Shown one piece after another: positions 1-64,000 of a stretch of DNA of 64,000 nt (positions are counted from its first letter, which is position 1; every line of letters starts with the position of its first letter). The notes beneath the pieces are model-generated. The model made no database searches, was not told the origin of the DNA, and saw only the letters and a list, made by a program, of their open reading frames with translations. Origin of the DNA: Acidobacteriota bacterium (lineage in GTDB: Bacteria; Acidobacteriota; Terriglobia; Terriglobales; Acidobacteriaceae); assembly GCA_003225555.1 (NCBI GenBank), contig QIAM01000006.1:1-64000 (forward strand), read 5' to 3'. The position numbers and the translations under genes were made by a program.

Positions 1-2
1 AG

Positions 3-323
3 CGCCTGAGTCGCCAGGGCGTGAAGGGATTGAAGGCCAAGACCGGCCTCAAGGCCGGCGGCCAGAGCTTCAATCACAATCAGTCCTTGATCCGTGCGAC
101 GGGCCTGAAGGTCAAGAGCAACGTGAAGGCAGGGGGGCTATCCACCAACCACAACCAGACCTCGGTCCGCGGTTCGAGCCTGAAGGTCAAGAGCAACGTG
201 AAGGCGGGCGGTCAGACCTTTAACCACAATCAGTCCACGATTTCTGGCAGGGGTCTCAAGGTGAAGAGCAATGTGAAAGCAGGGGGGGAAAGCATCAATC
301 ACAACCAAACTATGGTGCGCTAG
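3..323 (+). CDS. VKAGG-NHNQ repeat peptide precursor, copy 1 (5' end probably outside window)
   Basis: The protein consists almost only of a repeat with an exact 25-residue period. Each unit has a basic stretch ending in VKAGG ([11 protein letters not shown]), three variable residues (QSF, LST, QTF, ESI), the invariant tetrapeptide NHNQ, and about seven linking residues. Four units are seen. It has hardly any acidic residues, so it is strongly cationic. A GTG at 21 could start it, but no convincing ribosome binding site precedes it and the frame is open to base 3, so the gene may begin upstream. I recognise no named family. The company of a C39-peptidase ABC exporter and a second repeat gene at 7452 suggests a secreted, GG-processed peptide precursor. 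That role is inference. Confidence 0.75.
21..320 (+). repeat. In-frame 75-bp tandem repeat, array 1
   Basis: Four tandem units of about 75 bases, in frame with the coding sequence. The segment coding for the [10 protein letters not shown] part is best conserved at DNA level and the three codons before NHNQ vary most. The unit length equals that of the array at 7452-7931, so both arrays share one design. Confidence 0.75.
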
Positions 324-427
324 GCATGTGTATCCAACACGACGTTCGGACCGACCTCAGGCTGCGTGCTGCCCAGTGCACCCGCTCCCAGATCGGTCTT
401 CACCTCTTTAAAAGAAGAGAAACGGCA

Positions 428-475
428 ATGAACGCACGAACCGGACAGGGCAACGCCGGTCTACCCATTCCTTAG
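428..475 (+). other. Possible 15-codon ORF in the 217-base gap before the sigma factor
   Basis: An ATG at 428 opens a 15-codon frame ending at TAG 473-475. The purine-rich AAAAGAAGAG lies about 8 bases upstream and could act as a ribosome binding site. It might be a leader peptide or chance. Nothing else recognisable lies between 324 and 540. Confidence 0.15.
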
Positions 476-540
476 AGGTATATACTTGGGCTGTTTTTGC
501 AGGATTTGTCTCGTGGCCGTCAAGGCTGAGGGCAAAAGCC

Positions 541-1143
541 ATGGAACCGGCGCCGACTGACGTGACGCTCTTGCTGAAGCAGCTCAGCGCGGGAGACCAC
601 GATGCGGTGGACCAACTTGTCCCCGTACTTTACAACGAACTCCGCAGGCTGGCCGCCTACTACCTTCGGCAAGAGCGCAGCAACCATACTTTGCAGGCGA
701 CCGCGCTGGTACACGAGGCTTACCTCCGCTTGGTCGATCAGCGCGCCGTCGAATGGAAGAATCGAAGTCACTTTTTTGGTGTAGCCGCTCAGGTAATGCG
801 TCGGATTCTGTTGGACTATGCCCGCAGCCATCAGGCGGTCAAGCGTGGCGGACCGTCGCCCAAAATTTCCTTGGACGATGCCATGGTCTACGGCGAAGAC
901 CAGACGGGACAGCTGGTTGCTCTGGACGAGCTGCTGACCCGGCTGTCGTCCATGGATCCGCAGCAAGGGCGAATTGTGGAGCTGCGTTTCTTTGGAGGGA
1001 TGTCAGTGGAAGAAACGGCAGAACTCTTGGGTATCTCTCCCAGAACTGTCAAGCGTGACTGGGCCATGGCAAAGTCATGGTTATCGCGCGAGCTACGCAA
1101 AGCAAGCCGTGAGGAAGCTGCGGGGAATCAATCGCCCATTTGA
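541..1143 (+). CDS. ECF-type RNA polymerase sigma factor
   Basis: 200 residues with the two-region layout of ECF sigma factors. Region 2 (about residues 10-95) contains ALVHEAYLRLVDQ and FFGVAAQVMRRILLDYAR. Region 4 (about 130-185) contains ELRFFGGMSVEETAELLGIS followed by RTVKRDWAMAKSWL, a helix-turn-helix for the -35 element. The style matches the TIGR02999-type sigma factors common in Acidobacteria and Planctomycetes. It sits directly between the first repeat-peptide gene and the exporter genes. No anti-sigma gene is adjacent, so control would have to come from expression level or a distant partner. That it drives the repeat-peptide and export genes is inference from position. Confidence 0.9.
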   Translation: MEPAPTDVTLLLKQLSAGDHDAVDQLVPVLYNELRRLAAYYLRQERSNHTLQATALVHEAYLRLVDQRAVEWKNRSHFFGVAAQVMRRILLDYARSHQAVKRGGPSPKISLDDAMVYGEDQTGQLVALDELLTRLSSMDPQQGRIVELRFFGGMSVEETAELLGISPRTVKRDWAMAKSWLSRELRKASREEAAGNQSPI

Positions 1144-1186
1144 CGGCACAGTCGCGTAAGGCACAAAAAAAAGAGGATGGTGATGC

Positions 1187-2392
1187 ATGCTGTCTTCATT
1201 TTCTCGCTCGATGCGCTCGCTGGAGGCCGACAGTCCTCGGCGTCCGGTCTTGGCTCTCCTTTTCGCCACTACCCTTATATTGGCCTGGACGGCGTGGCTG
1301 TTTTTAGCGCGCGTAGCGGTCTACGAAGTTAGCGACAGGGCCGATCTGCAAGTGGATCGCGCCGCCCACCCCATCGAAGCGCAGTTCACCGGCCGTGTCG
1401 TTAGCAGTTACATGGTGCTAGACCGCGAGGTGAAATCGCGCGAGGTACTGGTGGAACTCGACGCTGATGCACAGCAACTGCAACTCAAAGAAGAACGGGT
1501 CCGGTCCACGGCCTTAGCCCCACAGATTGGCGCCTTGCAAAGTCAGATTCAGGCAGAAGAGACCGCCTGGCAACAGGAGCGGCAGGCGGCACCGGTAGCG
1601 CTGGAAGAGTCGAGTGCACGAGTAAAAGAAGCCGATGCCGGTGCGCGCCTGGCAGAGGAAGAGGCCAAGCGCCAGGATCAACTGTTCGCTTCCGGAGTGG
1701 TTTCGGAGGTCGATTTACATCGAGCGCGCAGTGCTGCACAGGAGCGGCGCGCAGCAGCGGACAGCCTTCGACTTGGCGTCAGCCGCTTAGAACGACAGCA
1801 GCTAACCCAGGACAGTGAGCGGCAAGCACATGTCCAGGAACTGAAGACCCAACTGGTTCAGCTCAAGGGACAGCGAGCGACGGCGGGTGCGGAAATAGAG
1901 CGGCTTCAGGGAGAGGTCAGCCGACGAAGCATCCGGGCGCCCGTGGACGGGAGACTGGGCGAGGTAGCCAATCTCAGAGTCGGGTCCGTGGTCCGTGAGG
2001 GAGAGAAGCTGGGTGCAGTTGTTCCGACCGGAAATCTCCGCATCGTTGCAAATTTTCTTCCACCAGACGCGCTGGGGCGCATTCGGCCCGGGCAGCACGC
2101 GCGCATGCGTTTGCAAGGTTTTCCATGGGTGCAATACGGCAGTCTTTCGGCGACCGTAACCAGCCTGGCGAATGAAGTCCGCGACGGGCGAATCCGAGTC
2201 GAACTCACAGTTGATAGCAACTCCGGTTCTCACATTCCCCTTCAACATGGTTTGCCAGGAACGGTCGAGGTCAAAGTAGAAGAGACCTCACCCGCGGCAC
2301 TGGTGCTGCGTACGGCGGGACGACTCTTAGCCTCGCCGCGCTCTACTTCCGATTCGTCCCGGCCAGCGGCGGAGAGCCATGAAGGTTCCTGA
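1187..2392 (+). CDS. HlyD-family periplasmic adaptor of the peptide exporter
   Basis: 401 residues. A short cytoplasmic N-terminus precedes one membrane segment at about residues 20-42 (LALLFATTLILAWTAWLFLA). A lipoyl-like half domain, a long Gln/Glu/Arg-rich coiled coil at about 95-240, the second lipoyl half (RAPVDGRLGEVANLRVGSVV) and a beta-barrel region follow. This is the architecture of adaptors that bridge inner-membrane ABC exporters and an outer-membrane channel. AAAGAGGATGG lies just before the ATG. It overlaps the C39 transporter by 14 bases, so the two are translationally coupled. No TolC-like gene is in the cassette, so the outer-membrane partner must be encoded elsewhere. Confidence 0.88.
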   Translation: MLSSFSRSMRSLEADSPRRPVLALLFATTLILAWTAWLFLARVAVYEVSDRADLQVDRAAHPIEAQFTGRVVSSYMVLDREVKSREVLVELDADAQQLQLKEERVRSTALAPQIGALQSQIQAEETAWQQERQAAPVALEESSARVKEADAGARLAEEEAKRQDQLFASGVVSEVDLHRARSAAQERRAAADSLRLGVSRLERQQLTQDSERQAHVQELKTQLVQLKGQRATAGAEIERLQGEVSRRSIRAPVDGRLGEVANLRVGSVVREGEKLGAVVPTGNLRIVANFLPPDALGRIRPGQHARMRLQGFPWVQYGSLSATVTSLANEVRDGRIRVELTVDSNSGSHIPLQHGLPGTVEVKVEETSPAALVLRTAGRLLASPRSTSDSSRPAAESHEGS

Positions 2393-5111
2393 CCGGCATC
2401 CCCGTCTGATCGTTCCTGAAGTTGTGCAGACATCCGCCATGGACTGTGGTCCGGCCTCGCTGAAGTGTGTGCTCGAGGGCTTCGGCATTCCCGTGAGCTA
2501 TGGACGGCTGCGTGAGTCCTGCCAGACCGACGTTGACGGCACCTCGATTGACACAGTCGAGGAAGTCGCTATGCAACTCGGATTGGACGCGGAGCAGATC
2601 ATGCTGCCGGTCGATTACTTGCTGTCGCGAGAAGCAGGGGCTTTGCCGGCAATCGTTGTGGTCCGATTGCCGAACGGTGTCACCCACTTTGTGGTGGTCT
2701 GGCGGCGACTCGGGCCTTTTGTTCAGGTCATGGATCCCGCCACCGGGCGGCGCTGGCCGACCCACGAGCAGTTTCTCTCCAGCCTCTACATTCATGTCTT
2801 ACCTGTGCAGGCTGCGACTTGGCTTCAGTGGGCTCGATCGGACCAGTTCATCCACCCGCTTCGCCGCAAACTGAACGCTCTGGGGCTGAGCCGACGGTCC
2901 TGTGCCGACATGCTGGGCTCGGCGCTGAAAGCAGAAAGTTGGTGCCCACTCGCGGCCCTAGAGGCGTCCACCCGCACGGTGGAAGAGATGGTTTGCTCCG
3001 GTGGGCTTCCGCGCGGCAAGGAAGCTGCGCGCGTCCTCGGGCACCTGTTCGAGAAAGGTCGCCAGAACATAACGGAAGGAATCAAAGCGATCCCTTCCCA
3101 CTACTGGTCAGTTCGTAATGCGCCGGCCGGGCCAAACGGCGAAGAGCAAGTTCTTCTCCAAGGCGCGGTGCTAGTACATATGCGTGGACGACTATCCACA
3201 GCGCAACTTGATGCGCCATCCGGAGCTCCTCGGAAAACGATTGGATCCCCACTTTCACCCGAGCTGGTTGCTGCTCTAGAAGAACCGCCCAGCCGACCGG
3301 GGCGCGAGTTGTTGCGACTTCTGCGCGTCGATGGTGCAGTTTCTCCGATAGTCCTCGGTTCTGCACTCTTTCTCGCCGCCGCTGGGGTAATGGTGGAGGC
3401 GGTACTTTTCCGCAGTCTTCTTGGCATGGGCCGGGAACTTGGTCTGTCGGGCCAGCGCCTCGGCGCGATGGCTGCACTTGTGGGTTTTTTGGCAGGTTTA
3501 CTCCTCCTCGAGTTTCCAATCGCTGCGGGTTTATTAGGGATGGGCCGTCATCTCGAGTCCAGGCTACGCATTGCCTTTCTGCAAAAGATCCCGCGACTCG
3601 GCGATCGCTACTTCCACAGCCGCCTCAATTCGGACATGGCGGAGCGTAGCCACCTCATTCATCGAGTCCGGCTTCTTCCCCAACTCGGTGGAGAGCTCCT
3701 TCGCGGCAGCTTCGAGTTAATACTGACCGCGGCGGCAATCATCTGGCTTGATCCTGGTACCGCTCCGATCGCGATACTCGCGGCTGTATTCGCGCTCGCT
3801 TTGCCATTGTTGGCGCAGCCCCTACTCGCCGAGCGCGACTTGCGGCTGCGCAGCCACGTCGGCGCCCTAAGCCGCTTCTATCTCGACGCGTTCCTCGGAC
3901 TTGTGCCGGTTCGCACTCATGGTGCGGAGCGGGCCATGCGCCGGGAACACGAGGGTTTGCTGATGGAGTGGGGTCGCGCCGGATTAGGACTGCAACGCGC
4001 GGTGGTCTGGATCGAGGGGCTTCAATTCCTCGCCGGCTTTGCTCTCGCAGCCTGGTTGTTGCTGAACCATGTTGGGCGCTTCGGCGACTCGGGCGGCACA
4101 CTCCTGCTGGTGTATTGGGCGCTCAGCTTGCCGGTGCTGGGTCAAGAGGTGGCAATCATCGCCTGGCAGTACCCGGCGCATCGCAATGTGACTCTCCGCC
4201 TGCTGGAGCCGATGGGAGCAATAGAGGACATGGAAGTGGATCAGCCGCGGGACACTCAGCAATCGGCGCAGCCTGTCGTGCCGGCCAGATCAAGCCGTGC
4301 AATGTCCCTATCGTTCGAGAATGTGAGCGTGCGAGTTGCAGGACATACGATTCTTCGTGACATCGATCTGAAAGTTGAAGCGGGTGATCACGTGGCCGTC
4401 GTCGGCGTATCGGGTGCCGGCAAATCCAGCCTGGTCGGCGTTCTCCTGGGGTGGCATCGGCCAGCAGGAGGAAATGTATTGGTAGACGGGCTGACCTTAG
4501 ACGGTGCTCGCCTGGAGAAGCTACGACAGGAAACCGCCTGGGTCGAACCCGCTGTGCACCTGTGGAACCGTTCCTTGTTTGACAATCTCCGATACGGTGC
4601 TCCTGCGGATGCCGTGCCCTCCGGCATGCTGCTTGAGCAATCCAACCTCCGGGAACTTCTGGCAAAGCTGCCTGAGGGATTACAGACGAAACTAGGAGAG
4701 GGAGGAGCGCTGGTTTCCGGCGGCGAGGGCCAGCGGGTTCGTCTGGCGCGCGCCATGCTGAAGCCAGATGTGCGGCTCGCCATCCTCGACGAGCCCTTCC
4801 GCGGACTCGATCGCCGGCAACGGCGGGATCTATTAACTTGCGCTCGCAAGCACTGGCAGGAAGTCACCTTGCTCTGCATCACGCATGATGTGAGCGAGAC
4901 GCTGGCCTTTCCGCGTGTGCTCGTCATGGAGAAAGGCCGGATTGTTGAGAGCGGTTTGCCCGCTCAACTCGCGAGCGTGGCAGGCTCGCGATATCGAACT
5001 ATGCTCGAAGCGGAAGGATCTGTTCGCAAGGACTTATGGTCGAGTTCCGACTGGCGTCATTTGCGGCTTGAGGAAGGCCGATTGACAGAAACTGCGATGA
5101 GAGGGTCGTAG
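2379..5111 (+). CDS. Peptidase-containing ABC transporter (C39 double-glycine protease, permease, ATPase)
   Basis: 910 residues. The N-terminal C39 domain (about 10-150) has Q17 and C23 in QTSAMDCGPAS, H103 in GVTHFVVVW and D119 in VMDPATG, so the catalytic set looks intact. A stretch of about 170 residues (150-320) that I cannot assign follows. The membrane domain spans about 320-620. The ATPase has Walker A GVSGAGKSS (about 674), signature VSGGEGQ (about 777), Walker B LAILDEP (about 800) and H-loop ITHD (about 833). Enzymes of this kind cut leader peptides after GG and export the product. The HlyD, C39-ABC, ABC order resembles the NHLM-type bacteriocin export trio. It is longer than the usual ~700-720 residues because of the extra middle region. 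Confidence 0.92.
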   Translation: MKVPDRHPRLIVPEVVQTSAMDCGPASLKCVLEGFGIPVSYGRLRESCQTDVDGTSIDTVEEVAMQLGLDAEQIMLPVDYLLSREAGALPAIVVVRLPNGVTHFVVVWRRLGPFVQVMDPATGRRWPTHEQFLSSLYIHVLPVQAATWLQWARSDQFIHPLRRKLNALGLSRRSCADMLGSALKAESWCPLAALEASTRTVEEMVCSGGLPRGKEAARVLGHLFEKGRQNITEGIKAIPSHYWSVRNAPAGPNGEEQVLLQGAVLVHMRGRLSTAQLDAPSGAPRKTIGSPLSPELVAALEEPPSRPGRELLRLLRVDGAVSPIVLGSALFLAAAGVMVEAVLFRSLLGMGRELGLSGQRLGAMAALVGFLAGLLLLEFPIAAGLLGMGRHLESRLRIAFLQKIPRLGDRYFHSRLNSDMAERSHLIHRVRLLPQLGGELLRGSFELILTAAAIIWLDPGTAPIAILAAVFALALPLLAQPLLAERDLRLRSHVGALSRFYLDAFLGLVPVRTHGAERAMRREHEGLLMEWGRAGLGLQRAVVWIEGLQFLAGFALAAWLLLNHVGRFGDSGGTLLLVYWALSLPVLGQEVAIIAWQYPAHRNVTLRLLEPMGAIEDMEVDQPRDTQQSAQPVVPARSSRAMSLSFENVSVRVAGHTILRDIDLKVEAGDHVAVVGVSGAGKSSLVGVLLGWHRPAGGNVLVDGLTLDGARLEKLRQETAWVEPAVHLWNRSLFDNLRYGAPADAVPSGMLLEQSNLRELLAKLPEGLQTKLGEGGALVSGGEGQRVRLARAMLKPDVRLAILDEPFRGLDRRQRRDLLTCARKHWQEVTLLCITHDVSETLAFPRVLVMEKGRIVESGLPAQLASVAGSRYRTMLEAEGSVRKDLWSSSDWRHLRLEEGRLTETAMRGS

Positions 5112-5112
5112 C

Positions 5113-7242
5113 ATGACGGACCTCGCCACGCTTGCATGGACTACCGCTGAGCTGGGCACCGCCATCGAAGCTTTGGCCCGCAAGTGCGGACTCGCGCCCC
5201 GTCCGGTGCAAGTTGCAGCAGCTCCGGCAGCGATCTTGCAAAATAGTGACGCTCTTAGTCAGTGGATTCAGGCAGCAGCCGAGTGGTTAGGGGTGGACGC
5301 CGAACCGCTGGCCATGCCCTATCACGCGGTCGATCAATTTGTACGCGGCGCCGGTCCCGCTTTGATACGCCTGCCGGACCAAGAACCTGCAAGCTTCTTG
5401 CTATTGATCGGGAAGACCCGCGGCACAGTCTCGATCCTGTCTCGTGATTTGAGCATAGAGAAGGTGCGGGCTGAGGTGATCCGCGATACGCTGTGTTGTT
5501 CTCTGGAAGCCCCGTTGGCACCAGAAATGGATCGGCTACTCGAAGTCACAGGCATCAGCCCTCGTAGGCAGAAGATGGTACGGGCAGCCATGATGCACGA
5601 GCGGCTACGCGACCGGCAGGTCGGCGATGGTTGGCTATTGCGTCTTCCTCCAGGCGGCAGCTTCTGGCTTCAGTTACGCCATGCGCGTTTGCCGCAACGC
5701 CTTCTGCTGCTGGCAGGCATGCACACGGCCGAGTACGTCCTGTGGATTCTTTCCTGGTGGTTGATCGGGCGAGCCGCGCTGGAAGGCAGATTTGACCACG
5801 GCTGGCTGTTGGGCTGGGGCTTACTTCTCCTCACCCTGGTCCCGTTCTTACTCCTTACCACATGGCTGCAAGGCGTGCTCGCCATTGGCGGCGGGGTGCT
5901 GCTCAAGCAGCGCCTGCTCTATGGCGCCCTCCGTCTTCAGCCAGAAGAGATTCGCCGGCAAGGTGTGGGCCAATTCCTCGGGCGCGTGATTGAGTCGGAG
6001 GCGGTGGAGTCTATGGCTTTGAGCGGCGGTTTCCTCGGCCTGGTTGCTGCCGTCGAGTTGGTAATCTCAGCGATTATCCTCGGCGTGGGTGCGGGAAGTG
6101 TGTTGCATGTGTTTCTGCTGCTGGGATGGATCGTAGTCACCTTGGTTCTCAGTTGGCGCTACTTCGAGCGCCGTCGGCAATGGACGAACGCACGCTTGCA
6201 GATGACCCATGATCTCGTGGAGCGCATGGTGGGCCACCGCACTCGGCTGGTTCAGGAGCCACGGGAGCACTGGCATGACGGAGAAGACCAGGAACTGGAG
6301 CGTTACCAGGAAATTTCCACGAAGATGGACCGTGCGGCGGCGCGGCTGACGGCGTTTTCGCCGCGGGGGTGGCTGCTGCTGGGTATCTCGGGAGTGACTT
6401 ACACCTTCGTCACTACCGAAACCGCGCCCGTCACGCTGGCCATCACGCTGGGAGGAATCCTGCTTGCCTATCGTGCTCTGCGACGGTTGGCAGCCGGCCT
6501 GTGGAACATTTCCGACGCGGCCATCTCCTGGCAACAGGTCGCACAGCTCTTCCAAGCGGCGGCCCGTCCGCAAGCGCTGGCTCCGCCAATCTTTGGGTTC
6601 TCACCTGAGTCGCTTCCGTCGGATGGCAATCGCAAGACCGTGGAAGCGCACGATCTGGTCTTCCACTACCAAGGCCGTGGGGAAGCCGTGCTCCACGGCT
6701 GTACCTTGTCGGTCCAGTTGGGTGAACGGTTGCTGCTGGAAGGCGCGTCTGGTTGTGGCAAGTCCACTTTCGCGTCGCTGCTCAGTGGGATGCGGCTGCC
6801 GAACTCGGGATTGCTTTTGCTTAACGGATTGGACCGCAATACGCTCGGCGAAGATGGTTGGCGGCATCGCATCGTCTCTGCGCCTCAGTTCCACGAGAAT
6901 CATGTCCTCACTGAAAGTTTTGCGTTCAACCTGCTAATGGGACGGCGTTGGCCACCTCGGCAAGAAGACTTGCAGGAAGCCGAAGTCGTGTGCCGAGAAC
7001 TAGGTCTGGGAGAGCTGCTTGACCGTATGCCTGCGGGACTGCTGCAGATGGTGGGAGAAACCGGCTGGCAGCTCTCCCACGGAGAGCGCAGCCGCCTTTA
7101 TATCGCGCGCGCCCTGCTCCAGGGCTCGGAGATGATGATCTTCGACGAGAGTTTCGCCGCACTGGACCCTGAAACTCTGCGGCAATCATTGAGCTGTGTC
7201 CTGCGACGAGCCCCCACACTCATGGTCATCGCACATCCCTAA
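5113..7242 (+). CDS. Second ABC transporter (permease plus ATPase), no peptidase domain
   Basis: 709 residues, starting one base after the stop of the C39 transporter. The N-terminal ~190 residues replace the peptidase domain and lack the Q-C-H-D set. Membrane helices occupy about 195-470. The ATPase has Walker A GASGCGKST (about 544), signature LSHGERS (about 653, with His at the third position of the usual LSGGQ), Walker B MMIFDES (about 674) and H-loop IAHP (about 705). The protein stops four residues after the H-loop histidine region, which is very early, since family members usually continue 25-40 residues. It corresponds in position to the second ABC protein of NHLM-type systems. It may pair with the C39 protein as a heterodimer (inference). 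Confidence 0.88.
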   Translation: MTDLATLAWTTAELGTAIEALARKCGLAPRPVQVAAAPAAILQNSDALSQWIQAAAEWLGVDAEPLAMPYHAVDQFVRGAGPALIRLPDQEPASFLLLIGKTRGTVSILSRDLSIEKVRAEVIRDTLCCSLEAPLAPEMDRLLEVTGISPRRQKMVRAAMMHERLRDRQVGDGWLLRLPPGGSFWLQLRHARLPQRLLLLAGMHTAEYVLWILSWWLIGRAALEGRFDHGWLLGWGLLLLTLVPFLLLTTWLQGVLAIGGGVLLKQRLLYGALRLQPEEIRRQGVGQFLGRVIESEAVESMALSGGFLGLVAAVELVISAIILGVGAGSVLHVFLLLGWIVVTLVLSWRYFERRRQWTNARLQMTHDLVERMVGHRTRLVQEPREHWHDGEDQELERYQEISTKMDRAAARLTAFSPRGWLLLGISGVTYTFVTTETAPVTLAITLGGILLAYRALRRLAAGLWNISDAAISWQQVAQLFQAAARPQALAPPIFGFSPESLPSDGNRKTVEAHDLVFHYQGRGEAVLHGCTLSVQLGERLLLEGASGCGKSTFASLLSGMRLPNSGLLLLNGLDRNTLGEDGWRHRIVSAPQFHENHVLTESFAFNLLMGRRWPPRQEDLQEAEVVCRELGLGELLDRMPAGLLQMVGETGWQLSHGERSRLYIARALLQGSEMMIFDESFAALDPETLRQSLSCVLRRAPTLMVIAHP

Positions 7243-7434
7243 GTACCGCAAGATCAAGCGAGTAGCGTGTCTTTCCGACAGTCTTCGAGTTTAGTGGATC
7301 GCGGCGTTTCCGGAAGCAAGGGTAACGGCTCTCCGAATCGACGTCCGGCCTGCGAAATTTTCTCCTGCCCGGTGGCCCCGTTTCCTAGTCACTCCCGCGT
7401 TATAAACAGAGGTCGAAAGCAAGCCTCAAATTGG

Positions 7435-7446
7435 AAGGAAGGAGAA
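7435..7446 (+). promoter_or_regulatory. Strong ribosome binding site that fixes the start of repeat precursor 2
   Basis: AAGGAAGGAGAA lies 5-8 bases before the ATG at 7452. It supports that ATG over the TTG at 7431, so the precursor starts directly with a half unit (MQVKTNVKAGG) and has no long separate leader. The rest of the 209-base gap 7243-7434 shows nothing I can assign. Confidence 0.7.
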
Positions 7447-7451
7447 CAGTC

Positions 7452-7920
7452 ATGCAGGTCAAAACGAACGTCAAGGCGGGCGGGCACCAATTGAATCACA
7501 ACCAGACCCTGGTCTGTGCCAGGGGGCTCAAAGTAAAGACGAACGTCAAGGCCGGCGGGCACCAAATGAATCACAACCAGACCCTGGTCTGTGCCAGGGA
7601 GCTCAAAGTAAAGACGAACGTCAAGGCCGGCGGGCACCAGTACAACCACAACCAGGCCCTCGTCCGCGAGCGGGCAAAGAGCCTGAGGGTGAAAACGAGC
7701 GTAAAGGCCGGGATCGGTTCGTACAATTGGGGAAATACCCAGCCTAACCACAATCAGATCCTAGTCCGCGCCAAGGGTTTGAAGGTAAAGACGAACCTGA
7801 AGGCAGGCGGGATTACAAACAACCACAACCAAACTCTCGTCAGTACCAAGGTCTTGAAGGTGAAGACGAATGTGAAGGCCGGCGGACACCAGGTGAACCA
7901 AAACCAGACGCTGCTTCGGG
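7452..7920 (+). repeat. In-frame 75-bp tandem repeat, array 2
   Basis: About six in-frame units with a 75-base basic period; one unit is lengthened by an insertion at about 7710-7745. The first two units are nearly identical in DNA (they share AATCACAACCAGACCCTGG and then CTCAAAGTAAAGACGAACG), which points to recent duplication. Later units are diverged. Confidence 0.8.
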
Positions 7921-7931
7921 GGACTAGGTAA
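7452..7931 (+). CDS. VKAGG-NHNQ repeat peptide precursor, copy 2
   Basis: 159 residues from the ATG chosen by the ribosome binding site at 7435-7446. It starts with MQVKTNVKAGG and then carries six units of the 25-residue repeat: (GG)-xxx-NHNQ-TLVxAR-xLKVKTNVKA. Units 1 and 2 are almost identical and contain LVCAR, the only cysteines. The fourth junction reads VKAGI instead of VKAGG and is followed by an insertion ending in NTQP before NHNQ. The last unit has NQNQ. The protein is very basic. Cleavage after each GG by the neighbouring C39 peptidase would release peptides of about 25 residues. This polyprotein idea is inference; the repeat itself is seen directly. I recognise no named family. 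Confidence 0.85.
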   Translation: MQVKTNVKAGGHQLNHNQTLVCARGLKVKTNVKAGGHQMNHNQTLVCARELKVKTNVKAGGHQYNHNQALVRERAKSLRVKTSVKAGIGSYNWGNTQPNHNQILVRAKGLKVKTNLKAGGITNNHNQTLVSTKVLKVKTNVKAGGHQVNQNQTLLRGTR

Positions 7932-8110
7932 TTGATAAAGCGAAGAACTCGCAAGTGGAAGGGGTGGACTGAGGCAGAAGGCTGCAACCACGGCCTTGAG
8001 CTCTGACTACACTCGAGTAATTGAAGCTGATGCCGCGCGCGCCTCGATCCACCCGGCTGGACTAAATGCTCCGCGGCGCCTTGCAAGCGCCTCAAATCGA
8101 AGAGAGAATC

Positions 8111-9259
8111 ATGCCAGTGAGCGCCAAGTCGTATCGCGACCCCGTTGATCTAGCCTGCGAGCTTCACGAACGCGCACTTCGCTGCCAGTCCCAGGGTGAT
8201 CAGGAGAAAGCACGCGCGCTCTGCCGCCGCTCGCTAAGGATTCTAAAGAAAAGCCTAGGGCCGAGCCATCCCGACGTCGCCAACGTGACGGACACCCTGG
8301 CTCAAACCTATGAGGCTACAGGAGACTTGGTCACAGCCGAGAGGCTCTGTCGGCGCTCGGTAACCATCCTGGAGAAGGCTAGCCGCCGTACCCGAAACAT
8401 CGTGGTGCGAAAGATGCTGGCGCAGTGTCTAGCGCAGCTCGCGGAAATTTATAGCGAATTGGGTAACTACAAAGAAGCAGAGCCTCGTTTTCGTCGTGCA
8501 CTCAGACTGGCAGCAAGAATCTATCCTAGGACCGCCCCGGAGCTGACCCCGTTTCTCAACAACCTTGCGGTCCTTTACAAGTACATGGGCCGCTTTCCTG
8601 AAGCGAAGCGGCTGTATCGCCGGGGACTCGCAATCAGCGAAAAGGCGCTTGGACCCGATCATCCTGAGGTCGCAACCATTTACCACAATCTGGGAGGACT
8701 GGAACACGCTCGCGGCCGCTTTGCCCGCGGTGAACCCTTTGCCCGGAAATCGGTCGAGATCCGCGAGAAAGCCCTTGGGCCCGATCACCCGAGCGTAGCT
8801 GCAGATGTGGCGGCGCTAGCGGCTCTCCTCGAAAGCCAACAGAAGTACGACGAAGCAGAAAAGCTTTACCGGCGGGCGCTGGTGGTTTTCGAGCGTTCGT
8901 ACGGTCCACACCATTACGAAATCGCGGTCAATCTGAACAACCTGGCCTCGCTGAACTATGGCCGGGGCAACCATAAGGAAGCGGAACGGCTGTACCGCCG
9001 CGCGCTGGCGATGAAGGAAAAGCTCTTCGGGTCCGAGCATCCGGATATTGCCATGACGCTGAACAACCTAGCCGTGCTTTACAAGTCCGAGAACAAGCTG
9101 AAGGCTGCCGCTCCGTTGTACCTGCGAGCACTGACGATTTTTGAGCATGCTCTAGGCTCTAAGCATCCGAATACTATTGTCTGCCGCACGAATTACGCGG
9201 AGTTGGTTGGAGAAATGAAACTTCAGGCCCGGCGCTCCCGGCGGCGGCCTGATAGGTAA
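8111..9259 (+). CDS. TPR protein of the kinesin-light-chain type
   Basis: About 382 residues from the ATG at 8111, preceded by the purine-rich AGAGAGA. An upstream ATG at 8066 is less likely. It is almost entirely 42-residue TPR units of the kinesin-light-chain style, with recurring GPDHPEVA, NLA.LY and EAE.LYRRAL signatures (for example ALGPDHPEVATIYHNLGGL). No signal peptide, catalytic domain or NB-ARC domain is present, so it is probably a cytoplasmic protein-protein interaction scaffold. It lies 180 bases after the second repeat-peptide gene on the same strand. A role in that system is possible but unproven. Confidence 0.85.
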   Translation: MPVSAKSYRDPVDLACELHERALRCQSQGDQEKARALCRRSLRILKKSLGPSHPDVANVTDTLAQTYEATGDLVTAERLCRRSVTILEKASRRTRNIVVRKMLAQCLAQLAEIYSELGNYKEAEPRFRRALRLAARIYPRTAPELTPFLNNLAVLYKYMGRFPEAKRLYRRGLAISEKALGPDHPEVATIYHNLGGLEHARGRFARGEPFARKSVEIREKALGPDHPSVAADVAALAALLESQQKYDEAEKLYRRALVVFERSYGPHHYEIAVNLNNLASLNYGRGNHKEAERLYRRALAMKEKLFGSEHPDIAMTLNNLAVLYKSENKLKAAAPLYLRALTIFEHALGSKHPNTIVCRTNYAELVGEMKLQARRSRRRPDR

Positions 9260-9281
9260 AAAGAGCAGACTGGCCAGCCGT

Positions 9282-9306
9282 TTCGGCCCCTACGGCACCG
9301 GCCGAA
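9282..9306 (+). terminator. Weak hairpin after the TPR gene
   Basis: TTCGGCC at 9282-9288 pairs with GGCCGAA at 9300-9306 (7 bp, 11-base loop), starting 22 bases after the stop. No T-run follows, so it is at best a poor intrinsic terminator. Confidence 0.25.
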
Positions 9307-9857
9307 GTCCCAACGATGACTCCCAGCGCGGCCGTGTCGGGGATCGCGACCAGGTAACACATGCACGGGGCACTTGCCGAAAATGTATGAGGAATTCCTT
9401 TCGGCACAAGTTGTCGTCTGTTCAATGGGAAATTAAGGAATGCCCTTAAAGTGCAGTGCTTGAGTTCGCCCCGCAGCCCTGACTATTTATGAGATGAGTT
9501 GTAGTCAAATTGCGCCGTGCCCTTACCCGAAAGGGTACAGGAAGCCCCGGCGGCGTTATGGACGATTAAGTACCAACGAACAGTACCTAGACGCAGGTCC
9601 ATATGTTCGTCCTCGGTGTGCTTCGAAACCAGCGGTAGGCGTTGCTTACTGCGCGACGGATACGAGCGGCCTGGACAATGAATCTTTGGGGAGCTGGTCC
9701 AATGTGGTAAAAAGGGAAACACACGTAACAAGGGCGAGATCTGATTGGAGAGAGGACTGGAGCATTTCGACATGCTGAGGACCGACGACTGGCTCGCACC
9801 TTTTCCTGTCGAGATTGGTCCAAAGTGCCCAGTCGCTGGACTCTATCGCCCGAGGTA
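9307..9857. other. Gene-poor stretch
   Basis: Open frames here (such as plus 9494-9778 and minus 9483-9773) overlap each other, have unlikely composition (many Cys, Arg, Ser, Pro) and lack ribosome binding sites. I assign no gene and see no RNA gene or transposon end. Confidence 0.5.
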
Positions 9858-9863
9858 TATAAT
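9858..9863 (+). promoter_or_regulatory. Possible -10 element upstream of the small gene at 9906
   Basis: TATAAT lies 43 bases before the GTG start at 9906. No good -35 hexamer sits 16-18 bases upstream, so the assignment rests on the -10 alone. Confidence 0.35.
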
Positions 9864-9905
9864 ACTTGCAATTTGCCAGCCCTCCCGTAAGTTTGGAGGT
9901 GCCCC

Positions 9906-10118
9906 GTGCAAGGCAACGCCAAGGAACGCTGGTTCGAACTGTGCGAGCAAGCGGCCACCGAGCACGACACTGTCAAACTTTACGCTCTCGTCCAAGAGAT
10001 CAATCGGCTCTTAGAAGAAAAGACATTGCGTTTGAATGGGGAGCGTGAGGCTCAACGCAATTCGCCCTGCGAATCGGGCACTAGGAAAAAGAGAGAGCAA
10101 GCTAATGACCGGGAGTGA
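9906..10118 (+). CDS. Small conserved-looking acidobacterial hypothetical protein
   Basis: 70 residues from a GTG start preceded at good distance by GGAGGT (9895-9900). The N-terminal 45 residues look like a structured amphipathic helical protein (NAKERWFELCEQAATEHD, then LYALVQEINRLLEEKTLRLN). The C-terminus is basic and polar. The sequence has the feel of a small protein type often seen in Acidobacteria, but I know no function. A TATAAT box lies 43 bases upstream. Confidence 0.6.
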   Translation: MQGNAKERWFELCEQAATEHDTVKLYALVQEINRLLEEKTLRLNGEREAQRNSPCESGTRKKREQANDRE

Positions 10119-10132
10119 TCTGTCACATCGCG

Positions 10133-10321
10133 ATGGACATCATTAACGGCCTCACGTTCGACCAATGGTTGACTGAATTGCTGGCGAACGCCGACCGGAA
10201 CGGAGCAAGGCACAGCGTTCGGCAACTTCCGGATGGTGTCCTCCAGCTTTTGTGGGTGAGCGGATTGAGCCCGAGGGTTGAGAATCTGCCGGATGATAAA
10301 CAGGAGCGAATTGCGAGCTGA
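10133..10321 (+). CDS. Small hypothetical protein
   Basis: About 62 residues from the ATG at 10133 (a GTG at 10115 overlapping the preceding stop is an alternative). The composition is protein-like (FDQWLTELLANADRNGARH, then LPDGVLQLLWVSGLSPRVE). No clear ribosome binding site is seen for the ATG, and translational coupling to the upstream small gene would favour the GTG. Function unknown. Confidence 0.4.
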   Translation: MDIINGLTFDQWLTELLANADRNGARHSVRQLPDGVLQLLWVSGLSPRVENLPDDKQERIAS

Positions 10322-10372
10322 GGACGTTTCCAACTGGCCACCGGCAAATCCTACGGTAACCGTGAGGAATCC

Positions 10373-10807
10373 CTAGAGGCTGGCGAACCGATTCTTGAAA
10401 AGGGTCTTGGCTTTCTTATCGGAGCATCCACTCGTGCAGAAAATAGGCCGCAGCAACGATGCCGCCCGCCAGAAGCGCAATCGTAATTCGGAGTTTTGGC
10501 TGTGGAGCATGCCCCATGAGTCCATGCTACTCCTACCCCGTGTACGTCGTGTCGGCTGGCTGGGCAATCTCCCGAGTCTGGGTAAGCAGTACTTCAGATC
10601 GAACTGCAAGAAGGCGTGAGGGGCAGCATTTCCATCCGGTCCTATCAATGTGGCGTTTACCGTTGTGGAAGCAGCACTGGCAACGACAGGCAACCAAATC
10701 GCCCACACCTGCTTTTCCAGCCTAGCAAGGAAATGGTCCATGTGCTGCGCCCTAGTAGTCATGCTCCGGAGGAGCGCGTCATTGGCGCTTCTGACCTTTG
10801 CGATCAC
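10373..10807 (-). CDS. Small hypothetical membrane protein, probably altered downstream of its first third
   Basis: 144-residue frame. The first ~45 residues look genuine: an amphipathic start (SANDALLRSMTTRAQ), MDHFLARLEK, then a hydrophobic stretch VWAIWLPVVASAA. After that the composition becomes unlike a protein (Arg, Ser, Thr, Pro-rich), suggesting a frameshift or decay. A second copy of the QVWAIWLPVVASAA segment lies at 32.3 kb, where the membrane helix continues normally. The frame overlaps the end of the minus-strand gene at 10779-11015 by 29 bases, suggesting a two-gene unit. A 33-residue alternative frame near 10420-10520 (containing ITIALLAGGIVAAAYFL) encodes another single membrane helix on the same strand. 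Confidence 0.35.
   Translation of the reverse strand: MIAKVRSANDALLRSMTTRAQHMDHFLARLEKQVWAIWLPVVASAASTTVNATLIGPDGNAAPHAFLQFDLKYCLPRLGRLPSQPTRRTRGRSSMDSWGMLHSQNSELRLRFWRAASLLRPIFCTSGCSDKKAKTLFKNRFASL
10670..10711. repeat. Dispersed 42-bp repeat, copy A (copy B at 32371-32412)
   Basis: Both copies start AGCAGCACTGGCAACGACAG and by eye match at 40 of 42 positions. Both encode QVWAIWLPVVASAA on the minus strand. Confidence 0.8.
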
Positions 10808-11015
10808 TCCGAAGCTGGCGAATCAGTTCGCGGTGAGTTTCGAGTTTGGAGCGAGGTGATTTCTGCGGGATCGAATCCAGCAGGGAAACAAGAGTCGGGT
10901 CCATGATTTTCAGGCTCCTCAGTACCTGGCCATCCCAGTCCGTTAACAGTCCGATAACCCGTCTCCACAGTCCGATAAGGGCCCCCAGAGCGCTATCCGT
11001 ACCGTTTAGTTTCAA
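10779..11015 (-). CDS. Small hypothetical protein with C-terminal basic helix
   Basis: 78 residues. The last part (PRSKLETHRELIRQLRS) resembles the start of helix-turn-helix-like modules of the SKLEPHRELI type found in small accessory proteins, but the protein ends soon after, before any second helix. It overlaps the start of the next minus-strand frame at 10807. It lies downstream of the PTS operon on the same strand, separated by about 45 bases. Function unknown; possibly a remnant. Confidence 0.4.
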   Translation of the reverse strand: MKLNGTDSALGALIGLWRRVIGLLTDWDGQVLRSLKIMDPTLVSLLDSIPQKSPRSKLETHRELIRQLRSDRKGQKRQ

Positions 11016-11059
11016 TCGGTTACGAACTCTAGGAGGTCTGTGGCCTCCCAGCCGTAGAT

Positions 11060-13609
11060 TTAACGTTCACCGGTCATGGCTGTACCGAGTTGCGCTGCTA
11101 GATAGGTCGTCGCCTCGTCGGCGGTCTCGACTTCAAGCAAATGTTGACGAAAATCTTCATTCATCAGTTTGCGCGCAAGTGTCGAGAATACCTGCATGTG
11201 GTTGTTGGCTACCTCAGAGTTGCGAAGCGCAAGGAGAACGACCATGCGTACTCGTTCGCCGTCGATTGAATCCCAATTGATGGGCTCCCTGAGTCTCAAG
11301 ACGCATATTGAGTCGGCTGCGACTGCATCCGTCTTGCAGTGGGGAGTCGCGAAACCGTAACCCAAACCGGTGGAATATACCGCCTCACGCGCCCACAACG
11401 CTTCTTCTAGAAGGTGTCGGTCTTCGGTTCGGCTTGCGACATAAAAAGCGTCGACCATCTCCTGGATCACTTCTTCCTTGTTCTTACTTGTGCTTCCCAG
11501 AAGGATCAATTCCCGAGCGAGCAAGGGCTGTGCGGCCTGCAGCGGCTGTTGACCCAGGAGACCATCAACCTCCAAGACCTTTGCAGACGCGATAGACCGC
11601 TCGACCATTACGCCACAGTCGGAGGCATAGAGTCTGGAGACGGTTCTCTTATACTCACGAACTTCGACGGCTGGCACGCTGATCTCACGGAGCCCGAGAC
11701 CCACCAGCAGGGGCAAATTGCGAATGTCGGCGGCCATTTCCCCGCACATTCCAGCCCATTTCCCGGCTAAACGGATCTGGTCAACAATTTGCTTGAGAAA
11801 ACGAAGGAAACTTGGGTGGCGAACGCTGAAAAGCTCGTTGACCTTTGAATTGTTCCGATCCGCGGCAAAGAAATACTGACTCAGATCGTTCGTCCCAATA
11901 CTGAAGAAGTCAACTTCAGAGCAGAGTTGATCGAGAATGAAGGCAACCGACGGAACTTCTACCATGATTCCGACCTTGAGATCAGGCTGGAAAGGCATAC
12001 CGTTCCGAATGAGATGCTGCTTGGCTTGTATGATCGCATCCTTGAACTGAACAATCTCCTCCAGGGATGAGATCATCGGGGCCATGATCTGAACTTGTCC
12101 CAGCGCCGAAGCGCGAAGGATGGCTCGCAGTTGAGATTGCAGCAGTTGGTGATGCTCGGCGTAGATCCGTGCTCCACGGTATCCCAGGAATGGATTCTCT
12201 TCCGGCGGCAGGTTTAAATATGGCACCCTCTTGTCGCCGCCAATATCGATGGTACGAATGACCACTGGCCGTCCGCCCGCCGTGCGCGCGGCTTCAGCGT
12301 AAATGGCGAACTGCTCCTCTTCCGAGGGGGGATATTCGCGGCCCAGAAAAATCATTTCGGTTCGGAACAAGCCGATTCCGTCCGCGCCGTTCTCAAAAGC
12401 TATGACTAGTTCCTCCACGGACGAGGCATTCGCTGCTACGTCTATGCGCTGCCCATCCAATGTGATTGCCGGCTTCTCGGTCTGGCGGGACCACAGTTCT
12501 CTCCTTCGCTGCAAGGTTTGCTGCTCGCGCCCGTAAAACCTCCGCACCGCCGCAAGAGAGTACGAGACCACAAGACCGCGATTTGCATCCACCACCACTT
12601 CGCTTCCAGGGGGGAGCACGAGTCGGGCATTTCTTACGCCCACCAGCGTCGGAATCCCGAGAGACCGAGCCAAAATGGCGGCATGAGACGTCGAACCGGA
12701 ATACTCCAGCACAAGCGCTTTTAGCCATCGACGATCAAGCTCAAGAAGTTGCTGCGGAGCCAGGGTCTCGGCGACAACCACCGAAGGCTCATGCAGTGCA
12801 ACAGGTGCTGATCCGGGGCTCGCGCCGTAGATCTCTTCCAGCAATTGTAGACAAATTTCCTCAATGTCGGAAGATCGCTCACGGACGTACTCATTATCTG
12901 AATGTCTCAGAAGATCGATGAAAAACTCTCCAGTTTCCACTACGGCCTGGCCGGCAGACTTCCCGCGCAAAACTTGTTCTGTCAGTTTCTCGACCAGAAA
13001 GACGTCGCTGGCCATTGCCAAGTCCGCCTGAAGTACTGCCGTTCCGGCAGGGGTGATGGAGTACTTCAGCTTTTCTCCGATGCGGCGGCGCACAGCGGCA
13101 ACTGCATCTTTGATGTGGTCCAATTCCTTCTGGGAATCGGTCTTGTTCGGTGTACTCAGGCTGCTGGGAAGTGTCATCCGGCTTACGATGACAACCTTGC
13201 CGTGAGCGATTCCTCGACTGACCGGAACTCCAAAGCTGCAACTGACCCCGGCCGCCTTGAGAGGGCGGGGGGGAGTATTACTGCGAATCGGCGCAGCGCT
13301 TACTGCTAAAGGAACGTCACAGAGGGGGAGGGCTTCTGCAACAAACTGGCGCAACGCTGCGTGTGCGGAGTGTTCATCCGCGCCGCTTACACGGACGGCA
13401 CATTGATCGCTATATCGAATGTCAGCCGCGATAATCCCCAGCACACTCTTGCCGTTGGCCATCAATCCGTTGCGCAAGTTGGTCAACGTACAATCGGAGG
13501 CGAACTGATTCACCACCTCTGCCAGATGACTGGCAGGTCGGGCATGCAAGCCGCTGGACAGAGGGCAGGAGAATACGAATTGCAGAGATGTGCTTACCTC
13601 TTGCGTCAT
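11060..13609 (-). CDS. Multidomain PTS phosphotransferase: HPr - enzyme I - EIIA(Fru) fusion
   Basis: 849 residues. The N-terminal HPr domain (about 8-100) has the phosphorylated histidine H22 in GLHARPAS and a KSVLGI segment at the regulatory serine site. Enzyme I (about 125-690) has its active H309 in GSTSHAAILA, the PEP-binding part FRTEMIFL and the catalytic cysteine in MCGEMA. The C-terminal fructose-type EIIA domain (about 705-849) has H757 in FATPHCK. The protein would pass phosphate from PEP through HPr to EIIA and then to the separate EIIB and EIIC. It is the last gene of the operon AraC-EIIC-EIIB-this gene, five bases after EIIB. The order of domains differs from the classical E. 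coli FruB (EIIA-FPr). Confidence 0.93.
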   Translation of the reverse strand: MTQEVSTSLQFVFSCPLSSGLHARPASHLAEVVNQFASDCTLTNLRNGLMANGKSVLGIIAADIRYSDQCAVRVSGADEHSAHAALRQFVAEALPLCDVPLAVSAAPIRSNTPPRPLKAAGVSCSFGVPVSRGIAHGKVVIVSRMTLPSSLSTPNKTDSQKELDHIKDAVAAVRRRIGEKLKYSITPAGTAVLQADLAMASDVFLVEKLTEQVLRGKSAGQAVVETGEFFIDLLRHSDNEYVRERSSDIEEICLQLLEEIYGASPGSAPVALHEPSVVVAETLAPQQLLELDRRWLKALVLEYSGSTSHAAILARSLGIPTLVGVRNARLVLPPGSEVVVDANRGLVVSYSLAAVRRFYGREQQTLQRRRELWSRQTEKPAITLDGQRIDVAANASSVEELVIAFENGADGIGLFRTEMIFLGREYPPSEEEQFAIYAEAARTAGGRPVVIRTIDIGGDKRVPYLNLPPEENPFLGYRGARIYAEHHQLLQSQLRAILRASALGQVQIMAPMISSLEEIVQFKDAIIQAKQHLIRNGMPFQPDLKVGIMVEVPSVAFILDQLCSEVDFFSIGTNDLSQYFFAADRNNSKVNELFSVRHPSFLRFLKQIVDQIRLAGKWAGMCGEMAADIRNLPLLVGLGLREISVPAVEVREYKRTVSRLYASDCGVMVERSIASAKVLEVDGLLGQQPLQAAQPLLARELILLGSTSKNKEEVIQEMVDAFYVASRTEDRHLLEEALWAREAVYSTGLGYGFATPHCKTDAVAADSICVLRLREPINWDSIDGERVRMVVLLALRNSEVANNHMQVFSTLARKLMNEDFRQHLLEVETADEATTYLAAQLGTAMTGER

Positions 13610-13614
13610 TCGGT

Positions 13615-13914
13615 TCAGTGTTGGAGCTTAGAAAAAATATTCTCCGGGTTCTTGAGAGCCTCTTGCAGCGGCACCTGAATGACCTTCACACCGTTGAATC
13701 GCTCCCGTTCTTCCACCTCGATATCGACGGCAAAGATGGCAATGTGGGCCTGGCGAATATCATTTTCGGTCAGCCTGTTTTCAATGCCCATCGCCCCCTG
13801 GGTCTCAACCTTGATCTCGTGGCCGAAATTCTTCGCGATCTTCTCCAGTCGCGCAGCGGCCATGTAAGTGTGCGCGATTCCCGTTGGGCACGCGGTTACA
13901 GCGACAATTTTCAT
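13615..13914 (-). CDS. PTS fructose-type EIIB component
   Basis: 99 residues with the EIIB(Fru) signature VTACPTGIAHTYMAA. C9 is the phosphocysteine that receives phosphate from EIIA and passes it to the sugar during transport. The start overlaps the stop of EIIC by four bases (ATGA type), so the two are coupled. In many bacteria EIIB and EIIC are fused; here they are separate. Confidence 0.93.
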   Translation of the reverse strand: MKIVAVTACPTGIAHTYMAAARLEKIAKNFGHEIKVETQGAMGIENRLTENDIRQAHIAIFAVDIEVEERERFNGVKVIQVPLQEALKNPENIFSKLQH

Positions 13915-14954
13915 GCGGCCTCCGTCTTCCTTGCTGCTACTTTGTTGTTCCTGGTTTTCAGCAAGACAACCAGTGACGCAGTGAGGACCGTACCCGCCAG
14001 GATTGCCAACACATAGGCGACTCTGTGATCCACGACTGGCAAGACGATGGGGCCACCGTGCGGCGCGTGGTCTCCTACCTGGGCGGCCATGGCGATGGCG
14101 GACGCCACCGCGGACCCAATTACAATGCTGGGGATTACCCGAATCGGGTCCGACGCCGCGAAGGGAATCGCCCCCTCCGTGATTCCAATCAGTCCCATTG
14201 CGATGGCAGCGAGACCGGCTTCACGCTCTTCATTGCTCCAAAGCCGCTTTCGGATCAGAGTAGCCAACCCCATTCCGAGCGGAGGAGTACAAATGGCGGC
14301 GGCACATGCGCCCATGATTTGGTAGTTTCCTTCGCGGATCATGGCAGCCCCAAAGAAAAACGCAGTCTTGTTTACCGGTCCCCCCATGTCAAAGGCAATC
14401 ATGGCTCCGAGAATCAGCGCGAGCACGATATTGTTCCCTGTGCTCATCGACACCAGACCGCGGCTCGCGTTCTGCATCAGCAACGCGATAGGCACACCCA
14501 GGACTTTTATCATCAGGACGCCGATGAAGGCGCCCGACACAATGGGAATCACCAGGATCGGCATGATGGGCCGAAGATACTTCGAGACCGGCACCTTCTT
14601 AAGACCCTGCACTACATAACCAGCCACCAGACCAGCGAGCATCGCACCCAGAAATCCAGCTTTCACCTGACCCGAGAGATAACCACCGAGAAATCCCGGA
14701 AGCAGCCCGGGCTTGCCAGCAACGGAATACGAGATGTAGCCAGCCAACACCGGCAGCATCAAGGTAAGTGCCGCAGTTCCGATATCCAGAACGAGCCTTA
14801 GCCGTGGTGCTTGCGTAAAATCCGGGCCCGTCGGAGTCATAGGCGCAAAGGCGATCGCTGCCGCGATCAGGATGCCGCCGCAGGCGATGAACGGAATGGC
14901 GAAGGAAACCCCCGTCAGCAGGTGCTGTCTCAAACTCTTGAGCAGCTCAATCAT
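13911..14954 (-). CDS. PTS fructose-type EIIC permease
   Basis: 347 residues, almost entirely membrane helices (for example VLAILAGTVLTASLVVLL near the C-terminus). It carries the conserved fructose-family features GAMIAFDMGGPVNKTAF and GITEGAIPFAASDP. It forms the sugar channel that couples transport to phosphorylation. The neighbouring GH38 alpha-mannosidase suggests mannose or a mannosyl compound rather than fructose, but the sequence does not decide this. The 160 bases upstream (14955-15114) separate it from the AraC gene and could hold its promoter. Confidence 0.92.
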   Translation of the reverse strand: MIELLKSLRQHLLTGVSFAIPFIACGGILIAAAIAFAPMTPTGPDFTQAPRLRLVLDIGTAALTLMLPVLAGYISYSVAGKPGLLPGFLGGYLSGQVKAGFLGAMLAGLVAGYVVQGLKKVPVSKYLRPIMPILVIPIVSGAFIGVLMIKVLGVPIALLMQNASRGLVSMSTGNNIVLALILGAMIAFDMGGPVNKTAFFFGAAMIREGNYQIMGACAAAICTPPLGMGLATLIRKRLWSNEEREAGLAAIAMGLIGITEGAIPFAASDPIRVIPSIVIGSAVASAIAMAAQVGDHAPHGGPIVLPVVDHRVAYVLAILAGTVLTASLVVLLKTRNNKVAARKTEAA

Positions 14955-15114
14955 CCAGGATCCCGCTTTGCGAAGTCAGTCTTGTAGTCACAAATCCGAC
15001 AGCTAGCTCCGCCGAAAGGCGTAGCCCCGTAGTATGTGTGATTCGTCCTAGTCTGAAAACAGGAGAGATGGAACGTTTGTTGTACTCAGATAACCTTTCT
15101 CCAGCTCCGGACTT

Positions 15115-16023
15115 CTAGTTGCTGCCCGCAGAAACCTGCGTGGTACTCCTGGTGCGGTACTCAGTGGGAGTGACCTTACAGGTCTTCTTGAAGACTCGAC
15201 AGAAGTATGCGGGGTCGCTGTAGCAGCAACTGGCCGCGATTTCCTTCAGTGTCATGCTGTAATTCTGCAGCATGAACTTCGCCCGGTTTACCCGTACCAG
15301 GTTCAGATAGTCATTGAATCTCATGAATCCTTCCTTGCGGAACAACCGGGAAACGTGATTCGGAGCGAGGCCGAAGTTACGCGCAACGCTTTCCCGCGTG
15401 ATGGGGCTGTGAAAGTGTTCCTGAACATACAAACAAATGGACTCGTAGGTACGGATCGCTTTGCGCGGACGCTGCTTTTGGGGCGACTTGAGCAGTCGCA
15501 AACAGGCGTGCAGCAGGGACTCGGTTAGCAGCCTGGGCAAGGGTCCCCGCGTATGATCGGCGGCCAGGACCATGAGTGTGGCGAGGATGCTGTGCGTGGG
15601 CACATCGTACCCGCCGTGGACGCTGGCTTTCACCGCACTGGCCGGCACCTGCGAGCCTCCCTTATGACGCACCAGGCTGACACCGATCTGTTTCACACCG
15701 AACAGAAGAGTGAGGACGTCGACGCGGCTCGACCAATCTGGCTTGTTCCAGGCATGATCGGGGACAAATACGGCATGGCTGCGGACCGGCTTGATGGTTT
15801 CAGTTCGGCCGCTGCGAGCAACTTCCATGATGTGGCATCCCGCCAGCGGCACGGAGAGCCGGGGAAAGTTGGTGACATACGCCAGGGGTGGCGGAGCGGT
15901 GGTGCCATCTCCAAAATGCACCCGGCGAATCCGGGTTTCGCGAAGATATTCCTCCAAGGTATGGATCACGATCTGGTTGGCGCTGGATATTCTCGCATGA
16001 GATCGCGCGTCGGACGGTTTCAC
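15115..16023 (-). CDS. AraC-family transcriptional regulator
   Basis: 302 residues. The N-terminal ~180 residues look like a cupin-like ligand-binding domain. The C-terminal ~100 residues hold the two helix-turn-helices of AraC/XylS proteins (ITRESVARNFGLAPNHVSRL, FNDYLNLVRVNRAKFML, and the second motif LKEIAASCCYSDPAYFCRVF). The start is a GTG at 16023 without an obvious ribosome binding site. It reads in the same direction as the PTS genes and away from the TonB receptor and mannosidase, so it probably controls one or both units. Confidence 0.9.
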   Translation of the reverse strand: MKPSDARSHARISSANQIVIHTLEEYLRETRIRRVHFGDGTTAPPPLAYVTNFPRLSVPLAGCHIMEVARSGRTETIKPVRSHAVFVPDHAWNKPDWSSRVDVLTLLFGVKQIGVSLVRHKGGSQVPASAVKASVHGGYDVPTHSILATLMVLAADHTRGPLPRLLTESLLHACLRLLKSPQKQRPRKAIRTYESICLYVQEHFHSPITRESVARNFGLAPNHVSRLFRKEGFMRFNDYLNLVRVNRAKFMLQNYSMTLKEIAASCCYSDPAYFCRVFKKTCKVTPTEYRTRSTTQVSAGSN

Positions 16024-16263
16024 AGAACGTTACGTTAGTGCAATTAATGTTAAATGTCTACTATTTCTTTTTGCCTGGGCCCGCTCCATACTTGCCAACC
16101 GAATCGGCGATGAAAGTGTGAGCTCAGCACTGTTGTGCGATCGATTTCCAGTGCTCGAACTCGCACGGTGCGGAAAGCTCAGAGCAATAACGTTATGGCA
16201 GCCGATAGCTGGTAGGTGAGGGGTACGACAGCCGTTACGCGGACAAACGGAAGGAGCCCACGA
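16024..16263. promoter_or_regulatory. Divergent control region between AraC regulator and TonB receptor
   Basis: 240 bases between divergent genes, the natural place for the operators of the AraC protein. AGCTCAG occurs twice in the same orientation, at about 16121 and 16178, and could be part of direct-repeat half sites. I could not define promoters with confidence. AAGGAG at 16251-16256 is the ribosome binding site for the ATG at 16264. Confidence 0.4.
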
Positions 16264-19200
16264 ATGAAGATCAATGTCGTTTCTCTGGGATCGGAGGCGA
16301 GAGCTGCCAAGGTTTACATGAGAGTCGGAGCGCGAGTGGCCGGTTGGCTGGGTCTCGCCCTGTGGGTGACCGTCTGCCTGGTGCCGTTTTCGGCCTTGCA
16401 ACTCGGGGCCCAGAGTCTCGCGGGTATTAACGGCACAGTCACCGATCAGAGCGGCGCAGTGGTCGGCGGAGCGAAAATAATGATCACTAACAACGCCACC
16501 GGGGTGTCTCGCGCTGCGGTCACGAGCTCCGTAGGCACGTATTACGTCACCGATCTAATTCCCGGAACCTACACAGTGAAGATTGAGGCGCCGGGGTTCA
16601 AAGTCGCTGTGGAAAAAGACGTAAACGTACAAACAGCAAGTGTATCCACAGCGAACGCTGTGTTAGTGGCCGGGCAGATCAGCGAGAGCGTCGAAGTCAC
16701 CGCGCCCGAGATTGCGCTTGAGACTGAACAGCCGGTGGTGAGTACCACCATCCAAGAGACGCTTGTTAACGACCTGCCGCAGATAATCTCTGGAACAGGC
16801 CGCCAGATCGATTCTTTCCTCTTCTTGGCGCCTGGCGTCACAGGTGATAGTTTCAGCCACCGTATCGATGGAGGGCTGGATTTCCAGAACGAAGTCGTCT
16901 TCAATGGCGTGCCTATAGCATTCGCAGAGACACAGGGCTTTCAGCAATATATCAATCCGCCTTTCGAGCTTGTGAAGGAATTCACAGTGTTGCAGGGCGC
17001 CTTCTCGGCGCAATATGGTCTCGCCCATGGCGTCGCTCAATATCAGTTCAAATCCGGAAGCAATGCCATCCATGGTGACGCCTTTGGCATCTATCGCGAT
17101 GCCTTTTTCGATGCCCCGGGAGCGTTCAACGACATTAACGGGAATAATAGGGGGAAAATCGACGCGCCGAATACAGACCACGAAATCAACTGGGGCTTTA
17201 CCGCAGGCGGCCCAGTGCTCATTCCCAAGCTGTACCATGGCAAAGATAAGACATTTTGGTTCATGAGCCTCGAGAAATATCGGCAGGCTTTTGGGCAGTC
17301 GTCGGTGACGGTTCCCACCCCGGCGATGATCGGCGGAGACTTCAGCGGATTGGTAGTGCCTGGTACCGCAACGCAAGTTCCAATCTTCGTTCCAATCGCG
17401 TGGCAGTCCGATCCATCGCTCATGCCGGCTGGGTGCAATCCTGGTGCGCCCGCGGGCCAGCAGTTTCCCGGCAATATTATTCCCCAAAGTTGTATCAGCA
17501 CGGTTTCCAAGTCTCTGCTAGGGTTTGTCCCACAACCGACCAACTCGAATCAAATCTTCAATTATTCGCCGACGTTTGTCCCCGTGATTAAGGAGACCAA
17601 CTGGGGCCTTACCATCGATCACAGTCTCACTGCCAAGCAGGCTCTTCATGGCGTCTACTGGCGCAACCATGCGAGCACCGCGGGTGGGTTTGTCACCAAT
17701 CCCCTGAACAATGCCACCACTAATTTCCTATTGGGCACCGGACTATTGGCGACCTACTCAAATGCGATGACATCTGGACTGGTAATGACTGCGGGCGTTA
17801 GTTGGATCGGAGAGACCAATAACTTCTATCAACAAAACCCCATCGGAAGTTTCGCCGGCGCCGCGCCTTCCCCGACCGGCGGAGTTTTCCTCCCAGGGGT
17901 TAACTTCACGGGTGGCCCATTGGGGGGGATAACTGGAGGAAATCCGCAGGCCTGGGGCACGGGAGGATGGCAATTTTCGATCAACCGCAAACATGGGCTT
18001 GGGTTAGCCAACAACTGGCTATACACGCGGGGCAGGCATACGATGAATTTCGGTGCGGACATTCGTCGTACTTACCAGGACGATGACGAATGCCAACAGT
18101 GCGCTGGCAACCTGAACTTCGACGCAACCACGACCGCGGATCCCATCAACGATCCAAACGGCAATTCCACCGGTGCTGGTTTTGCGAGCTTCCTACTCGG
18201 TGTTGCGGATAGCGCGGGCCGGCAATTTGCGGCTATGACCAAGCTCCGCAACTTGTATGTTGCGCCGTACTTCCAGGACAACGTGAAGATCACTCCGCGG
18301 CTTACGGTCAACTTGGGTCTGCGCTGGGACCTTGCATTCCCATTTTCGAACGACAACAAATCTAACCAACTTACATTCTTCAATCCTCTGGTCCCGAATC
18401 CGGGCGCGATTGACCCCGCGACAGGCCAGCCACGACTGGGGGCGATGGCCATACTTGGCACCGGTTGCAGCGGTTGCATTGGCTGGAACCACCCTGATAT
18501 GCAGTGGACGCACTTCAGTCCACGACTCGGGTTCTCCTATCAGTTGGATAGCAAGACGGTCCTGCTGGCTGGCGCGTCATTCAGTTATCTAGATACCGGT
18601 GCCTTCGAGTACGGAACCAACAAAGTTGCAGTGAACTTCGGCAACAATTTGAATGGCACCGTAAGTTATAGCCCACCGGCGCAACAGATTCCCGGATTTG
18701 GCCAGTGGGACACCACTCCATTGCCCTCCCCACCCAAACCCCCTTTTACTCCGGACTTCTTTAATACGAATTCCACTAACGAGATTCACAAATACATCAA
18801 GCAAGGATATACAGAACTGCTGACGGTAGGTATTCAGCGGGAATTGCCCTTCAGGATGTTCGCGCAGGTTCACTATGTGCATACTCATGATCTGCACCTG
18901 CCAGCTTCTTTGTTAAGGCGTAACGAGCTCAATGCCAACTTCCTGTCGCTCTGTCCGACGGGGCTCGTAAACACGCCCGATTGCGTTTTGGGTCAGCCGT
19001 TTACGAGTCCAGCAGGACAGGCCGTGCTCCAAGGTCAAGGATTCGGACAGGATTCCAACGGGTTTTTCAGCCCGTACGAGAATTTCTTCAACGATTACGG
19101 CAATACGTTTTTGGCACGTGCGCTCCTTCCATACCCCCAATTCCGAAATATGACGAATAATTTTGACACTTCCGGTGCTGACAAATACGACGGCCTACAG

Positions 19201-19968
19201 GCCAGCGTTCAGAAGCGTACCGGTAACGGGCTGACCTTCCTGGTGGCTTACACCCTGTCGCGGACCATTTCGAACACTGATAGCGGTTTTTCGACCTTCA
19301 ACTTCAAGGGTTTGAACAACCTGAATCCTAACGCAGAGTGGTCAGTCGGTAACGACGATCGGACGCACGTGCTTAATATTGCCGAAGCCTACGAACTGCC
19401 GATCGGACCGGGAAAGAAACTCCTAAACCGGGGCGGGTTTGCGATGAAGAATCTAGTAGGCGGCTGGGAGTTGGCCGGAATTTACACGTATCACAGCGGT
19501 ACGCCGGTACAGATATTCGCCAACGGCGCAATTAACAGTAGTCCCTTGTTTTATAGTGGTCAGAACCGGGGCAATATCCTGCCCGGCTCGTTTAACGTGA
19601 ATTGGAACAACTACTACTCCGGCACTCCGGTCTTCAATATCAACAAATTTCAGGCACCCGGGGTTTGGACCATCGGAAATGCGGCCCCTCTTTACTCGGC
19701 GCTGAGAAACCCATTCGAAAGCAACGAGACTGTTGCTCTTGCCAAGAAATTTTTCTTCGGAGAGCGTGTTACCGCTGAGTTGCGGATGGAGTTCGACAAC
19801 ATTTTCAACCGGATGAGGGTGTGCGGTTCTGTCGACAACAATGCCAATCATGTTCCAGGCATCGACCCCAGCAATACCAACTTCAATTTTGGTATAGATT
19901 CGCCAGGCGCTGTTTGTCAGGGCAATTCGCCCAGACGAGGTCAGGCAGTTTTAAAGATTACGTTCTAA
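16264..19968 (+). CDS. TonB-dependent receptor with N-terminal carboxypeptidase-regulatory-like domain
   Basis: 1,234 residues from the ATG preceded by AAGGAG. A signal peptide (about 1-40) is followed by a regulatory-like Ig fold (GINGTVTDQSGAVVGGAKI to about residue 120), a plug domain (ETEQPVVSTTIQETLVND onward) and a long beta-barrel ending in KITF with the usual terminal aromatic. Length and layout match the large acidobacterial receptors thought to take up oligosaccharides or other bulky nutrients across the outer membrane with TonB energy. Position directly before a secreted alpha-mannosidase suggests mannose-containing glycans as substrate (inference). Confidence 0.93.
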   Translation: MKINVVSLGSEARAAKVYMRVGARVAGWLGLALWVTVCLVPFSALQLGAQSLAGINGTVTDQSGAVVGGAKIMITNNATGVSRAAVTSSVGTYYVTDLIPGTYTVKIEAPGFKVAVEKDVNVQTASVSTANAVLVAGQISESVEVTAPEIALETEQPVVSTTIQETLVNDLPQIISGTGRQIDSFLFLAPGVTGDSFSHRIDGGLDFQNEVVFNGVPIAFAETQGFQQYINPPFELVKEFTVLQGAFSAQYGLAHGVAQYQFKSGSNAIHGDAFGIYRDAFFDAPGAFNDINGNNRGKIDAPNTDHEINWGFTAGGPVLIPKLYHGKDKTFWFMSLEKYRQAFGQSSVTVPTPAMIGGDFSGLVVPGTATQVPIFVPIAWQSDPSLMPAGCNPGAPAGQQFPGNIIPQSCISTVSKSLLGFVPQPTNSNQIFNYSPTFVPVIKETNWGLTIDHSLTAKQALHGVYWRNHASTAGGFVTNPLNNATTNFLLGTGLLATYSNAMTSGLVMTAGVSWIGETNNFYQQNPIGSFAGAAPSPTGGVFLPGVNFTGGPLGGITGGNPQAWGTGGWQFSINRKHGLGLANNWLYTRGRHTMNFGADIRRTYQDDDECQQCAGNLNFDATTTADPINDPNGNSTGAGFASFLLGVADSAGRQFAAMTKLRNLYVAPYFQDNVKITPRLTVNLGLRWDLAFPFSNDNKSNQLTFFNPLVPNPGAIDPATGQPRLGAMAILGTGCSGCIGWNHPDMQWTHFSPRLGFSYQLDSKTVLLAGASFSYLDTGAFEYGTNKVAVNFGNNLNGTVSYSPPAQQIPGFGQWDTTPLPSPPKPPFTPDFFNTNSTNEIHKYIKQGYTELLTVGIQRELPFRMFAQVHYVHTHDLHLPASLLRRNELNANFLSLCPTGLVNTPDCVLGQPFTSPAGQAVLQGQGFGQDSNGFFSPYENFFNDYGNTFLARALLPYPQFRNMTNNFDTSGADKYDGLQASVQKRTGNGLTFLVAYTLSRTISNTDSGFSTFNFKGLNNLNPNAEWSVGNDDRTHVLNIAEAYELPIGPGKKLLNRGGFAMKNLVGGWELAGIYTYHSGTPVQIFANGAINSSPLFYSGQNRGNILPGSFNVNWNNYYSGTPVFNINKFQAPGVWTIGNAAPLYSALRNPFESNETVALAKKFFFGERVTAELRMEFDNIFNRMRVCGSVDNNANHVPGIDPSNTNFNFGIDSPGAVCQGNSPRRGQAVLKITF

Positions 19969-20200
19969 GATTCTGCTTTTCTCCACCGCCGGACGACCGC
20001 ACATTTGACGGGTTCTTCGGCGCTGTTTTCTCGGTTGATGGCTGGGCCAGAAAAGATCTTTCTGGCGAGCTGGGTGTAGCGTAGTCGAGCTTGGGTCTGC
20101 GTAGCGACTCATACGCGCATCGGATTGACCCCGCTGCGGGTCCGACACGTTCTCTTTATGGCGGTCGAAGGGGAGTTGGAGGCTGGACACGATCCGGGGA

Positions 20201-23200
20201 ATGAAAATCTATCTCACAATTGTCGTGACGACGCCGCTTGTCTTCGTGCTGCTACTTAACGGAGCCCTCGCTCAAACAACCGAAAAACCCGACCTCACCA
20301 AGCAGCCAACTCTCTACGTCGTCGGCTATGCCCATCTGGACACCGAGTGGCGATGGGAATACCCCCAGGTCATCAACGAATACATCCGCAAGACGATGGA
20401 GGAGAACTTCAAGCTGTTCGAGAAGTATCCCCATTACGTTTTCAATTTCAGCGGGGCGAACCGCTATCGGTTCATGAAGGAGTATTACCCGGAAGATTTC
20501 GCCAAGCTGAAGAAGTACGTGGATTCGGGAAGATGGTTCCCGGCGGGATCGTCGATGGAAGAGGGCGATGTGAACACTCCCAGCGCGGAGACGATCATTC
20601 GCCAAATCCTTTACGGAAATGAATGGTTCCGAAGGGAATTCGGCAAGGCCAGCGCGGAATACATGCTGCCTGATTGCTTCGGATTTCCTGCTTCGCTGCC
20701 GACGATCCTGGCCCATTCTGGCGTGAAGGGATTCTCCACGCAGAAGCTGGTGTGGGGTTCCTCGGCCAGTGCAGGGGGGCCGGACTCGGCTGAGAAAACG
20801 CCGGTGGGCACTCCTTTCAACGTCGGCGTATGGGTCGGGCCTGATGGCGAGAGCGTGCTGGCCGGCCTGAACCCGGGTAGTTACAGCGGTGGGGTCGAAA
20901 CCGACCTCAGCAAGCCGTTGGCTGCGGTACCGCCGAACCCGGCATTTGCTGATCTTCAGAAAAGGATCGGTGAGCTGCAACGAAGACTGCAGCAAGTGGA
21001 GCAGAGCAAGCAGCCCTTCGACCAGAAGGAGATTCAGGAGTTCGTCAGCCTGCGAGGTGAACAGCAAGCGCTGGCCCGGGCGGAGAAAGATCGTGCCTAC
21101 GAGCGCTACCAAGACGATTGGGCCGCGCGTGTCCAACAAAATGGAAAAGTGAGTGGGCTGTTCACCGATTACCACTATTACGGTACCGGCGACATCGGCG
21201 GGACGCCGGACGAGGAATCTGTGAAGCGCCTCGAAGCAACCGTCACCAAGGGAACGGCCAGTCTGCCGCCTGCCGGATTCTTCAATACCGACCAGCCGCA
21301 CCCGGAGTGGCCGGCGGTCCAGGTGGGTGAGGGCCCGGTCCACGTCATCTCGGCCACTGCGGAACAGATGTTCCTCGATATCACGCCGGCGCAGGCTGCT
21401 GGGCTTCCGCACTACACCGGGGAGATGGAGTTGACCAATCACTCTGCGGGATCGCTCACTTCGCAGGGATACCAGAAGCGCTGGTTGCGAAAAGAAGAGT
21501 TGCTGGCCGATGCGGCGGAGAAGGCCTCGATTGCGGCGGAGTGGCTGGGAGCGCGACCGTATCCGTTGCAGCGCCTGAATGATGCCTGGACGCTGGTCAT
21601 GGGCGGACACTTCCATGACATTGGCGCCGGGACCGCTACTCCGAAGTCGTATGAGTTCGCGTGGAACGACGACGTAATCGCGATGAATCAGTTCGCCATT
21701 GTGTTGAACGATGCGACGACAGGTGTCGCCGCAGCCCTGAATACCCAGACACTTGGCGTCCCCGTGGTGGTCTTCAATCCACTCAATGTTGCGCGGGAAG
21801 ATCTGGTCGAGGCCACGGTGAGCTTTCCTGGCGGGATGCCGAAGGCGGTACAAGTGAGGGGGCCGGACGGCAGGGAAGTGCCGGCACAGATTGCGAATGG
21901 CAAAGTAATCTTCGCAGCCAAAACACCCTCAGTGGGCTATGCGGTCTACGACGTTCAGCCGGCCGCGGGTACGGCAGTCGTGGCATCGGCTCTGCGAGTG
22001 TCGAGCGATTCGCTTGAGAACGAGCGTTACCGAGTCAAGCTTAACGCTGACGGTGACGTCGCCAGCATCTTCGACAAATCCCTTGATAAGGAATTGCTCT
22101 CCGCGCCCGCGCGCATGGCAATCTCCTACGACAATCCCCGGCAGTGGCCGGCCTGGAACATGGATTGGGATCAGGAGCAGGCGCCGCCAAGAGAGTTCGT
22201 TACGGGTCCGGCGAAGATTCGTGTGGTCGAGAGCGGCCCCGCCCGCGTCGCGCTAGAGGTTTCACGCGAAACTGCGGGCTCCTGGTTTGTTCAGACCGTC
22301 CGCCTTGCCGCGGGGGACGCGGGCAAGCGGGTCGAGTTCAGCAGCGTAATCGACTGGAACACCAGAGAGTCCAACCTCAAAGCGACTTTCCCGCTCACAG
22401 CCTCGAACCATATGGCGACCTACAACTGGGATATTGGAACGATCGAGCGTCCCAGCGCGGAGCCAAAAAAGTTCGAGGTGCCCTCACACCAGTGGATCGA
22501 CCTGACTGACATGAGTGGCGAGTTCGGCGCGACGGTGCTGACCGATTGCAAGAACGGGTCCGACAAGCCGAATGACAACACGATCCGCCTGACACTGATC
22601 CGCACTCCGGGCACCGCGGGCGGTTATCCCGACCAGGGTACGCAGGACTTGGGACATCACGAATTCATCTACGGTATCGCCGGTCATGCTGCCGACTGGA
22701 GGAACGGAGCCACGGACTGGCAGGGACAACGCCTGAATGATCCGCTCATTGCGTTCGAGGCTGCAAAGCATGCGGGCGCTCTGGGACGTAGCTTTTCACT
22801 GTTGAAGGTCAGCAATTCGCGGGTACGGCTCCTGGCTCTGAAGAAGGCTGAGCACGGCGACGAATTCATCGTGCGCCTGGTTGAACTCGATGGCAAGCCG
22901 CAACGCGACGTAAGAATGTCGTTTGCCGTTCCGATCACGGCGGCACGCGAGGTGAACGGACAGGAGCAACCGGTAGACCCCGCGACTGTAAACGGCGGTG
23001 TGCTCGTGACTTCGTTTGGCGCGTACCAGCCACGCTCGTTCGCGATCAAGCTCGCCGCATCCTCCAACAAGATTCCGGGTATCCACTCCGAAGCCGTGCC
23101 CCTGCACTACGATCTCGCAACCGCCAGCAACGATGGCGCTAAAGGCGCGGGCGGGTTTGACGGCGCGGGTAATGCCTTGGCCGCGGAAATGCTTCCAGCA

Positions 23201-24583
23201 CAGATTGCTTTCAACGACGTGCAGTTTCAACTCGCAGCGGCAAAAACCGGTGTGCCGAATGCAGTTGTCGCGAGAGGGCAGACGATTGACTTGCCGGCGG
23301 GCCGGTACAACCGACTTTACCTGCTGGGGGCATCGGCGGATGGCGATCAGAAGGCCGCATTCGAGGTCGGTGGCAAGAAAATCGAACTAAACATCCAGGA
23401 TTGGGGCGGATTCATCGGCCAATGGGACGATCGCCAGTGGACCTCGAAGGATACGTCACATGACGACTACGGCGAGATGACAGGCATCAAGCCGGGATAC
23501 ATCAAGCGCGCCGATCTCGCATGGTACAGCTCGCATCACTATAATGCTGCTGGCGAAAACGTTCCCTACGCATATTCCTATCTGTTCGCGTACCCAATCG
23601 AACTGCCCCCTGGCGCTAAGACCCTGAAACTTCCGGACAATGAGAAGATCCGCATTCTTGCGATGTCGGTGGCCGATGAGAATTCGGAAGTGAAGCCAGC
23701 GCAGCCACTGTACGATGTGCTCCCTTCGCCCGCAGCCGGCCCTAGCAACTTTGCCCTTTCGACATCTGCGGCAACCCTGTCGGTACCGCAGGGCATGAGT
23801 GTCACGACCAAGATCACGGTGATGCCGAGGAGCAGGCTCAAGGACAACGTCAGCTTGACGGCATCGGGACTGCCCGAAGGAGTCTCGGCGGCATTCAGTC
23901 CTGCCAGCACTGCGGGAACCAGCAGGCTAACGCTGACGGCAGCCAGTTCGGCCAAGCCGGCAGCGTCGACACTGACAATTACCGGAGTGTCCGGCGGACT
24001 TTCCCACGTCGCCACAACCGCGCTGGCTGTAACTGCGGTCGCGAGCGGGACGATACCTGTTGATCTTTCGTCCGAATACAACGTGACAGGGATTTATGAC
24101 GACGGCTCAAAATTCACGCCGGCAAGCAGCCTGGACAACGACGGGTATGCCTATTCCGAGCAACTGTTGGGCTCCACACAAGTCGGAGAGGGCGTTGTCT
24201 TCAAACTCGGGCCCGCTAATGCTCCGGACGTAGTTAGCGGTAAGACAGTCGCGTTGCCGGCGGGCAGGTTTAGCAGCCTAAAAATGCTCGCGGTGGGAGT
24301 GGACGGCAGCCAGGAACTGCAAACCTTCACCGTCATTTATGCTGACGGCACGTCCTCGTCCTTCACCCAGAGCCTCAGCGACTGGTACGCGTCCAGGACT
24401 CTTGAGGGGGAATCAGTGGCGGTGACTGTGCCGTATCGTCTGGTCGCTGATGGCAGCACCGACGACCGTCCATTCCATCTCAACGCCTATTCCTTCGATC
24501 TCGACGGTAGCAAACACGTACGAAGCATCAGCCTGCCAAGCAACAGAGAAGTCTTGATCTTTGCCATGACTCTTGTGCCGTGA
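20201..24583 (+). CDS. Secreted GH38-family alpha-mannosidase, multidomain
   Basis: 1,460 residues with a signal peptide (VFVLLLNGALAQ). The GH38 catalytic domain shows the zinc ligands H45 and D47 in AHLDTEW, the likely nucleophile D158 in LPDCFGFPASLP, and the later histidines in GGHFHDIGAG (about 470-472). A charged coiled-coil-like insertion sits at about 247-310 (IGELQRRLQQVEQ). The GH38 C-terminal beta domains run to about 950. Two accessory modules with a shared pattern (DLPAGRYNRLYLLGA and ALPAGRFSSLKMLAV) flank an Ig-like segment. It should cleave alpha-mannosides outside the cytoplasm, feeding the adjacent receptor and PTS. The family assignment is strong; substrate linkage is unknown. 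Confidence 0.9.
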   Translation: MKIYLTIVVTTPLVFVLLLNGALAQTTEKPDLTKQPTLYVVGYAHLDTEWRWEYPQVINEYIRKTMEENFKLFEKYPHYVFNFSGANRYRFMKEYYPEDFAKLKKYVDSGRWFPAGSSMEEGDVNTPSAETIIRQILYGNEWFRREFGKASAEYMLPDCFGFPASLPTILAHSGVKGFSTQKLVWGSSASAGGPDSAEKTPVGTPFNVGVWVGPDGESVLAGLNPGSYSGGVETDLSKPLAAVPPNPAFADLQKRIGELQRRLQQVEQSKQPFDQKEIQEFVSLRGEQQALARAEKDRAYERYQDDWAARVQQNGKVSGLFTDYHYYGTGDIGGTPDEESVKRLEATVTKGTASLPPAGFFNTDQPHPEWPAVQVGEGPVHVISATAEQMFLDITPAQAAGLPHYTGEMELTNHSAGSLTSQGYQKRWLRKEELLADAAEKASIAAEWLGARPYPLQRLNDAWTLVMGGHFHDIGAGTATPKSYEFAWNDDVIAMNQFAIVLNDATTGVAAALNTQTLGVPVVVFNPLNVAREDLVEATVSFPGGMPKAVQVRGPDGREVPAQIANGKVIFAAKTPSVGYAVYDVQPAAGTAVVASALRVSSDSLENERYRVKLNADGDVASIFDKSLDKELLSAPARMAISYDNPRQWPAWNMDWDQEQAPPREFVTGPAKIRVVESGPARVALEVSRETAGSWFVQTVRLAAGDAGKRVEFSSVIDWNTRESNLKATFPLTASNHMATYNWDIGTIERPSAEPKKFEVPSHQWIDLTDMSGEFGATVLTDCKNGSDKPNDNTIRLTLIRTPGTAGGYPDQGTQDLGHHEFIYGIAGHAADWRNGATDWQGQRLNDPLIAFEAAKHAGALGRSFSLLKVSNSRVRLLALKKAEHGDEFIVRLVELDGKPQRDVRMSFAVPITAAREVNGQEQPVDPATVNGGVLVTSFGAYQPRSFAIKLAASSNKIPGIHSEAVPLHYDLATASNDGAKGAGGFDGAGNALAAEMLPAQIAFNDVQFQLAAAKTGVPNAVVARGQTIDLPAGRYNRLYLLGASADGDQKAAFEVGGKKIELNIQDWGGFIGQWDDRQWTSKDTSHDDYGEMTGIKPGYIKRADLAWYSSHHYNAAGENVPYAYSYLFAYPIELPPGAKTLKLPDNEKIRILAMSVADENSEVKPAQPLYDVLPSPAAGPSNFALSTSAATLSVPQGMSVTTKITVMPRSRLKDNVSLTASGLPEGVSAAFSPASTAGTSRLTLTAASSAKPAASTLTITGVSGGLSHVATTALAVTAVASGTIPVDLSSEYNVTGIYDDGSKFTPASSLDNDGYAYSEQLLGSTQVGEGVVFKLGPANAPDVVSGKTVALPAGRFSSLKMLAVGVDGSQELQTFTVIYADGTSSSFTQSLSDWYASRTLEGESVAVTVPYRLVADGSTDDRPFHLNAYSFDLDGSKHVRSISLPSNREVLIFAMTLVP

Positions 24584-24713
24584 GGTAGCGACGTGTTGGA
24601 CTTCTTCATTTGTGCGGCCGCACGGGCGGACGATCATGTGCAATTGGGAAGAATGACCATTCCTGCTTGAGGCGGAAACAGCAACCAGAACGACACTATA
24701 GAATGCCACGTAG

Positions 24714-26429
24714 ATGCGCTTCGTATTGAGTGCCCCGTTAGTCCTAGTGCTGGTTGCAGCGATTTCTGCGCAGCAGGCCGTCCCGTTGGACAGTCCAGGA
24801 TCGTCCGCAAAGTTTATTGACGTGACCGCTTCGGTCGGCGTGAACTTCGAGTACAAAGCCTCACACACTGAAAAACACTACTTGCCCGAAACTATGGGGG
24901 CAGGAGTTGCTCTCCTTGATTACGACAATGACAATCGCCTCGACATTTTCCTGGTCAATGGTGCGCCGATCAACGATCCCACGCCCAAAGGGGCGATCCC
25001 GCAGAAGACCGGGAAAATGTTTTGGAATCGCCTTTATCACCAGAAACCTGATGGGACGTTCGAAGACGTCACCGAGAAAGCAGGTTTGCGGGGTGTGGGG
25101 TATGGGATGGGTGTAGCCGTCGGAGACTACGACAACGACGGTTACGAGGATTTATATGTGACCGCTCTTGCGGGCAACAAGCTTTACCACAACAATCGCA
25201 ACGGCACCTTCACGGACGTCACGGACCTAGCCGGCGTCGCGGGCGGGGGCTGGTCGACGAGTGCTGCATGGGTTGATCTCAACGGCGATGGACTACTCGA
25301 TCTGATCGTCCTGCGCTATCTGCAATGGGACTTCAATGACATCTGGTGCGGCGAACACAAAGAGGGATATCGTTCGTACTGCCATCCTGATTATTTCCAG
25401 CCGATTTCACCCTTGGTCTATCACAATGACGGCAACGGCCACTTTACTGAGAGGTCGCAGAAGATCGGGATCTCGAAGCCGGGCAAGGGTCTGGGCGTGG
25501 CGCTCGCCGATTATGACCGGGACGGACACATCGACATTCTTGTCGCGAACGACTCCATGTTCGAGTTTTTGTATCACAACAAAGGCGACGGTACGTTCGA
25601 GGAAGTCGGCTTGGCGGCAGGCGTTGCCGCCGATGGGGATGGCCGTACCTTTGCTGGAATGGGCATAGACTTCGCCGACTATAACAACGATGGTCTGCCC
25701 GACATCGTGGTAACTACCTTGGCGAACCAAATGTACGCGCTTTACAAGAATAACGGGGATGGCAGCTTATCCTATGCCAGCTATGAGTCCGGTTTCGGCC
25801 GGATCACGCGTCCGCATTCTGGCTGGGGCGTTCGCTTCATCGACTACGACAACGACGGGTGGAAGGATCTCCTGATTGCCCAGGGACACGATCTGGACAC
25901 GGTGGAGCTGAATTATCCCAACCTGCACTACCGCGAGCCGATGTTGCTGGCGCGAAACACAGGCCGTGAATTCGAGGATGTCTCCGCAAATTCAGGCGGC
26001 GTGTTCAGTCAGCCCTGGCTCGGACGCGGCATGGCCATCGGGGACCTCGACAACGACGGCCGCCTCGACGTGGTGGTCACGACCAATGACGGACCCGTAC
26101 ACATTCTGCATAACGAAACCCCAACATCGAACCACTGGCTGACTTTGAAACTGGTTGGGCACAAGAGCAATCGGGATGCGATTGGAGCGGAAGTGAAGCT
26201 TGTAACGAAAATAGGTCAGCAGGTTGCAACCGTTTCCACTGCGGGCAGCTATCTCTCATCCAGTGACAAGCGCGTGCACTTTGGGCTCGGGAAAGAAGCC
26301 GCAGCCAAGACTGTTGAAGTTTGTTGGCCCAGCGGCACGATTCAGACTCTTAAAGACGTGCCTGGAGACCAGATTCTGGAGATCGACGAACCGCAAGCAT
26401 GGATCGGCGTAACAGGACAGGGAAAGTGA
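24714..26429 (+). CDS. FG-GAP/VCBS repeat protein with C-terminal ASPIC/UnbV domain (CRTAC1 type), copy 1
   Basis: 571 residues with a signal peptide (LVLVLVAAISAQ). Several calcium-binding-like FG-GAP units follow, with recurring DYDNDNRLDIFLVNG, GDYDNDGYEDLYVT and DLDNDGRLDVVVT motifs that form a beta-propeller. The C-terminal ~75 residues are an ASPIC/UnbV domain (GAEVKLVTKIGQQ, then VHFGLGKE and VCWPSGTIQTL). Such proteins are abundant in Acidobacteria next to TonB receptors and TPR proteins, and their role is poorly known. The 3' end overlaps the next gene. Confidence 0.9.
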   Translation: MRFVLSAPLVLVLVAAISAQQAVPLDSPGSSAKFIDVTASVGVNFEYKASHTEKHYLPETMGAGVALLDYDNDNRLDIFLVNGAPINDPTPKGAIPQKTGKMFWNRLYHQKPDGTFEDVTEKAGLRGVGYGMGVAVGDYDNDGYEDLYVTALAGNKLYHNNRNGTFTDVTDLAGVAGGGWSTSAAWVDLNGDGLLDLIVLRYLQWDFNDIWCGEHKEGYRSYCHPDYFQPISPLVYHNDGNGHFTERSQKIGISKPGKGLGVALADYDRDGHIDILVANDSMFEFLYHNKGDGTFEEVGLAAGVAADGDGRTFAGMGIDFADYNNDGLPDIVVTTLANQMYALYKNNGDGSLSYASYESGFGRITRPHSGWGVRFIDYDNDGWKDLLIAQGHDLDTVELNYPNLHYREPMLLARNTGREFEDVSANSGGVFSQPWLGRGMAIGDLDNDGRLDVVVTTNDGPVHILHNETPTSNHWLTLKLVGHKSNRDAIGAEVKLVTKIGQQVATVSTAGSYLSSSDKRVHFGLGKEAAAKTVEVCWPSGTIQTLKDVPGDQILEIDEPQAWIGVTGQGK

Positions 26430-28270
26430 ATCGGCCCTCGTATGCATTCGCGTTTATGGCGTCCCTGATATCGGCCTTTTGCGTTTCCCGTGCGGGGCCC
26501 CAGCAAACTTCAGACCGTTACCCGTCAGCGGGAAAAACTCCTCAATCCTTTCCGTCGCAGGGCATGGCAGCCGGCGCGGCCCGTGCGCCCCTAAAGGATG
26601 CCAAAGCCCGCCCCATTACGGCCGGAGGATTCGTGGACGACGCCCCGGTCGTGTTTGTCGATTTCACGAAGCAGGCTGGATTGGACAGATTTCATCACCG
26701 CATGGGCACTCCGGAAAAGACGAAGATCATCGAGGCCAACGGCTCCGGGGTGACTTTACTTGATTACGACAATGACGGCTGGCTTGACATCTACTTGCTG
26801 AATGGGTCTACGGTTGACGCTTTGGCGGGTAAGGAGCCGCCACCACGCGCCATGTTGTTTCATAACAACCGCGACGGTACATTCACGGATGTCACAACCC
26901 AGGCAGGTGTGGCCAACGAGCGCTGGGGTTTCGGCGTGGCAGTTGGTGACTATGACAATGACGGGTGGCCTGATATCCATGTGGCCAACTTCGGCAAGAA
27001 CCGCCTCTATCACAATAACCACGACGGGACGTTTACCGATGTGGCGGAAAAGGCTGGCGTGACCCTTGGGGGGTGGTCCACGGGCCCCACATGGGGAGAC
27101 TATGACCATGATGGCTTGCTCGATTTATTTGTGCCTGGGTACGTCAAGTACGACCTGGATCACCCTCCGGAAGCGGGCAAGGGCAAGATTCCGCGCGGCG
27201 GGTGCCAGTTCCGGGGAGTGAGCGTGTTCTGCGGACCCCTTGGGCTCCCGGGGGAAGCCGACCATCTATTTCATAACAATGGAGACGGTACATTTACCGA
27301 CGTCAGCGTCAAAGCCGGGGTCTCTGATCCTTACGGCTACTACGGCCTGGCTTCTGTCTTTGTCGACGTGGATGATGACGGCTGGCTCGACTTGCTCGTG
27401 GCCAACGATTCCGTGCCCAGCTCCTTGTACCGCAACCGGCACGACGGCACCTTCGAAGATGTGAGCTTCGTTTCCGGGCTGGCGCTCAGCGGAGATGGAC
27501 GTGAACAGGCGTCGATGGGAATTGGGGTGGGAGACTACAATCGGGATGGCAAAGTAGATTTCCTGATCAGCACTTTTTCCGACGACTACAAGACGCTCTT
27601 TCGCAACGACGGTGATGGCAGCTTTACCGACGCCTCGTTTCGGGCCGGCCTAGGCGAGCCGACCATTCCATTCCTCGCCTGGGGGAACGGCTTTCTCGAC
27701 TTCGACAATGACGGACTGCTCGACGTTTTCATCGCCAGCGGACATGTTTATGTGGATGCAGACCGGCGGGACTGGGGTACGACTTGGGCCGAGCGTCCGC
27801 AGTTGTTTCGTAATCTCGATGGCGCCAGGTTTCGTGAGGTTCCTCCCGCCACGGGCAGTGGCTTGGCCGCATTGATCCCAGCGCGTGGCGCGGCTTTCGG
27901 CGATCTCTTTAACGACGGCCACGTCGACGTCGTGATCAACAATATGGACTCCGCTCCGACCTTGTTGCGCAACATCGTGAAGAATGCAAATCACTGGATC
28001 GCGTTGAAGCTGGTCGGTGGTCCCAAGAGTCCAAGAGACGCAATCGGGGCAGTAGTATTGCTCACGGCCGGCGGCGTGCGGCAGCGTGCCGACGTCTACA
28101 GCGGCGCCAGTTACGGTTCAAGCTCTGACCAGCGCATTCATTTCGGGTTAGGATCTTCTACGAAGGTCGATAAAGTCGAGATTCGCTGGCCGAGTGGCAC
28201 GAGGCAGGAGATCACCCTGCCGGCGATTGATCGCATTTTCACCGTGGTCGAAGGCAAAGGGGTGGCGTAG
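26399..28270 (+). CDS. FG-GAP/VCBS repeat protein with C-terminal ASPIC/UnbV domain (CRTAC1 type), copy 2
   Basis: Up to 623 residues. A GTG at 26426 or an ATG at 26456 may be the true start, and the signal peptide (FMASLISAFCVSRAG) favours one of these. FG-GAP units (LLDYDNDGWLDIYLLNG, VGDYDNDGWPDIHVANFG, DVDDDGWLDLLVAND) and a C-terminal UnbV domain (IHFGLGSS, IRWPSGTRQEI) make it a paralogue of the preceding gene. The reading frames overlap by 31 bases, so the two are likely co-transcribed. Secreted or periplasmic; substrate unknown. Confidence 0.9.
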   Translation: MDRRNRTGKVNRPSYAFAFMASLISAFCVSRAGPQQTSDRYPSAGKTPQSFPSQGMAAGAARAPLKDAKARPITAGGFVDDAPVVFVDFTKQAGLDRFHHRMGTPEKTKIIEANGSGVTLLDYDNDGWLDIYLLNGSTVDALAGKEPPPRAMLFHNNRDGTFTDVTTQAGVANERWGFGVAVGDYDNDGWPDIHVANFGKNRLYHNNHDGTFTDVAEKAGVTLGGWSTGPTWGDYDHDGLLDLFVPGYVKYDLDHPPEAGKGKIPRGGCQFRGVSVFCGPLGLPGEADHLFHNNGDGTFTDVSVKAGVSDPYGYYGLASVFVDVDDDGWLDLLVANDSVPSSLYRNRHDGTFEDVSFVSGLALSGDGREQASMGIGVGDYNRDGKVDFLISTFSDDYKTLFRNDGDGSFTDASFRAGLGEPTIPFLAWGNGFLDFDNDGLLDVFIASGHVYVDADRRDWGTTWAERPQLFRNLDGARFREVPPATGSGLAALIPARGAAFGDLFNDGHVDVVINNMDSAPTLLRNIVKNANHWIALKLVGGPKSPRDAIGAVVLLTAGGVRQRADVYSGASYGSSSDQRIHFGLGSSTKVDKVEIRWPSGTRQEITLPAIDRIFTVVEGKGVA

Positions 28271-28406
28271 GCGCGTTTTCATGGTTCCAAAGCACTGTCC
28301 ACGAAGTTTCGCAAGTAGCTGGCCGGCTACTAGTCCCGAAGATTTCTGCGATACGAAATTGCGCCACTTCAGGAATGCTCCGAGCGATATTTCAAACCAA
28401 CGTTGC

Positions 28407-29444
28407 GTGCGAATTCTGACGCTGTTCGTATGCGCTGTCTTAGGAGCCTTGCAACAGACGGCGACAGCGACAGAATCGCAAGCAGCTCCAGGAACGCAAC
28501 CTCGTTTCACACCTGTCGGCGGACCCAACGATTCGCTTTCGCGAGCCAGATCACTCCTGCACGACGGAAAGGTAAACGATGCGGAGCTGGCAGTGCGCGA
28601 TTATCTGAAGGATCATGTCCACTCTTCCGATGCGCATTTTTTGTTGGGGTACGTGCTATTCAGGAAAATACAGGCGGATGCTGGTGGGCAATCCGTGCAT
28701 GGCGTTCCCAGTTCCGGCGACCTCAAATCGCGAGAAGAAAATGCCAGAGCATCCCTGGCGGAATACACGGAAGGCGCCAAATATCACCATCCGAGCGCCT
28801 TCGACTTGAAGATCGTGGCACTGAACTATGTCTTGTTGAAGGACTACCCGGATGCGGATAAATGGCTGACGAAGTCGGTGTACTCGGATCCCAGCGACTC
28901 TGAGGTTTGGTATTACCTGGGGCGCACAAAGTACAACGAGAATCGGTTCGAGGAGGCGATCACTTCCTTCCAGCACTTTCTGAAGCTTGAGCCGAAGAGC
29001 GTCAAAGGAGAAGACAATTTGGGGTTGTCTTATCAAGGCCTCGGAAATACGAGTGACGCGATCGTAGCTTACACAAGCGCGATTGCATGGCAGGACGGCG
29101 CACGGAATCAGGATTCCGGCCCTTTTGTCGATCTTGGGGCGCTGCTGCTCGATCAGAATCAGCCAGCCGAAGCCGTTAAGTACCTAATGCAAGCCGTCGC
29201 AATCTCTCCTGAGGAATTACGGGGGCACGAGCAACTTGGCAAGGCGTACGACCGCATGGGCCAGCTTCCGAAGGCTCAAGTGGAACTGGAGAAGGCCGTT
29301 GAATTATCCCCCCAAAATCCTCGCCTTCACTATGTTCTCGGGCAGGTATATCGCAAGGAAGGATTCAGCGAGAAGGCAAAAATTGAATTTGGTCGGTCAG
29401 AGGAACTCCGACGCGACACCCCATCGGAGGGGCGGAACCAATAG
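28407..29444 (+). CDS. Exported TPR-repeat protein
   Basis: About 345 residues if started at the GTG at 28407, which gives a clean signal peptide (VRILTLFVCAVLGALQQTAT). An open frame extends upstream to an ATG at 28281 and beyond, but that part is Arg/Cys/Pro-rich and unlikely. TPR units cover the rest (SEVWYYLGRTKYNENRFEEA, GHEQLGKAYDRMGQLPKAQ, LHYVLGQVYRKEGFSEKAK). It follows the two UnbV proteins on the same strand, the usual acidobacterial company. Probably a periplasmic scaffold. Confidence 0.75.
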   Translation: MRILTLFVCAVLGALQQTATATESQAAPGTQPRFTPVGGPNDSLSRARSLLHDGKVNDAELAVRDYLKDHVHSSDAHFLLGYVLFRKIQADAGGQSVHGVPSSGDLKSREENARASLAEYTEGAKYHHPSAFDLKIVALNYVLLKDYPDADKWLTKSVYSDPSDSEVWYYLGRTKYNENRFEEAITSFQHFLKLEPKSVKGEDNLGLSYQGLGNTSDAIVAYTSAIAWQDGARNQDSGPFVDLGALLLDQNQPAEAVKYLMQAVAISPEELRGHEQLGKAYDRMGQLPKAQVELEKAVELSPQNPRLHYVLGQVYRKEGFSEKAKIEFGRSEELRRDTPSEGRNQ

Positions 29445-29447
29445 TCA

Positions 29448-29503
29448 TTGCCGCTCAAGCCCCGGCGTCATTCCGTAGCCGAATCGACCAGAGTCAGCGG
29501 CAA
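29448..29503. terminator. Possible bidirectional terminator between converging TPR genes
   Basis: TTGCCGCT (29448-29455) and AGCGGCAA (29496-29503) form an 8-bp inverted repeat with a 40-base loop, lying exactly between converging stops. The loop is long and T-runs are poor, so this is tentative. Confidence 0.3.
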
Positions 29504-29515
29504 ATCTTTCTCGGG

Positions 29516-30721
29516 TTAGTGCTGCTCTTCCTTATTCTGGAGAACTTCTCGTGCTCGCTCCGCCATTCCCGAGCGCGTATTTTCCTCCAGTTTGCTGAAG
29601 ACCTGCATTTCAGCTTGCGCTTTCTGTGTCTGCCCCAACGCCCGATAACCCTGAGCCAAAAAGAAGTGAACGCGCGGATCATCCGGCGTAGCTTGCTCGG
29701 TAGCCTCCAGTTCCTTCACCGCTTCGTCGTTCCGATTGAGCTTCAGCAGCGCTCGCCCCCGATCCACTCGGGCTTGAGTCAGGTTGGGGCAAATCGCGAG
29801 CGCTTTATCAACGGCGGCCAAGCCTTCCTCGAAATTTAGGCGTTGCTCGATCAAAATGTCGCCAATCTGCCCCTGCGCCGCGCAGTTGGCAGGATCGTTC
29901 GCCAGTTCGAGCTGGAATTCCTTGACAGCTGCATCCCACTCTCCAAGAAACCAGTAAGCATTGGCCAGCTTGTAATGGGTGCCGGCCCGCTGCGGCTGCA
30001 TCTCTACCGCCTTCTTGTATTCAGCCACTGCGCCGTCATAGTTCTTCATGCTCTCCATGATTTCACCCGACATCTCATGAACCAACACAGAGTTGGGATC
30101 GATCACATTCATTTTGGAGAGCGCCTGCTCTGAGAGTTGCATGTAGGTCTTCCCGAGCAGATACCAGGCTTCCTGATCCTGCGGCTGGCGGCGGGCGAGT
30201 TCTTGGAGATGTCCGGCCGCGCTTTCCAGTTCCCCGAGCTTGATCAGGTCGTTCGCCAGGAAGAGTTCTGCATTGTTGTCCTTGGGATTGGACCGAAGTG
30301 CAGCCTCGAGCCGCGGGCGAGCCTGCTTGTAGTCCCGCAGTTCGTAGAGTGAAATTCCCAAAAGAGCGGACGCTGACGGCATTTTCGGATCGATCTTCAA
30401 TCCCCTTTCCAGGATCGCGACCGCCCGCCGGTAGTCCTGCCGCTGAAAATAGAGAAGCCCAAGGTTGTTGTAAGCGGCGCCTAACCGTGGTGCAATTTCC
30501 AAAATCGATTCGTATTTCGCGATCGCTTCACCCTGATCGCCGCGACCTTGCGCCTGCTTTGCGTCACTGTACAGACGTTCTACTCGCGGATCGAGTCCAG
30601 CGGACCTTGATTGTGCAGCCATGGGCGGTGGAGCGAAGAGCACACTCCAGAAGCACAGCAGAAGAATCGACGGCACGTGGCTACCGAGGTCTGGGCCGAA
30701 ACTTGAGCTGTACGCGTTCAT
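29516..30721 (-). CDS. Exported TPR-repeat protein
   Basis: About 401 residues from the ATG at 30721, which gives a signal peptide (ILLLCFWSVLFAPPPMAAQ). An ATG at 30808 would add 29 residues without signal character. At least eight TPR units follow (AAYNNLGLLYFQRQDYRRA, AWYLLGKTYMQLSEQAL, THYKLANAYWFLGEWDAA, VHFFLAQGYRALGQTQKA). It is transcribed towards the other TPR gene. Probably periplasmic; partner unknown. Confidence 0.85.
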   Translation of the reverse strand: MNAYSSSFGPDLGSHVPSILLLCFWSVLFAPPPMAAQSRSAGLDPRVERLYSDAKQAQGRGDQGEAIAKYESILEIAPRLGAAYNNLGLLYFQRQDYRRAVAILERGLKIDPKMPSASALLGISLYELRDYKQARPRLEAALRSNPKDNNAELFLANDLIKLGELESAAGHLQELARRQPQDQEAWYLLGKTYMQLSEQALSKMNVIDPNSVLVHEMSGEIMESMKNYDGAVAEYKKAVEMQPQRAGTHYKLANAYWFLGEWDAAVKEFQLELANDPANCAAQGQIGDILIEQRLNFEEGLAAVDKALAICPNLTQARVDRGRALLKLNRNDEAVKELEATEQATPDDPRVHFFLAQGYRALGQTQKAQAEMQVFSKLEENTRSGMAERAREVLQNKEEQH

Positions 30722-30993
30722 TACAAGGAATTGTACATTGGCAATCGCGCGATACTCAGGGGGATCCGGGAGATTCGTGGCGTCTTCCAGGCCCTCGTCC
30801 TTCATCATTCATGAGAATTGTAGACAGCTCGCACGCTCGGCTGTGCCTGGTCTGTTATTCGAGGAAGTCGATTCTCACTCATAGGTTGTCGACCGCTGAC
30901 GCCCGCGTTCATCCGACGCACCTTTCGTAACCTGGAACGTAACCATTCGGCAGTAATGTTATCCGTACGCGCATTCGATATTCCGCTTTACCA

Positions 30994-31176
30994 TCAATCC
31001 GTTGGCGCTATCTCGTGATTATCGGACCTGCTCAAGAACCGTTGCAGTCGAGAGACAAGCTCGTCGAGAATAAATTTCTCGTCCTCGCCCACTCCGCCAA
31101 GCTTCTTGAGTTCTTGAGGGCAGGGCAGTTCAGAAAAGAACGGATTGAATCGTGCAAATCCAGCCTCTAGGTTCAT
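30994..31176 (-). CDS. Small ORF translationally coupled to the HEPN-like gene
   Basis: 60 residues from an ATG that overlaps the TGA of the preceding gene (ATGA). An upstream ATG at 31194 is possible. The sequence is protein-like (RFNPFFSELPCPQELKKLGG, then FILDELVSRLQRFL). I do not recognise it. The coupling suggests it belongs with the MNT/HEPN pair, either as a third component or as the displaced C-terminal part of a once longer HEPN protein. Confidence 0.45.
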   Translation of the reverse strand: MNLEAGFARFNPFFSELPCPQELKKLGGVGEDEKFILDELVSRLQRFLSRSDNHEIAPTD

Positions 31177-31565
31177 GGGCATGGGCAGCGCCACGCATTC
31201 GGGATCAATTCCTGGTCTGACACTGCGCCCGCAACGTCATAAACCGACTTGTTTCTCTTGTTGTCGAAGGTCTTGAATCTTTGAATGACCTTTGAGTCTG
31301 CCTTTATGGTGAGTTCGAGAGATTCGATTGTTTTAACGTGGTGACCCGATTGGGTTACGGTGCGATGACCGGAGGCGCGGAGCGCAGTCGTCGCGACGCA
31401 GAGCGCCGCATTGAAACCGGCGATGAATCGAAGATCGGTCGATACAGCCTCGACTCTAGAATCGGCTAGGCTGCGATCCACAATTCCCAGAAGATCCTTG
31501 ATTTCATTGGGACTGGTGGGTTCTCGCCTTAGCCAACCGTACTCCACCCACTTTTCTAAGCTCAT
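31173..31565 (-). CDS. HEPN-like domain protein, partner of the nucleotidyltransferase
   Basis: 130 residues. The layout is that of small HEPN proteins: an N-terminal helix (SLEKWVEYGWL), a helical bundle (FIAGFNAALCVATTALRASG), and the late conserved segment FDNKRNKSVYDVAG. The canonical RX4-6H ribonuclease motif is not intact as I read it: the arginine is present but Tyr-Asp stands where His is expected. The C-terminus (NAWRCPCP) looks abrupt compared with the usual long last helix. It overlaps the end of the nucleotidyltransferase gene by 62 bases. Together they resemble an MNT-HEPN toxin-antitoxin or regulatory pair. Confidence 0.65.
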   Translation of the reverse strand: MSLEKWVEYGWLRREPTSPNEIKDLLGIVDRSLADSRVEAVSTDLRFIAGFNAALCVATTALRASGHRTVTQSGHHVKTIESLELTIKADSKVIQRFKTFDNKRNKSVYDVAGAVSDQELIPNAWRCPCP

Positions 31566-32142
31566 CCTCGTCTCCTAGCAGAAATGCCTTTTGTCCCTTG
31601 AGCACGGCGCTCAGGAAATGATTCCCGTTCGCAAGTCTCGACTTAAATTCCGCGATGGAGTATACGGTAGGGTTGACGGGGCGGCCGATATTCTTCTCGA
31701 CTGTGGAGAACCGCGAAAGTACCTCGTCAAGTGTCGCCTTCCCAACAACCATTAAATCAACGTCGCTCTGCGCCGTTTCCTCCTCGCGTGCCACGGAACC
31801 ATACACAAATGCCACAACGATTCGCTTGGAGAGAGGCTGCAAGGCTGACCGGAGAACGCTGAAAACGCCAACCGTCTTGTTCACCAGTGATTGCATCTCT
31901 CGAAATATGGGAGCATCTCGGTTGGCCTGGTAGAAGACCTGGCTGCCCAGCGACTTCCGGACAATAAGTCCCACTTTCGAGAGGTTTTCAAGCTCACGCT
32001 GAACCGCGCCCACGCTGGCATCTACTTCGCGTGCGATTTGGCGTGTATAAAAGGATTGATCGGCGCGACCATAGAGTAGGGCCAGGACTGCGCCCCGCGT
32101 CCGACCGAACAGAAGGTCTGCCAGACCGATGTGTGTACTCAT
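31504..32142 (-). CDS. Winged-helix plus minimal nucleotidyltransferase (MNT) protein
   Basis: 212 residues from the ATG at 32142. The frame stays open to an earlier start at 32190. The first ~80 residues form a winged helix (GRADQSFYTRQIAREVD, SVGAVQRELENLSKVGLI). The second part has the nucleotidyltransferase signature VYGSVAREEETAQSDVDLMV, with the GS and DxD elements intact. In MNT-HEPN pairs the MNT protein neutralises the HEPN toxin by nucleotidylation; the fused DNA-binding domain suggests self-regulation. The HEPN-like gene follows with overlap. Confidence 0.82.
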   Translation of the reverse strand: MSTHIGLADLLFGRTRGAVLALLYGRADQSFYTRQIAREVDASVGAVQRELENLSKVGLIVRKSLGSQVFYQANRDAPIFREMQSLVNKTVGVFSVLRSALQPLSKRIVVAFVYGSVAREEETAQSDVDLMVVGKATLDEVLSRFSTVEKNIGRPVNPTVYSIAEFKSRLANGNHFLSAVLKGQKAFLLGDEDELRKVGGVRLAKARTHQSQ

Positions 32143-32277
32143 TCCGAGAACAATTGTACTCAGGATGAGAACATTCTTCAAGGGGCGCACTTTGTGACTC
32201 CCGGGCGATCGGGACCCACCTCAGGTGTTGCTTTGTGTGCCGATGCGGAACGACTTGCTGCGCAGGAGCTGCCGGTA

Positions 32278-32478
32278 CTAGCGTCGGTTGTGGCTGAGCG
32301 CACTTGACGTTTCCGACGTTCCTTGTCGCAAGTTGGCAAACCAGACACCCAACGCGAATCCCAGTGCTAGAGCAGCACTGGCAACGACAGGCAGCCAAAT
32401 CGCCCAGACCTGTACAAAAGCGCCCTGGATCGTTTTGGGCGACCCACCACTGTGTGCGTAATAGGAACTGACCGGGGC
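32278..32478 (-). pseudogene. Remnant of a small membrane protein (copy of the 10.7-kb gene)
   Basis: The open frame between a TAA and a TAG encodes about 66 residues with a good membrane helix (VWAIWLPVVASAALALGF, then ALGVWFANL) and a polar tail, but no ATG, GTG or TTG lies before the helix. It therefore looks 5'-truncated. The QVWAIWLPVVASAA portion and its DNA match the gene at 10373-10807. Confidence 0.5.
32371..32412. repeat. Dispersed 42-bp repeat, copy B (copy A at 10670-10711)
   Basis: Differs from copy A at two positions by eye. It lies inside the remnant membrane-protein frame on the minus strand. Confidence 0.8.
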
Positions 32479-32561
32479 TTACTGCTTGCCAGCAAGTGCC
32501 CGAAAGTTGGGAAAGCCTGAGCGCCTTTTCCAGTCGAGGGCACCACTTCGGTCCTCAGGCC

Positions 32562-33326
32562 TCAGATCCCGATTCGTCTTATTACAGAGGGTAAGGTCGC
32601 TGATTGTCGTCGGGTCTGTTGCGGCATGCGCACGGGATCGATTGCCGGGTCGCTCCGGTGATTTTGGGCCAATGCGTAAAGCACGAGTTCAACTCGCGTG
32701 GAGATTCCCAGTTTCTCGAAAACCTTGAACAGATAGTTCTTGACGGTGTGCTCGCTGAGCTTCAACTGCTCAGAAATCTGGCGGTTCGTCAAGCCGTCGG
32801 CTACCAAGGTGACAACTTCTTCCTCACGTTTTGACAGCAGGCTGCTTCCGTGAGCATCGACTATCCGAAGCGGGCGCGTCGCTACCAGCTCTTCAAGAAT
32901 GTATTCCATGTCGCGAGTGGTAGCCCAAATCTGGCCTCTATGAACGGTATAAACACACTTGGAGAGCTGTTCGCTGGATTCGGCCCGCGAGAGTACGCCA
33001 CGGGCTCCAGAGCGGAAAGCATCAATCACGAGATCGTGTTCGCAGTCTTCCAGCAATAGAATGAAACGCGTGGGAAGGTTCAGGGGCTGGATCGTGCGCA
33101 GAACGGAGTACCCGGCAAAGGAGCTGTCTTGGAGCACGCTGCTTACGAGCGCGACGTCTGGCTGCGTCCTGATGATTTCGTCGGCTATCGTCTTGGAAGT
33201 GAAACAGACCGGGAGAATGGTTTCAAAACGCGGGCTGCGGCTAGTCCTTAGCTGCCCGGCGATCAGTTGAGAGGCCATCCTGGAAGCATCACCAACCAGA
33301 ACTCGAAGTGAAGGGCCGTCGGCCAT
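32562..33326 (-). CDS. LuxR-type regulator with degenerate receiver domain
   Basis: About 254 residues from the ATG at 33326 (an ATG at 33350 is possible). The N-terminal ~130 residues have receiver-domain shape (LRVLVGDASRMASQLIAGQL, RFILLLEDCEHDLVIDAF), but at the phosphorylation site the text reads PDVALVSSVL, with serine where aspartate is expected. The C-terminal NarL/LuxR helix-turn-helix is complete (LSKREEEVVTLVADGLTNRQ, then ISEQLKLSEHTVKNYL). A phosphorylation-independent or ligand-driven regulator is likely. It lies upstream of and divergent from the PilZ and polysaccharide genes, which it might control. Confidence 0.88.
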   Translation of the reverse strand: MADGPSLRVLVGDASRMASQLIAGQLRTSRSPRFETILPVCFTSKTIADEIIRTQPDVALVSSVLQDSSFAGYSVLRTIQPLNLPTRFILLLEDCEHDLVIDAFRSGARGVLSRAESSEQLSKCVYTVHRGQIWATTRDMEYILEELVATRPLRIVDAHGSSLLSKREEEVVTLVADGLTNRQISEQLKLSEHTVKNYLFKVFEKLGISTRVELVLYALAQNHRSDPAIDPVRMPQQTRRQSATLPSVIRRIGI

Positions 33327-33718
33327 GGCGCGATTGTCCGAACGAGGCATCCCAGGGAAGAGCCTGCTGCTTTCTTGTACGTCTATGGGCTATCGGGGGG
33401 AATCGGTATGCGTGTGTAGGTGGTCACTCTCGGTTCACTAAGGTAAGTTGCCGTTCTACATGAACAACCTTAGGGAAGCGGGACGCAAACTGGGAGACGT
33501 TCGTCTCCCCCCCAACAGAGTCGAGATTCTCCGCAGCCTAGAGTCGCAAAGCGGCCTGTTTTGCCAGCGTGGGTTGGCTGGCTGCACCAAACAAAGGTTT
33601 GCCCAGTTTCACACTTTCCGTCATAGCCAGCCGATGTGGCTTTGCCATCATAGGAATCGCCTGCGGTGGAAAGAGCCGCGAGCTCCATTTTGTCGAATTC
33701 GCGTGCGGCAGGTGTTCT
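33327..33718. promoter_or_regulatory. Divergent leader region rich in inverted repeats
   Basis: 392 bases between the LuxR gene and the PilZ gene. GGCTGGCT (33576-33583) and AGCCAGCC (33625-33632) form a perfect 8-bp inverted repeat. Inside it, CAAAC-AAAG-GTTTG (33588-33601) forms a tight hairpin. Upstream, CGCAAAGCGGCC and, on the minus strand, GATGGCAAAGCCAC and GACGGAAAG recall elements of cyclic-di-GMP (GEMM) riboswitches, but I could not complete that fold. Probably a structured RNA leader for one of the flanking genes. Confidence 0.35.
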
Positions 33719-34072
33719 GTGGAGCTGAGAAAGACGACGCGCTACCCACTAGACCTCCGGGTGACGTTTCGGTGGACCAATGAAGGCCAAGACTATTTCG
33801 GAACCGGCGCAACCCGTGACATCGGAGCTGCCGGAATGTTTGTCTTCAGTGAGGATTGCCCGCCCTGTGACGCCCGACTTAGTTGCGAGGTCACGGCGCC
33901 GCGTTCACGGAGCGCGGGCTCTTTACAGATCAACGCTTCAGGGCGGGTTGTGCGCGTCGAGGGTAGCCACGGTACAAGACGAGGATTTGCCGTGTGTGGC
34001 GACGTACAGCTGTTTTCCGAGGATGCCGTATCCGGTTGGATGGAGCGATCTGACCCAGTCGACGAAGTCTGA
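33719..34072 (+). CDS. PilZ-domain protein (cyclic-di-GMP binding)
   Basis: About 117 residues from the GTG at 33719, giving the typical N-terminus VELRKTTRYPLDL. The frame is open further upstream. The PilZ fold is supported by the RKTTR motif and the later DIGAAGMF element (the D/N-x-S/A-x-x-G position), followed by beta strands (GRVVRVEGSH, RRGFAVCG). Such single-domain proteins bind cyclic-di-GMP and adjust motility or polysaccharide production. Its position just before the polysaccharide locus fits that role. Confidence 0.72.
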   Translation: MELRKTTRYPLDLRVTFRWTNEGQDYFGTGATRDIGAAGMFVFSEDCPPCDARLSCEVTAPRSRSAGSLQINASGRVVRVEGSHGTRRGFAVCGDVQLFSEDAVSGWMERSDPVDEV

Positions 34073-34133
34073 GGCGCGGAACTAGGAACTAGCTGTAACA
34101 CATTTGTTTATATTCACTTACAAGGACACCGTG

Positions 34134-34697
34134 ATGTCGTTGACGCAGGCGAAGCCTTGCCCGATTCCCAATATAGAGCTTTCAGCAGTCAATCTTGGTG
34201 CTGAGCCGCCGCGCTGGTATGCGGCGTACACGCTGCCTCGCCACGAGAAAGTGGTGGCGGAACAACTCGGTCTTAGGCAGGTGGAGACCTACGTGCCTCT
34301 TTACCTTAGCGCACGGCGCTGGGCGGAGCGTCGCGCTCTGGTGCAACTGCCCCTCTTTCCCGGCTACGTGTTCGTTCGCATCTCGGTGGGCGAGCGGATC
34401 CGAGTACTGAACCATCCCGGTGTGCTTCGTTTGGTTACGTTTAACGGAAGACCCGCACCCTTGCCGGACCACGAAATCGAGCAGTTGCGGGCTGCGCTGG
34501 AATTGGCGAAGGCCGAACCCTTTCCGTTCCTTATACCTGGCAAACGCGTCCGCGTCAGATCGGGTGCGCTAGGTGGACTTGAGGGAACAATCCTGCGGCG
34601 GAAGGGCCGAATGCGGCTGGTGGTTAGCGTCGAAGCCATTCAGCGGTCAATTGTTTTCGATCTGGATGCTACCGATCTGGAATCTATCACTAATTAA
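34134..34697 (+). CDS. NusG-like transcription antiterminator (UpxY/RfaH type)
   Basis: 187 residues from the ATG at 34134, preceded by AAGGA. The NusG N-terminal domain (PRWYAAYTLPRHEKVVAEQL, PLFPGYVFVRI) is followed by a C-terminal KOW domain (PGKRVRVRSGALGGLEGTIL). Specialised NusG paralogues at the head of long polysaccharide operons bind RNA polymerase and keep it going through the operon. The downstream plus-strand genes run for more than 25 kb, consistent with this. The 217 bases after the gene (34698-34914) may contain its recognition site, but I could not identify one. Confidence 0.9.
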   Translation: MSLTQAKPCPIPNIELSAVNLGAEPPRWYAAYTLPRHEKVVAEQLGLRQVETYVPLYLSARRWAERRALVQLPLFPGYVFVRISVGERIRVLNHPGVLRLVTFNGRPAPLPDHEIEQLRAALELAKAEPFPFLIPGKRVRVRSGALGGLEGTILRRKGRMRLVVSVEAIQRSIVFDLDATDLESITN

Positions 34698-34914
34698 GCA
34701 ACTGGTCGCCAACTCGACACGACTCCTACCAGCTTCCGACCAGATAGCCAAGAGGTCGGAGCGAGATCGTTGTACCGGAATGTGAGCAACATTAGCATCG
34801 GCGGTCAAGAGTCTCGTTGCAAACCGTCTCCTGAAGACGAGCATGCCTTGCTGAATCAAGGCCCTACGAAAAGCCAGAAGTCCCTTGCACATCTCTCAAT
34901 TAAACGGAGCCCTT

Positions 34915-36501
34915 ATGGAGCAGTTGCGTGAACCATTTCGTTTCCTGAGGAATCATTTTCAGCGAAATCATCTAGGCATAGCGCGGGAAGTGCTTCCGCT
35001 ACGCTGGAAAGAGGCGATCCTGCGTGTGGTTGCGGATATAGTTCTGACCAATGGCTCCATGCTGGGCGCGGCGGTGATTTGGGCGGTTTTCAAACCCACA
35101 TTGTTCTCCGAGAATCCTGGCGCCATCCGGCTCATCACGAGTGGAAAGACCTCACTCTTAACCTATGTGCTGTTGTGGTCTGTCCTGTCCATAATCATTT
35201 TTCACCTCCACGGTTTCTACACCCGGACGCGTGGTTATGCGAGCCGCTACAAGGCATTGGTGATCGGTCGGGCCGTCAGTCTAGTGATAGCCGTGTTCAT
35301 TGTGATCGATCATTTTTTCCTGCTGGGCGGCTTCTCGCGTGCAGTGGCCGTGCTGGGTTGGTTCCTGATGCTTTTGAGTGTTGGCGGTGTCCGTCTCGGC
35401 AAGGACCTGATCATTGCGACGTACAGGATCGAACCGCGGGTTCCGTCGACGGCGAAGGTAAAACGAGTGCTGGTGCTGGGCGGTGCTGGATACCTGGGAT
35501 CGGCCCTTATGCCGAAGTTGCTGGACAAGGGCTACAAGGTGCGGCTCCTGGATTCGTTCGTATACGGCGACTCATCCATAGCGGGAATCAGAAGTCATCC
35601 GGACTTCGAAGTGCTCAAAGGCGATGTCCGGGAGATCCATTCCGTGGTTGATGCCATGAGGGACTGTGACATTGTTGTGGACCTCGCCGCAATCGTGGGC
35701 GATCCAGCCTGCGACGAAAATCGGCGGCTTGCGGTGGAGATCAACCGCGCCGCCACTCGCATGCTGATCGACATCGCTCGCGGATATGGCGTAAAGCGTT
35801 TCCTGTTTGCTTCAAGTTGCAGCGTATACGGAGCCTCCCAGTTTCTCATGGACGAGTTCTCTGCGGCTTCTCCCATCTCTACCTACGCGCAAACAAAGGT
35901 GGACTCAGAAAAACTACTGCTTGAGGTAGCCTCTCGTGACTTTCACCCCACGATCCTTCGGCTGGGGACATTGTTCGGACTTTCTCCCCGTCCACGGTTT
36001 GACCTGGTGGTCAACCTGCTAACCGCCCGAGCGGCTGCTACCGGGAAGATCACCGTGTTCAACGGTCAGCAGTGGAGGCCGTTTCTACACGTCCGCGATG
36101 CTGCGCGCGCATTCATGCTTTGCATGGAAGCTGAGCCTGCGGTCGTGGCTGGCGAGATCTTCAACGTGGGCGACTACAATCTGAATCACCGCTTGACGGA
36201 TGTCTCCAAGCTGGTAGCCAGCATCGTGCCTCATGTGGAAGTCGCGCATGTGGACAATGGCGACCAGCGGAACTACCGCGTCTCCTTCGACAAGATCCAT
36301 TCCCGCCTCGGGTTCCGGACCGAGATCACACTGGAAGAAGGAATCCGCGAGTTGTACGAATGGATCAAGCCTAACCACACCATTGACCTATCTGCAGCTC
36401 CTCAGTTCAATAACCAGGCGATGATCCGCGAGTTTGCGCAGAGCGCGGCCGCGCAGCAGTCCACTCTGCGCATGTTGCAAAACCTTGCTGAATGTGCCTG
36501 A
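34915..36501 (+). CDS. Membrane-anchored NAD-dependent sugar epimerase/dehydratase fusion
   Basis: About 528 residues from the ATG at 34915, with GGAG five bases upstream. The first ~180 residues form about four membrane helices (LLTYVLLWSVLSIIIFHLHG, LVIAVFIVIDHFFLL, AVAVLGWFLMLLSVGG), similar in style to the N-terminus of polyprenyl sugar transferases or CapD-type proteins. The rest is an extended SDR enzyme: nucleotide-binding GGAGYLGS, then ASSCSVYG, and the catalytic YAQTK, with FLHVRDAARAFML further on. The soluble part most resembles UDP-glucose 4-epimerase-like enzymes. Fusion to a membrane domain would place nucleotide-sugar conversion at the site of glycan assembly. Confidence 0.85.
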   Translation: MEQLREPFRFLRNHFQRNHLGIAREVLPLRWKEAILRVVADIVLTNGSMLGAAVIWAVFKPTLFSENPGAIRLITSGKTSLLTYVLLWSVLSIIIFHLHGFYTRTRGYASRYKALVIGRAVSLVIAVFIVIDHFFLLGGFSRAVAVLGWFLMLLSVGGVRLGKDLIIATYRIEPRVPSTAKVKRVLVLGGAGYLGSALMPKLLDKGYKVRLLDSFVYGDSSIAGIRSHPDFEVLKGDVREIHSVVDAMRDCDIVVDLAAIVGDPACDENRRLAVEINRAATRMLIDIARGYGVKRFLFASSCSVYGASQFLMDEFSAASPISTYAQTKVDSEKLLLEVASRDFHPTILRLGTLFGLSPRPRFDLVVNLLTARAAATGKITVFNGQQWRPFLHVRDAARAFMLCMEAEPAVVAGEIFNVGDYNLNHRLTDVSKLVASIVPHVEVAHVDNGDQRNYRVSFDKIHSRLGFRTEITLEEGIRELYEWIKPNHTIDLSAAPQFNNQAMIREFAQSAAAQQSTLRMLQNLAECA

Positions 36502-36566
36502 AACTGATTGCCTTGACGGGACGGACGATCACGTTCGGTCCTTTGCAAGCTTTTGACTGAAAGGCA

Positions 36567-37820
36567 ATGAAGATGGCAACTGAAATTCTTACCCCTCTGG
36601 CGCCGGAAACACACAAACAAGCCTTCCTGCCGTTTTCTGCTCCGTGGTTCGGAGATGAAGAGAAGAACGAGATCCTGAAGACACTCGATTCAGACTGGAT
36701 CACAACTGGGCCACGCACCAAGGCGTTCGAAGCAAAATTTGCCGATTATATCGGCACCGGTGAGGCGGTTGCGGTGAGCTCGTGTACCGCAGCTTTGCAC
36801 TTGGCGTTAGCCGCAATCGGGGTGAGCCCTCGCGACGCAGTTATCACCAGTCCGTTGACTTTTGCTGCTACAGCGAATGTGATCGTCCATCAAGGTGCTC
36901 AGCCGATCTTTGTAGACATCGATCCGGACACTTACAATCTCGATCCTGACAAACTTGTCACCTTCATTCAACAACAGTGCCGGTGGGATCCTCGCAATCG
37001 CGCCCTATGGACAAAGAAGACCAACAAGCGGGTTCGGGCCATTATTCCGGTGCATTATGCTGGGCACCCATGCGACATGGACAGGATCAACGCGTGTGCC
37101 CGCGAGTTCCGCATGACGGTAATCGAAGATGCCGCGCACGCTCTCGGAGCTACTTCCCGTGGACGAAAGGTAGGCAGGCTTGGCGACATGGCCTGTTTCA
37201 GCTTCTATCCCACGAAAAACATCAGCACCGGGGAAGGCGGCATGCTCACCACGCAGGATCCCGAGTTGGCGCAGCGCATACGCGTGCTAAGCCTTCATGG
37301 CATCAGCCGGGACGCGTGGAAGCGCTATGGGCAAGATGGTTCGTGGCGGTACGACATTCTCGACGCGGGCTTCAAATACAACATGACCGATCTTTCCGCC
37401 GCCCTTGGCATACATCAGTTGGAGAAGCTGCCACGCTTCCTGAAGCGGCGTGTTGAGATAGCTGAGCAATACCCAAGGTTACTGGCCGATCTGCCTTTGA
37501 AGCTTCCAACGGCACTGCCCCACACCGAATCTGCCTGGCACTTATACCCTGTGCAGGTGCGGTCGTCATGGGTTAGTCGTGATCAGCTTATCGCCACGCT
37601 ACGGGCAGACAATATTGGGACCAGTGTGCACTTTATTCCGCTACATCTAATGTCGTATTACCAGCGTCGCTTCGGCTATAAGACGGGAGACTTTCCGGTG
37701 GCGGAAAGCGTCTTCAACAGGATTGTGTCACTGCCGTTCTTCCCACGTATGACCGATAGTGACGTCGAGCGGGTGGGATTCGCAATGCGAAAGGCGTTTG
37801 TCGAGTCTGTGGCGGCGTGA
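36567..37820 (+). CDS. DegT/DnrJ/EryC1/StrS-family PLP aminotransferase
   Basis: 417 residues, start preceded by AAAGG. The PLP-binding lysine is in FSFYPTKNISTGEGGML, with VIEDAAHALGA (cofactor aspartate) and VSSCTAALHLAL as other family marks. These enzymes transfer an amino group to a keto-sugar bound to UDP or TDP. It follows the membrane epimerase by 65 bases, suggesting that the pair makes an amino sugar for the polymer. A second member lies at 43629. Confidence 0.92.
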   Translation: MKMATEILTPLAPETHKQAFLPFSAPWFGDEEKNEILKTLDSDWITTGPRTKAFEAKFADYIGTGEAVAVSSCTAALHLALAAIGVSPRDAVITSPLTFAATANVIVHQGAQPIFVDIDPDTYNLDPDKLVTFIQQQCRWDPRNRALWTKKTNKRVRAIIPVHYAGHPCDMDRINACAREFRMTVIEDAAHALGATSRGRKVGRLGDMACFSFYPTKNISTGEGGMLTTQDPELAQRIRVLSLHGISRDAWKRYGQDGSWRYDILDAGFKYNMTDLSAALGIHQLEKLPRFLKRRVEIAEQYPRLLADLPLKLPTALPHTESAWHLYPVQVRSSWVSRDQLIATLRADNIGTSVHFIPLHLMSYYQRRFGYKTGDFPVAESVFNRIVSLPFFPRMTDSDVERVGFAMRKAFVESVAA

Positions 37821-37905
37821 GGGCTTGTCAAGCTGTCGCGCAGACCGATGTTGCAACTTCTCAACTAGCAGTGGTTGACTGCAGCTTAAACAATCCGGTA
37901 ACCGT

Positions 37906-40182
37906 ATGAGTCGAAATTTCGATTTGTTGCACCTGGCTAGAGAAGACAACGACTCTTATCAACGTTTGCCTTCTCATCAAATGACGCTGTGGTCACGCGA
38001 CACACTGCATCCGGCCCACCTGGTTGGCGCAGAGAACCAGGCAGGCGAATCAGATTTGCTGACGGTGGTTCGCGTATTTCGTCGACGCTGGCGCACCGCG
38101 GCCTGGTTCGCTGGAATCATCATGACGGTTACTGTTCTGGTGACTTTGCTCATGACCCCGCTTTACGCGCCGGACGTCAGGATTGAGATCGGCCCTCCTG
38201 GGTCTGAAGCCTTTTCTATCAACCACGATGATCTGGCCGCCAGCGATAACGATTATGTCGAGACCCAGGTGCTGAATCTGCTCAGCGAGCAGCTTGCCAT
38301 CACCACCATACGAGAGCTGCAGCTCGACCAGAAGCCGGAATTTATTGCCACGCGGCACTTGTTACCGCTGGGATGGCTGAGACCTCGACGCCGGGATGAT
38401 ACCGCGAACCAGAATCGTGATGAGTTGCGATTGACTCCGCAAGAATCCCGAGCGCTGGAGTTCTTCAAGCGGCAATTGGAGGTAAGGCGGCTCGGCAACA
38501 GTCGCATTGTTGGCGTGAGCTTTGCCAGTAAAGATCCGCACTTGGCGGCGCAGGTCGCGAACACTTTAGCGCTCAACTTTGTAAATCAATACTATCGTTC
38601 CCGACATGAAGCCATTGTGCAGTCCTATCAGTGGATTGAGCGTCAACTGGACGACATCCGGCAAAAGATGGAGGCATCGAATCAGGCCCTCGTTCGCTTC
38701 CAGCGCTCCAGCGGAATCACCGACCTCGATGAACAGCAAAACACGTTTACGCAGCGGGTAGCGGAACTGAATCGTCAGCTAACGCAGGCAGAGATGGAGC
38801 GGGTACAGTATGAAAGTTTCCTGAGCAAGGCGGGTCTCGGCGAAGAGGATGCACTGCCGCAAGTCGAAGACAATCAGGTCGTCCTCGCCCTCAAACAGAA
38901 GGTTGCTCAAGCCCAGGCCGACCTTTCGCAGGGCCTGGCCATTTATGGCCCCAACCATATCAAGGCGAAACAACTCCAAAGCCAATTCAACGATTTGAAC
39001 GCTTCATTGTTGGCCGAAAAGCAAAAAATTGTAGAGGCCCTCAAAACCAATGCTATCGCCGCTGAAAACCGCCAGCTAGAGGTAGGCCACCGGCTCGACG
39101 CGATGCGGAAGGATTTGAATAAGTTAGCGGCGTCCAACGTACTTAAGAAAGAAGCGGCGACGAACAGTGACGTCTATAACAAGTTGTATACCAGCGTAAA
39201 GGAAGCATCCATTGCTGCCGCGTCCAAATCAAGCAATATACAGATCGTGAGCAAGGCGAGAGTGCTCGAAACCCCCACCAGTCCAAATGCGCTGTTGAAC
39301 CTGGCAATTGGAATATTTGTGGGAATTGTTGGCGGCGTAGTGCTGGCGTTTGCCAACGAGGGCCTGGACCGGACGATCCACACACCTGAAGAAGTCAAGA
39401 GGTTCACCGGACAGTCTCCCATGTCGATCGTCCCTCTGCTTCACTCCATCGAGCCGAAGCGGTTTGGATGGTACAAGGCAATTTCGTTGTTCCCAGGGAA
39501 GGTCCTGCCGGCGCAGAACCGCGACATGGTGTTTGTAGTAGCCAGTCCCTGGTCGCCGCAGGCAGAAGCTGTGCGCAGCTTAAAATCCTCCATCCTCCTG
39601 GCAAGCGCGGAACAATCGAGCTTAGTCATTCTCGTTGTCTCATCCACTGCCGGTGAGGGCAAGACCCTGTTGTCCGTCAACTTGGCTTCGGCGTTGGCGG
39701 AGCAAGCGGAGACTTGCCTGCTTGATGTCGACATCCGAAGACCCCGGGCGGCAAGCACTCTAGGGTTGTTGCCCGCGAACGGACTGAAAGACGTCCTGGA
39801 GCAGATAGTTCCTCTGGAGCAGGCTTTGATCAAGGTACCGCATGTGCCGGGCCTTGCCGTTTTGCCGCCCCGCGCCGCGGACGAAAAGGTCGTGGAGATC
39901 GCGAACTCGCCCGCGATGGGAGGAATCATTGCCGCGCTGCGCCAAAAGTTTCGATTTGTAGTGGTGGACTGTCCCCCGATCATTTCCTATCCCGAGGGTC
40001 GCGTCTTGTCCAAGTGGGTCGATAGCGTCATTCTTGTCGGCCGTTGTGGCACAACCACTCGCGAGGCGCTGATCCGCAGCGTGGAGATTCTGGCGGAGGT
40101 TCAAGCTCCCGTACTCGGCGTGGTGCTGAACGGAGCAGACCTCAGCGCACCGGAGTACAGCTACTACCAATATTCCAGCTAG
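37906..40182 (+). CDS. Polysaccharide co-polymerase with tyrosine autokinase domain (Wzc-like)
   Basis: 758 residues. A Wzz-type domain is framed by two membrane segments (WFAGIIMTVTVLVTLLM at about 70; NLAIGIFVGIVGGVVLAFA at about 465) with a long periplasmic coiled coil between. The C-terminal BY-kinase has Walker A STAGEGKTLLSVNLA (about 579), Walker A' LLDVDIRRPRA and VVVDCPP. The protein ends with a tyrosine cluster (EYSYYQYSS), the autophosphorylation site. It controls chain length and export together with the Wza-like protein at 53742 and the Wzy-like protein downstream. Confidence 0.93.
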   Translation: MSRNFDLLHLAREDNDSYQRLPSHQMTLWSRDTLHPAHLVGAENQAGESDLLTVVRVFRRRWRTAAWFAGIIMTVTVLVTLLMTPLYAPDVRIEIGPPGSEAFSINHDDLAASDNDYVETQVLNLLSEQLAITTIRELQLDQKPEFIATRHLLPLGWLRPRRRDDTANQNRDELRLTPQESRALEFFKRQLEVRRLGNSRIVGVSFASKDPHLAAQVANTLALNFVNQYYRSRHEAIVQSYQWIERQLDDIRQKMEASNQALVRFQRSSGITDLDEQQNTFTQRVAELNRQLTQAEMERVQYESFLSKAGLGEEDALPQVEDNQVVLALKQKVAQAQADLSQGLAIYGPNHIKAKQLQSQFNDLNASLLAEKQKIVEALKTNAIAAENRQLEVGHRLDAMRKDLNKLAASNVLKKEAATNSDVYNKLYTSVKEASIAAASKSSNIQIVSKARVLETPTSPNALLNLAIGIFVGIVGGVVLAFANEGLDRTIHTPEEVKRFTGQSPMSIVPLLHSIEPKRFGWYKAISLFPGKVLPAQNRDMVFVVASPWSPQAEAVRSLKSSILLASAEQSSLVILVVSSTAGEGKTLLSVNLASALAEQAETCLLDVDIRRPRAASTLGLLPANGLKDVLEQIVPLEQALIKVPHVPGLAVLPPRAADEKVVEIANSPAMGGIIAALRQKFRFVVVDCPPIISYPEGRVLSKWVDSVILVGRCGTTTREALIRSVEILAEVQAPVLGVVLNGADLSAPEYSYYQYSS

Positions 40183-40191
40183 CATTTGTGT

Positions 40192-41640
40192 ATGGCAATC
40201 GTTGTTACCACGTTAGCGGCGTCCAGCGGCATGACCGCGAGTATCGAACTGCCAGACGCATTGCGGTTTGGTGGACCACTTTGGATATTGGTGGCACTGG
40301 CACTAGCGCCATTGTTCCTGCTGGCGATGCGCAGATTCCGAGCCGCATTCATCCCGCCGCTCATCTTCGTTGGTTATCTTAAGACCGTGCAATCGAAAGG
40401 TCTCAGCCTCACCGATCCCACCATGATCGCGCTGCTGCTTCTTTGTGGCTCTATTCTGCTCGACTTACTTATCGCTAGTACCGGAAAAGATCGTCACGGG
40501 CTGCGCGAATGCTTGGCCCAATGGAAAGGTATCGCCTCATTCGGCGTTTTGGCTGCCGCGACAGCCGTCAGCTATCTCTATTCCCCAGCCCCAACATATG
40601 GCTGGGATAAATTGACTCGATTCCTCGTAATTTCAGGCATCTTGTTTCTGGCGCCTCTTGTCCTTATCAAGAAGATGGATGACGTACGTCACTTCACGCT
40701 GGCGATGCTGGTATGCGCAACTCTGTTGAGCATTAAGCTGCTCTACGGCATCAACGACGGATCTTTGTTCGACCCCAGTGGTCATGCTCTCTCATCCGAG
40801 AGTCGCGATGTTACCCAGATTGGGGCTGGGCAACTGGTAGCGATTGGCCTGCTTTGGCTGCTCTTCTGTCCTCCCTACAACTTGCGCCGGCTCTCGTTGA
40901 TGATATCGGTCCCTTTGCTGTGTGCCGCTCTGATTGCTTCGGTGGCACGCGGACCGATATTGTTTTTTGTCGCGGTGCTCGTTCCTTTCATGTTCTCCCA
41001 TCATGGGCGGGCGGCGGTGACGTCCACGAAGGTCTGGTTGCTGGTCCTAGTGTTCGGTCTTCTGGCATTTGCTGGGTCTCTCTATTGGCTACAACGGCAA
41101 GAGGCAGCACAGGAGAAGTTCAGGACGAAAAAAGCCGAAATCGAAGAAGTACTTCGCGGCTCCTCAACTCCAACCTACACGGCAGGACGAAGGTTGACCC
41201 TTTACGGCTGGGCGTTGGAAATGTTTGCAGAGAAGCCGTTGACCGGCTGGGGACTAGGCGGCTGGAGCTATTACGTTTTCGATCGCGATATGCCATCGTA
41301 TCCGCACAACCTGGTCCTCGAGATTGCCGCAGAAGAGGGTGTGATCGGGCTGGCCGCACTCGGCACTCTTTTTCTCACAGTCTCTTTGGCAATGCGGCGT
41401 ATCTGGCGAAGGTCTCCCGACTTAAGTTTCATCGTTCCTGTTTTCACGTTCTCTTTCCTTGCTACTTTGACTAGTGGCGACATAAACGTCAACCGGCCAT
41501 TATGGCTGTGGTGCGGCGTGATCTTCGCTCTCGCCGGAATCGCGGAGCGGCGGTTACAAAGACGCCAGACACTGAAACGATATTCGACCAATCATTTCGG
41601 ACTCGACCGTCCGTTCCTCAAGAGTTCCATGTACTTGTGA
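40192..41640 (+). CDS. Wzy/O-antigen ligase-type membrane polymerase
   Basis: About 482 residues from the ATG at 40192 (a TTG at 40186 is also possible), with about twelve membrane helices. The periplasmic loop contains the ligase/polymerase signature YPHNLVLEIAAEEGVIGL and, before it, GRRLTLYGWALEMF with GWGLGGW. Proteins of this kind polymerise lipid-linked repeat units or ligate chains. The gene follows the tyrosine kinase by nine bases, so both are probably co-translated. Confidence 0.88.
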   Translation: MAIVVTTLAASSGMTASIELPDALRFGGPLWILVALALAPLFLLAMRRFRAAFIPPLIFVGYLKTVQSKGLSLTDPTMIALLLLCGSILLDLLIASTGKDRHGLRECLAQWKGIASFGVLAAATAVSYLYSPAPTYGWDKLTRFLVISGILFLAPLVLIKKMDDVRHFTLAMLVCATLLSIKLLYGINDGSLFDPSGHALSSESRDVTQIGAGQLVAIGLLWLLFCPPYNLRRLSLMISVPLLCAALIASVARGPILFFVAVLVPFMFSHHGRAAVTSTKVWLLVLVFGLLAFAGSLYWLQRQEAAQEKFRTKKAEIEEVLRGSSTPTYTAGRRLTLYGWALEMFAEKPLTGWGLGGWSYYVFDRDMPSYPHNLVLEIAAEEGVIGLAALGTLFLTVSLAMRRIWRRSPDLSFIVPVFTFSFLATLTSGDINVNRPLWLWCGVIFALAGIAERRLQRRQTLKRYSTNHFGLDRPFLKSSMYL

Positions 41641-41684
41641 AGCGTTGAACAACTCTGGAATATATCCACGCAAACTGCAAACCC

Positions 41685-42362
41685 ATGCTACACACACGCC
41701 CAGCAACACTTGCATCTGCGCCTTCCGAAGTGGTGCCATGGGCGCTTTCTGGGGGCAAACGATTATTCGATGTTGCCTGTGCGACCCTGCTTGTCACAGC
41801 GGCCGCACCGCTTATGGTCATGCTTGCGGTCGTCATAAAGGCAAGTTCGCGAGGCCCTTTTTTGTTCCGCCAACGTCGCCTGGGAAAGAACGGCAAGCAA
41901 TTCCCGGTCTTGAAATTTCGAACAATGTACACAAATACCGGAGACAGTTCAGGAGCCCTGATCACGCGTTCCGGAGACTGCCGAGTCACACGCGTGGGCA
42001 GATGGTTGCGAAAGTGGAAACTGGATGAGTTACCTCAGTTCGTCAACGTTCTCACAGGCGACATGAGCATCGTAGGTCATCGACCCGACATGTTGAAATA
42101 CATGCAAACGCTGAATGGACGGGATCGGAACATTCTGTATTTTCGCCCTGGAATCACCAGCCCAGCCAGTTTGAAGTTCCGTAACGAAGAGCATGAGTTA
42201 GCCAGCGTGCCGCCGGAGGAATTGGAGCAGCTCTATGTCAGCAAGCTGCTGCCACAAAAGATCGGAATGGATCTGGATTATGCAGAGCATGCTACTTTCT
42301 TGACCGACTGCCGCATTCTGCTGCAGACAGCCTTCTCGGTTCTCTGTAGTCATCGAGGCTAG
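41685..42362 (+). CDS. Initiating sugar-phosphate transferase (polyprenyl-P glycosylphosphotransferase)
   Basis: 225 residues with one membrane helix (DVACATLLVTAAAPLMVMLA) followed by the catalytic domain of bacterial sugar transferases: FRQRRLGKNGKQF, LKFRTMY, KWKLDELPQFVNVL and GDMSIVGHRPDM. This short form lacks the N-terminal multi-helix domain of WbaP-like proteins. It attaches the first sugar phosphate to the lipid carrier and so starts repeat-unit assembly. Confidence 0.92.
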   Translation: MLHTRPATLASAPSEVVPWALSGGKRLFDVACATLLVTAAAPLMVMLAVVIKASSRGPFLFRQRRLGKNGKQFPVLKFRTMYTNTGDSSGALITRSGDCRVTRVGRWLRKWKLDELPQFVNVLTGDMSIVGHRPDMLKYMQTLNGRDRNILYFRPGITSPASLKFRNEEHELASVPPEELEQLYVSKLLPQKIGMDLDYAEHATFLTDCRILLQTAFSVLCSHRG

Positions 42363-42364
42363 CG

Positions 42365-43644
42365 TTGAAATTTCTTTTTCTAACCCAGTACTTCACACCC
42401 GAGGCCAGCGCCGCACCCATACGCCTCGCGGCGATTATTCGCCAATTGCGACGGCTGGGGCATGACGTCGAGGTCGTAACTGCCATGCCTAACTACCCGG
42501 TCGGGCGCATCTTCGCCGCCTATCGCGGCAAGTTCTATGTGCGCGAGATTTGGGAAGGGGTGCGGGTACACCGTGTCTGGCTCTACGCCGCTGTCGGCAA
42601 GGGATGGAGGCGGTACCTCAACTATTTTACGTTTACGTTGATGTCATTCTTTGGCATCTTCAAGGCGGGCAAGGCGGATTGCCTCTTTGTCGAATCCCCC
42701 CACTTTCGTTGTCGGTGACCGGGTTCTTCTACTCAAGATTACGGAACGTGCCGTTCGTGTTCTACGTCGCAGACCTGTGGCCGGATGCAATACGCGACAA
42801 CCTTGAGCTCAACAAGGAGGGAGTCGCCCTGAAATTTGCCCGCGCGCTGGAACGCTGGTCATACCGCAAGGCCGACTACGTCTGCGCTGTTACGGAAGGA
42901 ATTCTGTCCGAACTACAGCGCCGGAAGGTGCCCCAAAGCAAGCTGCTCTTCTTGCCCAATGGAGTGGATCTCGACCAATTCGCTCCCATGCCCCCGGATG
43001 ACAGCCTCAGGCACCAACTGGGTTTGCAAGAAAAGGAGATCGTCCTCTACGCCGGCACCCACGGCTATGCGCACGGCATGGAACGAATCCTGGGGGCAGC
43101 GAGAGTATTGCAGGAGCGGCGTCCGCAATGTCATTTCGTCTTTGTTGGTGAGGGTTCTGCCAAGCCGGCGATGATCCGCCAGGCTAAGGCACTCGGGATA
43201 CACAATGTGAGTTTCCTTGATGCGGTCCCACCTGATCAGGTGAGCAGGCTTTTTTCGATTGCCTTCTGCGGCGTTGTCAGTCTGAATGAGAGCTCGATTT
43301 CCCAACACACCCGTCCGGTGAAGAGCTTGACCGCAATGAGCTGTGGCAAGCCAGTTGTCTACATAGGATCTGGAGAGGGGAGCCAGTTAGTGAAGAATAC
43401 CAACGCGGGCTTCGTGCTTGAACAGGGTGACCCTGATGCTATTGCCGAAGCTATTTGTCAGCTCGCCGTTGACCCGCGGCTGGCGAAGAGCCAGGGCCAG
43501 AACGGTCGCAAGTTCATTGAAACAAACCTAGCCTGGCCGTTACTAGTGGGCCGCTGGTTTGACGACCTCGCCGGCCGACTCCGCATGAGCCAACAACAAA
43601 CTCAACAACAATTAGAGGCTGTGAAGTCGTGCACTCAACTGTAG
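42365..43644 (+). pseudogene. GT-B glycosyltransferase (WbuB-like), split by a -1 frameshift at a poly-C run
   Basis: The first frame (TTG start at 42365) gives the N-terminal domain (KFLFLTQYFTPEASAAPIRL to LFVESPHFRCR) and stops at 42718. The same protein continues in another frame from a six-C run at 42696-42701 (PLSLSVTGFFYSRLRNVPFV, FYVADLWPDAIRDNL) and ends at 43644 with a complete GT4 C-terminal domain (LYAGTHGYAHGMERIL, LFLPNGVDLDQF). Rereading one C restores the protein. A lost base, a sequencing error in the homopolymer, or programmed slippage would each explain it. The coding context is otherwise intact on both sides, so the break looks recent or artificial. Confidence 0.82.
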
Positions 43645-44750
43645 CACTCGAAGTCCCGTTCCTCGACTTGAAGGCGCAATATCGTGCACTCGAGCCCGAG
43701 ATTAGCTGTGCGGTTGCAAGAGTGTTGGAATCCGCGCAATTCGTCGGCGGACCATTTGTCGAGAACTTTGAACGAGAATTTGCTTCCTACATCGGGGCGA
43801 GATACGCCGTTGGGGTCTCATCAGGAACATCGGCCCTGGAACTGGCATTGAAGGTCGCCGATATCGGTCCTGGAGACGAAGTTCTCGTTCCCGCAAATAC
43901 TTTCTTTGCTACGGCGGAAGCGGTCAGCAACGTGGGAGCCAGGCCGGTCTTTACTGACGTGGATGCGGCCTCCTTCCACCTCGACCTTAGCTCTGCAGAA
44001 GCGATGATTACCCCTCGCACGCGGGCGATCATCCCGGTGCATCTCTACGGTCGAGCGATGGATCTCGGACAGGTCGCCGAATTCGCGGCTGCTTACCGCC
44101 TGCGGATTATCGAGGATGCTGCCCAGGCTCATGGAAGCGCGTACAACGGTGCCAAGGTCGGAGGCTCAGGACAGCTCACCTGCTTCAGTTTCTATCCTGG
44201 CAAGAATCTCGGGGCGTACGGAGATGCGGGAGCTGTGACCACTAGCGATTCCGATGATGCGCACAAGTTGCGTCTGCTTCGCGATCACGGGAGTCCGGCG
44301 AAGTATCAGCATTCGATGATTGGGACGAATGCACGCCTGGACAGTATCCAAGCAGCGATACTTTCCATCAAGCTACGGCATCTTGATCATTGGAATCAGC
44401 TCAGGCGCAAACACGCGGCACAGATTGCCTCAGCGCTTACAGATTCACCCGTGATACCACCAGAAGTACCGACCGGCGGCGAACATGTGTTCCACCTGTT
44501 TGTGGTTCAGTCGCAGCAACGCAACGCGCTGCGGAACCACCTTTCTGCTAATGGAATCGGAACCGGAATCCACTATCCTGTTCCTCTACATCTGACGGAG
44601 GCCTACCAGCAACTCGGCTATCCGGGGAAGGGCTCCCTGCCAACGGCAGAACACCTTGCCGAAGAAATTCTCAGCCTGCCCATGTACGCCGAGCTTACTG
44701 ACGAGCAAATCGAATATACGATCGATGCCGTCCAGAACTTCGCGGGATGA
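43629..44750 (+). CDS. DegT/DnrJ/EryC1/StrS-family PLP aminotransferase, second copy
   Basis: 373 residues from a GTG start that overlaps the glycosyltransferase end. PLP lysine in FSFYPGKNLGAYGDAGAV; other marks are EDAAQAHGS and VSSGTSALELAL. It most resembles aminotransferases acting on UDP-3-keto sugars or dTDP-keto sugars. With the MocA-type oxidoreductase at 52022 and the hexapeptide acetyltransferase at 53041 it could complete a 3-acetamido sugar pathway (inference). Confidence 0.92.
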   Translation: MHSTVALEVPFLDLKAQYRALEPEISCAVARVLESAQFVGGPFVENFEREFASYIGARYAVGVSSGTSALELALKVADIGPGDEVLVPANTFFATAEAVSNVGARPVFTDVDAASFHLDLSSAEAMITPRTRAIIPVHLYGRAMDLGQVAEFAAAYRLRIIEDAAQAHGSAYNGAKVGGSGQLTCFSFYPGKNLGAYGDAGAVTTSDSDDAHKLRLLRDHGSPAKYQHSMIGTNARLDSIQAAILSIKLRHLDHWNQLRRKHAAQIASALTDSPVIPPEVPTGGEHVFHLFVVQSQQRNALRNHLSANGIGTGIHYPVPLHLTEAYQQLGYPGKGSLPTAEHLAEEILSLPMYAELTDEQIEYTIDAVQNFAG

Positions 44751-44776
44751 ATCTTTAGACGCTAGCAGCTGCACAC

Positions 44777-46003
44777 ATGCATCCACGACCAACAGTTGTC
44801 CATCTCACCTCGGTGCACACCGCGTTCGACGTACGCGTGTTTCACAAGGAGTGCAAGTCTTTGGCGCGGTCGGGCAAGGACGTAGTCCTCATTGCCCCAC
44901 ACCCGAGCGATAGAGTTGTGGATTCAGTGGAAGTCAAGGGAATCCGGAGCAGCGGTGGGCGTTTCGTTCGAATGACCCGCACGGCGTGGCGTTTGTATAG
45001 AGAAGCGTTGCGACAGAATGGGGATGTGTATCACTTTCACGATCCGGAACTCATTCCTGTGGGGCTGTTGCTGGCGACGCGTGGAAATACCGTGGTTTAT
45101 GACCTACATGAGGACGCACCTTCCGATATATTGCACAAGGACTACATACCCCAGCGTCTACGCCGGCCCCTTATGTGGTGTGTGCGCAAATTAGAAGATG
45201 CAGCCTGCCGCCGGTTTTCTGGGCTGGTTGCGGCCACTCCTACAATTGCCAGGCGCTTCTATTCGATTAACCCAAACACGGTTGTGGTACACAACTTTCC
45301 AATGCTTGATGAGATCGCTCCTAACGTGGCCCTGCCTTGGAGCGAGCGCAATGCGGCCGTGGCTTACATCGGTTCGATCAGCGAGAGACGGGGTATTCGC
45401 AAGGTATTAAAGGCGCTTGCTCTCCTTCCCTCCGATAGTCCGGCCCAAATGATGCTGGCGGGACCGTTTTCTCCCGGGGGGCTACTGACGGAGCTTGAGA
45501 GGCTGCCGGGCTGGGCCCGTGTGCAATATCTGGGAGTGCTCGACCGGCCCTCAGTTGCAAACCTGCTCTCCCGCGTGCGTCTCGGCCTCATGGTACTGCA
45601 GCCAGAGCCAAACTTTGTGAACGCAATGCCCATCAAGCTGTTCGAGTACATGGCTGCGGGTATCCCGGTGATTGCGTCAGACTTTCCCTTGTGGAGGCAA
45701 ATCATCGAAGAAGCAGGTTGCGGTCTACTGGTCGATCCGCAGGATCCGCAGGCGATGGCGCGTGCGATGGAATACTTGCTCAGCCACGACGCTGAGGCCG
45801 AAGCTATGGGACGCCGCGGACGGCAGGCGGCTCGCGAGCATTACAACTGGGACAGCGAAGAGCGCGTACTGCTCGAGTTCTATTCGAAGTTGCTCAGGAC
45901 CGGTGCTCCTGGAAAAAAAGAAAGCGAACAGGTGTTGCGGGCGACTGCGGGCCCTCAACATCAGTACCAGGGCCAAGTCCCAGGTGCAGAGCCATATTCG
46001 TAG
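44777..46003 (+). CDS. GT-B glycosyltransferase (family 4 type)
   Basis: 408 residues with a Rossmann-like N-terminus (VVHLTSVHTAFDVRVFHKEC, YHFHDPELIPVGLLL) and a GT4 C-terminal donor site (NAMPIKLFEYMAAGIPVIAS, where the glutamate binds the sugar nucleotide). It transfers a sugar to the growing repeat unit at the cytoplasmic face. Its last 43 bases overlap the 3' end of the converging beta-helix gene. Confidence 0.9.
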   Translation: MHPRPTVVHLTSVHTAFDVRVFHKECKSLARSGKDVVLIAPHPSDRVVDSVEVKGIRSSGGRFVRMTRTAWRLYREALRQNGDVYHFHDPELIPVGLLLATRGNTVVYDLHEDAPSDILHKDYIPQRLRRPLMWCVRKLEDAACRRFSGLVAATPTIARRFYSINPNTVVVHNFPMLDEIAPNVALPWSERNAAVAYIGSISERRGIRKVLKALALLPSDSPAQMMLAGPFSPGGLLTELERLPGWARVQYLGVLDRPSVANLLSRVRLGLMVLQPEPNFVNAMPIKLFEYMAAGIPVIASDFPLWRQIIEEAGCGLLVDPQDPQAMARAMEYLLSHDAEAEAMGRRGRQAAREHYNWDSEERVLLEFYSKLLRTGAPGKKESEQVLRATAGPQHQYQGQVPGAEPYS

Positions 46004-48234
46004 CATCCTATGTCGTTGCCCTTACCGACAGGCCGGGCACCTCCATCGAAATCAATGCTGGGAGCGTTGAGCGTCGTTCCAGCGTCAATGGCAGAGCTTG
46101 TGGCCCGCAGCTGGTAATTGCCCAGGGCAGTTCCAGTGTAGTTGACAAATTGTGGATCACTGCTGATGTTGCCACTGACGGCACCGCCAATAGCGACATA
46201 GTTTCCATCACCATTGTTGAAGGTTAGGTTGTTGTCGTACTTGTTATTGGGCCCGGTCGTCCCGCTGTCGTCACGGAAACCGTAATCGTTGTTATAAGCA
46301 AAGATGTTGTTGGTTACGACCGTATTGTTGTCCGAGCCTCCATTCGAGTTGCCCACTACCAATCCACTAGCCCCGTTCTTTAGGGAGGTGTTGTTGGCGA
46401 CGATTACGGCGGTCGCCGAATGGTAAAGGTGAATACCATAGTCCCGGGCATTGATGACCAAATTATTGACAATTTGCCCCCGCAGGTTCGCGTGGTAGAG
46501 TCCGTACACGGTAACGTGTCCGGGACACTGAGCAGAATTGACCAGCCCAATATCATGAACAAAGTTCCCGATCATCTCGTCGTCTGACGCCGCATAGTTG
46601 CCATGCATAATTCCGGCGCCGCCCAGGTCGCACGTTGCGGAGGTTGGCCCTGCGATATCGTGGACATGGTTGCTGATATAGCGCACGAACGAGCCATCGT
46701 TGTACAGGCCCATACGCCCGACCGAGGTCAGCTCAAATCCTACGATGTCAATGTAATCTCCATAGTTGTGCCAGGTGCTATGGTCCACTCGGTCGCCAAT
46801 GATCTTCGCGCCCCATTGCAAGTCGGAAATGTAAGTGATTCGCGACGAAGCTGTTCCGCTCACCGACGTGGTGATGTAACCCGTATACGCTCCGGGACCC
46901 ACATGAACAGTTGCTCCAGGTCCGATGACGGTAGCCGCGTGCGCGATTGTCGCCCATGGACTCGCGGCGGAGCCGTTATTGGCATCGCTGCCGGTCGGCG
47001 CGACGTAATACTGACCAGCCGTAGTATTTGCAACAGAAACGTTCGCGCTGGCGCTCTTGGAAGTGTCGGCTACGCTTTGAGCCGTGACGGTTACGCCGGC
47101 GGGTGAGGGTACGGACGAAGGTGCCGTGTAGAGGCCAGTCGACGAGATCGTACCGAGGGTCGAGTTGCCGCCCACCGTGCCATTCACCAACCAAGTTACC
47201 GCGGTGTTGCTGGTGTTGCTCACAGTTGCGGTGAATTGTTGTGAATGGCCAACTTGTATCGAAGTGCTGGTCGGCGAAAGGGAGACGGAGATCGCGAGGG
47301 CTGCCGTGATACTCACATTGGTGCTGGCGCTCTTGGAAGTATCAGCCACGCTCTGCGCCGTGACGGTCACGCTGGCGGGCGAGGGTACGGACGAAGGTGC
47401 CGTGTAAAGGCCGGTCGACGAGATCGTGCCCAGGGCTGAGTCGCCGCCCACCGAGCCATTCACCAACCAAGTCACCGCGGTGTTGCTGGTGTTGCTCACA
47501 GTTGCGGTGAATTGTTGAGAATGGCCAACTTGACACGTGGCCCCGGTAGGCGAGACCGAAACCGAGATCGGAGGGGATGAGACAGTCACGATGGCGCTGG
47601 CGCTCTTGGAAGTATCAGCCACGCTCTGCGCCGTGACCGTCAGGCTGGCGGGTGAGGGTACGCTACGAGGTGCAGTGTAGAGACCACTCGAAGAGATTGT
47701 CCCTACACTCGAATTGCCACCGACAGTTCCGTTGACCAGCCAGGTAACCCTGGTATCGCTTGCATTGCTGACTAGGGCGGTGAATTGCTGCGACTCTGCG
47801 ACTTGCACCGAAGCGTCAGCAGGAGAGATCGAAACACTAACCGCTGACAGCGTCCCCGTTCCCGTCAACGCAACACTGGCAGAAGTTGAGGGCGAAATCA
47901 CGTCTAATGTTCCGCTATAGCTGATGGGTGCAGTCGGTTTGAAACTGACGACCAGTTGCACGCTGTGCCCAGCCTCCAGGGATATGCGTCCGGGCGAACT
48001 GGTCAAGCCGAACCCGCCGGAACTGTTCAATGAAATATTGTCGATCTGCAGCCCATTCTGGCCGGTATTTGTAACGGTGACTGTCTGCTGACGGGCAGTG
48101 TTCACGGACTGTTCGCCAAAGGCCATTGTGCCCGGGCTTACAGCCAGCGACGGGTGGCCTCCGGAAGCTGCTGAACATGCGGACAGGGCCGCTAAGAAGA
48201 TTGGGCAGATTAGTTTGCCAATGTTAGAGAACAT
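45961..48234 (-). CDS. Lipoprotein with Ig-like repeats and right-handed beta-helix domain
   Basis: 757 residues from the ATG at 48234, which gives a lipobox signal peptide (CPIFLAALSAC). Order: a choice-of-anchor/ASPM-like domain (PGTMAFGEQSVNTARQQTV, about 30-130), three nearly identical Ig-like repeats of about 91-92 residues (TWLVNGTVGGNS..., about 130-400), then a parallel beta-helix (YYVAPTGSDANNGS, NHVHDIAGPTSATCD, GIHLYHSATAVIVANN) ending in PGTWPWY. The beta-helix is paralogous to the whole protein at 48496. Probably an outer-membrane or surface glycan-binding or glycan-cleaving protein; no catalytic residues were identified. It is the only minus-strand gene inside the polysaccharide locus. 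Confidence 0.88.
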   Translation of the reverse strand: MFSNIGKLICPIFLAALSACSAASGGHPSLAVSPGTMAFGEQSVNTARQQTVTVTNTGQNGLQIDNISLNSSGGFGLTSSPGRISLEAGHSVQLVVSFKPTAPISYSGTLDVISPSTSASVALTGTGTLSAVSVSISPADASVQVAESQQFTALVSNASDTRVTWLVNGTVGGNSSVGTISSSGLYTAPRSVPSPASLTVTAQSVADTSKSASAIVTVSSPPISVSVSPTGATCQVGHSQQFTATVSNTSNTAVTWLVNGSVGGDSALGTISSTGLYTAPSSVPSPASVTVTAQSVADTSKSASTNVSITAALAISVSLSPTSTSIQVGHSQQFTATVSNTSNTAVTWLVNGTVGGNSTLGTISSTGLYTAPSSVPSPAGVTVTAQSVADTSKSASANVSVANTTAGQYYVAPTGSDANNGSAASPWATIAHAATVIGPGATVHVGPGAYTGYITTSVSGTASSRITYISDLQWGAKIIGDRVDHSTWHNYGDYIDIVGFELTSVGRMGLYNDGSFVRYISNHVHDIAGPTSATCDLGGAGIMHGNYAASDDEMIGNFVHDIGLVNSAQCPGHVTVYGLYHANLRGQIVNNLVINARDYGIHLYHSATAVIVANNTSLKNGASGLVVGNSNGGSDNNTVVTNNIFAYNNDYGFRDDSGTTGPNNKYDNNLTFNNGDGNYVAIGGAVSGNISSDPQFVNYTGTALGNYQLRATSSAIDAGTTLNAPSIDFDGGARPVGKGNDIGCYEYGSAPGTWPWY
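47035..47870 (-). repeat. Three tandem ~275-bp repeats coding for Ig-like domains
   Basis: The segment coding for TWLVNG recurs with spacings of 276 and 273 bases (92 and 91 codons). Two of the copies are nearly identical at DNA level; the third, nearest the N-terminus, is more diverged. This implies recent duplication and possible copy-number change between strains. Confidence 0.8.
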
Positions 48235-48495
48235 CAATCGCTTCCCGCTAAAGGTCTTAGGCTTGTTCCCCAAACCCGATGTGGTGGCGCGGGAACGCCG
48301 GGAGGTCCAATTCAATGATTCTTTATTGCGCGGCCGTTTGTGGATAGATCACGAAAGGACATGTGGAGGCTTGCCTCTGGTCTCTTACGGCCCTACGCAG
48401 GTGCACACAATCGGGCAGTTACCCCTTCAATTTGCTTGCTGCCTGAAGTTGCTCGCTAAAGGTTCGACCAGCGCTACAAAAAACCGCATCACCTT

Positions 48496-49704
48496 ATGAG
48501 ACGACAACCCAACATTTCCCACAGTTTTAGAGCCCTGCGCGCAGGAATCGTGCTGGCGATCCTGTTCCACCTGGTCATGCTGGACCTGGCTGCACAAGCG
48601 CAGAGACTTGAAGACAACCGGGTGCCGAAAGAAGGGCAAAACTACTACGTGTCGCCCAAGGGCAGTGATCGCAATGATGGCTCTTTGAAACATCCCTGGA
48701 TGACGATTGAACACGCCTCATCGTGGTTGCTGCCCGGCGACACCGTGCATGTGCTTCCCGGTGTTTACCGAGGCAGAATCGCTACCGCTGCTTCAGGACT
48801 GGCGGATGCCCACATCACCTATATTTCGGACCAGAAGTGGGAAGCCCACATTATCGGTAACGTCGTCGATCGCAGTGCTTGGGACAACCGCGGCAATTAC
48901 GTGGACATCATCGGCTTCGATGTGAGCGGTGTCGGGCGCACCGGGCTTTATAACGATGGGTCTCATGTACGCTTCATCGCCAACCATGTCCACGATATTG
49001 CTGGGCCGACTTCGGCGCTCTGCGATAACGGTGGTGCCGGGATCTTTCACGGCAACTACTCGGGTTCCGATAACGACACGATTGGTAATCGAGTCCACGA
49101 TATCGGTTGGACAAAAGCTTCTCTATGTGCGACCTCGGGCAGTCAGGTGCATGGTATCTACCATGCCAATCGGGGCGGCCATATCGTCAACAACCTCGTA
49201 TACCACAACCGTGCCTATGGTATTCACTTGTGGCACGCCGCATCCGACGTTGTGATTTCTGGCAACACGGTCTTCAACAACGGCTCTTCCGGTTTGGTCG
49301 TGGGCGCAGGGGACAAGCCTCACGGAAACCGAGCCGACAATTGCATCGTCTCCAACAACATCCTCGCGTACAACATCCGTTACGGTTTTGTCGAATCCGG
49401 AAATACAGGGACTCGCAACCAGTACACCAATAATCTGACCTATGAGAACAAACTCGGGCCTTTCCAGCTTCAAAACGGCAACGCGGCCACCGACACTATC
49501 AATGCGGACCCTCAGTTCGTGAACTACACCGGTGATTCCCGCGGCAACTACCGCCTGATGCGTACTAGCCCGGCACTCCGTTCAGGAAGTAGGGAAGGAG
49601 CACCAGCGGACGACGTTGAGGGCCGCACCAGATCTGGCCCTGGAATTGACATCGGAGCCTACCAGTCCGCGGCTGATCCGCGGAACGTTTCTGCAATGCG
49701 ATGA
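48496..49704 (+). CDS. Secreted right-handed beta-helix protein
   Basis: 402 residues with an N-terminal hydrophobic signal (IVLAILFHLVMLDLAAQAQ) and a DUF1565/beta-helix body: YYVSPKGSDRNDGSLKHPW, FIANHVHDIAGPTSALCDN, GIHLWHAASDVVISGNTVFN. It matches the C-terminal half of the preceding divergent lipoprotein over nearly its full length but lacks the Ig repeats. Polysaccharide lyases and epimerases often have this fold, so it may trim or modify the polymer. The stop overlaps the start of the next gene (ATGA). Confidence 0.87.
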   Translation: MRRQPNISHSFRALRAGIVLAILFHLVMLDLAAQAQRLEDNRVPKEGQNYYVSPKGSDRNDGSLKHPWMTIEHASSWLLPGDTVHVLPGVYRGRIATAASGLADAHITYISDQKWEAHIIGNVVDRSAWDNRGNYVDIIGFDVSGVGRTGLYNDGSHVRFIANHVHDIAGPTSALCDNGGAGIFHGNYSGSDNDTIGNRVHDIGWTKASLCATSGSQVHGIYHANRGGHIVNNLVYHNRAYGIHLWHAASDVVISGNTVFNNGSSGLVVGAGDKPHGNRADNCIVSNNILAYNIRYGFVESGNTGTRNQYTNNLTYENKLGPFQLQNGNAATDTINADPQFVNYTGDSRGNYRLMRTSPALRSGSREGAPADDVEGRTRSGPGIDIGAYQSAADPRNVSAMR

Positions 49705-51221
49705 GTCTCGCAAAACAAATCTCCGGCCCTGAGTGCTCCACAACCCCACTGCTTGCGTTGCATGGTTCCCAAGCGTTGGAGCCCGGCGCATCGTTGGGCG
49801 ACCCTGTAGAGGCAATCTCGCCATCTTCCAAAGTCCAACTGCAACGCGGTGTCAGCCGTGCGGCCAGACTGTACGCGCTCCGGCAGGTAATGCTTCGATC
49901 CGCAGTTCCGCAAGAAGTGTTTAACTCGTGGAGGGTGGAAGTCGACGGCAATGCCACAGTTGTGACGCTGGGTCGCGATGCGCGAATTCTTTTCCGACAT
50001 GCACCTGCAACGTTTTGGCGCAACCTCATCGATGGGAGTTATGAGGTGGTTCGCGCCGAGTGGCCATATCCGCCTTCAAATCCCTGCGCCGCTCTTGTTC
50101 CAGATTTTGTCGTCCCGTTTGCGGATCGGGCGTACACTGGGCCACTTTTTGTGAGGACAAGCGGAGATACGTGGGAATGCCCGATTGACCTGCTGGCGTC
50201 CATGCTACTGACCTTGAGCCGTTTCGAGGAGTTGCAGTCGGACAAGAGAGACATGCATGGGCGCTTCCTGGCCGCGCAGAGTGTCGCGCTCAAACACAAC
50301 TTCCTCCATCGGCCTATCGTGGATGAATACGGTCTGGCTCTACAGCAGGTGATCCAGTCCCTGCTGCCGTGCTGGTCACCCCCTGAGCGCAGGTTGCGGG
50401 TCAAACTCTCACATGACATCGACGAGACAGGGTTTCCGCGCAGCATCTCTAACTCTTTGGGGCACACATTCAAGCGGCGGAAGCCATTCGCCACAGTACG
50501 TGATTTGCTCGGCCCCGCCTTAGGACTCAGGCCTAGCTTGCTGGAAGCTGTGTTTCGCATTACGAGCCTGTCAAAGCGCCACGGAATGGCCTCTGCGTTG
50601 TATTGGAAGGATTCCCCTAAGAGCGCCTGGGACAGCGGTTATGACTTATCCATGAAACCTCTTCACGAAGTTGTCGACCGGTTGAAGAATGAAGGGGTGG
50701 AATTGGGAGTTCATCCCAGCTATTACACCTTCAATGACCCGCACCGGCTTGGCGATGAGGTGAAACACATTGGCGAAGTGATCGGCGAGACGAGAGTCGG
50801 GGGCCGGCAGCACTTCTTGCGCTGGCATCCGCGTACCTGGCATGACTGGGAAAAATGTGGCTTAGGGTACGACAGTACGGTTGGTTTTTCCGACCACATC
50901 GGGTTTCGGGCAGGCACTTGCGTGCCGTATCGTCCGTGGTCGCTGGAACTGGATCGCGAGATCGAATTACTGGAGATTCCGCTACTGGCCATGGATGTCA
51001 CATTGACTTACTACATGCGCCTCGCCCCAGAGGATTCAGTGGCTCTGCTCTTGCAATGTGCGGACCGCTGCAAGATCGTTGGGGGCGTATTCACCTTGCT
51101 CTGGCACAACCGGAGCTTGCTCGATCCGCACTATGGACGCGCGTACCAGAGTGTGCTTTCGGCGCTGGAATACTCTTGCGCGTTCGATTGGAAGCAAGCT
51201 CTCAGCAGCGGCCAGTGTTGA
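49701..51221 (+). CDS. Polysaccharide deacetylase-like protein
   Basis: 506 residues, start coupled to the previous stop. The N-terminal ~230 residues are of the kind that precedes the catalytic domain in EPS-associated deacetylase-like proteins. The NodB-like domain shows the metal motif VKLSHDIDETG and, further on, GVELGVHPSYYTF and RQHFLRWHPRTWHDWE. The expected reaction is removal of N- or O-acetyl groups from the polymer. No signal peptide is evident, so cytoplasmic action on precursors is possible. Confidence 0.8.
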   Translation: MSLAKQISGPECSTTPLLALHGSQALEPGASLGDPVEAISPSSKVQLQRGVSRAARLYALRQVMLRSAVPQEVFNSWRVEVDGNATVVTLGRDARILFRHAPATFWRNLIDGSYEVVRAEWPYPPSNPCAALVPDFVVPFADRAYTGPLFVRTSGDTWECPIDLLASMLLTLSRFEELQSDKRDMHGRFLAAQSVALKHNFLHRPIVDEYGLALQQVIQSLLPCWSPPERRLRVKLSHDIDETGFPRSISNSLGHTFKRRKPFATVRDLLGPALGLRPSLLEAVFRITSLSKRHGMASALYWKDSPKSAWDSGYDLSMKPLHEVVDRLKNEGVELGVHPSYYTFNDPHRLGDEVKHIGEVIGETRVGGRQHFLRWHPRTWHDWEKCGLGYDSTVGFSDHIGFRAGTCVPYRPWSLELDREIELLEIPLLAMDVTLTYYMRLAPEDSVALLLQCADRCKIVGGVFTLLWHNRSLLDPHYGRAYQSVLSALEYSCAFDWKQALSSGQC

Positions 51222-51281
51222 TTCCGCTGGAATAATCCAGCTCCAAACAAATGATCCCGCTTCAAATCAGGAGGCACTCTC

Positions 51282-52019
51282 GTGTCTGATTCAGTCGTCA
51301 TCGTCGTCGGCCAAGGAGAGATTGGAAAACCGCTTCAGAAAATTCTTAGCCGCGCCTATCGCTGCATCGGGGTCGACGTTGAACCCGTCGAGGTTGCTCA
51401 GCCCTGCTCGACGATGCACATCTGTTACCCCTACCAGATCCCGGATTTCGTGGAGACGACCGTTGCCTACATTCGTAAGTACAAGCCGGAACTGACGATT
51501 ATCAACAGCACTGTCGTGCCCGGTACGACTCGTCGCGTGTACGAGGAGTCGGGCGCAAAGCTTGCCTACAGCCCGGCCCGCGGCAAGCATGTGCGGATGG
51601 AAGAGGACCTGCTTCGCTACAAGAAGTTCGTGGCTGGTATCGACGATATCTCGTCTATGCGGGCAATGGAACACTTCGCCGCTGCCGGTTTCCGTACGGA
51701 GCGCTTCCGCACGCCGGAGATTGGCGAGCTTGCGAAGCTGGTCGAGACTACCTGGTTAGGCATACTCATCGGCTGGGCCCAAGAACTTGAGCGCTTCGGC
51801 GAATCCTACGGCGCCTCGTTCGAGGAAGTGAACGCCTTCATTCAGGAAGTTGAGTTTCTTCCCTCGCACATCTTTCCGGGCTGGATTGGCGGGCATTGCG
51901 TCATGCCAAATATTGAGTTGCTGCAAGAAAGTATTCAGTCTCAATTCCTGGATGCAGTAGTCCGGTCAAACGCAAAGAAAGAGCAAGCCCTCCTCAATTC
52001 CTTGGCAAAGGTGGCATAA
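51282..52019 (+). CDS. Short UDP-sugar dehydrogenase-like NAD(P)-binding protein
   Basis: 245 residues from a GTG start with AGGAGG seven bases upstream. It has the Rossmann opening VIVVGQGEIGKPLQKIL, the segment INSTVVPGTTRRVYEESGAK typical of UDP-glucose/GDP-mannose dehydrogenases, and WIGGHCVMPNIELL with the cysteine at the usual catalytic place. It lacks the whole C-terminal UDP-sugar-binding domain (normal length about 430). It may be a specialised oxidoreductase or need a partner. The neighbours are a MocA oxidoreductase and an acetyltransferase. Confidence 0.75.
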   Translation: MSDSVVIVVGQGEIGKPLQKILSRAYRCIGVDVEPVEVAQPCSTMHICYPYQIPDFVETTVAYIRKYKPELTIINSTVVPGTTRRVYEESGAKLAYSPARGKHVRMEEDLLRYKKFVAGIDDISSMRAMEHFAAAGFRTERFRTPEIGELAKLVETTWLGILIGWAQELERFGESYGASFEEVNAFIQEVEFLPSHIFPGWIGGHCVMPNIELLQESIQSQFLDAVVRSNAKKEQALLNSLAKVA

Positions 52020-52021
52020 AC

Positions 52022-53041
52022 GTGAGAGTCGGACTGATCGGTTACGGTTACTGGGGGCCCAATCTAGCGCGGGCTCTGAACCAGACAGATAAATGTGAAT
52101 TCGTCGCTTGCTGCGATGCCAACCCAAGAAGCCTTGGCAAGGCCCTGCGTTCTTATCCTTCGCTGAAGGGGTTCTCGTCGGCAAGTGAGCTTTGGGACAG
52201 CGTTGACGCAGTGGTTATTGCAACCCCTATTGCGACCCACTTCGAACTGGCGCGCCAGGCCCTGCTCCGTGGGAAACACGTGATGGTCGAAAAACCCCTT
52301 GCCCACAGCTCGCGCCTCGCCGAAGAGCTCGTCGAGCTGGCGGAGCGTCAAAGCTGCACGCTCATGACCGGCCATACCTTTATTTACAGCCCACCCGTAA
52401 ACGTGGTGAAGAACCTCATTCAGGATGGGACACTGGGCGACATCCACTACATTAGCTTGTCTCGCGTGAATCTGGGTCTGTATCAGAAAGATGTTGATGT
52501 CATTTGGGATCTGGCGGTGCACGATGTCTCAATCCTGCTGCATTGGCTTGACGAAATGCCAGTCTGGGGAAGTTCTTTCGGGCGTGCCTGCGTGCAGAAA
52601 GACAAGAACGATGTGGCCTTCATCTGGCTCCAGTTCCCCAGCGGCGTAGTGGCATCCATCGAAATCAGCTGGCTTTCTCCGCAGAAGATGCGGCGTACGT
52701 CAATCGTCGGCTCCAAGCGCATGATCGTGTACGACGATACCGAGCCCAGCGAAAAGATAAAGATCTATGACCGTGGCGTAGTAGTGAAGCAACCCGAATC
52801 GTTCGGGGAGTACCAGCTTACGTATCGACTCGGCGACATGGTGGCTCCTAGTCTCAGCAACGTCGAACCCTTGCTTGTCGAAATCGACCACTTCATTGAA
52901 TGCAGCATCAGTGGCCGGCGGCCGCGGACAGACGGCGCGTTCGGTCTGAAAGTGGTTCAAGTCCTGGAAGGCGTTGCCAAGAGTTCCGTAACCGTGCGGC
53001 CGCCGGCGCCGACGCTCGTGGAACTGGAGGGCGTGGCCTAA
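52022..53041 (+). CDS. Gfo/Idh/MocA-family oxidoreductase
   Basis: 339 residues from a GTG start two bases after the previous stop (GTGG-rich binding site upstream). Rossmann VGLIGYGYWGPNLARAL, then VIATPIATHFELARQALLRG and HVMVEKPLAHS with the EKP motif of the family, and WDLAVHDVSILLHWL. In pathways of the WbpB/WlbA type the enzyme oxidises position 3 of UDP-GlcNAcA before transamination. The next gene is a matching N-acetyltransferase and overlaps by one base (TAATG). Confidence 0.9.
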   Translation: MRVGLIGYGYWGPNLARALNQTDKCEFVACCDANPRSLGKALRSYPSLKGFSSASELWDSVDAVVIATPIATHFELARQALLRGKHVMVEKPLAHSSRLAEELVELAERQSCTLMTGHTFIYSPPVNVVKNLIQDGTLGDIHYISLSRVNLGLYQKDVDVIWDLAVHDVSILLHWLDEMPVWGSSFGRACVQKDKNDVAFIWLQFPSGVVASIEISWLSPQKMRRTSIVGSKRMIVYDDTEPSEKIKIYDRGVVVKQPESFGEYQLTYRLGDMVAPSLSNVEPLLVEIDHFIECSISGRRPRTDGAFGLKVVQVLEGVAKSSVTVRPPAPTLVELEGVA

Positions 53042-53700
53042 TGACTCCGACGACTGACGTGCAATCTGGCATCTCGTATATGGCTCATCCCCTCGCGTTA
53101 GTTGAGTCCGACGAGATTGGCGAAGGCACGCGCATCTGGGCTTTTGCCCATGTAATGAAAAATGCGCGCATCGGGTGGGGCTGCAATATTGGCGAACACT
53201 GTTACATCGAACAAGGCGTCACGCTTGGCAACAACGTCACGGTGAAAAACGGGGTCAATGTATGGAGGGGTGTGACCATCGAAGACGACGTGTTTCTAGG
53301 TCCCAATTGCGTACTTACCAACGATCCAAATCCTCGGGCCTACATCAAGAAATCGGCGGATTCGCTGGTCGAGACTCTGATCCGGAACAATGCGACCGTC
53401 GGAGCCAATGCCACAATCGTCTGCGGCGTGGCTATTGGTCAGTATGCCTTCATCGGAGCGGGCGCAGTAGTGATTCGTTCCGTCCCGGATTTTGCGTTAG
53501 TGGTGGGTAATCCAGCGCGGCAGATCGGCTGGATGTGTCAGTGTGCTCAGCGCATCCCGATGATGGCAAAGGCGGACGCTGTGTGCTGCTCCCATTGCCA
53601 ACGCCCCTATCGCCGCGGTGAGAACGGATTGGTGCCGGTTTCCATCCGCGCGGATGTCAGCATTGCGCGTACGAGTGAGCGCTCCACTTCTACCTTGTAA
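53041..53700 (+). CDS. Hexapeptide-repeat N-acetyltransferase (WbpD/WlbB-like) with cysteine pairs
   Basis: 219 residues with left-handed beta-helix hexapeptides (IGEGTRIWAFAHVMKNARIG, NIGEHCYIEQGVTLGNNV, VTIEDDVFLGPNCVLTND, ATVGANATIVCGVAIGQYAF). The C-terminus has four cysteines arranged as CQC and CSHC-like pairs (MCQCAQRI, VCCSHCQRPY), suggesting a small zinc-binding knuckle. The nearest known type acetylates the 3-amino group of UDP-2-acetamido-3-amino uronic acid. With the upstream MocA enzyme and the DegT aminotransferases this supports a diacetamido-uronate in the polymer. Confidence 0.87.
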   Translation: MTPTTDVQSGISYMAHPLALVESDEIGEGTRIWAFAHVMKNARIGWGCNIGEHCYIEQGVTLGNNVTVKNGVNVWRGVTIEDDVFLGPNCVLTNDPNPRAYIKKSADSLVETLIRNNATVGANATIVCGVAIGQYAFIGAGAVVIRSVPDFALVVGNPARQIGWMCQCAQRIPMMAKADAVCCSHCQRPYRRGENGLVPVSIRADVSIARTSERSTSTL

Positions 53701-53741
53701 TCTCAACCAAGCCCCAAGCACCCGCTGGAGGTTGACAATCC

Positions 53742-54719
53742 ATGCTTAGCACATACAAAAGCGCCTTCCTGATAGCGACGACTCTAACCTTGCTCCATGC
53801 AGGTTTGAGCGCGCAAATCGCAAGCGCTCCGTTCAATGTTGACCCCGTCCCGTTAAGTTCTAAAACGACGAACGGGCCTCCGCAAGAGGCAGCAGCTCCC
53901 GGGAGGCCGCAGGACCTTCACATTGGAATCGGGGATCTCCTTCAGGTCACCATGTTTGGTACCCAGGATTTCAACGCTGATTTTCGAGTCAGCTCCTCGG
54001 GAGATATTTCCCTGCCGCCTCTCGGCCTGGTTCACGTCGCCGGCTTGAGCACCTCTGAAGCCGAAAGATTGATTGAGCGCCAACTGGTCGAAGGAGGCTT
54101 CTACCGCGAGCCCCGAGTATCTGTGTTCGCGAAGGAATATGTCACGCAGGGGGTTTCAATCTTGGGGGAGGTAAAAAATCCGGGGGTGTATCCACTGTTG
54201 GCGGATCGTCACTTGTTGGATTTACTTTCTCAAGCGGGCGGACTTACACCCAATGCCTCAAAGACCGTTTCCATCACACATGCAGGCCAAAACACTCCGA
54301 GCGTAGTTACACTCTCGCCAGATCCTGAGCTCGCCGCCACGTCCAATCCCGCGGTTCTGACAGGCGACACGATAGTGGTCTCCACCGCGGGATTGGTGTA
54401 TGTGATCGGAAATGTCAACAAACCGGGCGGGTATGTCATGACTGACAACCAACTCACTGTGCTACAGGCTTTAGCGCTCGCTGGTGGGAATAGTCCAATG
54501 GCCGCTCTGGATCGTGCCCAGATCGTTCGCCAAGTCAAGGGTGCCCGCGAAGCCGTTCCTGTCTCAGTCAAAAAAATTCTTGATGGCCGTAACCAAGATA
54601 TCCGGCTGCAAGCCCAAGACATCCTCTTCATTCCCGGCAGTACGGGAAAGAACGCCGCCACTCGGAGTGTGGAAGCTATATTGCAGGCCGCTGTCGGGGT
54701 AGCAATCTACCGGCGCTGA
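53742..54719 (+). CDS. Polysaccharide export protein (Wza-like, SLBB domains)
   Basis: 325 residues with signal peptide (FLIATTLTLLHAGLSAQ). The polysaccharide biosynthesis/export domain (LHIGIGDLLQVTMFGTQDF, SSGDISLPPLGLVHVAG) is followed by two SLBB segments (VSILGEVKNPGVYPL and VYVIGNVNKPGGYVM). It forms the periplasmic or outer-membrane part of the export channel and works with the Wzc-like kinase at 37906. No lipobox cysteine is seen. Confidence 0.92.
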   Translation: MLSTYKSAFLIATTLTLLHAGLSAQIASAPFNVDPVPLSSKTTNGPPQEAAAPGRPQDLHIGIGDLLQVTMFGTQDFNADFRVSSSGDISLPPLGLVHVAGLSTSEAERLIERQLVEGGFYREPRVSVFAKEYVTQGVSILGEVKNPGVYPLLADRHLLDLLSQAGGLTPNASKTVSITHAGQNTPSVVTLSPDPELAATSNPAVLTGDTIVVSTAGLVYVIGNVNKPGGYVMTDNQLTVLQALALAGGNSPMAALDRAQIVRQVKGAREAVPVSVKKILDGRNQDIRLQAQDILFIPGSTGKNAATRSVEAILQAAVGVAIYRR

Positions 54720-54809
54720 TGGCGTCTTGCGCGTCATTCATCCCGGCCCGTTATCGAGTTCGGATGCGCCCGCGGTCCCGATGTTTCTTTCCCGACTTCT
54801 CACCGAACC

Positions 54810-56477
54810 ATGTCAATAGCGACTAACCTTACTGCGTTCGCCACGGTTCCAAGGACCCGACTATCCCGAATCGCAGGGCTCTTGCGGCCTTCGCATGAGC
54901 ACACGCCAATTTCGGCAGCCGTGCTGCTAGTGTCGGCCTTGTGCGTCTCGCGGTTGCTTGGGTACGTGCGCGAGGCGTATATCGCCGGCGTATTCGGTGC
55001 AGGTGCTTATACCGATGCTTATGTGGCCGCCTTCACCCTTCCCGACTCGTTTTCCTACATGCTCGCGGCGGGCTCGGTAGGTGTGACCGTAACTTCTATC
55101 CTGGCGCGGTATCGTGCCGAAAACCGCGAGGATGTGGCACAGCGGGGCATAAACGTGATGATGACCGTGATACTCATGATCTTGACCGTGGGCATCATAG
55201 TCCTCGAACTCACCGTCTCAAAGATCGAGCCCTACATGTTCCCCAACTTCACGCCGGGCCAACTCGAGCTTTGCTCACAGATCACGCGGATTTTACTGCC
55301 CGGCAAGATCTTTTACTATTTCGGCGGCGTCTACGCCGCGGTACTGCTCTCGCGTCGCTGGTTTCTGGTGCCTTCCACCGTACCTCTTCTTTATAACGTC
55401 TGTATCATTCTGTCGGGCATCATGGCGGCCCGACGCTACGGCATCATTTCGCTGGCGTTCGGTGTGGTGGCTGGATTGTTCATCGGCCCGTTTTTTCTTA
55501 ATGCCATCTGTGCCCGCCGTACAGGTTTCCACTTTCGTCCATCGCTTGACATTCACAATCCCGCCTTCCGCGAGTGGGTTCGTCTTTCGGTTCCTCTGGG
55601 GCTTGGCATCAGCATCCTGATGGCAGATTCCCTGTATCAGCGATATTTTGCCTCCGGCAGTCCGGGTGACATCTCGCGCCTTTACTATGCCAGGCAGCTC
55701 TTCACGGTTCCGCTGGGAATTCTCGGCCAGACCGCCGGGCAAGCGTCCCTACCATTCTTTGCTCGCCTCTTCGGCGAAAGGCGGAGCAAGGAGTTCGGAG
55801 TCACGGTAAACAAGGCGATAACCGGAATCTTCACGCTCTCAATTTTGTGCACGGCATGGTTTATGGGGGCGGCGCTTCCGGTCGTCGATCTGATTTATCG
55901 TCGCGGCCGATTCGAGTTCTCCGACTCCGAACAGACCGCGACCTATCTGTTCTGTTTCTCGCTCGCACTGGGGTTCTGGGCAATACAGGTGCTGTATGCG
56001 CGCGCGTTCTTTGCGGCCGGCGATTCGCTTACACCCATGCTCGCGTCGACCATTGTCACCCTTGCAGCATTCCCCATCTACGCGCTGATGTTCAGAATGT
56101 TTTCGATAGTTGGGCTGGTGATCGCGTCAGATATTGCCATCATCCTGGATACCACGGTTCTCGCTCTGCTGCTACACCGTCGCCAACTGGTCCGCTTGAC
56201 TGAGATCTGCTGGAAAGAAATCGGAAAGGTTGCCGCGGTTGCCGGTTTTGCCGGACTGACCGCGTGGGGAGTGTCACAAGCCTACCCGCTACATGGCGAC
56301 CGCAGAGACGATCTTGTTGCATTGGGAATGATATCTCTTGCGTGGGGAGGAAGCGCTCTGCTGGGAATCTGGGTGACAGGCTCACAGTTGCTCCGCTACC
56401 TGAAACCTGCGCGCCGGAACATGTCGTCATTGCCGTCACCAGGAGATTCTGCTCCGCTCAATGACGCGATGGCCTGA
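54810..56477 (+). CDS. MurJ/MviN-type lipid-linked oligosaccharide flippase
   Basis: 555 residues with about fourteen membrane helices. MurJ-like features are LLGYVREAYIAGVFGAGAYT, LPDSFSYMLAAGSVGVTVTS and the repeated RLYYARQLFTVPLGILGQTA. In a polysaccharide locus such a protein would flip repeat units across the inner membrane. A housekeeping lipid II role cannot be excluded. No strong ribosome binding site is seen before the ATG. Confidence 0.88.
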   Translation: MSIATNLTAFATVPRTRLSRIAGLLRPSHEHTPISAAVLLVSALCVSRLLGYVREAYIAGVFGAGAYTDAYVAAFTLPDSFSYMLAAGSVGVTVTSILARYRAENREDVAQRGINVMMTVILMILTVGIIVLELTVSKIEPYMFPNFTPGQLELCSQITRILLPGKIFYYFGGVYAAVLLSRRWFLVPSTVPLLYNVCIILSGIMAARRYGIISLAFGVVAGLFIGPFFLNAICARRTGFHFRPSLDIHNPAFREWVRLSVPLGLGISILMADSLYQRYFASGSPGDISRLYYARQLFTVPLGILGQTAGQASLPFFARLFGERRSKEFGVTVNKAITGIFTLSILCTAWFMGAALPVVDLIYRRGRFEFSDSEQTATYLFCFSLALGFWAIQVLYARAFFAAGDSLTPMLASTIVTLAAFPIYALMFRMFSIVGLVIASDIAIILDTTVLALLLHRRQLVRLTEICWKEIGKVAAVAGFAGLTAWGVSQAYPLHGDRRDDLVALGMISLAWGGSALLGIWVTGSQLLRYLKPARRNMSSLPSPGDSAPLNDAMA

Positions 56478-56526
56478 TCAACTCCACTCGTTCACCACAA
56501 GGTAGGCAAGGAGGCGAAAGAGCTCA

Positions 56527-57189
56527 ATGGCCATGTCGAGTGCTGTTCTGCAACCAGAATCGGCGCCCCCCCACCCCCCTAACTCGCAGCGGGTGCTGCG
56601 CAAGCCAGGGCTCGAGGTGGCTCTTGTCGGAGTGGATGGGGCGGGCAAGACCACAGTCGCTACTGCGCTCTACAGTCTCACCTACCCTGTGAAGGTGATC
56701 GCGATGGGCTCAGCACACTTTCGCTGGTTGCCAATGCTGGAAAGGTTCTTTCCCTGGCCTGTACCGCCACTGGCGATTCACTGCGAACGCATGCTGCGTC
56801 GCTGGGTCGGATTCTGCCTTAAGTGCTTCGGCTGGATCGTCATCTACGATCGTCATCCGCTGGAACAGGTCAATACCACGCCCGCATCGCTAAAGCACCG
56901 AATCAACGATTCGTTCTTCTATCTGTACGGTTGGCCGGTTGATCTTACATTTTGGCTCACTGGCGATTACCAAACAATCTATCAGCGGAAACGGGAGTTT
57001 ACGCCGGAACACTTGCGTAGCCTGGACGAGAAGATATCGGATGTGCTGGCCTACTGTCACATCGACCACTTGAAAGTGAATGTGACCGACAACAGCCTGG
57101 ATGATGTGGTGGACGTCGTAGTCCGGCAGGTCTCTGCCAGATACGATGTCGGTTCACCAGGGGAAGTCGAAACTCCCCCCGCGGTATAA
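56527..57189 (+). CDS. P-loop kinase of thymidylate-kinase type
   Basis: 220 residues with Walker A LVGVDGAGKTTVATAL at about 35-50 and a later helix IYDRHPLEQVN resembling the DR(Y/H) motif of nucleotide kinases. It is not a standard thymidylate kinase: the surrounding sequence is diverged, and such genes recur in polysaccharide and natural-product loci with unknown substrate. It precedes the dehydrogenase by five bases, so it probably belongs to the same transcription unit as the PEP mutase. Confidence 0.75.
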   Translation: MAMSSAVLQPESAPPHPPNSQRVLRKPGLEVALVGVDGAGKTTVATALYSLTYPVKVIAMGSAHFRWLPMLERFFPWPVPPLAIHCERMLRRWVGFCLKCFGWIVIYDRHPLEQVNTTPASLKHRINDSFFYLYGWPVDLTFWLTGDYQTIYQRKREFTPEHLRSLDEKISDVLAYCHIDHLKVNVTDNSLDDVVDVVVRQVSARYDVGSPGEVETPPAV

Positions 57190-57194
57190 AACCT

Positions 57195-58190
57195 ATGAAA
57201 ATCCTGGTCGCAAGCCATCTGGAACGGTCTGCAATCCGACAATTACAGGAACGCCACGACGTAGTTTGCACATTCGATCAGCCGACAGCAGACCCGTTTT
57301 CGCTAGTCCGTGATCGCGAAGCGTTGGTGTTTCGCAGTGGCGTCGAGATCGCGCGAGCGCTCATGGAATGTGCTCCGCATCTAAAGCTCCTGGTGCGTGC
57401 CGGATGCGGCTTGGACAATCTAGATTGTGAATACGTTCGTCAGCGAGGGATCGTCCTACGAAGGATTCCCGAGCCGGCAGCGCAGGCTGTGGCAGAAATG
57501 GCTCTGGCCTTCATGTTTGCGCTTTCCCGGAACATTCGACAGGCCGATGCCATGTTGCGACAAGGTCGCTGGGCAAAAGATACGCTCGAAGGGCATCTGC
57601 TCGCTGGCAAAGTTCTAGGAATCGTGGGAGCTGGTAACATCGGCTCCCGTCTTGGGGCACTCGCGTCCATGATTGGCATGGAGATCATCGGATGTATTGC
57701 CGACTCGACTCCATCCGTTGTTCAAACCCTCCGCGACAAGGGCATCACAGTCGCAGACTTTGATACGGTCCTTGCCACCGCCGATTTCGTTAGCGTTCAC
57801 GTTCCCCTTAGCAAATCGACGGAGAACCTCATCAATGGCAGAGCACTGTCACTGATGAAAGAAGGCAGTTATCTCATTAACCTCGCGCGTGGCGGAGTGG
57901 TGGATGAGACCGCCTTGCATGCTGCTTTGGCTTCTGGCCGGCTTGCCGGCGCGGCGCTGGACGTCCACGAACACGAAGGTCCAGGTCAGATTTCACCGTT
58001 GGCGCGTCTGCCCAACGTTCTGCTCACTCCTCACATTGGTGCGTCAACGGTCGAGACGCAGCAACAGATCGGAGTGCGTGTCGTCGAGATCATCGAAGAA
58101 TTCGTCCAACAACCTATGACAGTGGTGCGCCGCGATGCCGAGGTCAGCCTCGCGAGGCCCGCGCGACGGGATGAAGTGGTGCATGTATGA
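57195..58190 (+). CDS. D-2-hydroxyacid dehydrogenase (phosphoglycerate-dehydrogenase family)
   Basis: 331 residues. Rossmann [18 protein letters not shown]; catalytic set R in [14 protein letters not shown] in ALDVHEHEG and H in LTPHIGAST. The short form lacks the ACT domain of SerA. The stop overlaps the start of the PEP-mutase gene (ATGA), so the two are coupled. Reduction of phosphonopyruvate to phosphonolactate would be a logical role next to PEP mutase, but this is inference; serine or another 2-hydroxyacid is possible. Confidence 0.87.
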
Positions 58191-59164
58191 CCCAAAAAAC
58201 TACTCAATTCAAGCGACTGCTGCATTCCGGGAAGCTGGAATTTTTGATGGAAGCCCATAACGGCCTGACTGCGAAGCTGGTCGAAGAAGCGGGCTTCAAA
58301 GGGATCTGGGCCAGTGGTCTGACTCTGTCCGCAGCCATGGGAGTGCGCGACAGCAATGAAGCCAGTTGGACCCAGGTGCTGGAGGTCGTGGAACTCATGA
58401 GCGATGCCAGCAGCATTCCTATCCTCTTGGATGCTGATACTGGATACGGAAACTTCAACAATGTGCGCCGATTGGTGCGCAAGCTCGAGCAGCGCAATAT
58501 CCCGGCCATGTGCATCGAAGACAAGGTGTTTCCCAAGACGAATTCGTTCCTCAATGAGAAACATCAACTCCTTGCCGACACTGAAGAATTTGCCGGCAAG
58601 ATCAAGGCCGCGAAGGATACGCAACAGGACGGCGACTTCTGTGTCGTCGCCCGAATTGAAGCCTTTATTCTCGGCCTGGGTCTAAACGAAGCTTTGGAAC
58701 GGGCCCATGCTTATTCTTCCGCTGGAGCCGATGCCATCCTCGTCCATAGCAAACTCTCCTCTCCCGACCAGATACTGGCATTTATGAATCAATGGAAAGA
58801 GAACTGTCCTGTAGTCATCGTCCCGACCACCTACTACCAGACGCCGGCCGAGGTCTTCGATCGCGCGGGAGTGAGTATCGTGATCTGGGCTAATCATCTT
58901 TTGCGAGCATCCACCGCCGCGATGCAAAGCGTGGCTTCAATCATCTACCAGACTGGATCAGTCGCGGCTGTCCATGAACACATCGTGCCCGTCAAGGAGA
59001 TCTTTCGCTTACAGAATGCCGCGGAGCTTGAGGCCGCCGAGTTGCGATATCTGCCCGTCCGGACAGGGATTTTGTCACGTTCTGCCTCATCAAGCAGCAA
59101 GCCGGAGGTTTCCTCATATCCGATCTCTGGGGATCTGATACCCCTAAACTCTCGACCTCTATGA
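58187..59164 (+). CDS. aepX: Phosphoenolpyruvate mutase (phosphonate biosynthesis)
   Basis: 325 residues of the isocitrate-lyase/PEP-mutase superfamily. The signature [10 protein letters not shown] (about 111-120) is the one that distinguishes PEP mutase from related lyases. Also present are [20 protein letters not shown] and the metal-binding DADTGYGN (about 82-89). The enzyme forms the C-P bond by rearranging PEP to phosphonopyruvate, the entry to nearly all phosphonates. The reaction is uphill and normally needs a following enzyme such as phosphonopyruvate decarboxylase, which is not in the window; the coupled upstream dehydrogenase could pull it instead. The C-terminal ~25 residues are Ser-rich and variable. 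Confidence 0.9.
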
Positions 59165-60453
59165 GAACGATAAGAGACACGGTAACGCCAGGCGTTCCCC
59201 AGGCGCGAGGCCAACGCACTCGTGCAGTAATCATCGGACTGGATTGTCTACCCGGCATCCAGACCGCGCGAATTTTGAAGGAGAATGGCGTCCCTGTTAT
59301 CGGAATCGCCCGCGACCCAAATCATCCTTTCTCTCACACCAACACCTGCGACGCGATTCGGTTCAGCCCGGTTAGTCAGGACGAATTAATGTCCGTGCTG
59401 GAGGTCATAAGCTCGCAGCTCGATCAAAAGGCGGTCCTGTATCCCTGCACTGACTCCAGTGTCTTGCTTGTCTCTCGCAACAGACAAGCCTTCCAGGAGA
59501 GCTATCACATCGCACTCCCAGAGCCTGAGACACTTGAGATGTTGATGGACAAGACCAGCTTCTTTCGTTTTGCGCAAGAACATGGTCTGCCAGTGCCCGC
59601 CACGTTCTTCTTGCGAACCCGGGTCGAGGCGATCGCGGCCTCAAAGCAGATACCATTTCCTTGCATCATGAAGCCTGGGTTCAAGACTTCGAACTGGGAA
59701 AGAAATGCAGCGGGAGCGAAGGCATATTTGCTGTCCTCTTCGCAAGAGTTCCTGGCAGCCTACGACCTGTGCAGTTCCTGGGCGGAATCGATCGTGGCCC
59801 AGGAGTGGGTCCGGGGCAAGGACCGGGACTTGTATTCCTGTAATTGCTATTTCGACGAACAGTCGAAGCCAATCGTTACCTTCGTGGCTCGCAAACTTCG
59901 GCAGAATCCACCGATTCTCGGTGTGAGTGCCTCCGGCGAGGAGTGTCGGAATGACACGGTTCTGAAACAAACTGTCGAGCTCTTCACGAACGTGCGCCTT
60001 CGGGGTCTGGGCTACTTGGAAATGAAGCGGGATGCTCATTCCGGGCAGTACCGCGTCATCGAACCCAACATCGGTCGTCCAACGGGTCGTTCCGCCATCG
60101 CTGAAGCTGGTGGGGTACCGCTGATCTACTCGATGTACTGTGACCTTGCCGGTCTCCAGCTTCCGCCCCGCCGAGAACAAACCTACCACGGGGCGAAATG
60201 GATTTACTTCAAGAAGGACCTTGCATCTTCGTGGCACTACTGGCAGAAGGGTGAATTGACGCTCGGGGAGTGGATGCGCTCGCTGTGGGGCCACAAACGT
60301 GATGCCGTGTTCTCCTGGAGTGATCCCATGCCTTTTCTGCTGGACTGGTGGACGCCCATTCGGGACCTGATGCGCCGTGGCTGGCGACTGTTAAGACAAG
60401 GTAATGTTCAACCTCTTGTACATGATTCTCAGACGCGGAGTCCTCTTCCGTGA
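59161..60453 (+). CDS. ATP-grasp ligase
   Basis: 430 residues, start overlapping the mutase stop. N-terminal Rossmann-like domain ([20 protein letters not shown]), then an ATP-grasp fold: [31 protein letters not shown] (ATP-binding lysine), [15 protein letters not shown] and [13 protein letters not shown] with the metal-binding E and N. It should join a carboxylate to an amine or similar nucleophile through an acyl phosphate. Its place between PEP mutase and an aminoacyltransferase-like gene suggests amide-bond formation on a phosphonate or polymer sugar (inference). Confidence 0.85.
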
Positions 60454-61514
60454 AACAGGTTCTCGAGTCCTGCGATTTAGGGCCCAACGAAATAAACGTT
60501 CGAGTCTCGGCCCCGGCCGAAGAACTCGAAAACTCAGCACCCGAAAAGCAGAGTGGAGGGCTTCGCTACTTGTCGGAAGAGGAAAACCGGCGATGGGACG
60601 AACTCGTCGAAGCGTCGCCTCAGGGCTCGCTTTTCTGTCGTTCTTGGTGGCTCAGAGTGGTTGCTCCTTACTCACGTGTTTTGGGATATTTCGACCGTGG
60701 CCGGCTGGTCGCGGGCATTCCCCTGTTTTTCAAGAAGCGGCTGGGCATCAAGTTTTGCACGATGCCGAGTCTGACCCAAACGTGGGGCGTCGTGATCGAA
60801 CCCATAGAAGGTAAACGTGTGCATCAGATGACCCGGCAGATGGAGATTCTTACAATCTTTGCCCGCCACCTCGCCGGAGAACAGGTTTTCTTGCAGCGTT
60901 TTCAGCCCACAATCGCCAACTTTTTGCCATTCCAGTGGCTAGGCTTCCGGCAGGCCTCCCGAGTGACATACGTGATCGAGCATTTGTGCGATCTCGATCG
61001 GGTATGGGCTGAGATGCGAGAGAACCAGCGTCGTGAGATAAGAAAGGCTGAAAAGCGCGGAATCGTTGTAGAACGTTGTGACCCGGAAATCGTGGCCCAG
61101 AACTTGGCGAAAACGTACGTTCGGCAAGGTCTTCAGTCTCCCGCGAAGACTCATCTCTTGCGCCTCGTTCAACAGGCCGCCCGACAGAACGACGCCGGGG
61201 AGTGTTTCGCGGCCCGTGATGCTAGCGGGCAGGTACATGCCGCCGCGATGCTCGTGTGGGACCGAAAGCGAGCCTACTACCTGGCCGGAGGGGGAGATCC
61301 CACCCTGCGGACCAGCGGTGCAACAGCGCTGCTCCTGTGGAAAATGATGCAGTTCTCCTCCGGCCGCTCCGCCGTCTTCGATTTCGAAGGTTCCCAGATT
61401 CCTGCCGTGGAAAGGTTTTTTCGTGCCTTTGGCGCATCCCAAGTCTGGTATCACGAGATCTCGAAGATGCCCCGCTGGCTCCGTGCCGGCCTGGTGCTGG
61501 CGGGGAAAGCGTAG
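60450..61514 (+). CDS. GNAT/FemAB-like acyltransferase
   Basis: 354 residues from a GTG that overlaps the previous stop. The C-terminal GNAT fold of the Acetyltransf_6/BioF2 type is seen in WAEMRENQRREIRKAEKRGI, HAAAMLVWDRKRAYYLAGGG and SGATALLLWKMMQFSS, with an N-terminal half of similar FemAB style (FCRSWWLRVVAPYSRVLGYF). FemAB-like enzymes transfer aminoacyl groups from tRNA or acyl-CoA to amines. The partner substrate is unknown. Confidence 0.8.
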   Translation: MKQVLESCDLGPNEINVRVSAPAEELENSAPEKQSGGLRYLSEEENRRWDELVEASPQGSLFCRSWWLRVVAPYSRVLGYFDRGRLVAGIPLFFKKRLGIKFCTMPSLTQTWGVVIEPIEGKRVHQMTRQMEILTIFARHLAGEQVFLQRFQPTIANFLPFQWLGFRQASRVTYVIEHLCDLDRVWAEMRENQRREIRKAEKRGIVVERCDPEIVAQNLAKTYVRQGLQSPAKTHLLRLVQQAARQNDAGECFAARDASGQVHAAAMLVWDRKRAYYLAGGGDPTLRTSGATALLLWKMMQFSSGRSAVFDFEGSQIPAVERFFRAFGASQVWYHEISKMPRWLRAGLVLAGKA

Positions 61515-61520
61515 CCGGGA

Positions 61521-62699
61521 ATGACACAGATACTTGAACAGAAAATTGCCTGCGGCGGTGCGGTAGATTACGACATCCACGGACTGGTGGGCGTGCGCTT
61601 GGTCGCGCCTTCGCAAACCAATGTCGCAGCGGTGAACGCCCAAATCGGTCCACCCTCCCCCAGGGTGCTACGGCGTCCTGACATCGTGGTCCGCTACGTG
61701 GATCGCCTTCCCGCCGGGCCGGTACGTTACGTCGACTTGGGCAAGACTGCGTCTTCAAAATCAGGCTTCATCGTGCTCCCCGAAGGAGACGGTGAAGGCA
61801 GAGTGAGCATCCCCTTCGAGCGGATTGGGACTGATTGTGAGATCTTGTGCGAGCGTAGTGTCGGATGGATTCCCCTGCTGATTCCGATCATTAATTTAAC
61901 TGCGCTCAAAAAGCATCGCTGTGTGCCGATCCACGCTTCGGCGTTCGTCCACGAAGGCACAGGTGTGCTGGTAACGGGTTGGGTGAAGAGTGGAAAGAGT
62001 GAAGCCCTGTTGGCTTTTTCTCAGCACGGAGCCTTGTACGTAGGCGGCGAGTGGGTGCTCCTCAGTTCCGACGGAAACACGATGTATGGACTGCCCGGCA
62101 CGTTTCGCATGTGGGAATGGCAGCGGCGCGAGCTTTCTCACCCGCAACCCATGGGGGGCAGTGCTGGGACATTTCGCCTTATCCGTTTCCTGGACTCCGT
62201 GCAACGGGCCGTCCCGCAGCGTTTGCTCTGTTTCGGGCCATTGAAACTTCTGCGGGAGGGCATGCCGGCGCTGCGCCGTAAACTCAATTTCAGAATTGAA
62301 CCGAAAGCAATCTTCGGTGACCGATGCGGCAGCCTTACGGGCCGTCCTGACAAGATCTTTATCGGAATGGTGCATTCCGACAAGAGGATTCTGATCGAAT
62401 CTGCCGAAGCCGCCAAGGTAGCTGATCAACTGGCGTGTGCCATGGAGTTTGAACTCACGTCGCTCATGTCTCACTATCGCGCGTTCAAATTCGCATTTCC
62501 TGGAATGCGGAATGAATACTTGGAGAAAGTGCACGATGTGCTTCGCGATGCACTTCGTAAAGCGCTTGCAACCAAAGAGATTTACATGCTCTATCACCCT
62601 TATCCTGTTTCGTTTGATGGCCTATATCAGGCAATGCAAGACCTGGTGGGAACCCCAGCAACGCTACCGGTACGCGATCACGTGGAAATGCCAGCGTAG
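61521..62699 (+). CDS. HprK-like P-loop protein
   Basis: 392 residues. A central P-loop GWVKSGKSEALLAF follows a hydrophobic segment (IPLLIPIINLTALKKHRCVP) and HASAFV, an arrangement seen in HPr kinase/phosphorylase-like proteins. The full HPr kinase signature is not evident. Such proteins recur beside peptide and polysaccharide clusters, where some phosphorylate a peptide or carrier. The ATP site is likely; the substrate is unknown. No other HPr-like target is nearby except the PTS fusion at 11060. Confidence 0.7.
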   Translation: MTQILEQKIACGGAVDYDIHGLVGVRLVAPSQTNVAAVNAQIGPPSPRVLRRPDIVVRYVDRLPAGPVRYVDLGKTASSKSGFIVLPEGDGEGRVSIPFERIGTDCEILCERSVGWIPLLIPIINLTALKKHRCVPIHASAFVHEGTGVLVTGWVKSGKSEALLAFSQHGALYVGGEWVLLSSDGNTMYGLPGTFRMWEWQRRELSHPQPMGGSAGTFRLIRFLDSVQRAVPQRLLCFGPLKLLREGMPALRRKLNFRIEPKAIFGDRCGSLTGRPDKIFIGMVHSDKRILIESAEAAKVADQLACAMEFELTSLMSHYRAFKFAFPGMRNEYLEKVHDVLRDALRKALATKEIYMLYHPYPVSFDGLYQAMQDLVGTPATLPVRDHVEMPA

Positions 62700-62786
62700 A
62701 CCTATTCACATCGGTACTCTGTCGGGAGCAAGCTGCACGATTGCGATCAGCTTCGCTCCAACCATTTGGAACCAGATAACGAGACC

Positions 62787-64000
62787 ATGATCGAACCTCT
62801 ACAAAACCAATTCGGTCTAGACGCGGAGGACTCATTTCCTGCGCCGAAGTGGTATTTTCAACAAAACGCGTGGGTGCAGAATCCCTCGGATCCGGAAAAC
62901 TTTGCCTACAACTATCCACTGGCGCTGCGCATGCGCGGTGCCTTAGACCGGAATGCACTGGAACGGGGTATTCACGAAATTGTGAGGCGGCATCAGCCTC
63001 TTCGGTCAGTGTTTCGCATCGTGGAGGGCCGCCTCATCCAGCTCGTACTGCGGCCGCAACCTCTGTCATTGCCGCTTGTAGATCTGAGCAACGTATGGGA
63101 GCCTGAGAGGGAAGCAGAGGCACTGCGGCTTGCGATAAATGATGCCGTTCGGCCGTTCGACTTGAGTCATGGTCCCTTATTGCGAGCCAAGTTGTGGTGT
63201 CTCGGGTCTGAAGATCACTTGCTGCTGCTGACCACGCATCATCTCGTCTCCGACAATTTGTCGATGGCAATTCTGCTTCGGGAACTTTCGATAGTGTATG
63301 AGGCTTTTTCAGCAAGACAACTATCTCCTCTTACCGAGATTTCTCCCCAATACGGAGACTTCGTGCGACGGCAGCAGAAACGATTCGAGCACAAAGAATC
63401 GGAGTACGTTGCCTTCTGGAAGCAGCAATTGGCAGGCGGAGACGGTTTCCGCCATTTGCATCCTGACCACATCGCGCCGGAGGGCCAGACGTATCACGGC
63501 GCGCACGAGCGACTGACTCTGGACGAGAGCTTGACGAACTCCCTGAAGATATTGGGTGTGAAAGAAAAAGTTAGTCCATTCATGGTGCTTCTCTCTGCTC
63601 TCCAATGCCTACTGTGCCGATATTCTGGTCAGAAAGACATAGGGGTTGCATCCTGCGTTGCAAATCGGCAGCCCGCTCAAGTAGAGAAGCTGGTAGGTCA
63701 TTTCAGCAATCATGTGATTTTTCGCACGAGTCTGGCCGACGATCCAACGTTTCGTGATGTCCTTCGTCAGGTTCGCAAGATAGCCCTTACGGTCTATTCG
63801 TATCAGGAATTGCCATTTGGGAGCCTGATAGAACAACTAGAGACCACCTCTGGCGCCAGCCGCAACAACCTCTTTCAGGTGCTCTTGGTCTTAACTGAGG
63901 CCCCAAGAGCAGAATGGAGCTTTTCTGGGCTGAATGTAAGCGTGCTTCCGCTGGATGTTGGAACGACGGCATATCCCTTCATCGTATGGCTAAAGCTGGA
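62787..64000 (+). CDS. NRPS condensation-domain protein (runs off the window)
   Basis: At least 404 residues, open to the window end. The frame begins at ATG 62787 after 87 bases without a gene. It is a condensation domain: NYPLALRMRGALDRNALERG, VRRHQPLRSVFR, the catalytic motif THHLVSDNLS (HHxxxD present; Asn in place of the usual Gly), DFVRRQQKRFEHKESEY, and FSNHVIFRTSLADDPTFRDV. The domain stands at the very N-terminus with no preceding adenylation or carrier domain, so it may accept a substrate from a separate protein or act as a starter condensation. What follows is outside the window. Confidence 0.9.
   Translation, partial: MIEPLQNQFGLDAEDSFPAPKWYFQQNAWVQNPSDPENFAYNYPLALRMRGALDRNALERGIHEIVRRHQPLRSVFRIVEGRLIQLVLRPQPLSLPLVDLSNVWEPEREAEALRLAINDAVRPFDLSHGPLLRAKLWCLGSEDHLLLLTTHHLVSDNLSMAILLRELSIVYEAFSARQLSPLTEISPQYGDFVRRQQKRFEHKESEYVAFWKQQLAGGDGFRHLHPDHIAPEGQTYHGAHERLTLDESLTNSLKILGVKEKVSPFMVLLSALQCLLCRYSGQKDIGVASCVANRQPAQVEKLVGHFSNHVIFRTSLADDPTFRDVLRQVRKIALTVYSYQELPFGSLIEQLETTSGASRNNLFQVLLVLTEAPRAEWSFSGLNVSVLPLDVGTTAYPFIVWLKL

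Follow-up and report, generated by a model that had tools for sequence, protein, structure and literature searches.

The window analysed here, the first 64 kb of a 267-kb contig (C105; base 1 is the contig start) in the 4.4-Mb genome of an Acidobacteriota bacterium, opens with a locus that is best explained, with a probability of about 0.6, as a peptide-secretion system in which two genes made of tandem repeats would be polyprotein precursors cut by a C39 peptidase at the LxVK[ST]xVKAG[G] of each unit. The C39 peptidase of the adjacent, putatively heterodimeric ABC transporter would recognise this short element in every unit and would cleave the precursor behind each KAG or KAGG as it is exported through the two ABC proteins (ABC1, carrying the C39 domain, and ABC2), the HlyD adaptor and an outer-membrane channel encoded elsewhere. 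Many copies of a basic peptide of 20-25 residues, a variable spacer followed by NHNQ, would be released and might act as a signal or an antagonist. The product may be unmodified, since no tailoring enzyme recurs beside the arrays, and its expression is probably directed by an ECF sigma factor switched on through phosphorylation by a Ser/Thr kinase, in relatives often an adjacent kinase-TPR fusion. The reading is based on the anatomy and conservation of the locus, the co-occurrence of its parts, the residues of the C39 domain, the presence of the motif in RiPP precursors and the phospho-site signature of the sigma factor.

Organization of the locus

All seven parts of the locus, from array 1 to the TPR gene, lie on one strand (Table 1). 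The preliminary description had proposed that a sigma factor, an HlyD adaptor, a C39-ABC transporter and a second ABC transporter are bracketed by two arrays built of one basic 25-residue repeat, and this anatomy stands, with both arrays in frame and LKVKTNVKAGGxxxNHNQTLVRxxG as the unit. The TPR gene is to be added to the array/exporter set, its homologues adjoining arrays or exporter in many loci. HlyD is the transporter's partner in most loci, and the window proteins recur beside arrays in other genomes.

Table 1. Parts of the array and exporter locus in the window
Feature	Coordinates	Strand	Remarks
Array 1, 4 units VK[ST]xVKAGGxxxNHNQ, 106 codons	3..323	+	5' end lost at contig start
ECF sigma factor, Sig-70_X6	541..1143	+	TIGR02999 228.8 bits (cut-off 126); PF07638
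HlyD-type periplasmic adaptor	1187..2392	+	PF13437, 4e-13
C39 peptidase-ABC transporter fusion (ABC1), 910 aa	2379..5111	+	PF03412, 6.8e-19; PF00005, 1.5e-21
Second ABC transporter (ABC2), degenerate C39-like N-terminus	5113..7242	+	PF00005, 1.2e-19; alignment; hhalign
Array 2, 159 aa, 6 units, begins MQVKTNVKAGG	7452..7931	+	
Kinesin-light-chain-type TPR protein	8066..9259	+	PF13374/PF13424; recurs next to arrays and exporter

The array DNA repeats with a period of 75 bp. Searched as degenerate DNA, KAGG-x3-NHNQ has eight matches in the window, all inside the two arrays (0 expected from shuffles), and no array-like sequence was found elsewhere in the genome assembly. Both products are strongly basic (pI 12.0 and net charge +18 for array 1, pI 11.4 and +25 for array 2). 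Array 2 most likely starts at the ATG at 7452 rather than the TTG at 7431; one of its units has a longer spacer (VKAGIGSYNWGNTQPNHNQ) and another reads NQNQ. Among the units, synonymous differences are many and non-synonymous ones few: pN/pS is 0.17 for the VKTNVKAG block and 0.02 for NHNQ (9 units, the picking of which partly conditions on the motif), and about 1 for the triplet between GG and NHNQ, which is free to vary. Since the motif was conserved while the DNA of the units drifted at synonymous sites, this comparison of units makes it most likely that the arrays are translated and selected, and not simply repetitive DNA. Consistent with the earlier remark that no named RiPP class is known to have this repeat, neither Pfam nor NCBIfam has a family for the arrays and no solved structure resembles them by sequence, so that they match no known structural or housekeeping family.

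With the catalytic Gln, Cys, His and Asp all present in the C39 domain of the window transporter, the C39-ABC exporter to which the arrays are linked has its catalytic site intact; Q..MDCG, the catalytic His and MDP are kept in all 21 of the orthologous C39 domains covered. The N-terminus of ABC2, which is without the catalytic Cys and His, can still be aligned to the C39 domain (hhalign E 3.6e-6, probability 87.5%), and the pair thus looks like a heterodimer with a single active peptidase, as judged from these alignments. A comparison with NHLM-type export trios had been drawn; the layout is indeed alike, but none of the three models reaches its curated cut-off (TIGR03794, 37 bits versus 156; TIGR03796, 166 versus 853; TIGR03797, 103 versus 709), and with scores so far below the cut-offs the window trio resembles NHLM in layout without belonging to it.

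Elsewhere in the window, the minus strand at 11060-14954 carries a fused PTS enzyme-like ORF (HPr/EI/EIIA-like, 849 aa) with EIIB- and EIIC-like components, recognised by reading the translations and without relation to the arrays. A long polysaccharide-type cluster at 34885-62699 encodes an epimerase, two DegT aminotransferases, glycosyltransferases, an O-antigen ligase and a MurJ-like flippase; a PEP phosphomutase inside it (58187-59164) hints at a phosphonate-decorated glycan.

The array family and its linkage to a C39 exporter

A degenerate DNA pattern for KAGG-x3-NHNQ, validated on the window, was run over 84,980 species genomes, mostly MAGs with broken contigs, for which maps of neighbouring genes were built on stop-to-stop frames. 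It found 30 stretches; 26 of them seem genuine, and their genes have between 1 and 14 units. L009, L010, L029, L035 and L036 were discarded as chance matches to the pattern. The carriers, soil-dwelling members of several phyla, are Acidobacteriota, two Myxococcota MAGs and one MAG labelled Planctomyces; a single MAG, Umea1_bin-0121, has 16 arrays on 10 contigs. The consensus over 73 units is [G][LMV]x[VI][KR][ST]xV[KR]AGG-xxx-NHNQ-S/T, and the family-wide unit is about 20 residues long (GLxVKSxVKAGGxxxNHNQS), the 25-residue length being local to the window. In most arrays the unit starts right behind the start codon and the gene stops a few residues past NHNQ. No array relatives were found on plasmids, the sole match among viral contigs was a 16-residue fragment, a literal search of open-licence papers for VKAGG/NHNQ gave only noise, and open-licence papers on C39 peptidases, ECF sigma factors, Acidobacteria and multi-core peptides contained no account of the arrays. 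The array family is uncatalogued and sporadic, and occurs mainly in Acidobacteriota and Myxococcota MAGs.

Rather than occurring mostly without C39 exporters, the repeat is accompanied by an orthologue of the C39 transporter in 11 of 12 array genomes, the remaining one being a fragmented MAG with its array on a 3.6-kb contig. In a sample of the phylum, the exporter orthologue is present in 10 of 396 genomes (binomial p about 3e-17 for 11/12 against this background). The layout of a secreted-peptide system, which the preliminary description had recognised, is supported by this co-occurrence of the repeat with C39-ABC and HlyD genes across genomes. No two of the 10 exporter genomes of the sample share a genus or a family, a distribution suggestive of horizontal spread of the exporter.

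A two-unit array profile run over the same 396 genomes gave unambiguous matches solely in exporter genomes (G000 and G545, strong; G392, E 0.003, read as real arrays). Weak matches in G130, G196, G365, G498 and G584 were regarded as chance; G307, also a weak match, has a motif peptide on another contig. Three exporter genomes of the sample carry diverged versions: QHNK replaces NHNQ in G545, five tandem array genes of G392 read KTGLRGG-(spacer)-NHNQRGL, and G484 has acidic 42-residue precursors ending KINTNVKAGG-VxISD. At locus L110 (14-3374), which is on a different contig from the exporter, five array genes in a row have KDPP spacers of varying length ahead of NHNQRGL, and a TPR gene comes after them. 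Small cargo genes often immediately precede hlyD. In L053 (10699-11213), three short ORFs in tandem, MNVKTNIKAGPSTQVKRFVILKSSTAGN and variants of it, stand at intervals of 214 bp just ahead of hlyD, and three short peptides near the exporter in L052 (14233-15186) read [NK]AADLLTA[KR]T[SN]VRAG-x, with a different, helix-like front part.

A candidate processing element

Seventeen exporter loci, nine from Acidobacteriota and eight from Myxococcota, were chosen blind to their cargo. A small ORF with [VILM][KREN][ST]x[VIL][KRH][AG]G is present in 11 of them, while the strict motif is found in none of the 17 reversed loci and nowhere in 92 kb of other natural DNA; the other six loci have no recognisable cargo nearby, which counts against the preferred reading. 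Because Acidobacteriota loci had served to design the regular expression, its matches in 6 of 8 Myxococcota loci are the fairer test. Two of the Myxococcota peptides (L125, 12837-13043; L126, 16687-16869), encoded next to exporters of this family, are graspetide precursors of the microviridin type: they pass the microviridin/marinostatin model NF033738 with 52.8 and 44.8 bits (cut-off 26), and an MvdD-type ATP-grasp gene comes after the precursor of L125. In both, VRTGVKAG or VKTDVKAG lies between a PFFARFLE-type leader and the TMKYPSD core, where removal of the leader must occur. By its place in these precursors, VK[ST]xVKAG is most likely the recognition and cleavage element of the exporter, and its position in true microviridin precursors is the strongest argument for a processing function. 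In cargo with a single unit, the residue after KAG is free to vary (P, R, L, Y, V, A, G), which fits the prime side of a cleavage site. If the motif is a processing element, the arrays would be polyproteins of the form (element + core)n, with a site of their own in each unit. The earlier observation that the arrays lack a long leader would then mean that a short processing motif of its own, VK[ST]xVKAG, is carried by every unit.

Several features count against the motif as a cleavage site. The array motif departs from the usual rule for C39 leaders, a helix with hydrophobic residues at -4, -7 and -12 (PMC10885120): with positions numbered backwards from AGG, it has Lys at -4 and Thr or Ser at -7. 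AG is a non-standard double-glycine ending; the arrays have KAGG and many single-unit relatives KAG-x. The motif might instead be part of the mature product, given that G-L stands ahead of it in many arrays and that, in L073, the GG closing an acidic leader is directly followed by LKINTNVKAGG.

It is possible, though unlikely, that the arrays are exported whole, or trimmed at the first AGG only, to assemble into an extracellular beta-solenoid or amyloid-like surface protein, in which GG and the spacer would be turns and NHNQ an Asn/Gln ladder. The V-K-S-x-V-K pattern is alternating, and single-sequence AlphaFold models give two strands per unit for the array of L028 (pLDDT 79.9, pTM 0.78) and an all-beta fold for the window array (pLDDT 63), with the curli subunit CsgA as the best solved match (E 0.06, probability 0.63), a match that is not significant and comes from a single-sequence model. 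AlphaFold without an alignment tends to regular beta folds on near-perfect repeats. Peptides of 24-55 aa with one unit, two units or the motif only, beside the same exporter, are too short for a solenoid; the spacer ranges from 3 to about 17 residues, and microviridin precursors carry the motif alone. Given models that are unreliable for near-perfect repeats and the many one- and two-unit members, assembly of intact arrays is kept as a minor alternative to per-unit cleavage.

That the same exporter serves microviridin-type graspetides, and that NHNQ is rigidly conserved, would also agree with products that are RiPPs modified on Asn/His/Gln or Ser/Thr by tailoring enzymes encoded elsewhere in the genome. 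This is improbable, as no tailoring enzyme recurs beside the arrays and, in agreement with the preliminary description, no other modification enzyme was seen among the part of the window ORFs that was scanned. With regard to microviridins, no ATP-grasp ligase was found among these proteins, and NF033738 has no match to the window arrays at E up to 1.

Regulation and comparison with known systems

Most Acidobacteriota arrays adjoin an ECF sigma factor of the window's type, often with a Ser/Thr kinase-TPR gene. Region 2.2 of the window sigma factor reads LQATALVHE, without DAED and with Thr at the position of the EcfP phospho-site; DAED is missing and Thr or Ser occupies this position in all 17 sigma factors from array or exporter loci. 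ECF43 sigma factors are activated by Ser/Thr kinases (EcfP/PknT, EcfK/PknS), and PknT phosphorylates EcfP (PMC8999054). In Umea1_bin-0121, with 47 TIGR02999 sigma factors in 11.9 Mb, one lies within 5 kb of 13 of the 16 arrays (chance about 0.04 each), and a Ser/Thr kinase, usually with TPRs, lies alongside several arrays. No kinase homologue was found in the window, where the contig starts 540 bases before the sigma gene. Myxococcota members have array, TPR gene and exporter without a sigma factor of the TIGR02999 type (no match in G616); the sigma factor is thus a lineage-specific controller and not a core part of the system.

These neighbours allow two further proposals. Rather doubtfully, the loci could form a peptide-signalling network, in which array peptides, all exported through a single shared C39 machine, would be sensed by TPR-fused Ser/Thr kinases that phosphorylate the adjacent ECF43-like sigma factors, each sigma/kinase/array module being one channel set apart by its variable triplet. 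Very improbably, the arrays could remain intracellular and serve the neighbouring kinase as multi-site substrates or as decoys, being phosphorylated at the Ser/Thr of VK[ST]xVK and tuning the sigma factor, the link to the exporter being mere co-inheritance: Ser or Thr is invariant at this position (73/73 units), and in Umea1_bin-0121 the kinase and sigma genes are closer to the arrays than the exporter is, but Myxococcota keep motif and exporter without such a sigma factor, motif peptides lie directly upstream of hlyD, and the motif is found in microviridin precursors.

Under the preferred reading of secretion with cleavage in each unit, one array gene would probably yield many secreted peptides. 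The exporter family, present in at least two phyla, carries graspetides as well as an unnamed family of repeat peptides, and VK[ST]xVKAG is a signature by which its cargo can be searched for. With this signature, the rule by which these C39 peptidases cleave can be put to a direct test, and a route opens to the secreted peptides of soil Acidobacteriota. Kinase-activated ECF sigma factors would be linked to peptide export, a combination of which the open-licence papers searched make no mention.

We infer that the arrays are a variant of C39-processed multi-core secreted peptides. Class II microviridins are multi-core, double-glycine precursors accompanied by C39 transporters (PMC13039773), and they resemble the arrays in having several cores and double-glycine motifs per precursor and an often linked C39-ABC exporter, whereas the window arrays have no PFFARFLE leader or TxKYPSD core, no ATP-grasp gene was found near them, and each of their units bears a different, lysine-rich element. 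The NHLM/NHLP trio (TIGR03794, TIGR03796, TIGR03797) shares the set of HlyD adaptor, C39-ABC and second ABC, but the window system is without a nitrile-hydratase or Nif11 leader. PCAT/AMS exporters (ComA, LahT, PCAT1; 4ry2) likewise have the C39 Gln/Cys/His/Asp fused to an ABC exporter, and PCAT1 is among the solved-structure matches; in contrast to them, the window system has VK[ST]xVKAG(G) as the putative substrate motif instead of a helical leader with hydrophobic residues at -4/-7/-12, and a conserved second ABC with a degenerate C39-like domain. Curli CsgA shares a repeat of about 20 residues with two predicted strands, but in the array family no Sec signal was seen, the exporter is of another type, single-unit members occur, and the structural match is not significant. 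The ECF43 sigma factors (PMC8999054) are similar in the missing DAED of region 2.2, the Thr/Ser phospho-site and, in relatives of the window, the nearby kinase gene, whereas the sigma factor described here is linked to peptide arrays and an exporter, the kinase in relatives is often TPR-fused, and no kinase gene was found in the window.
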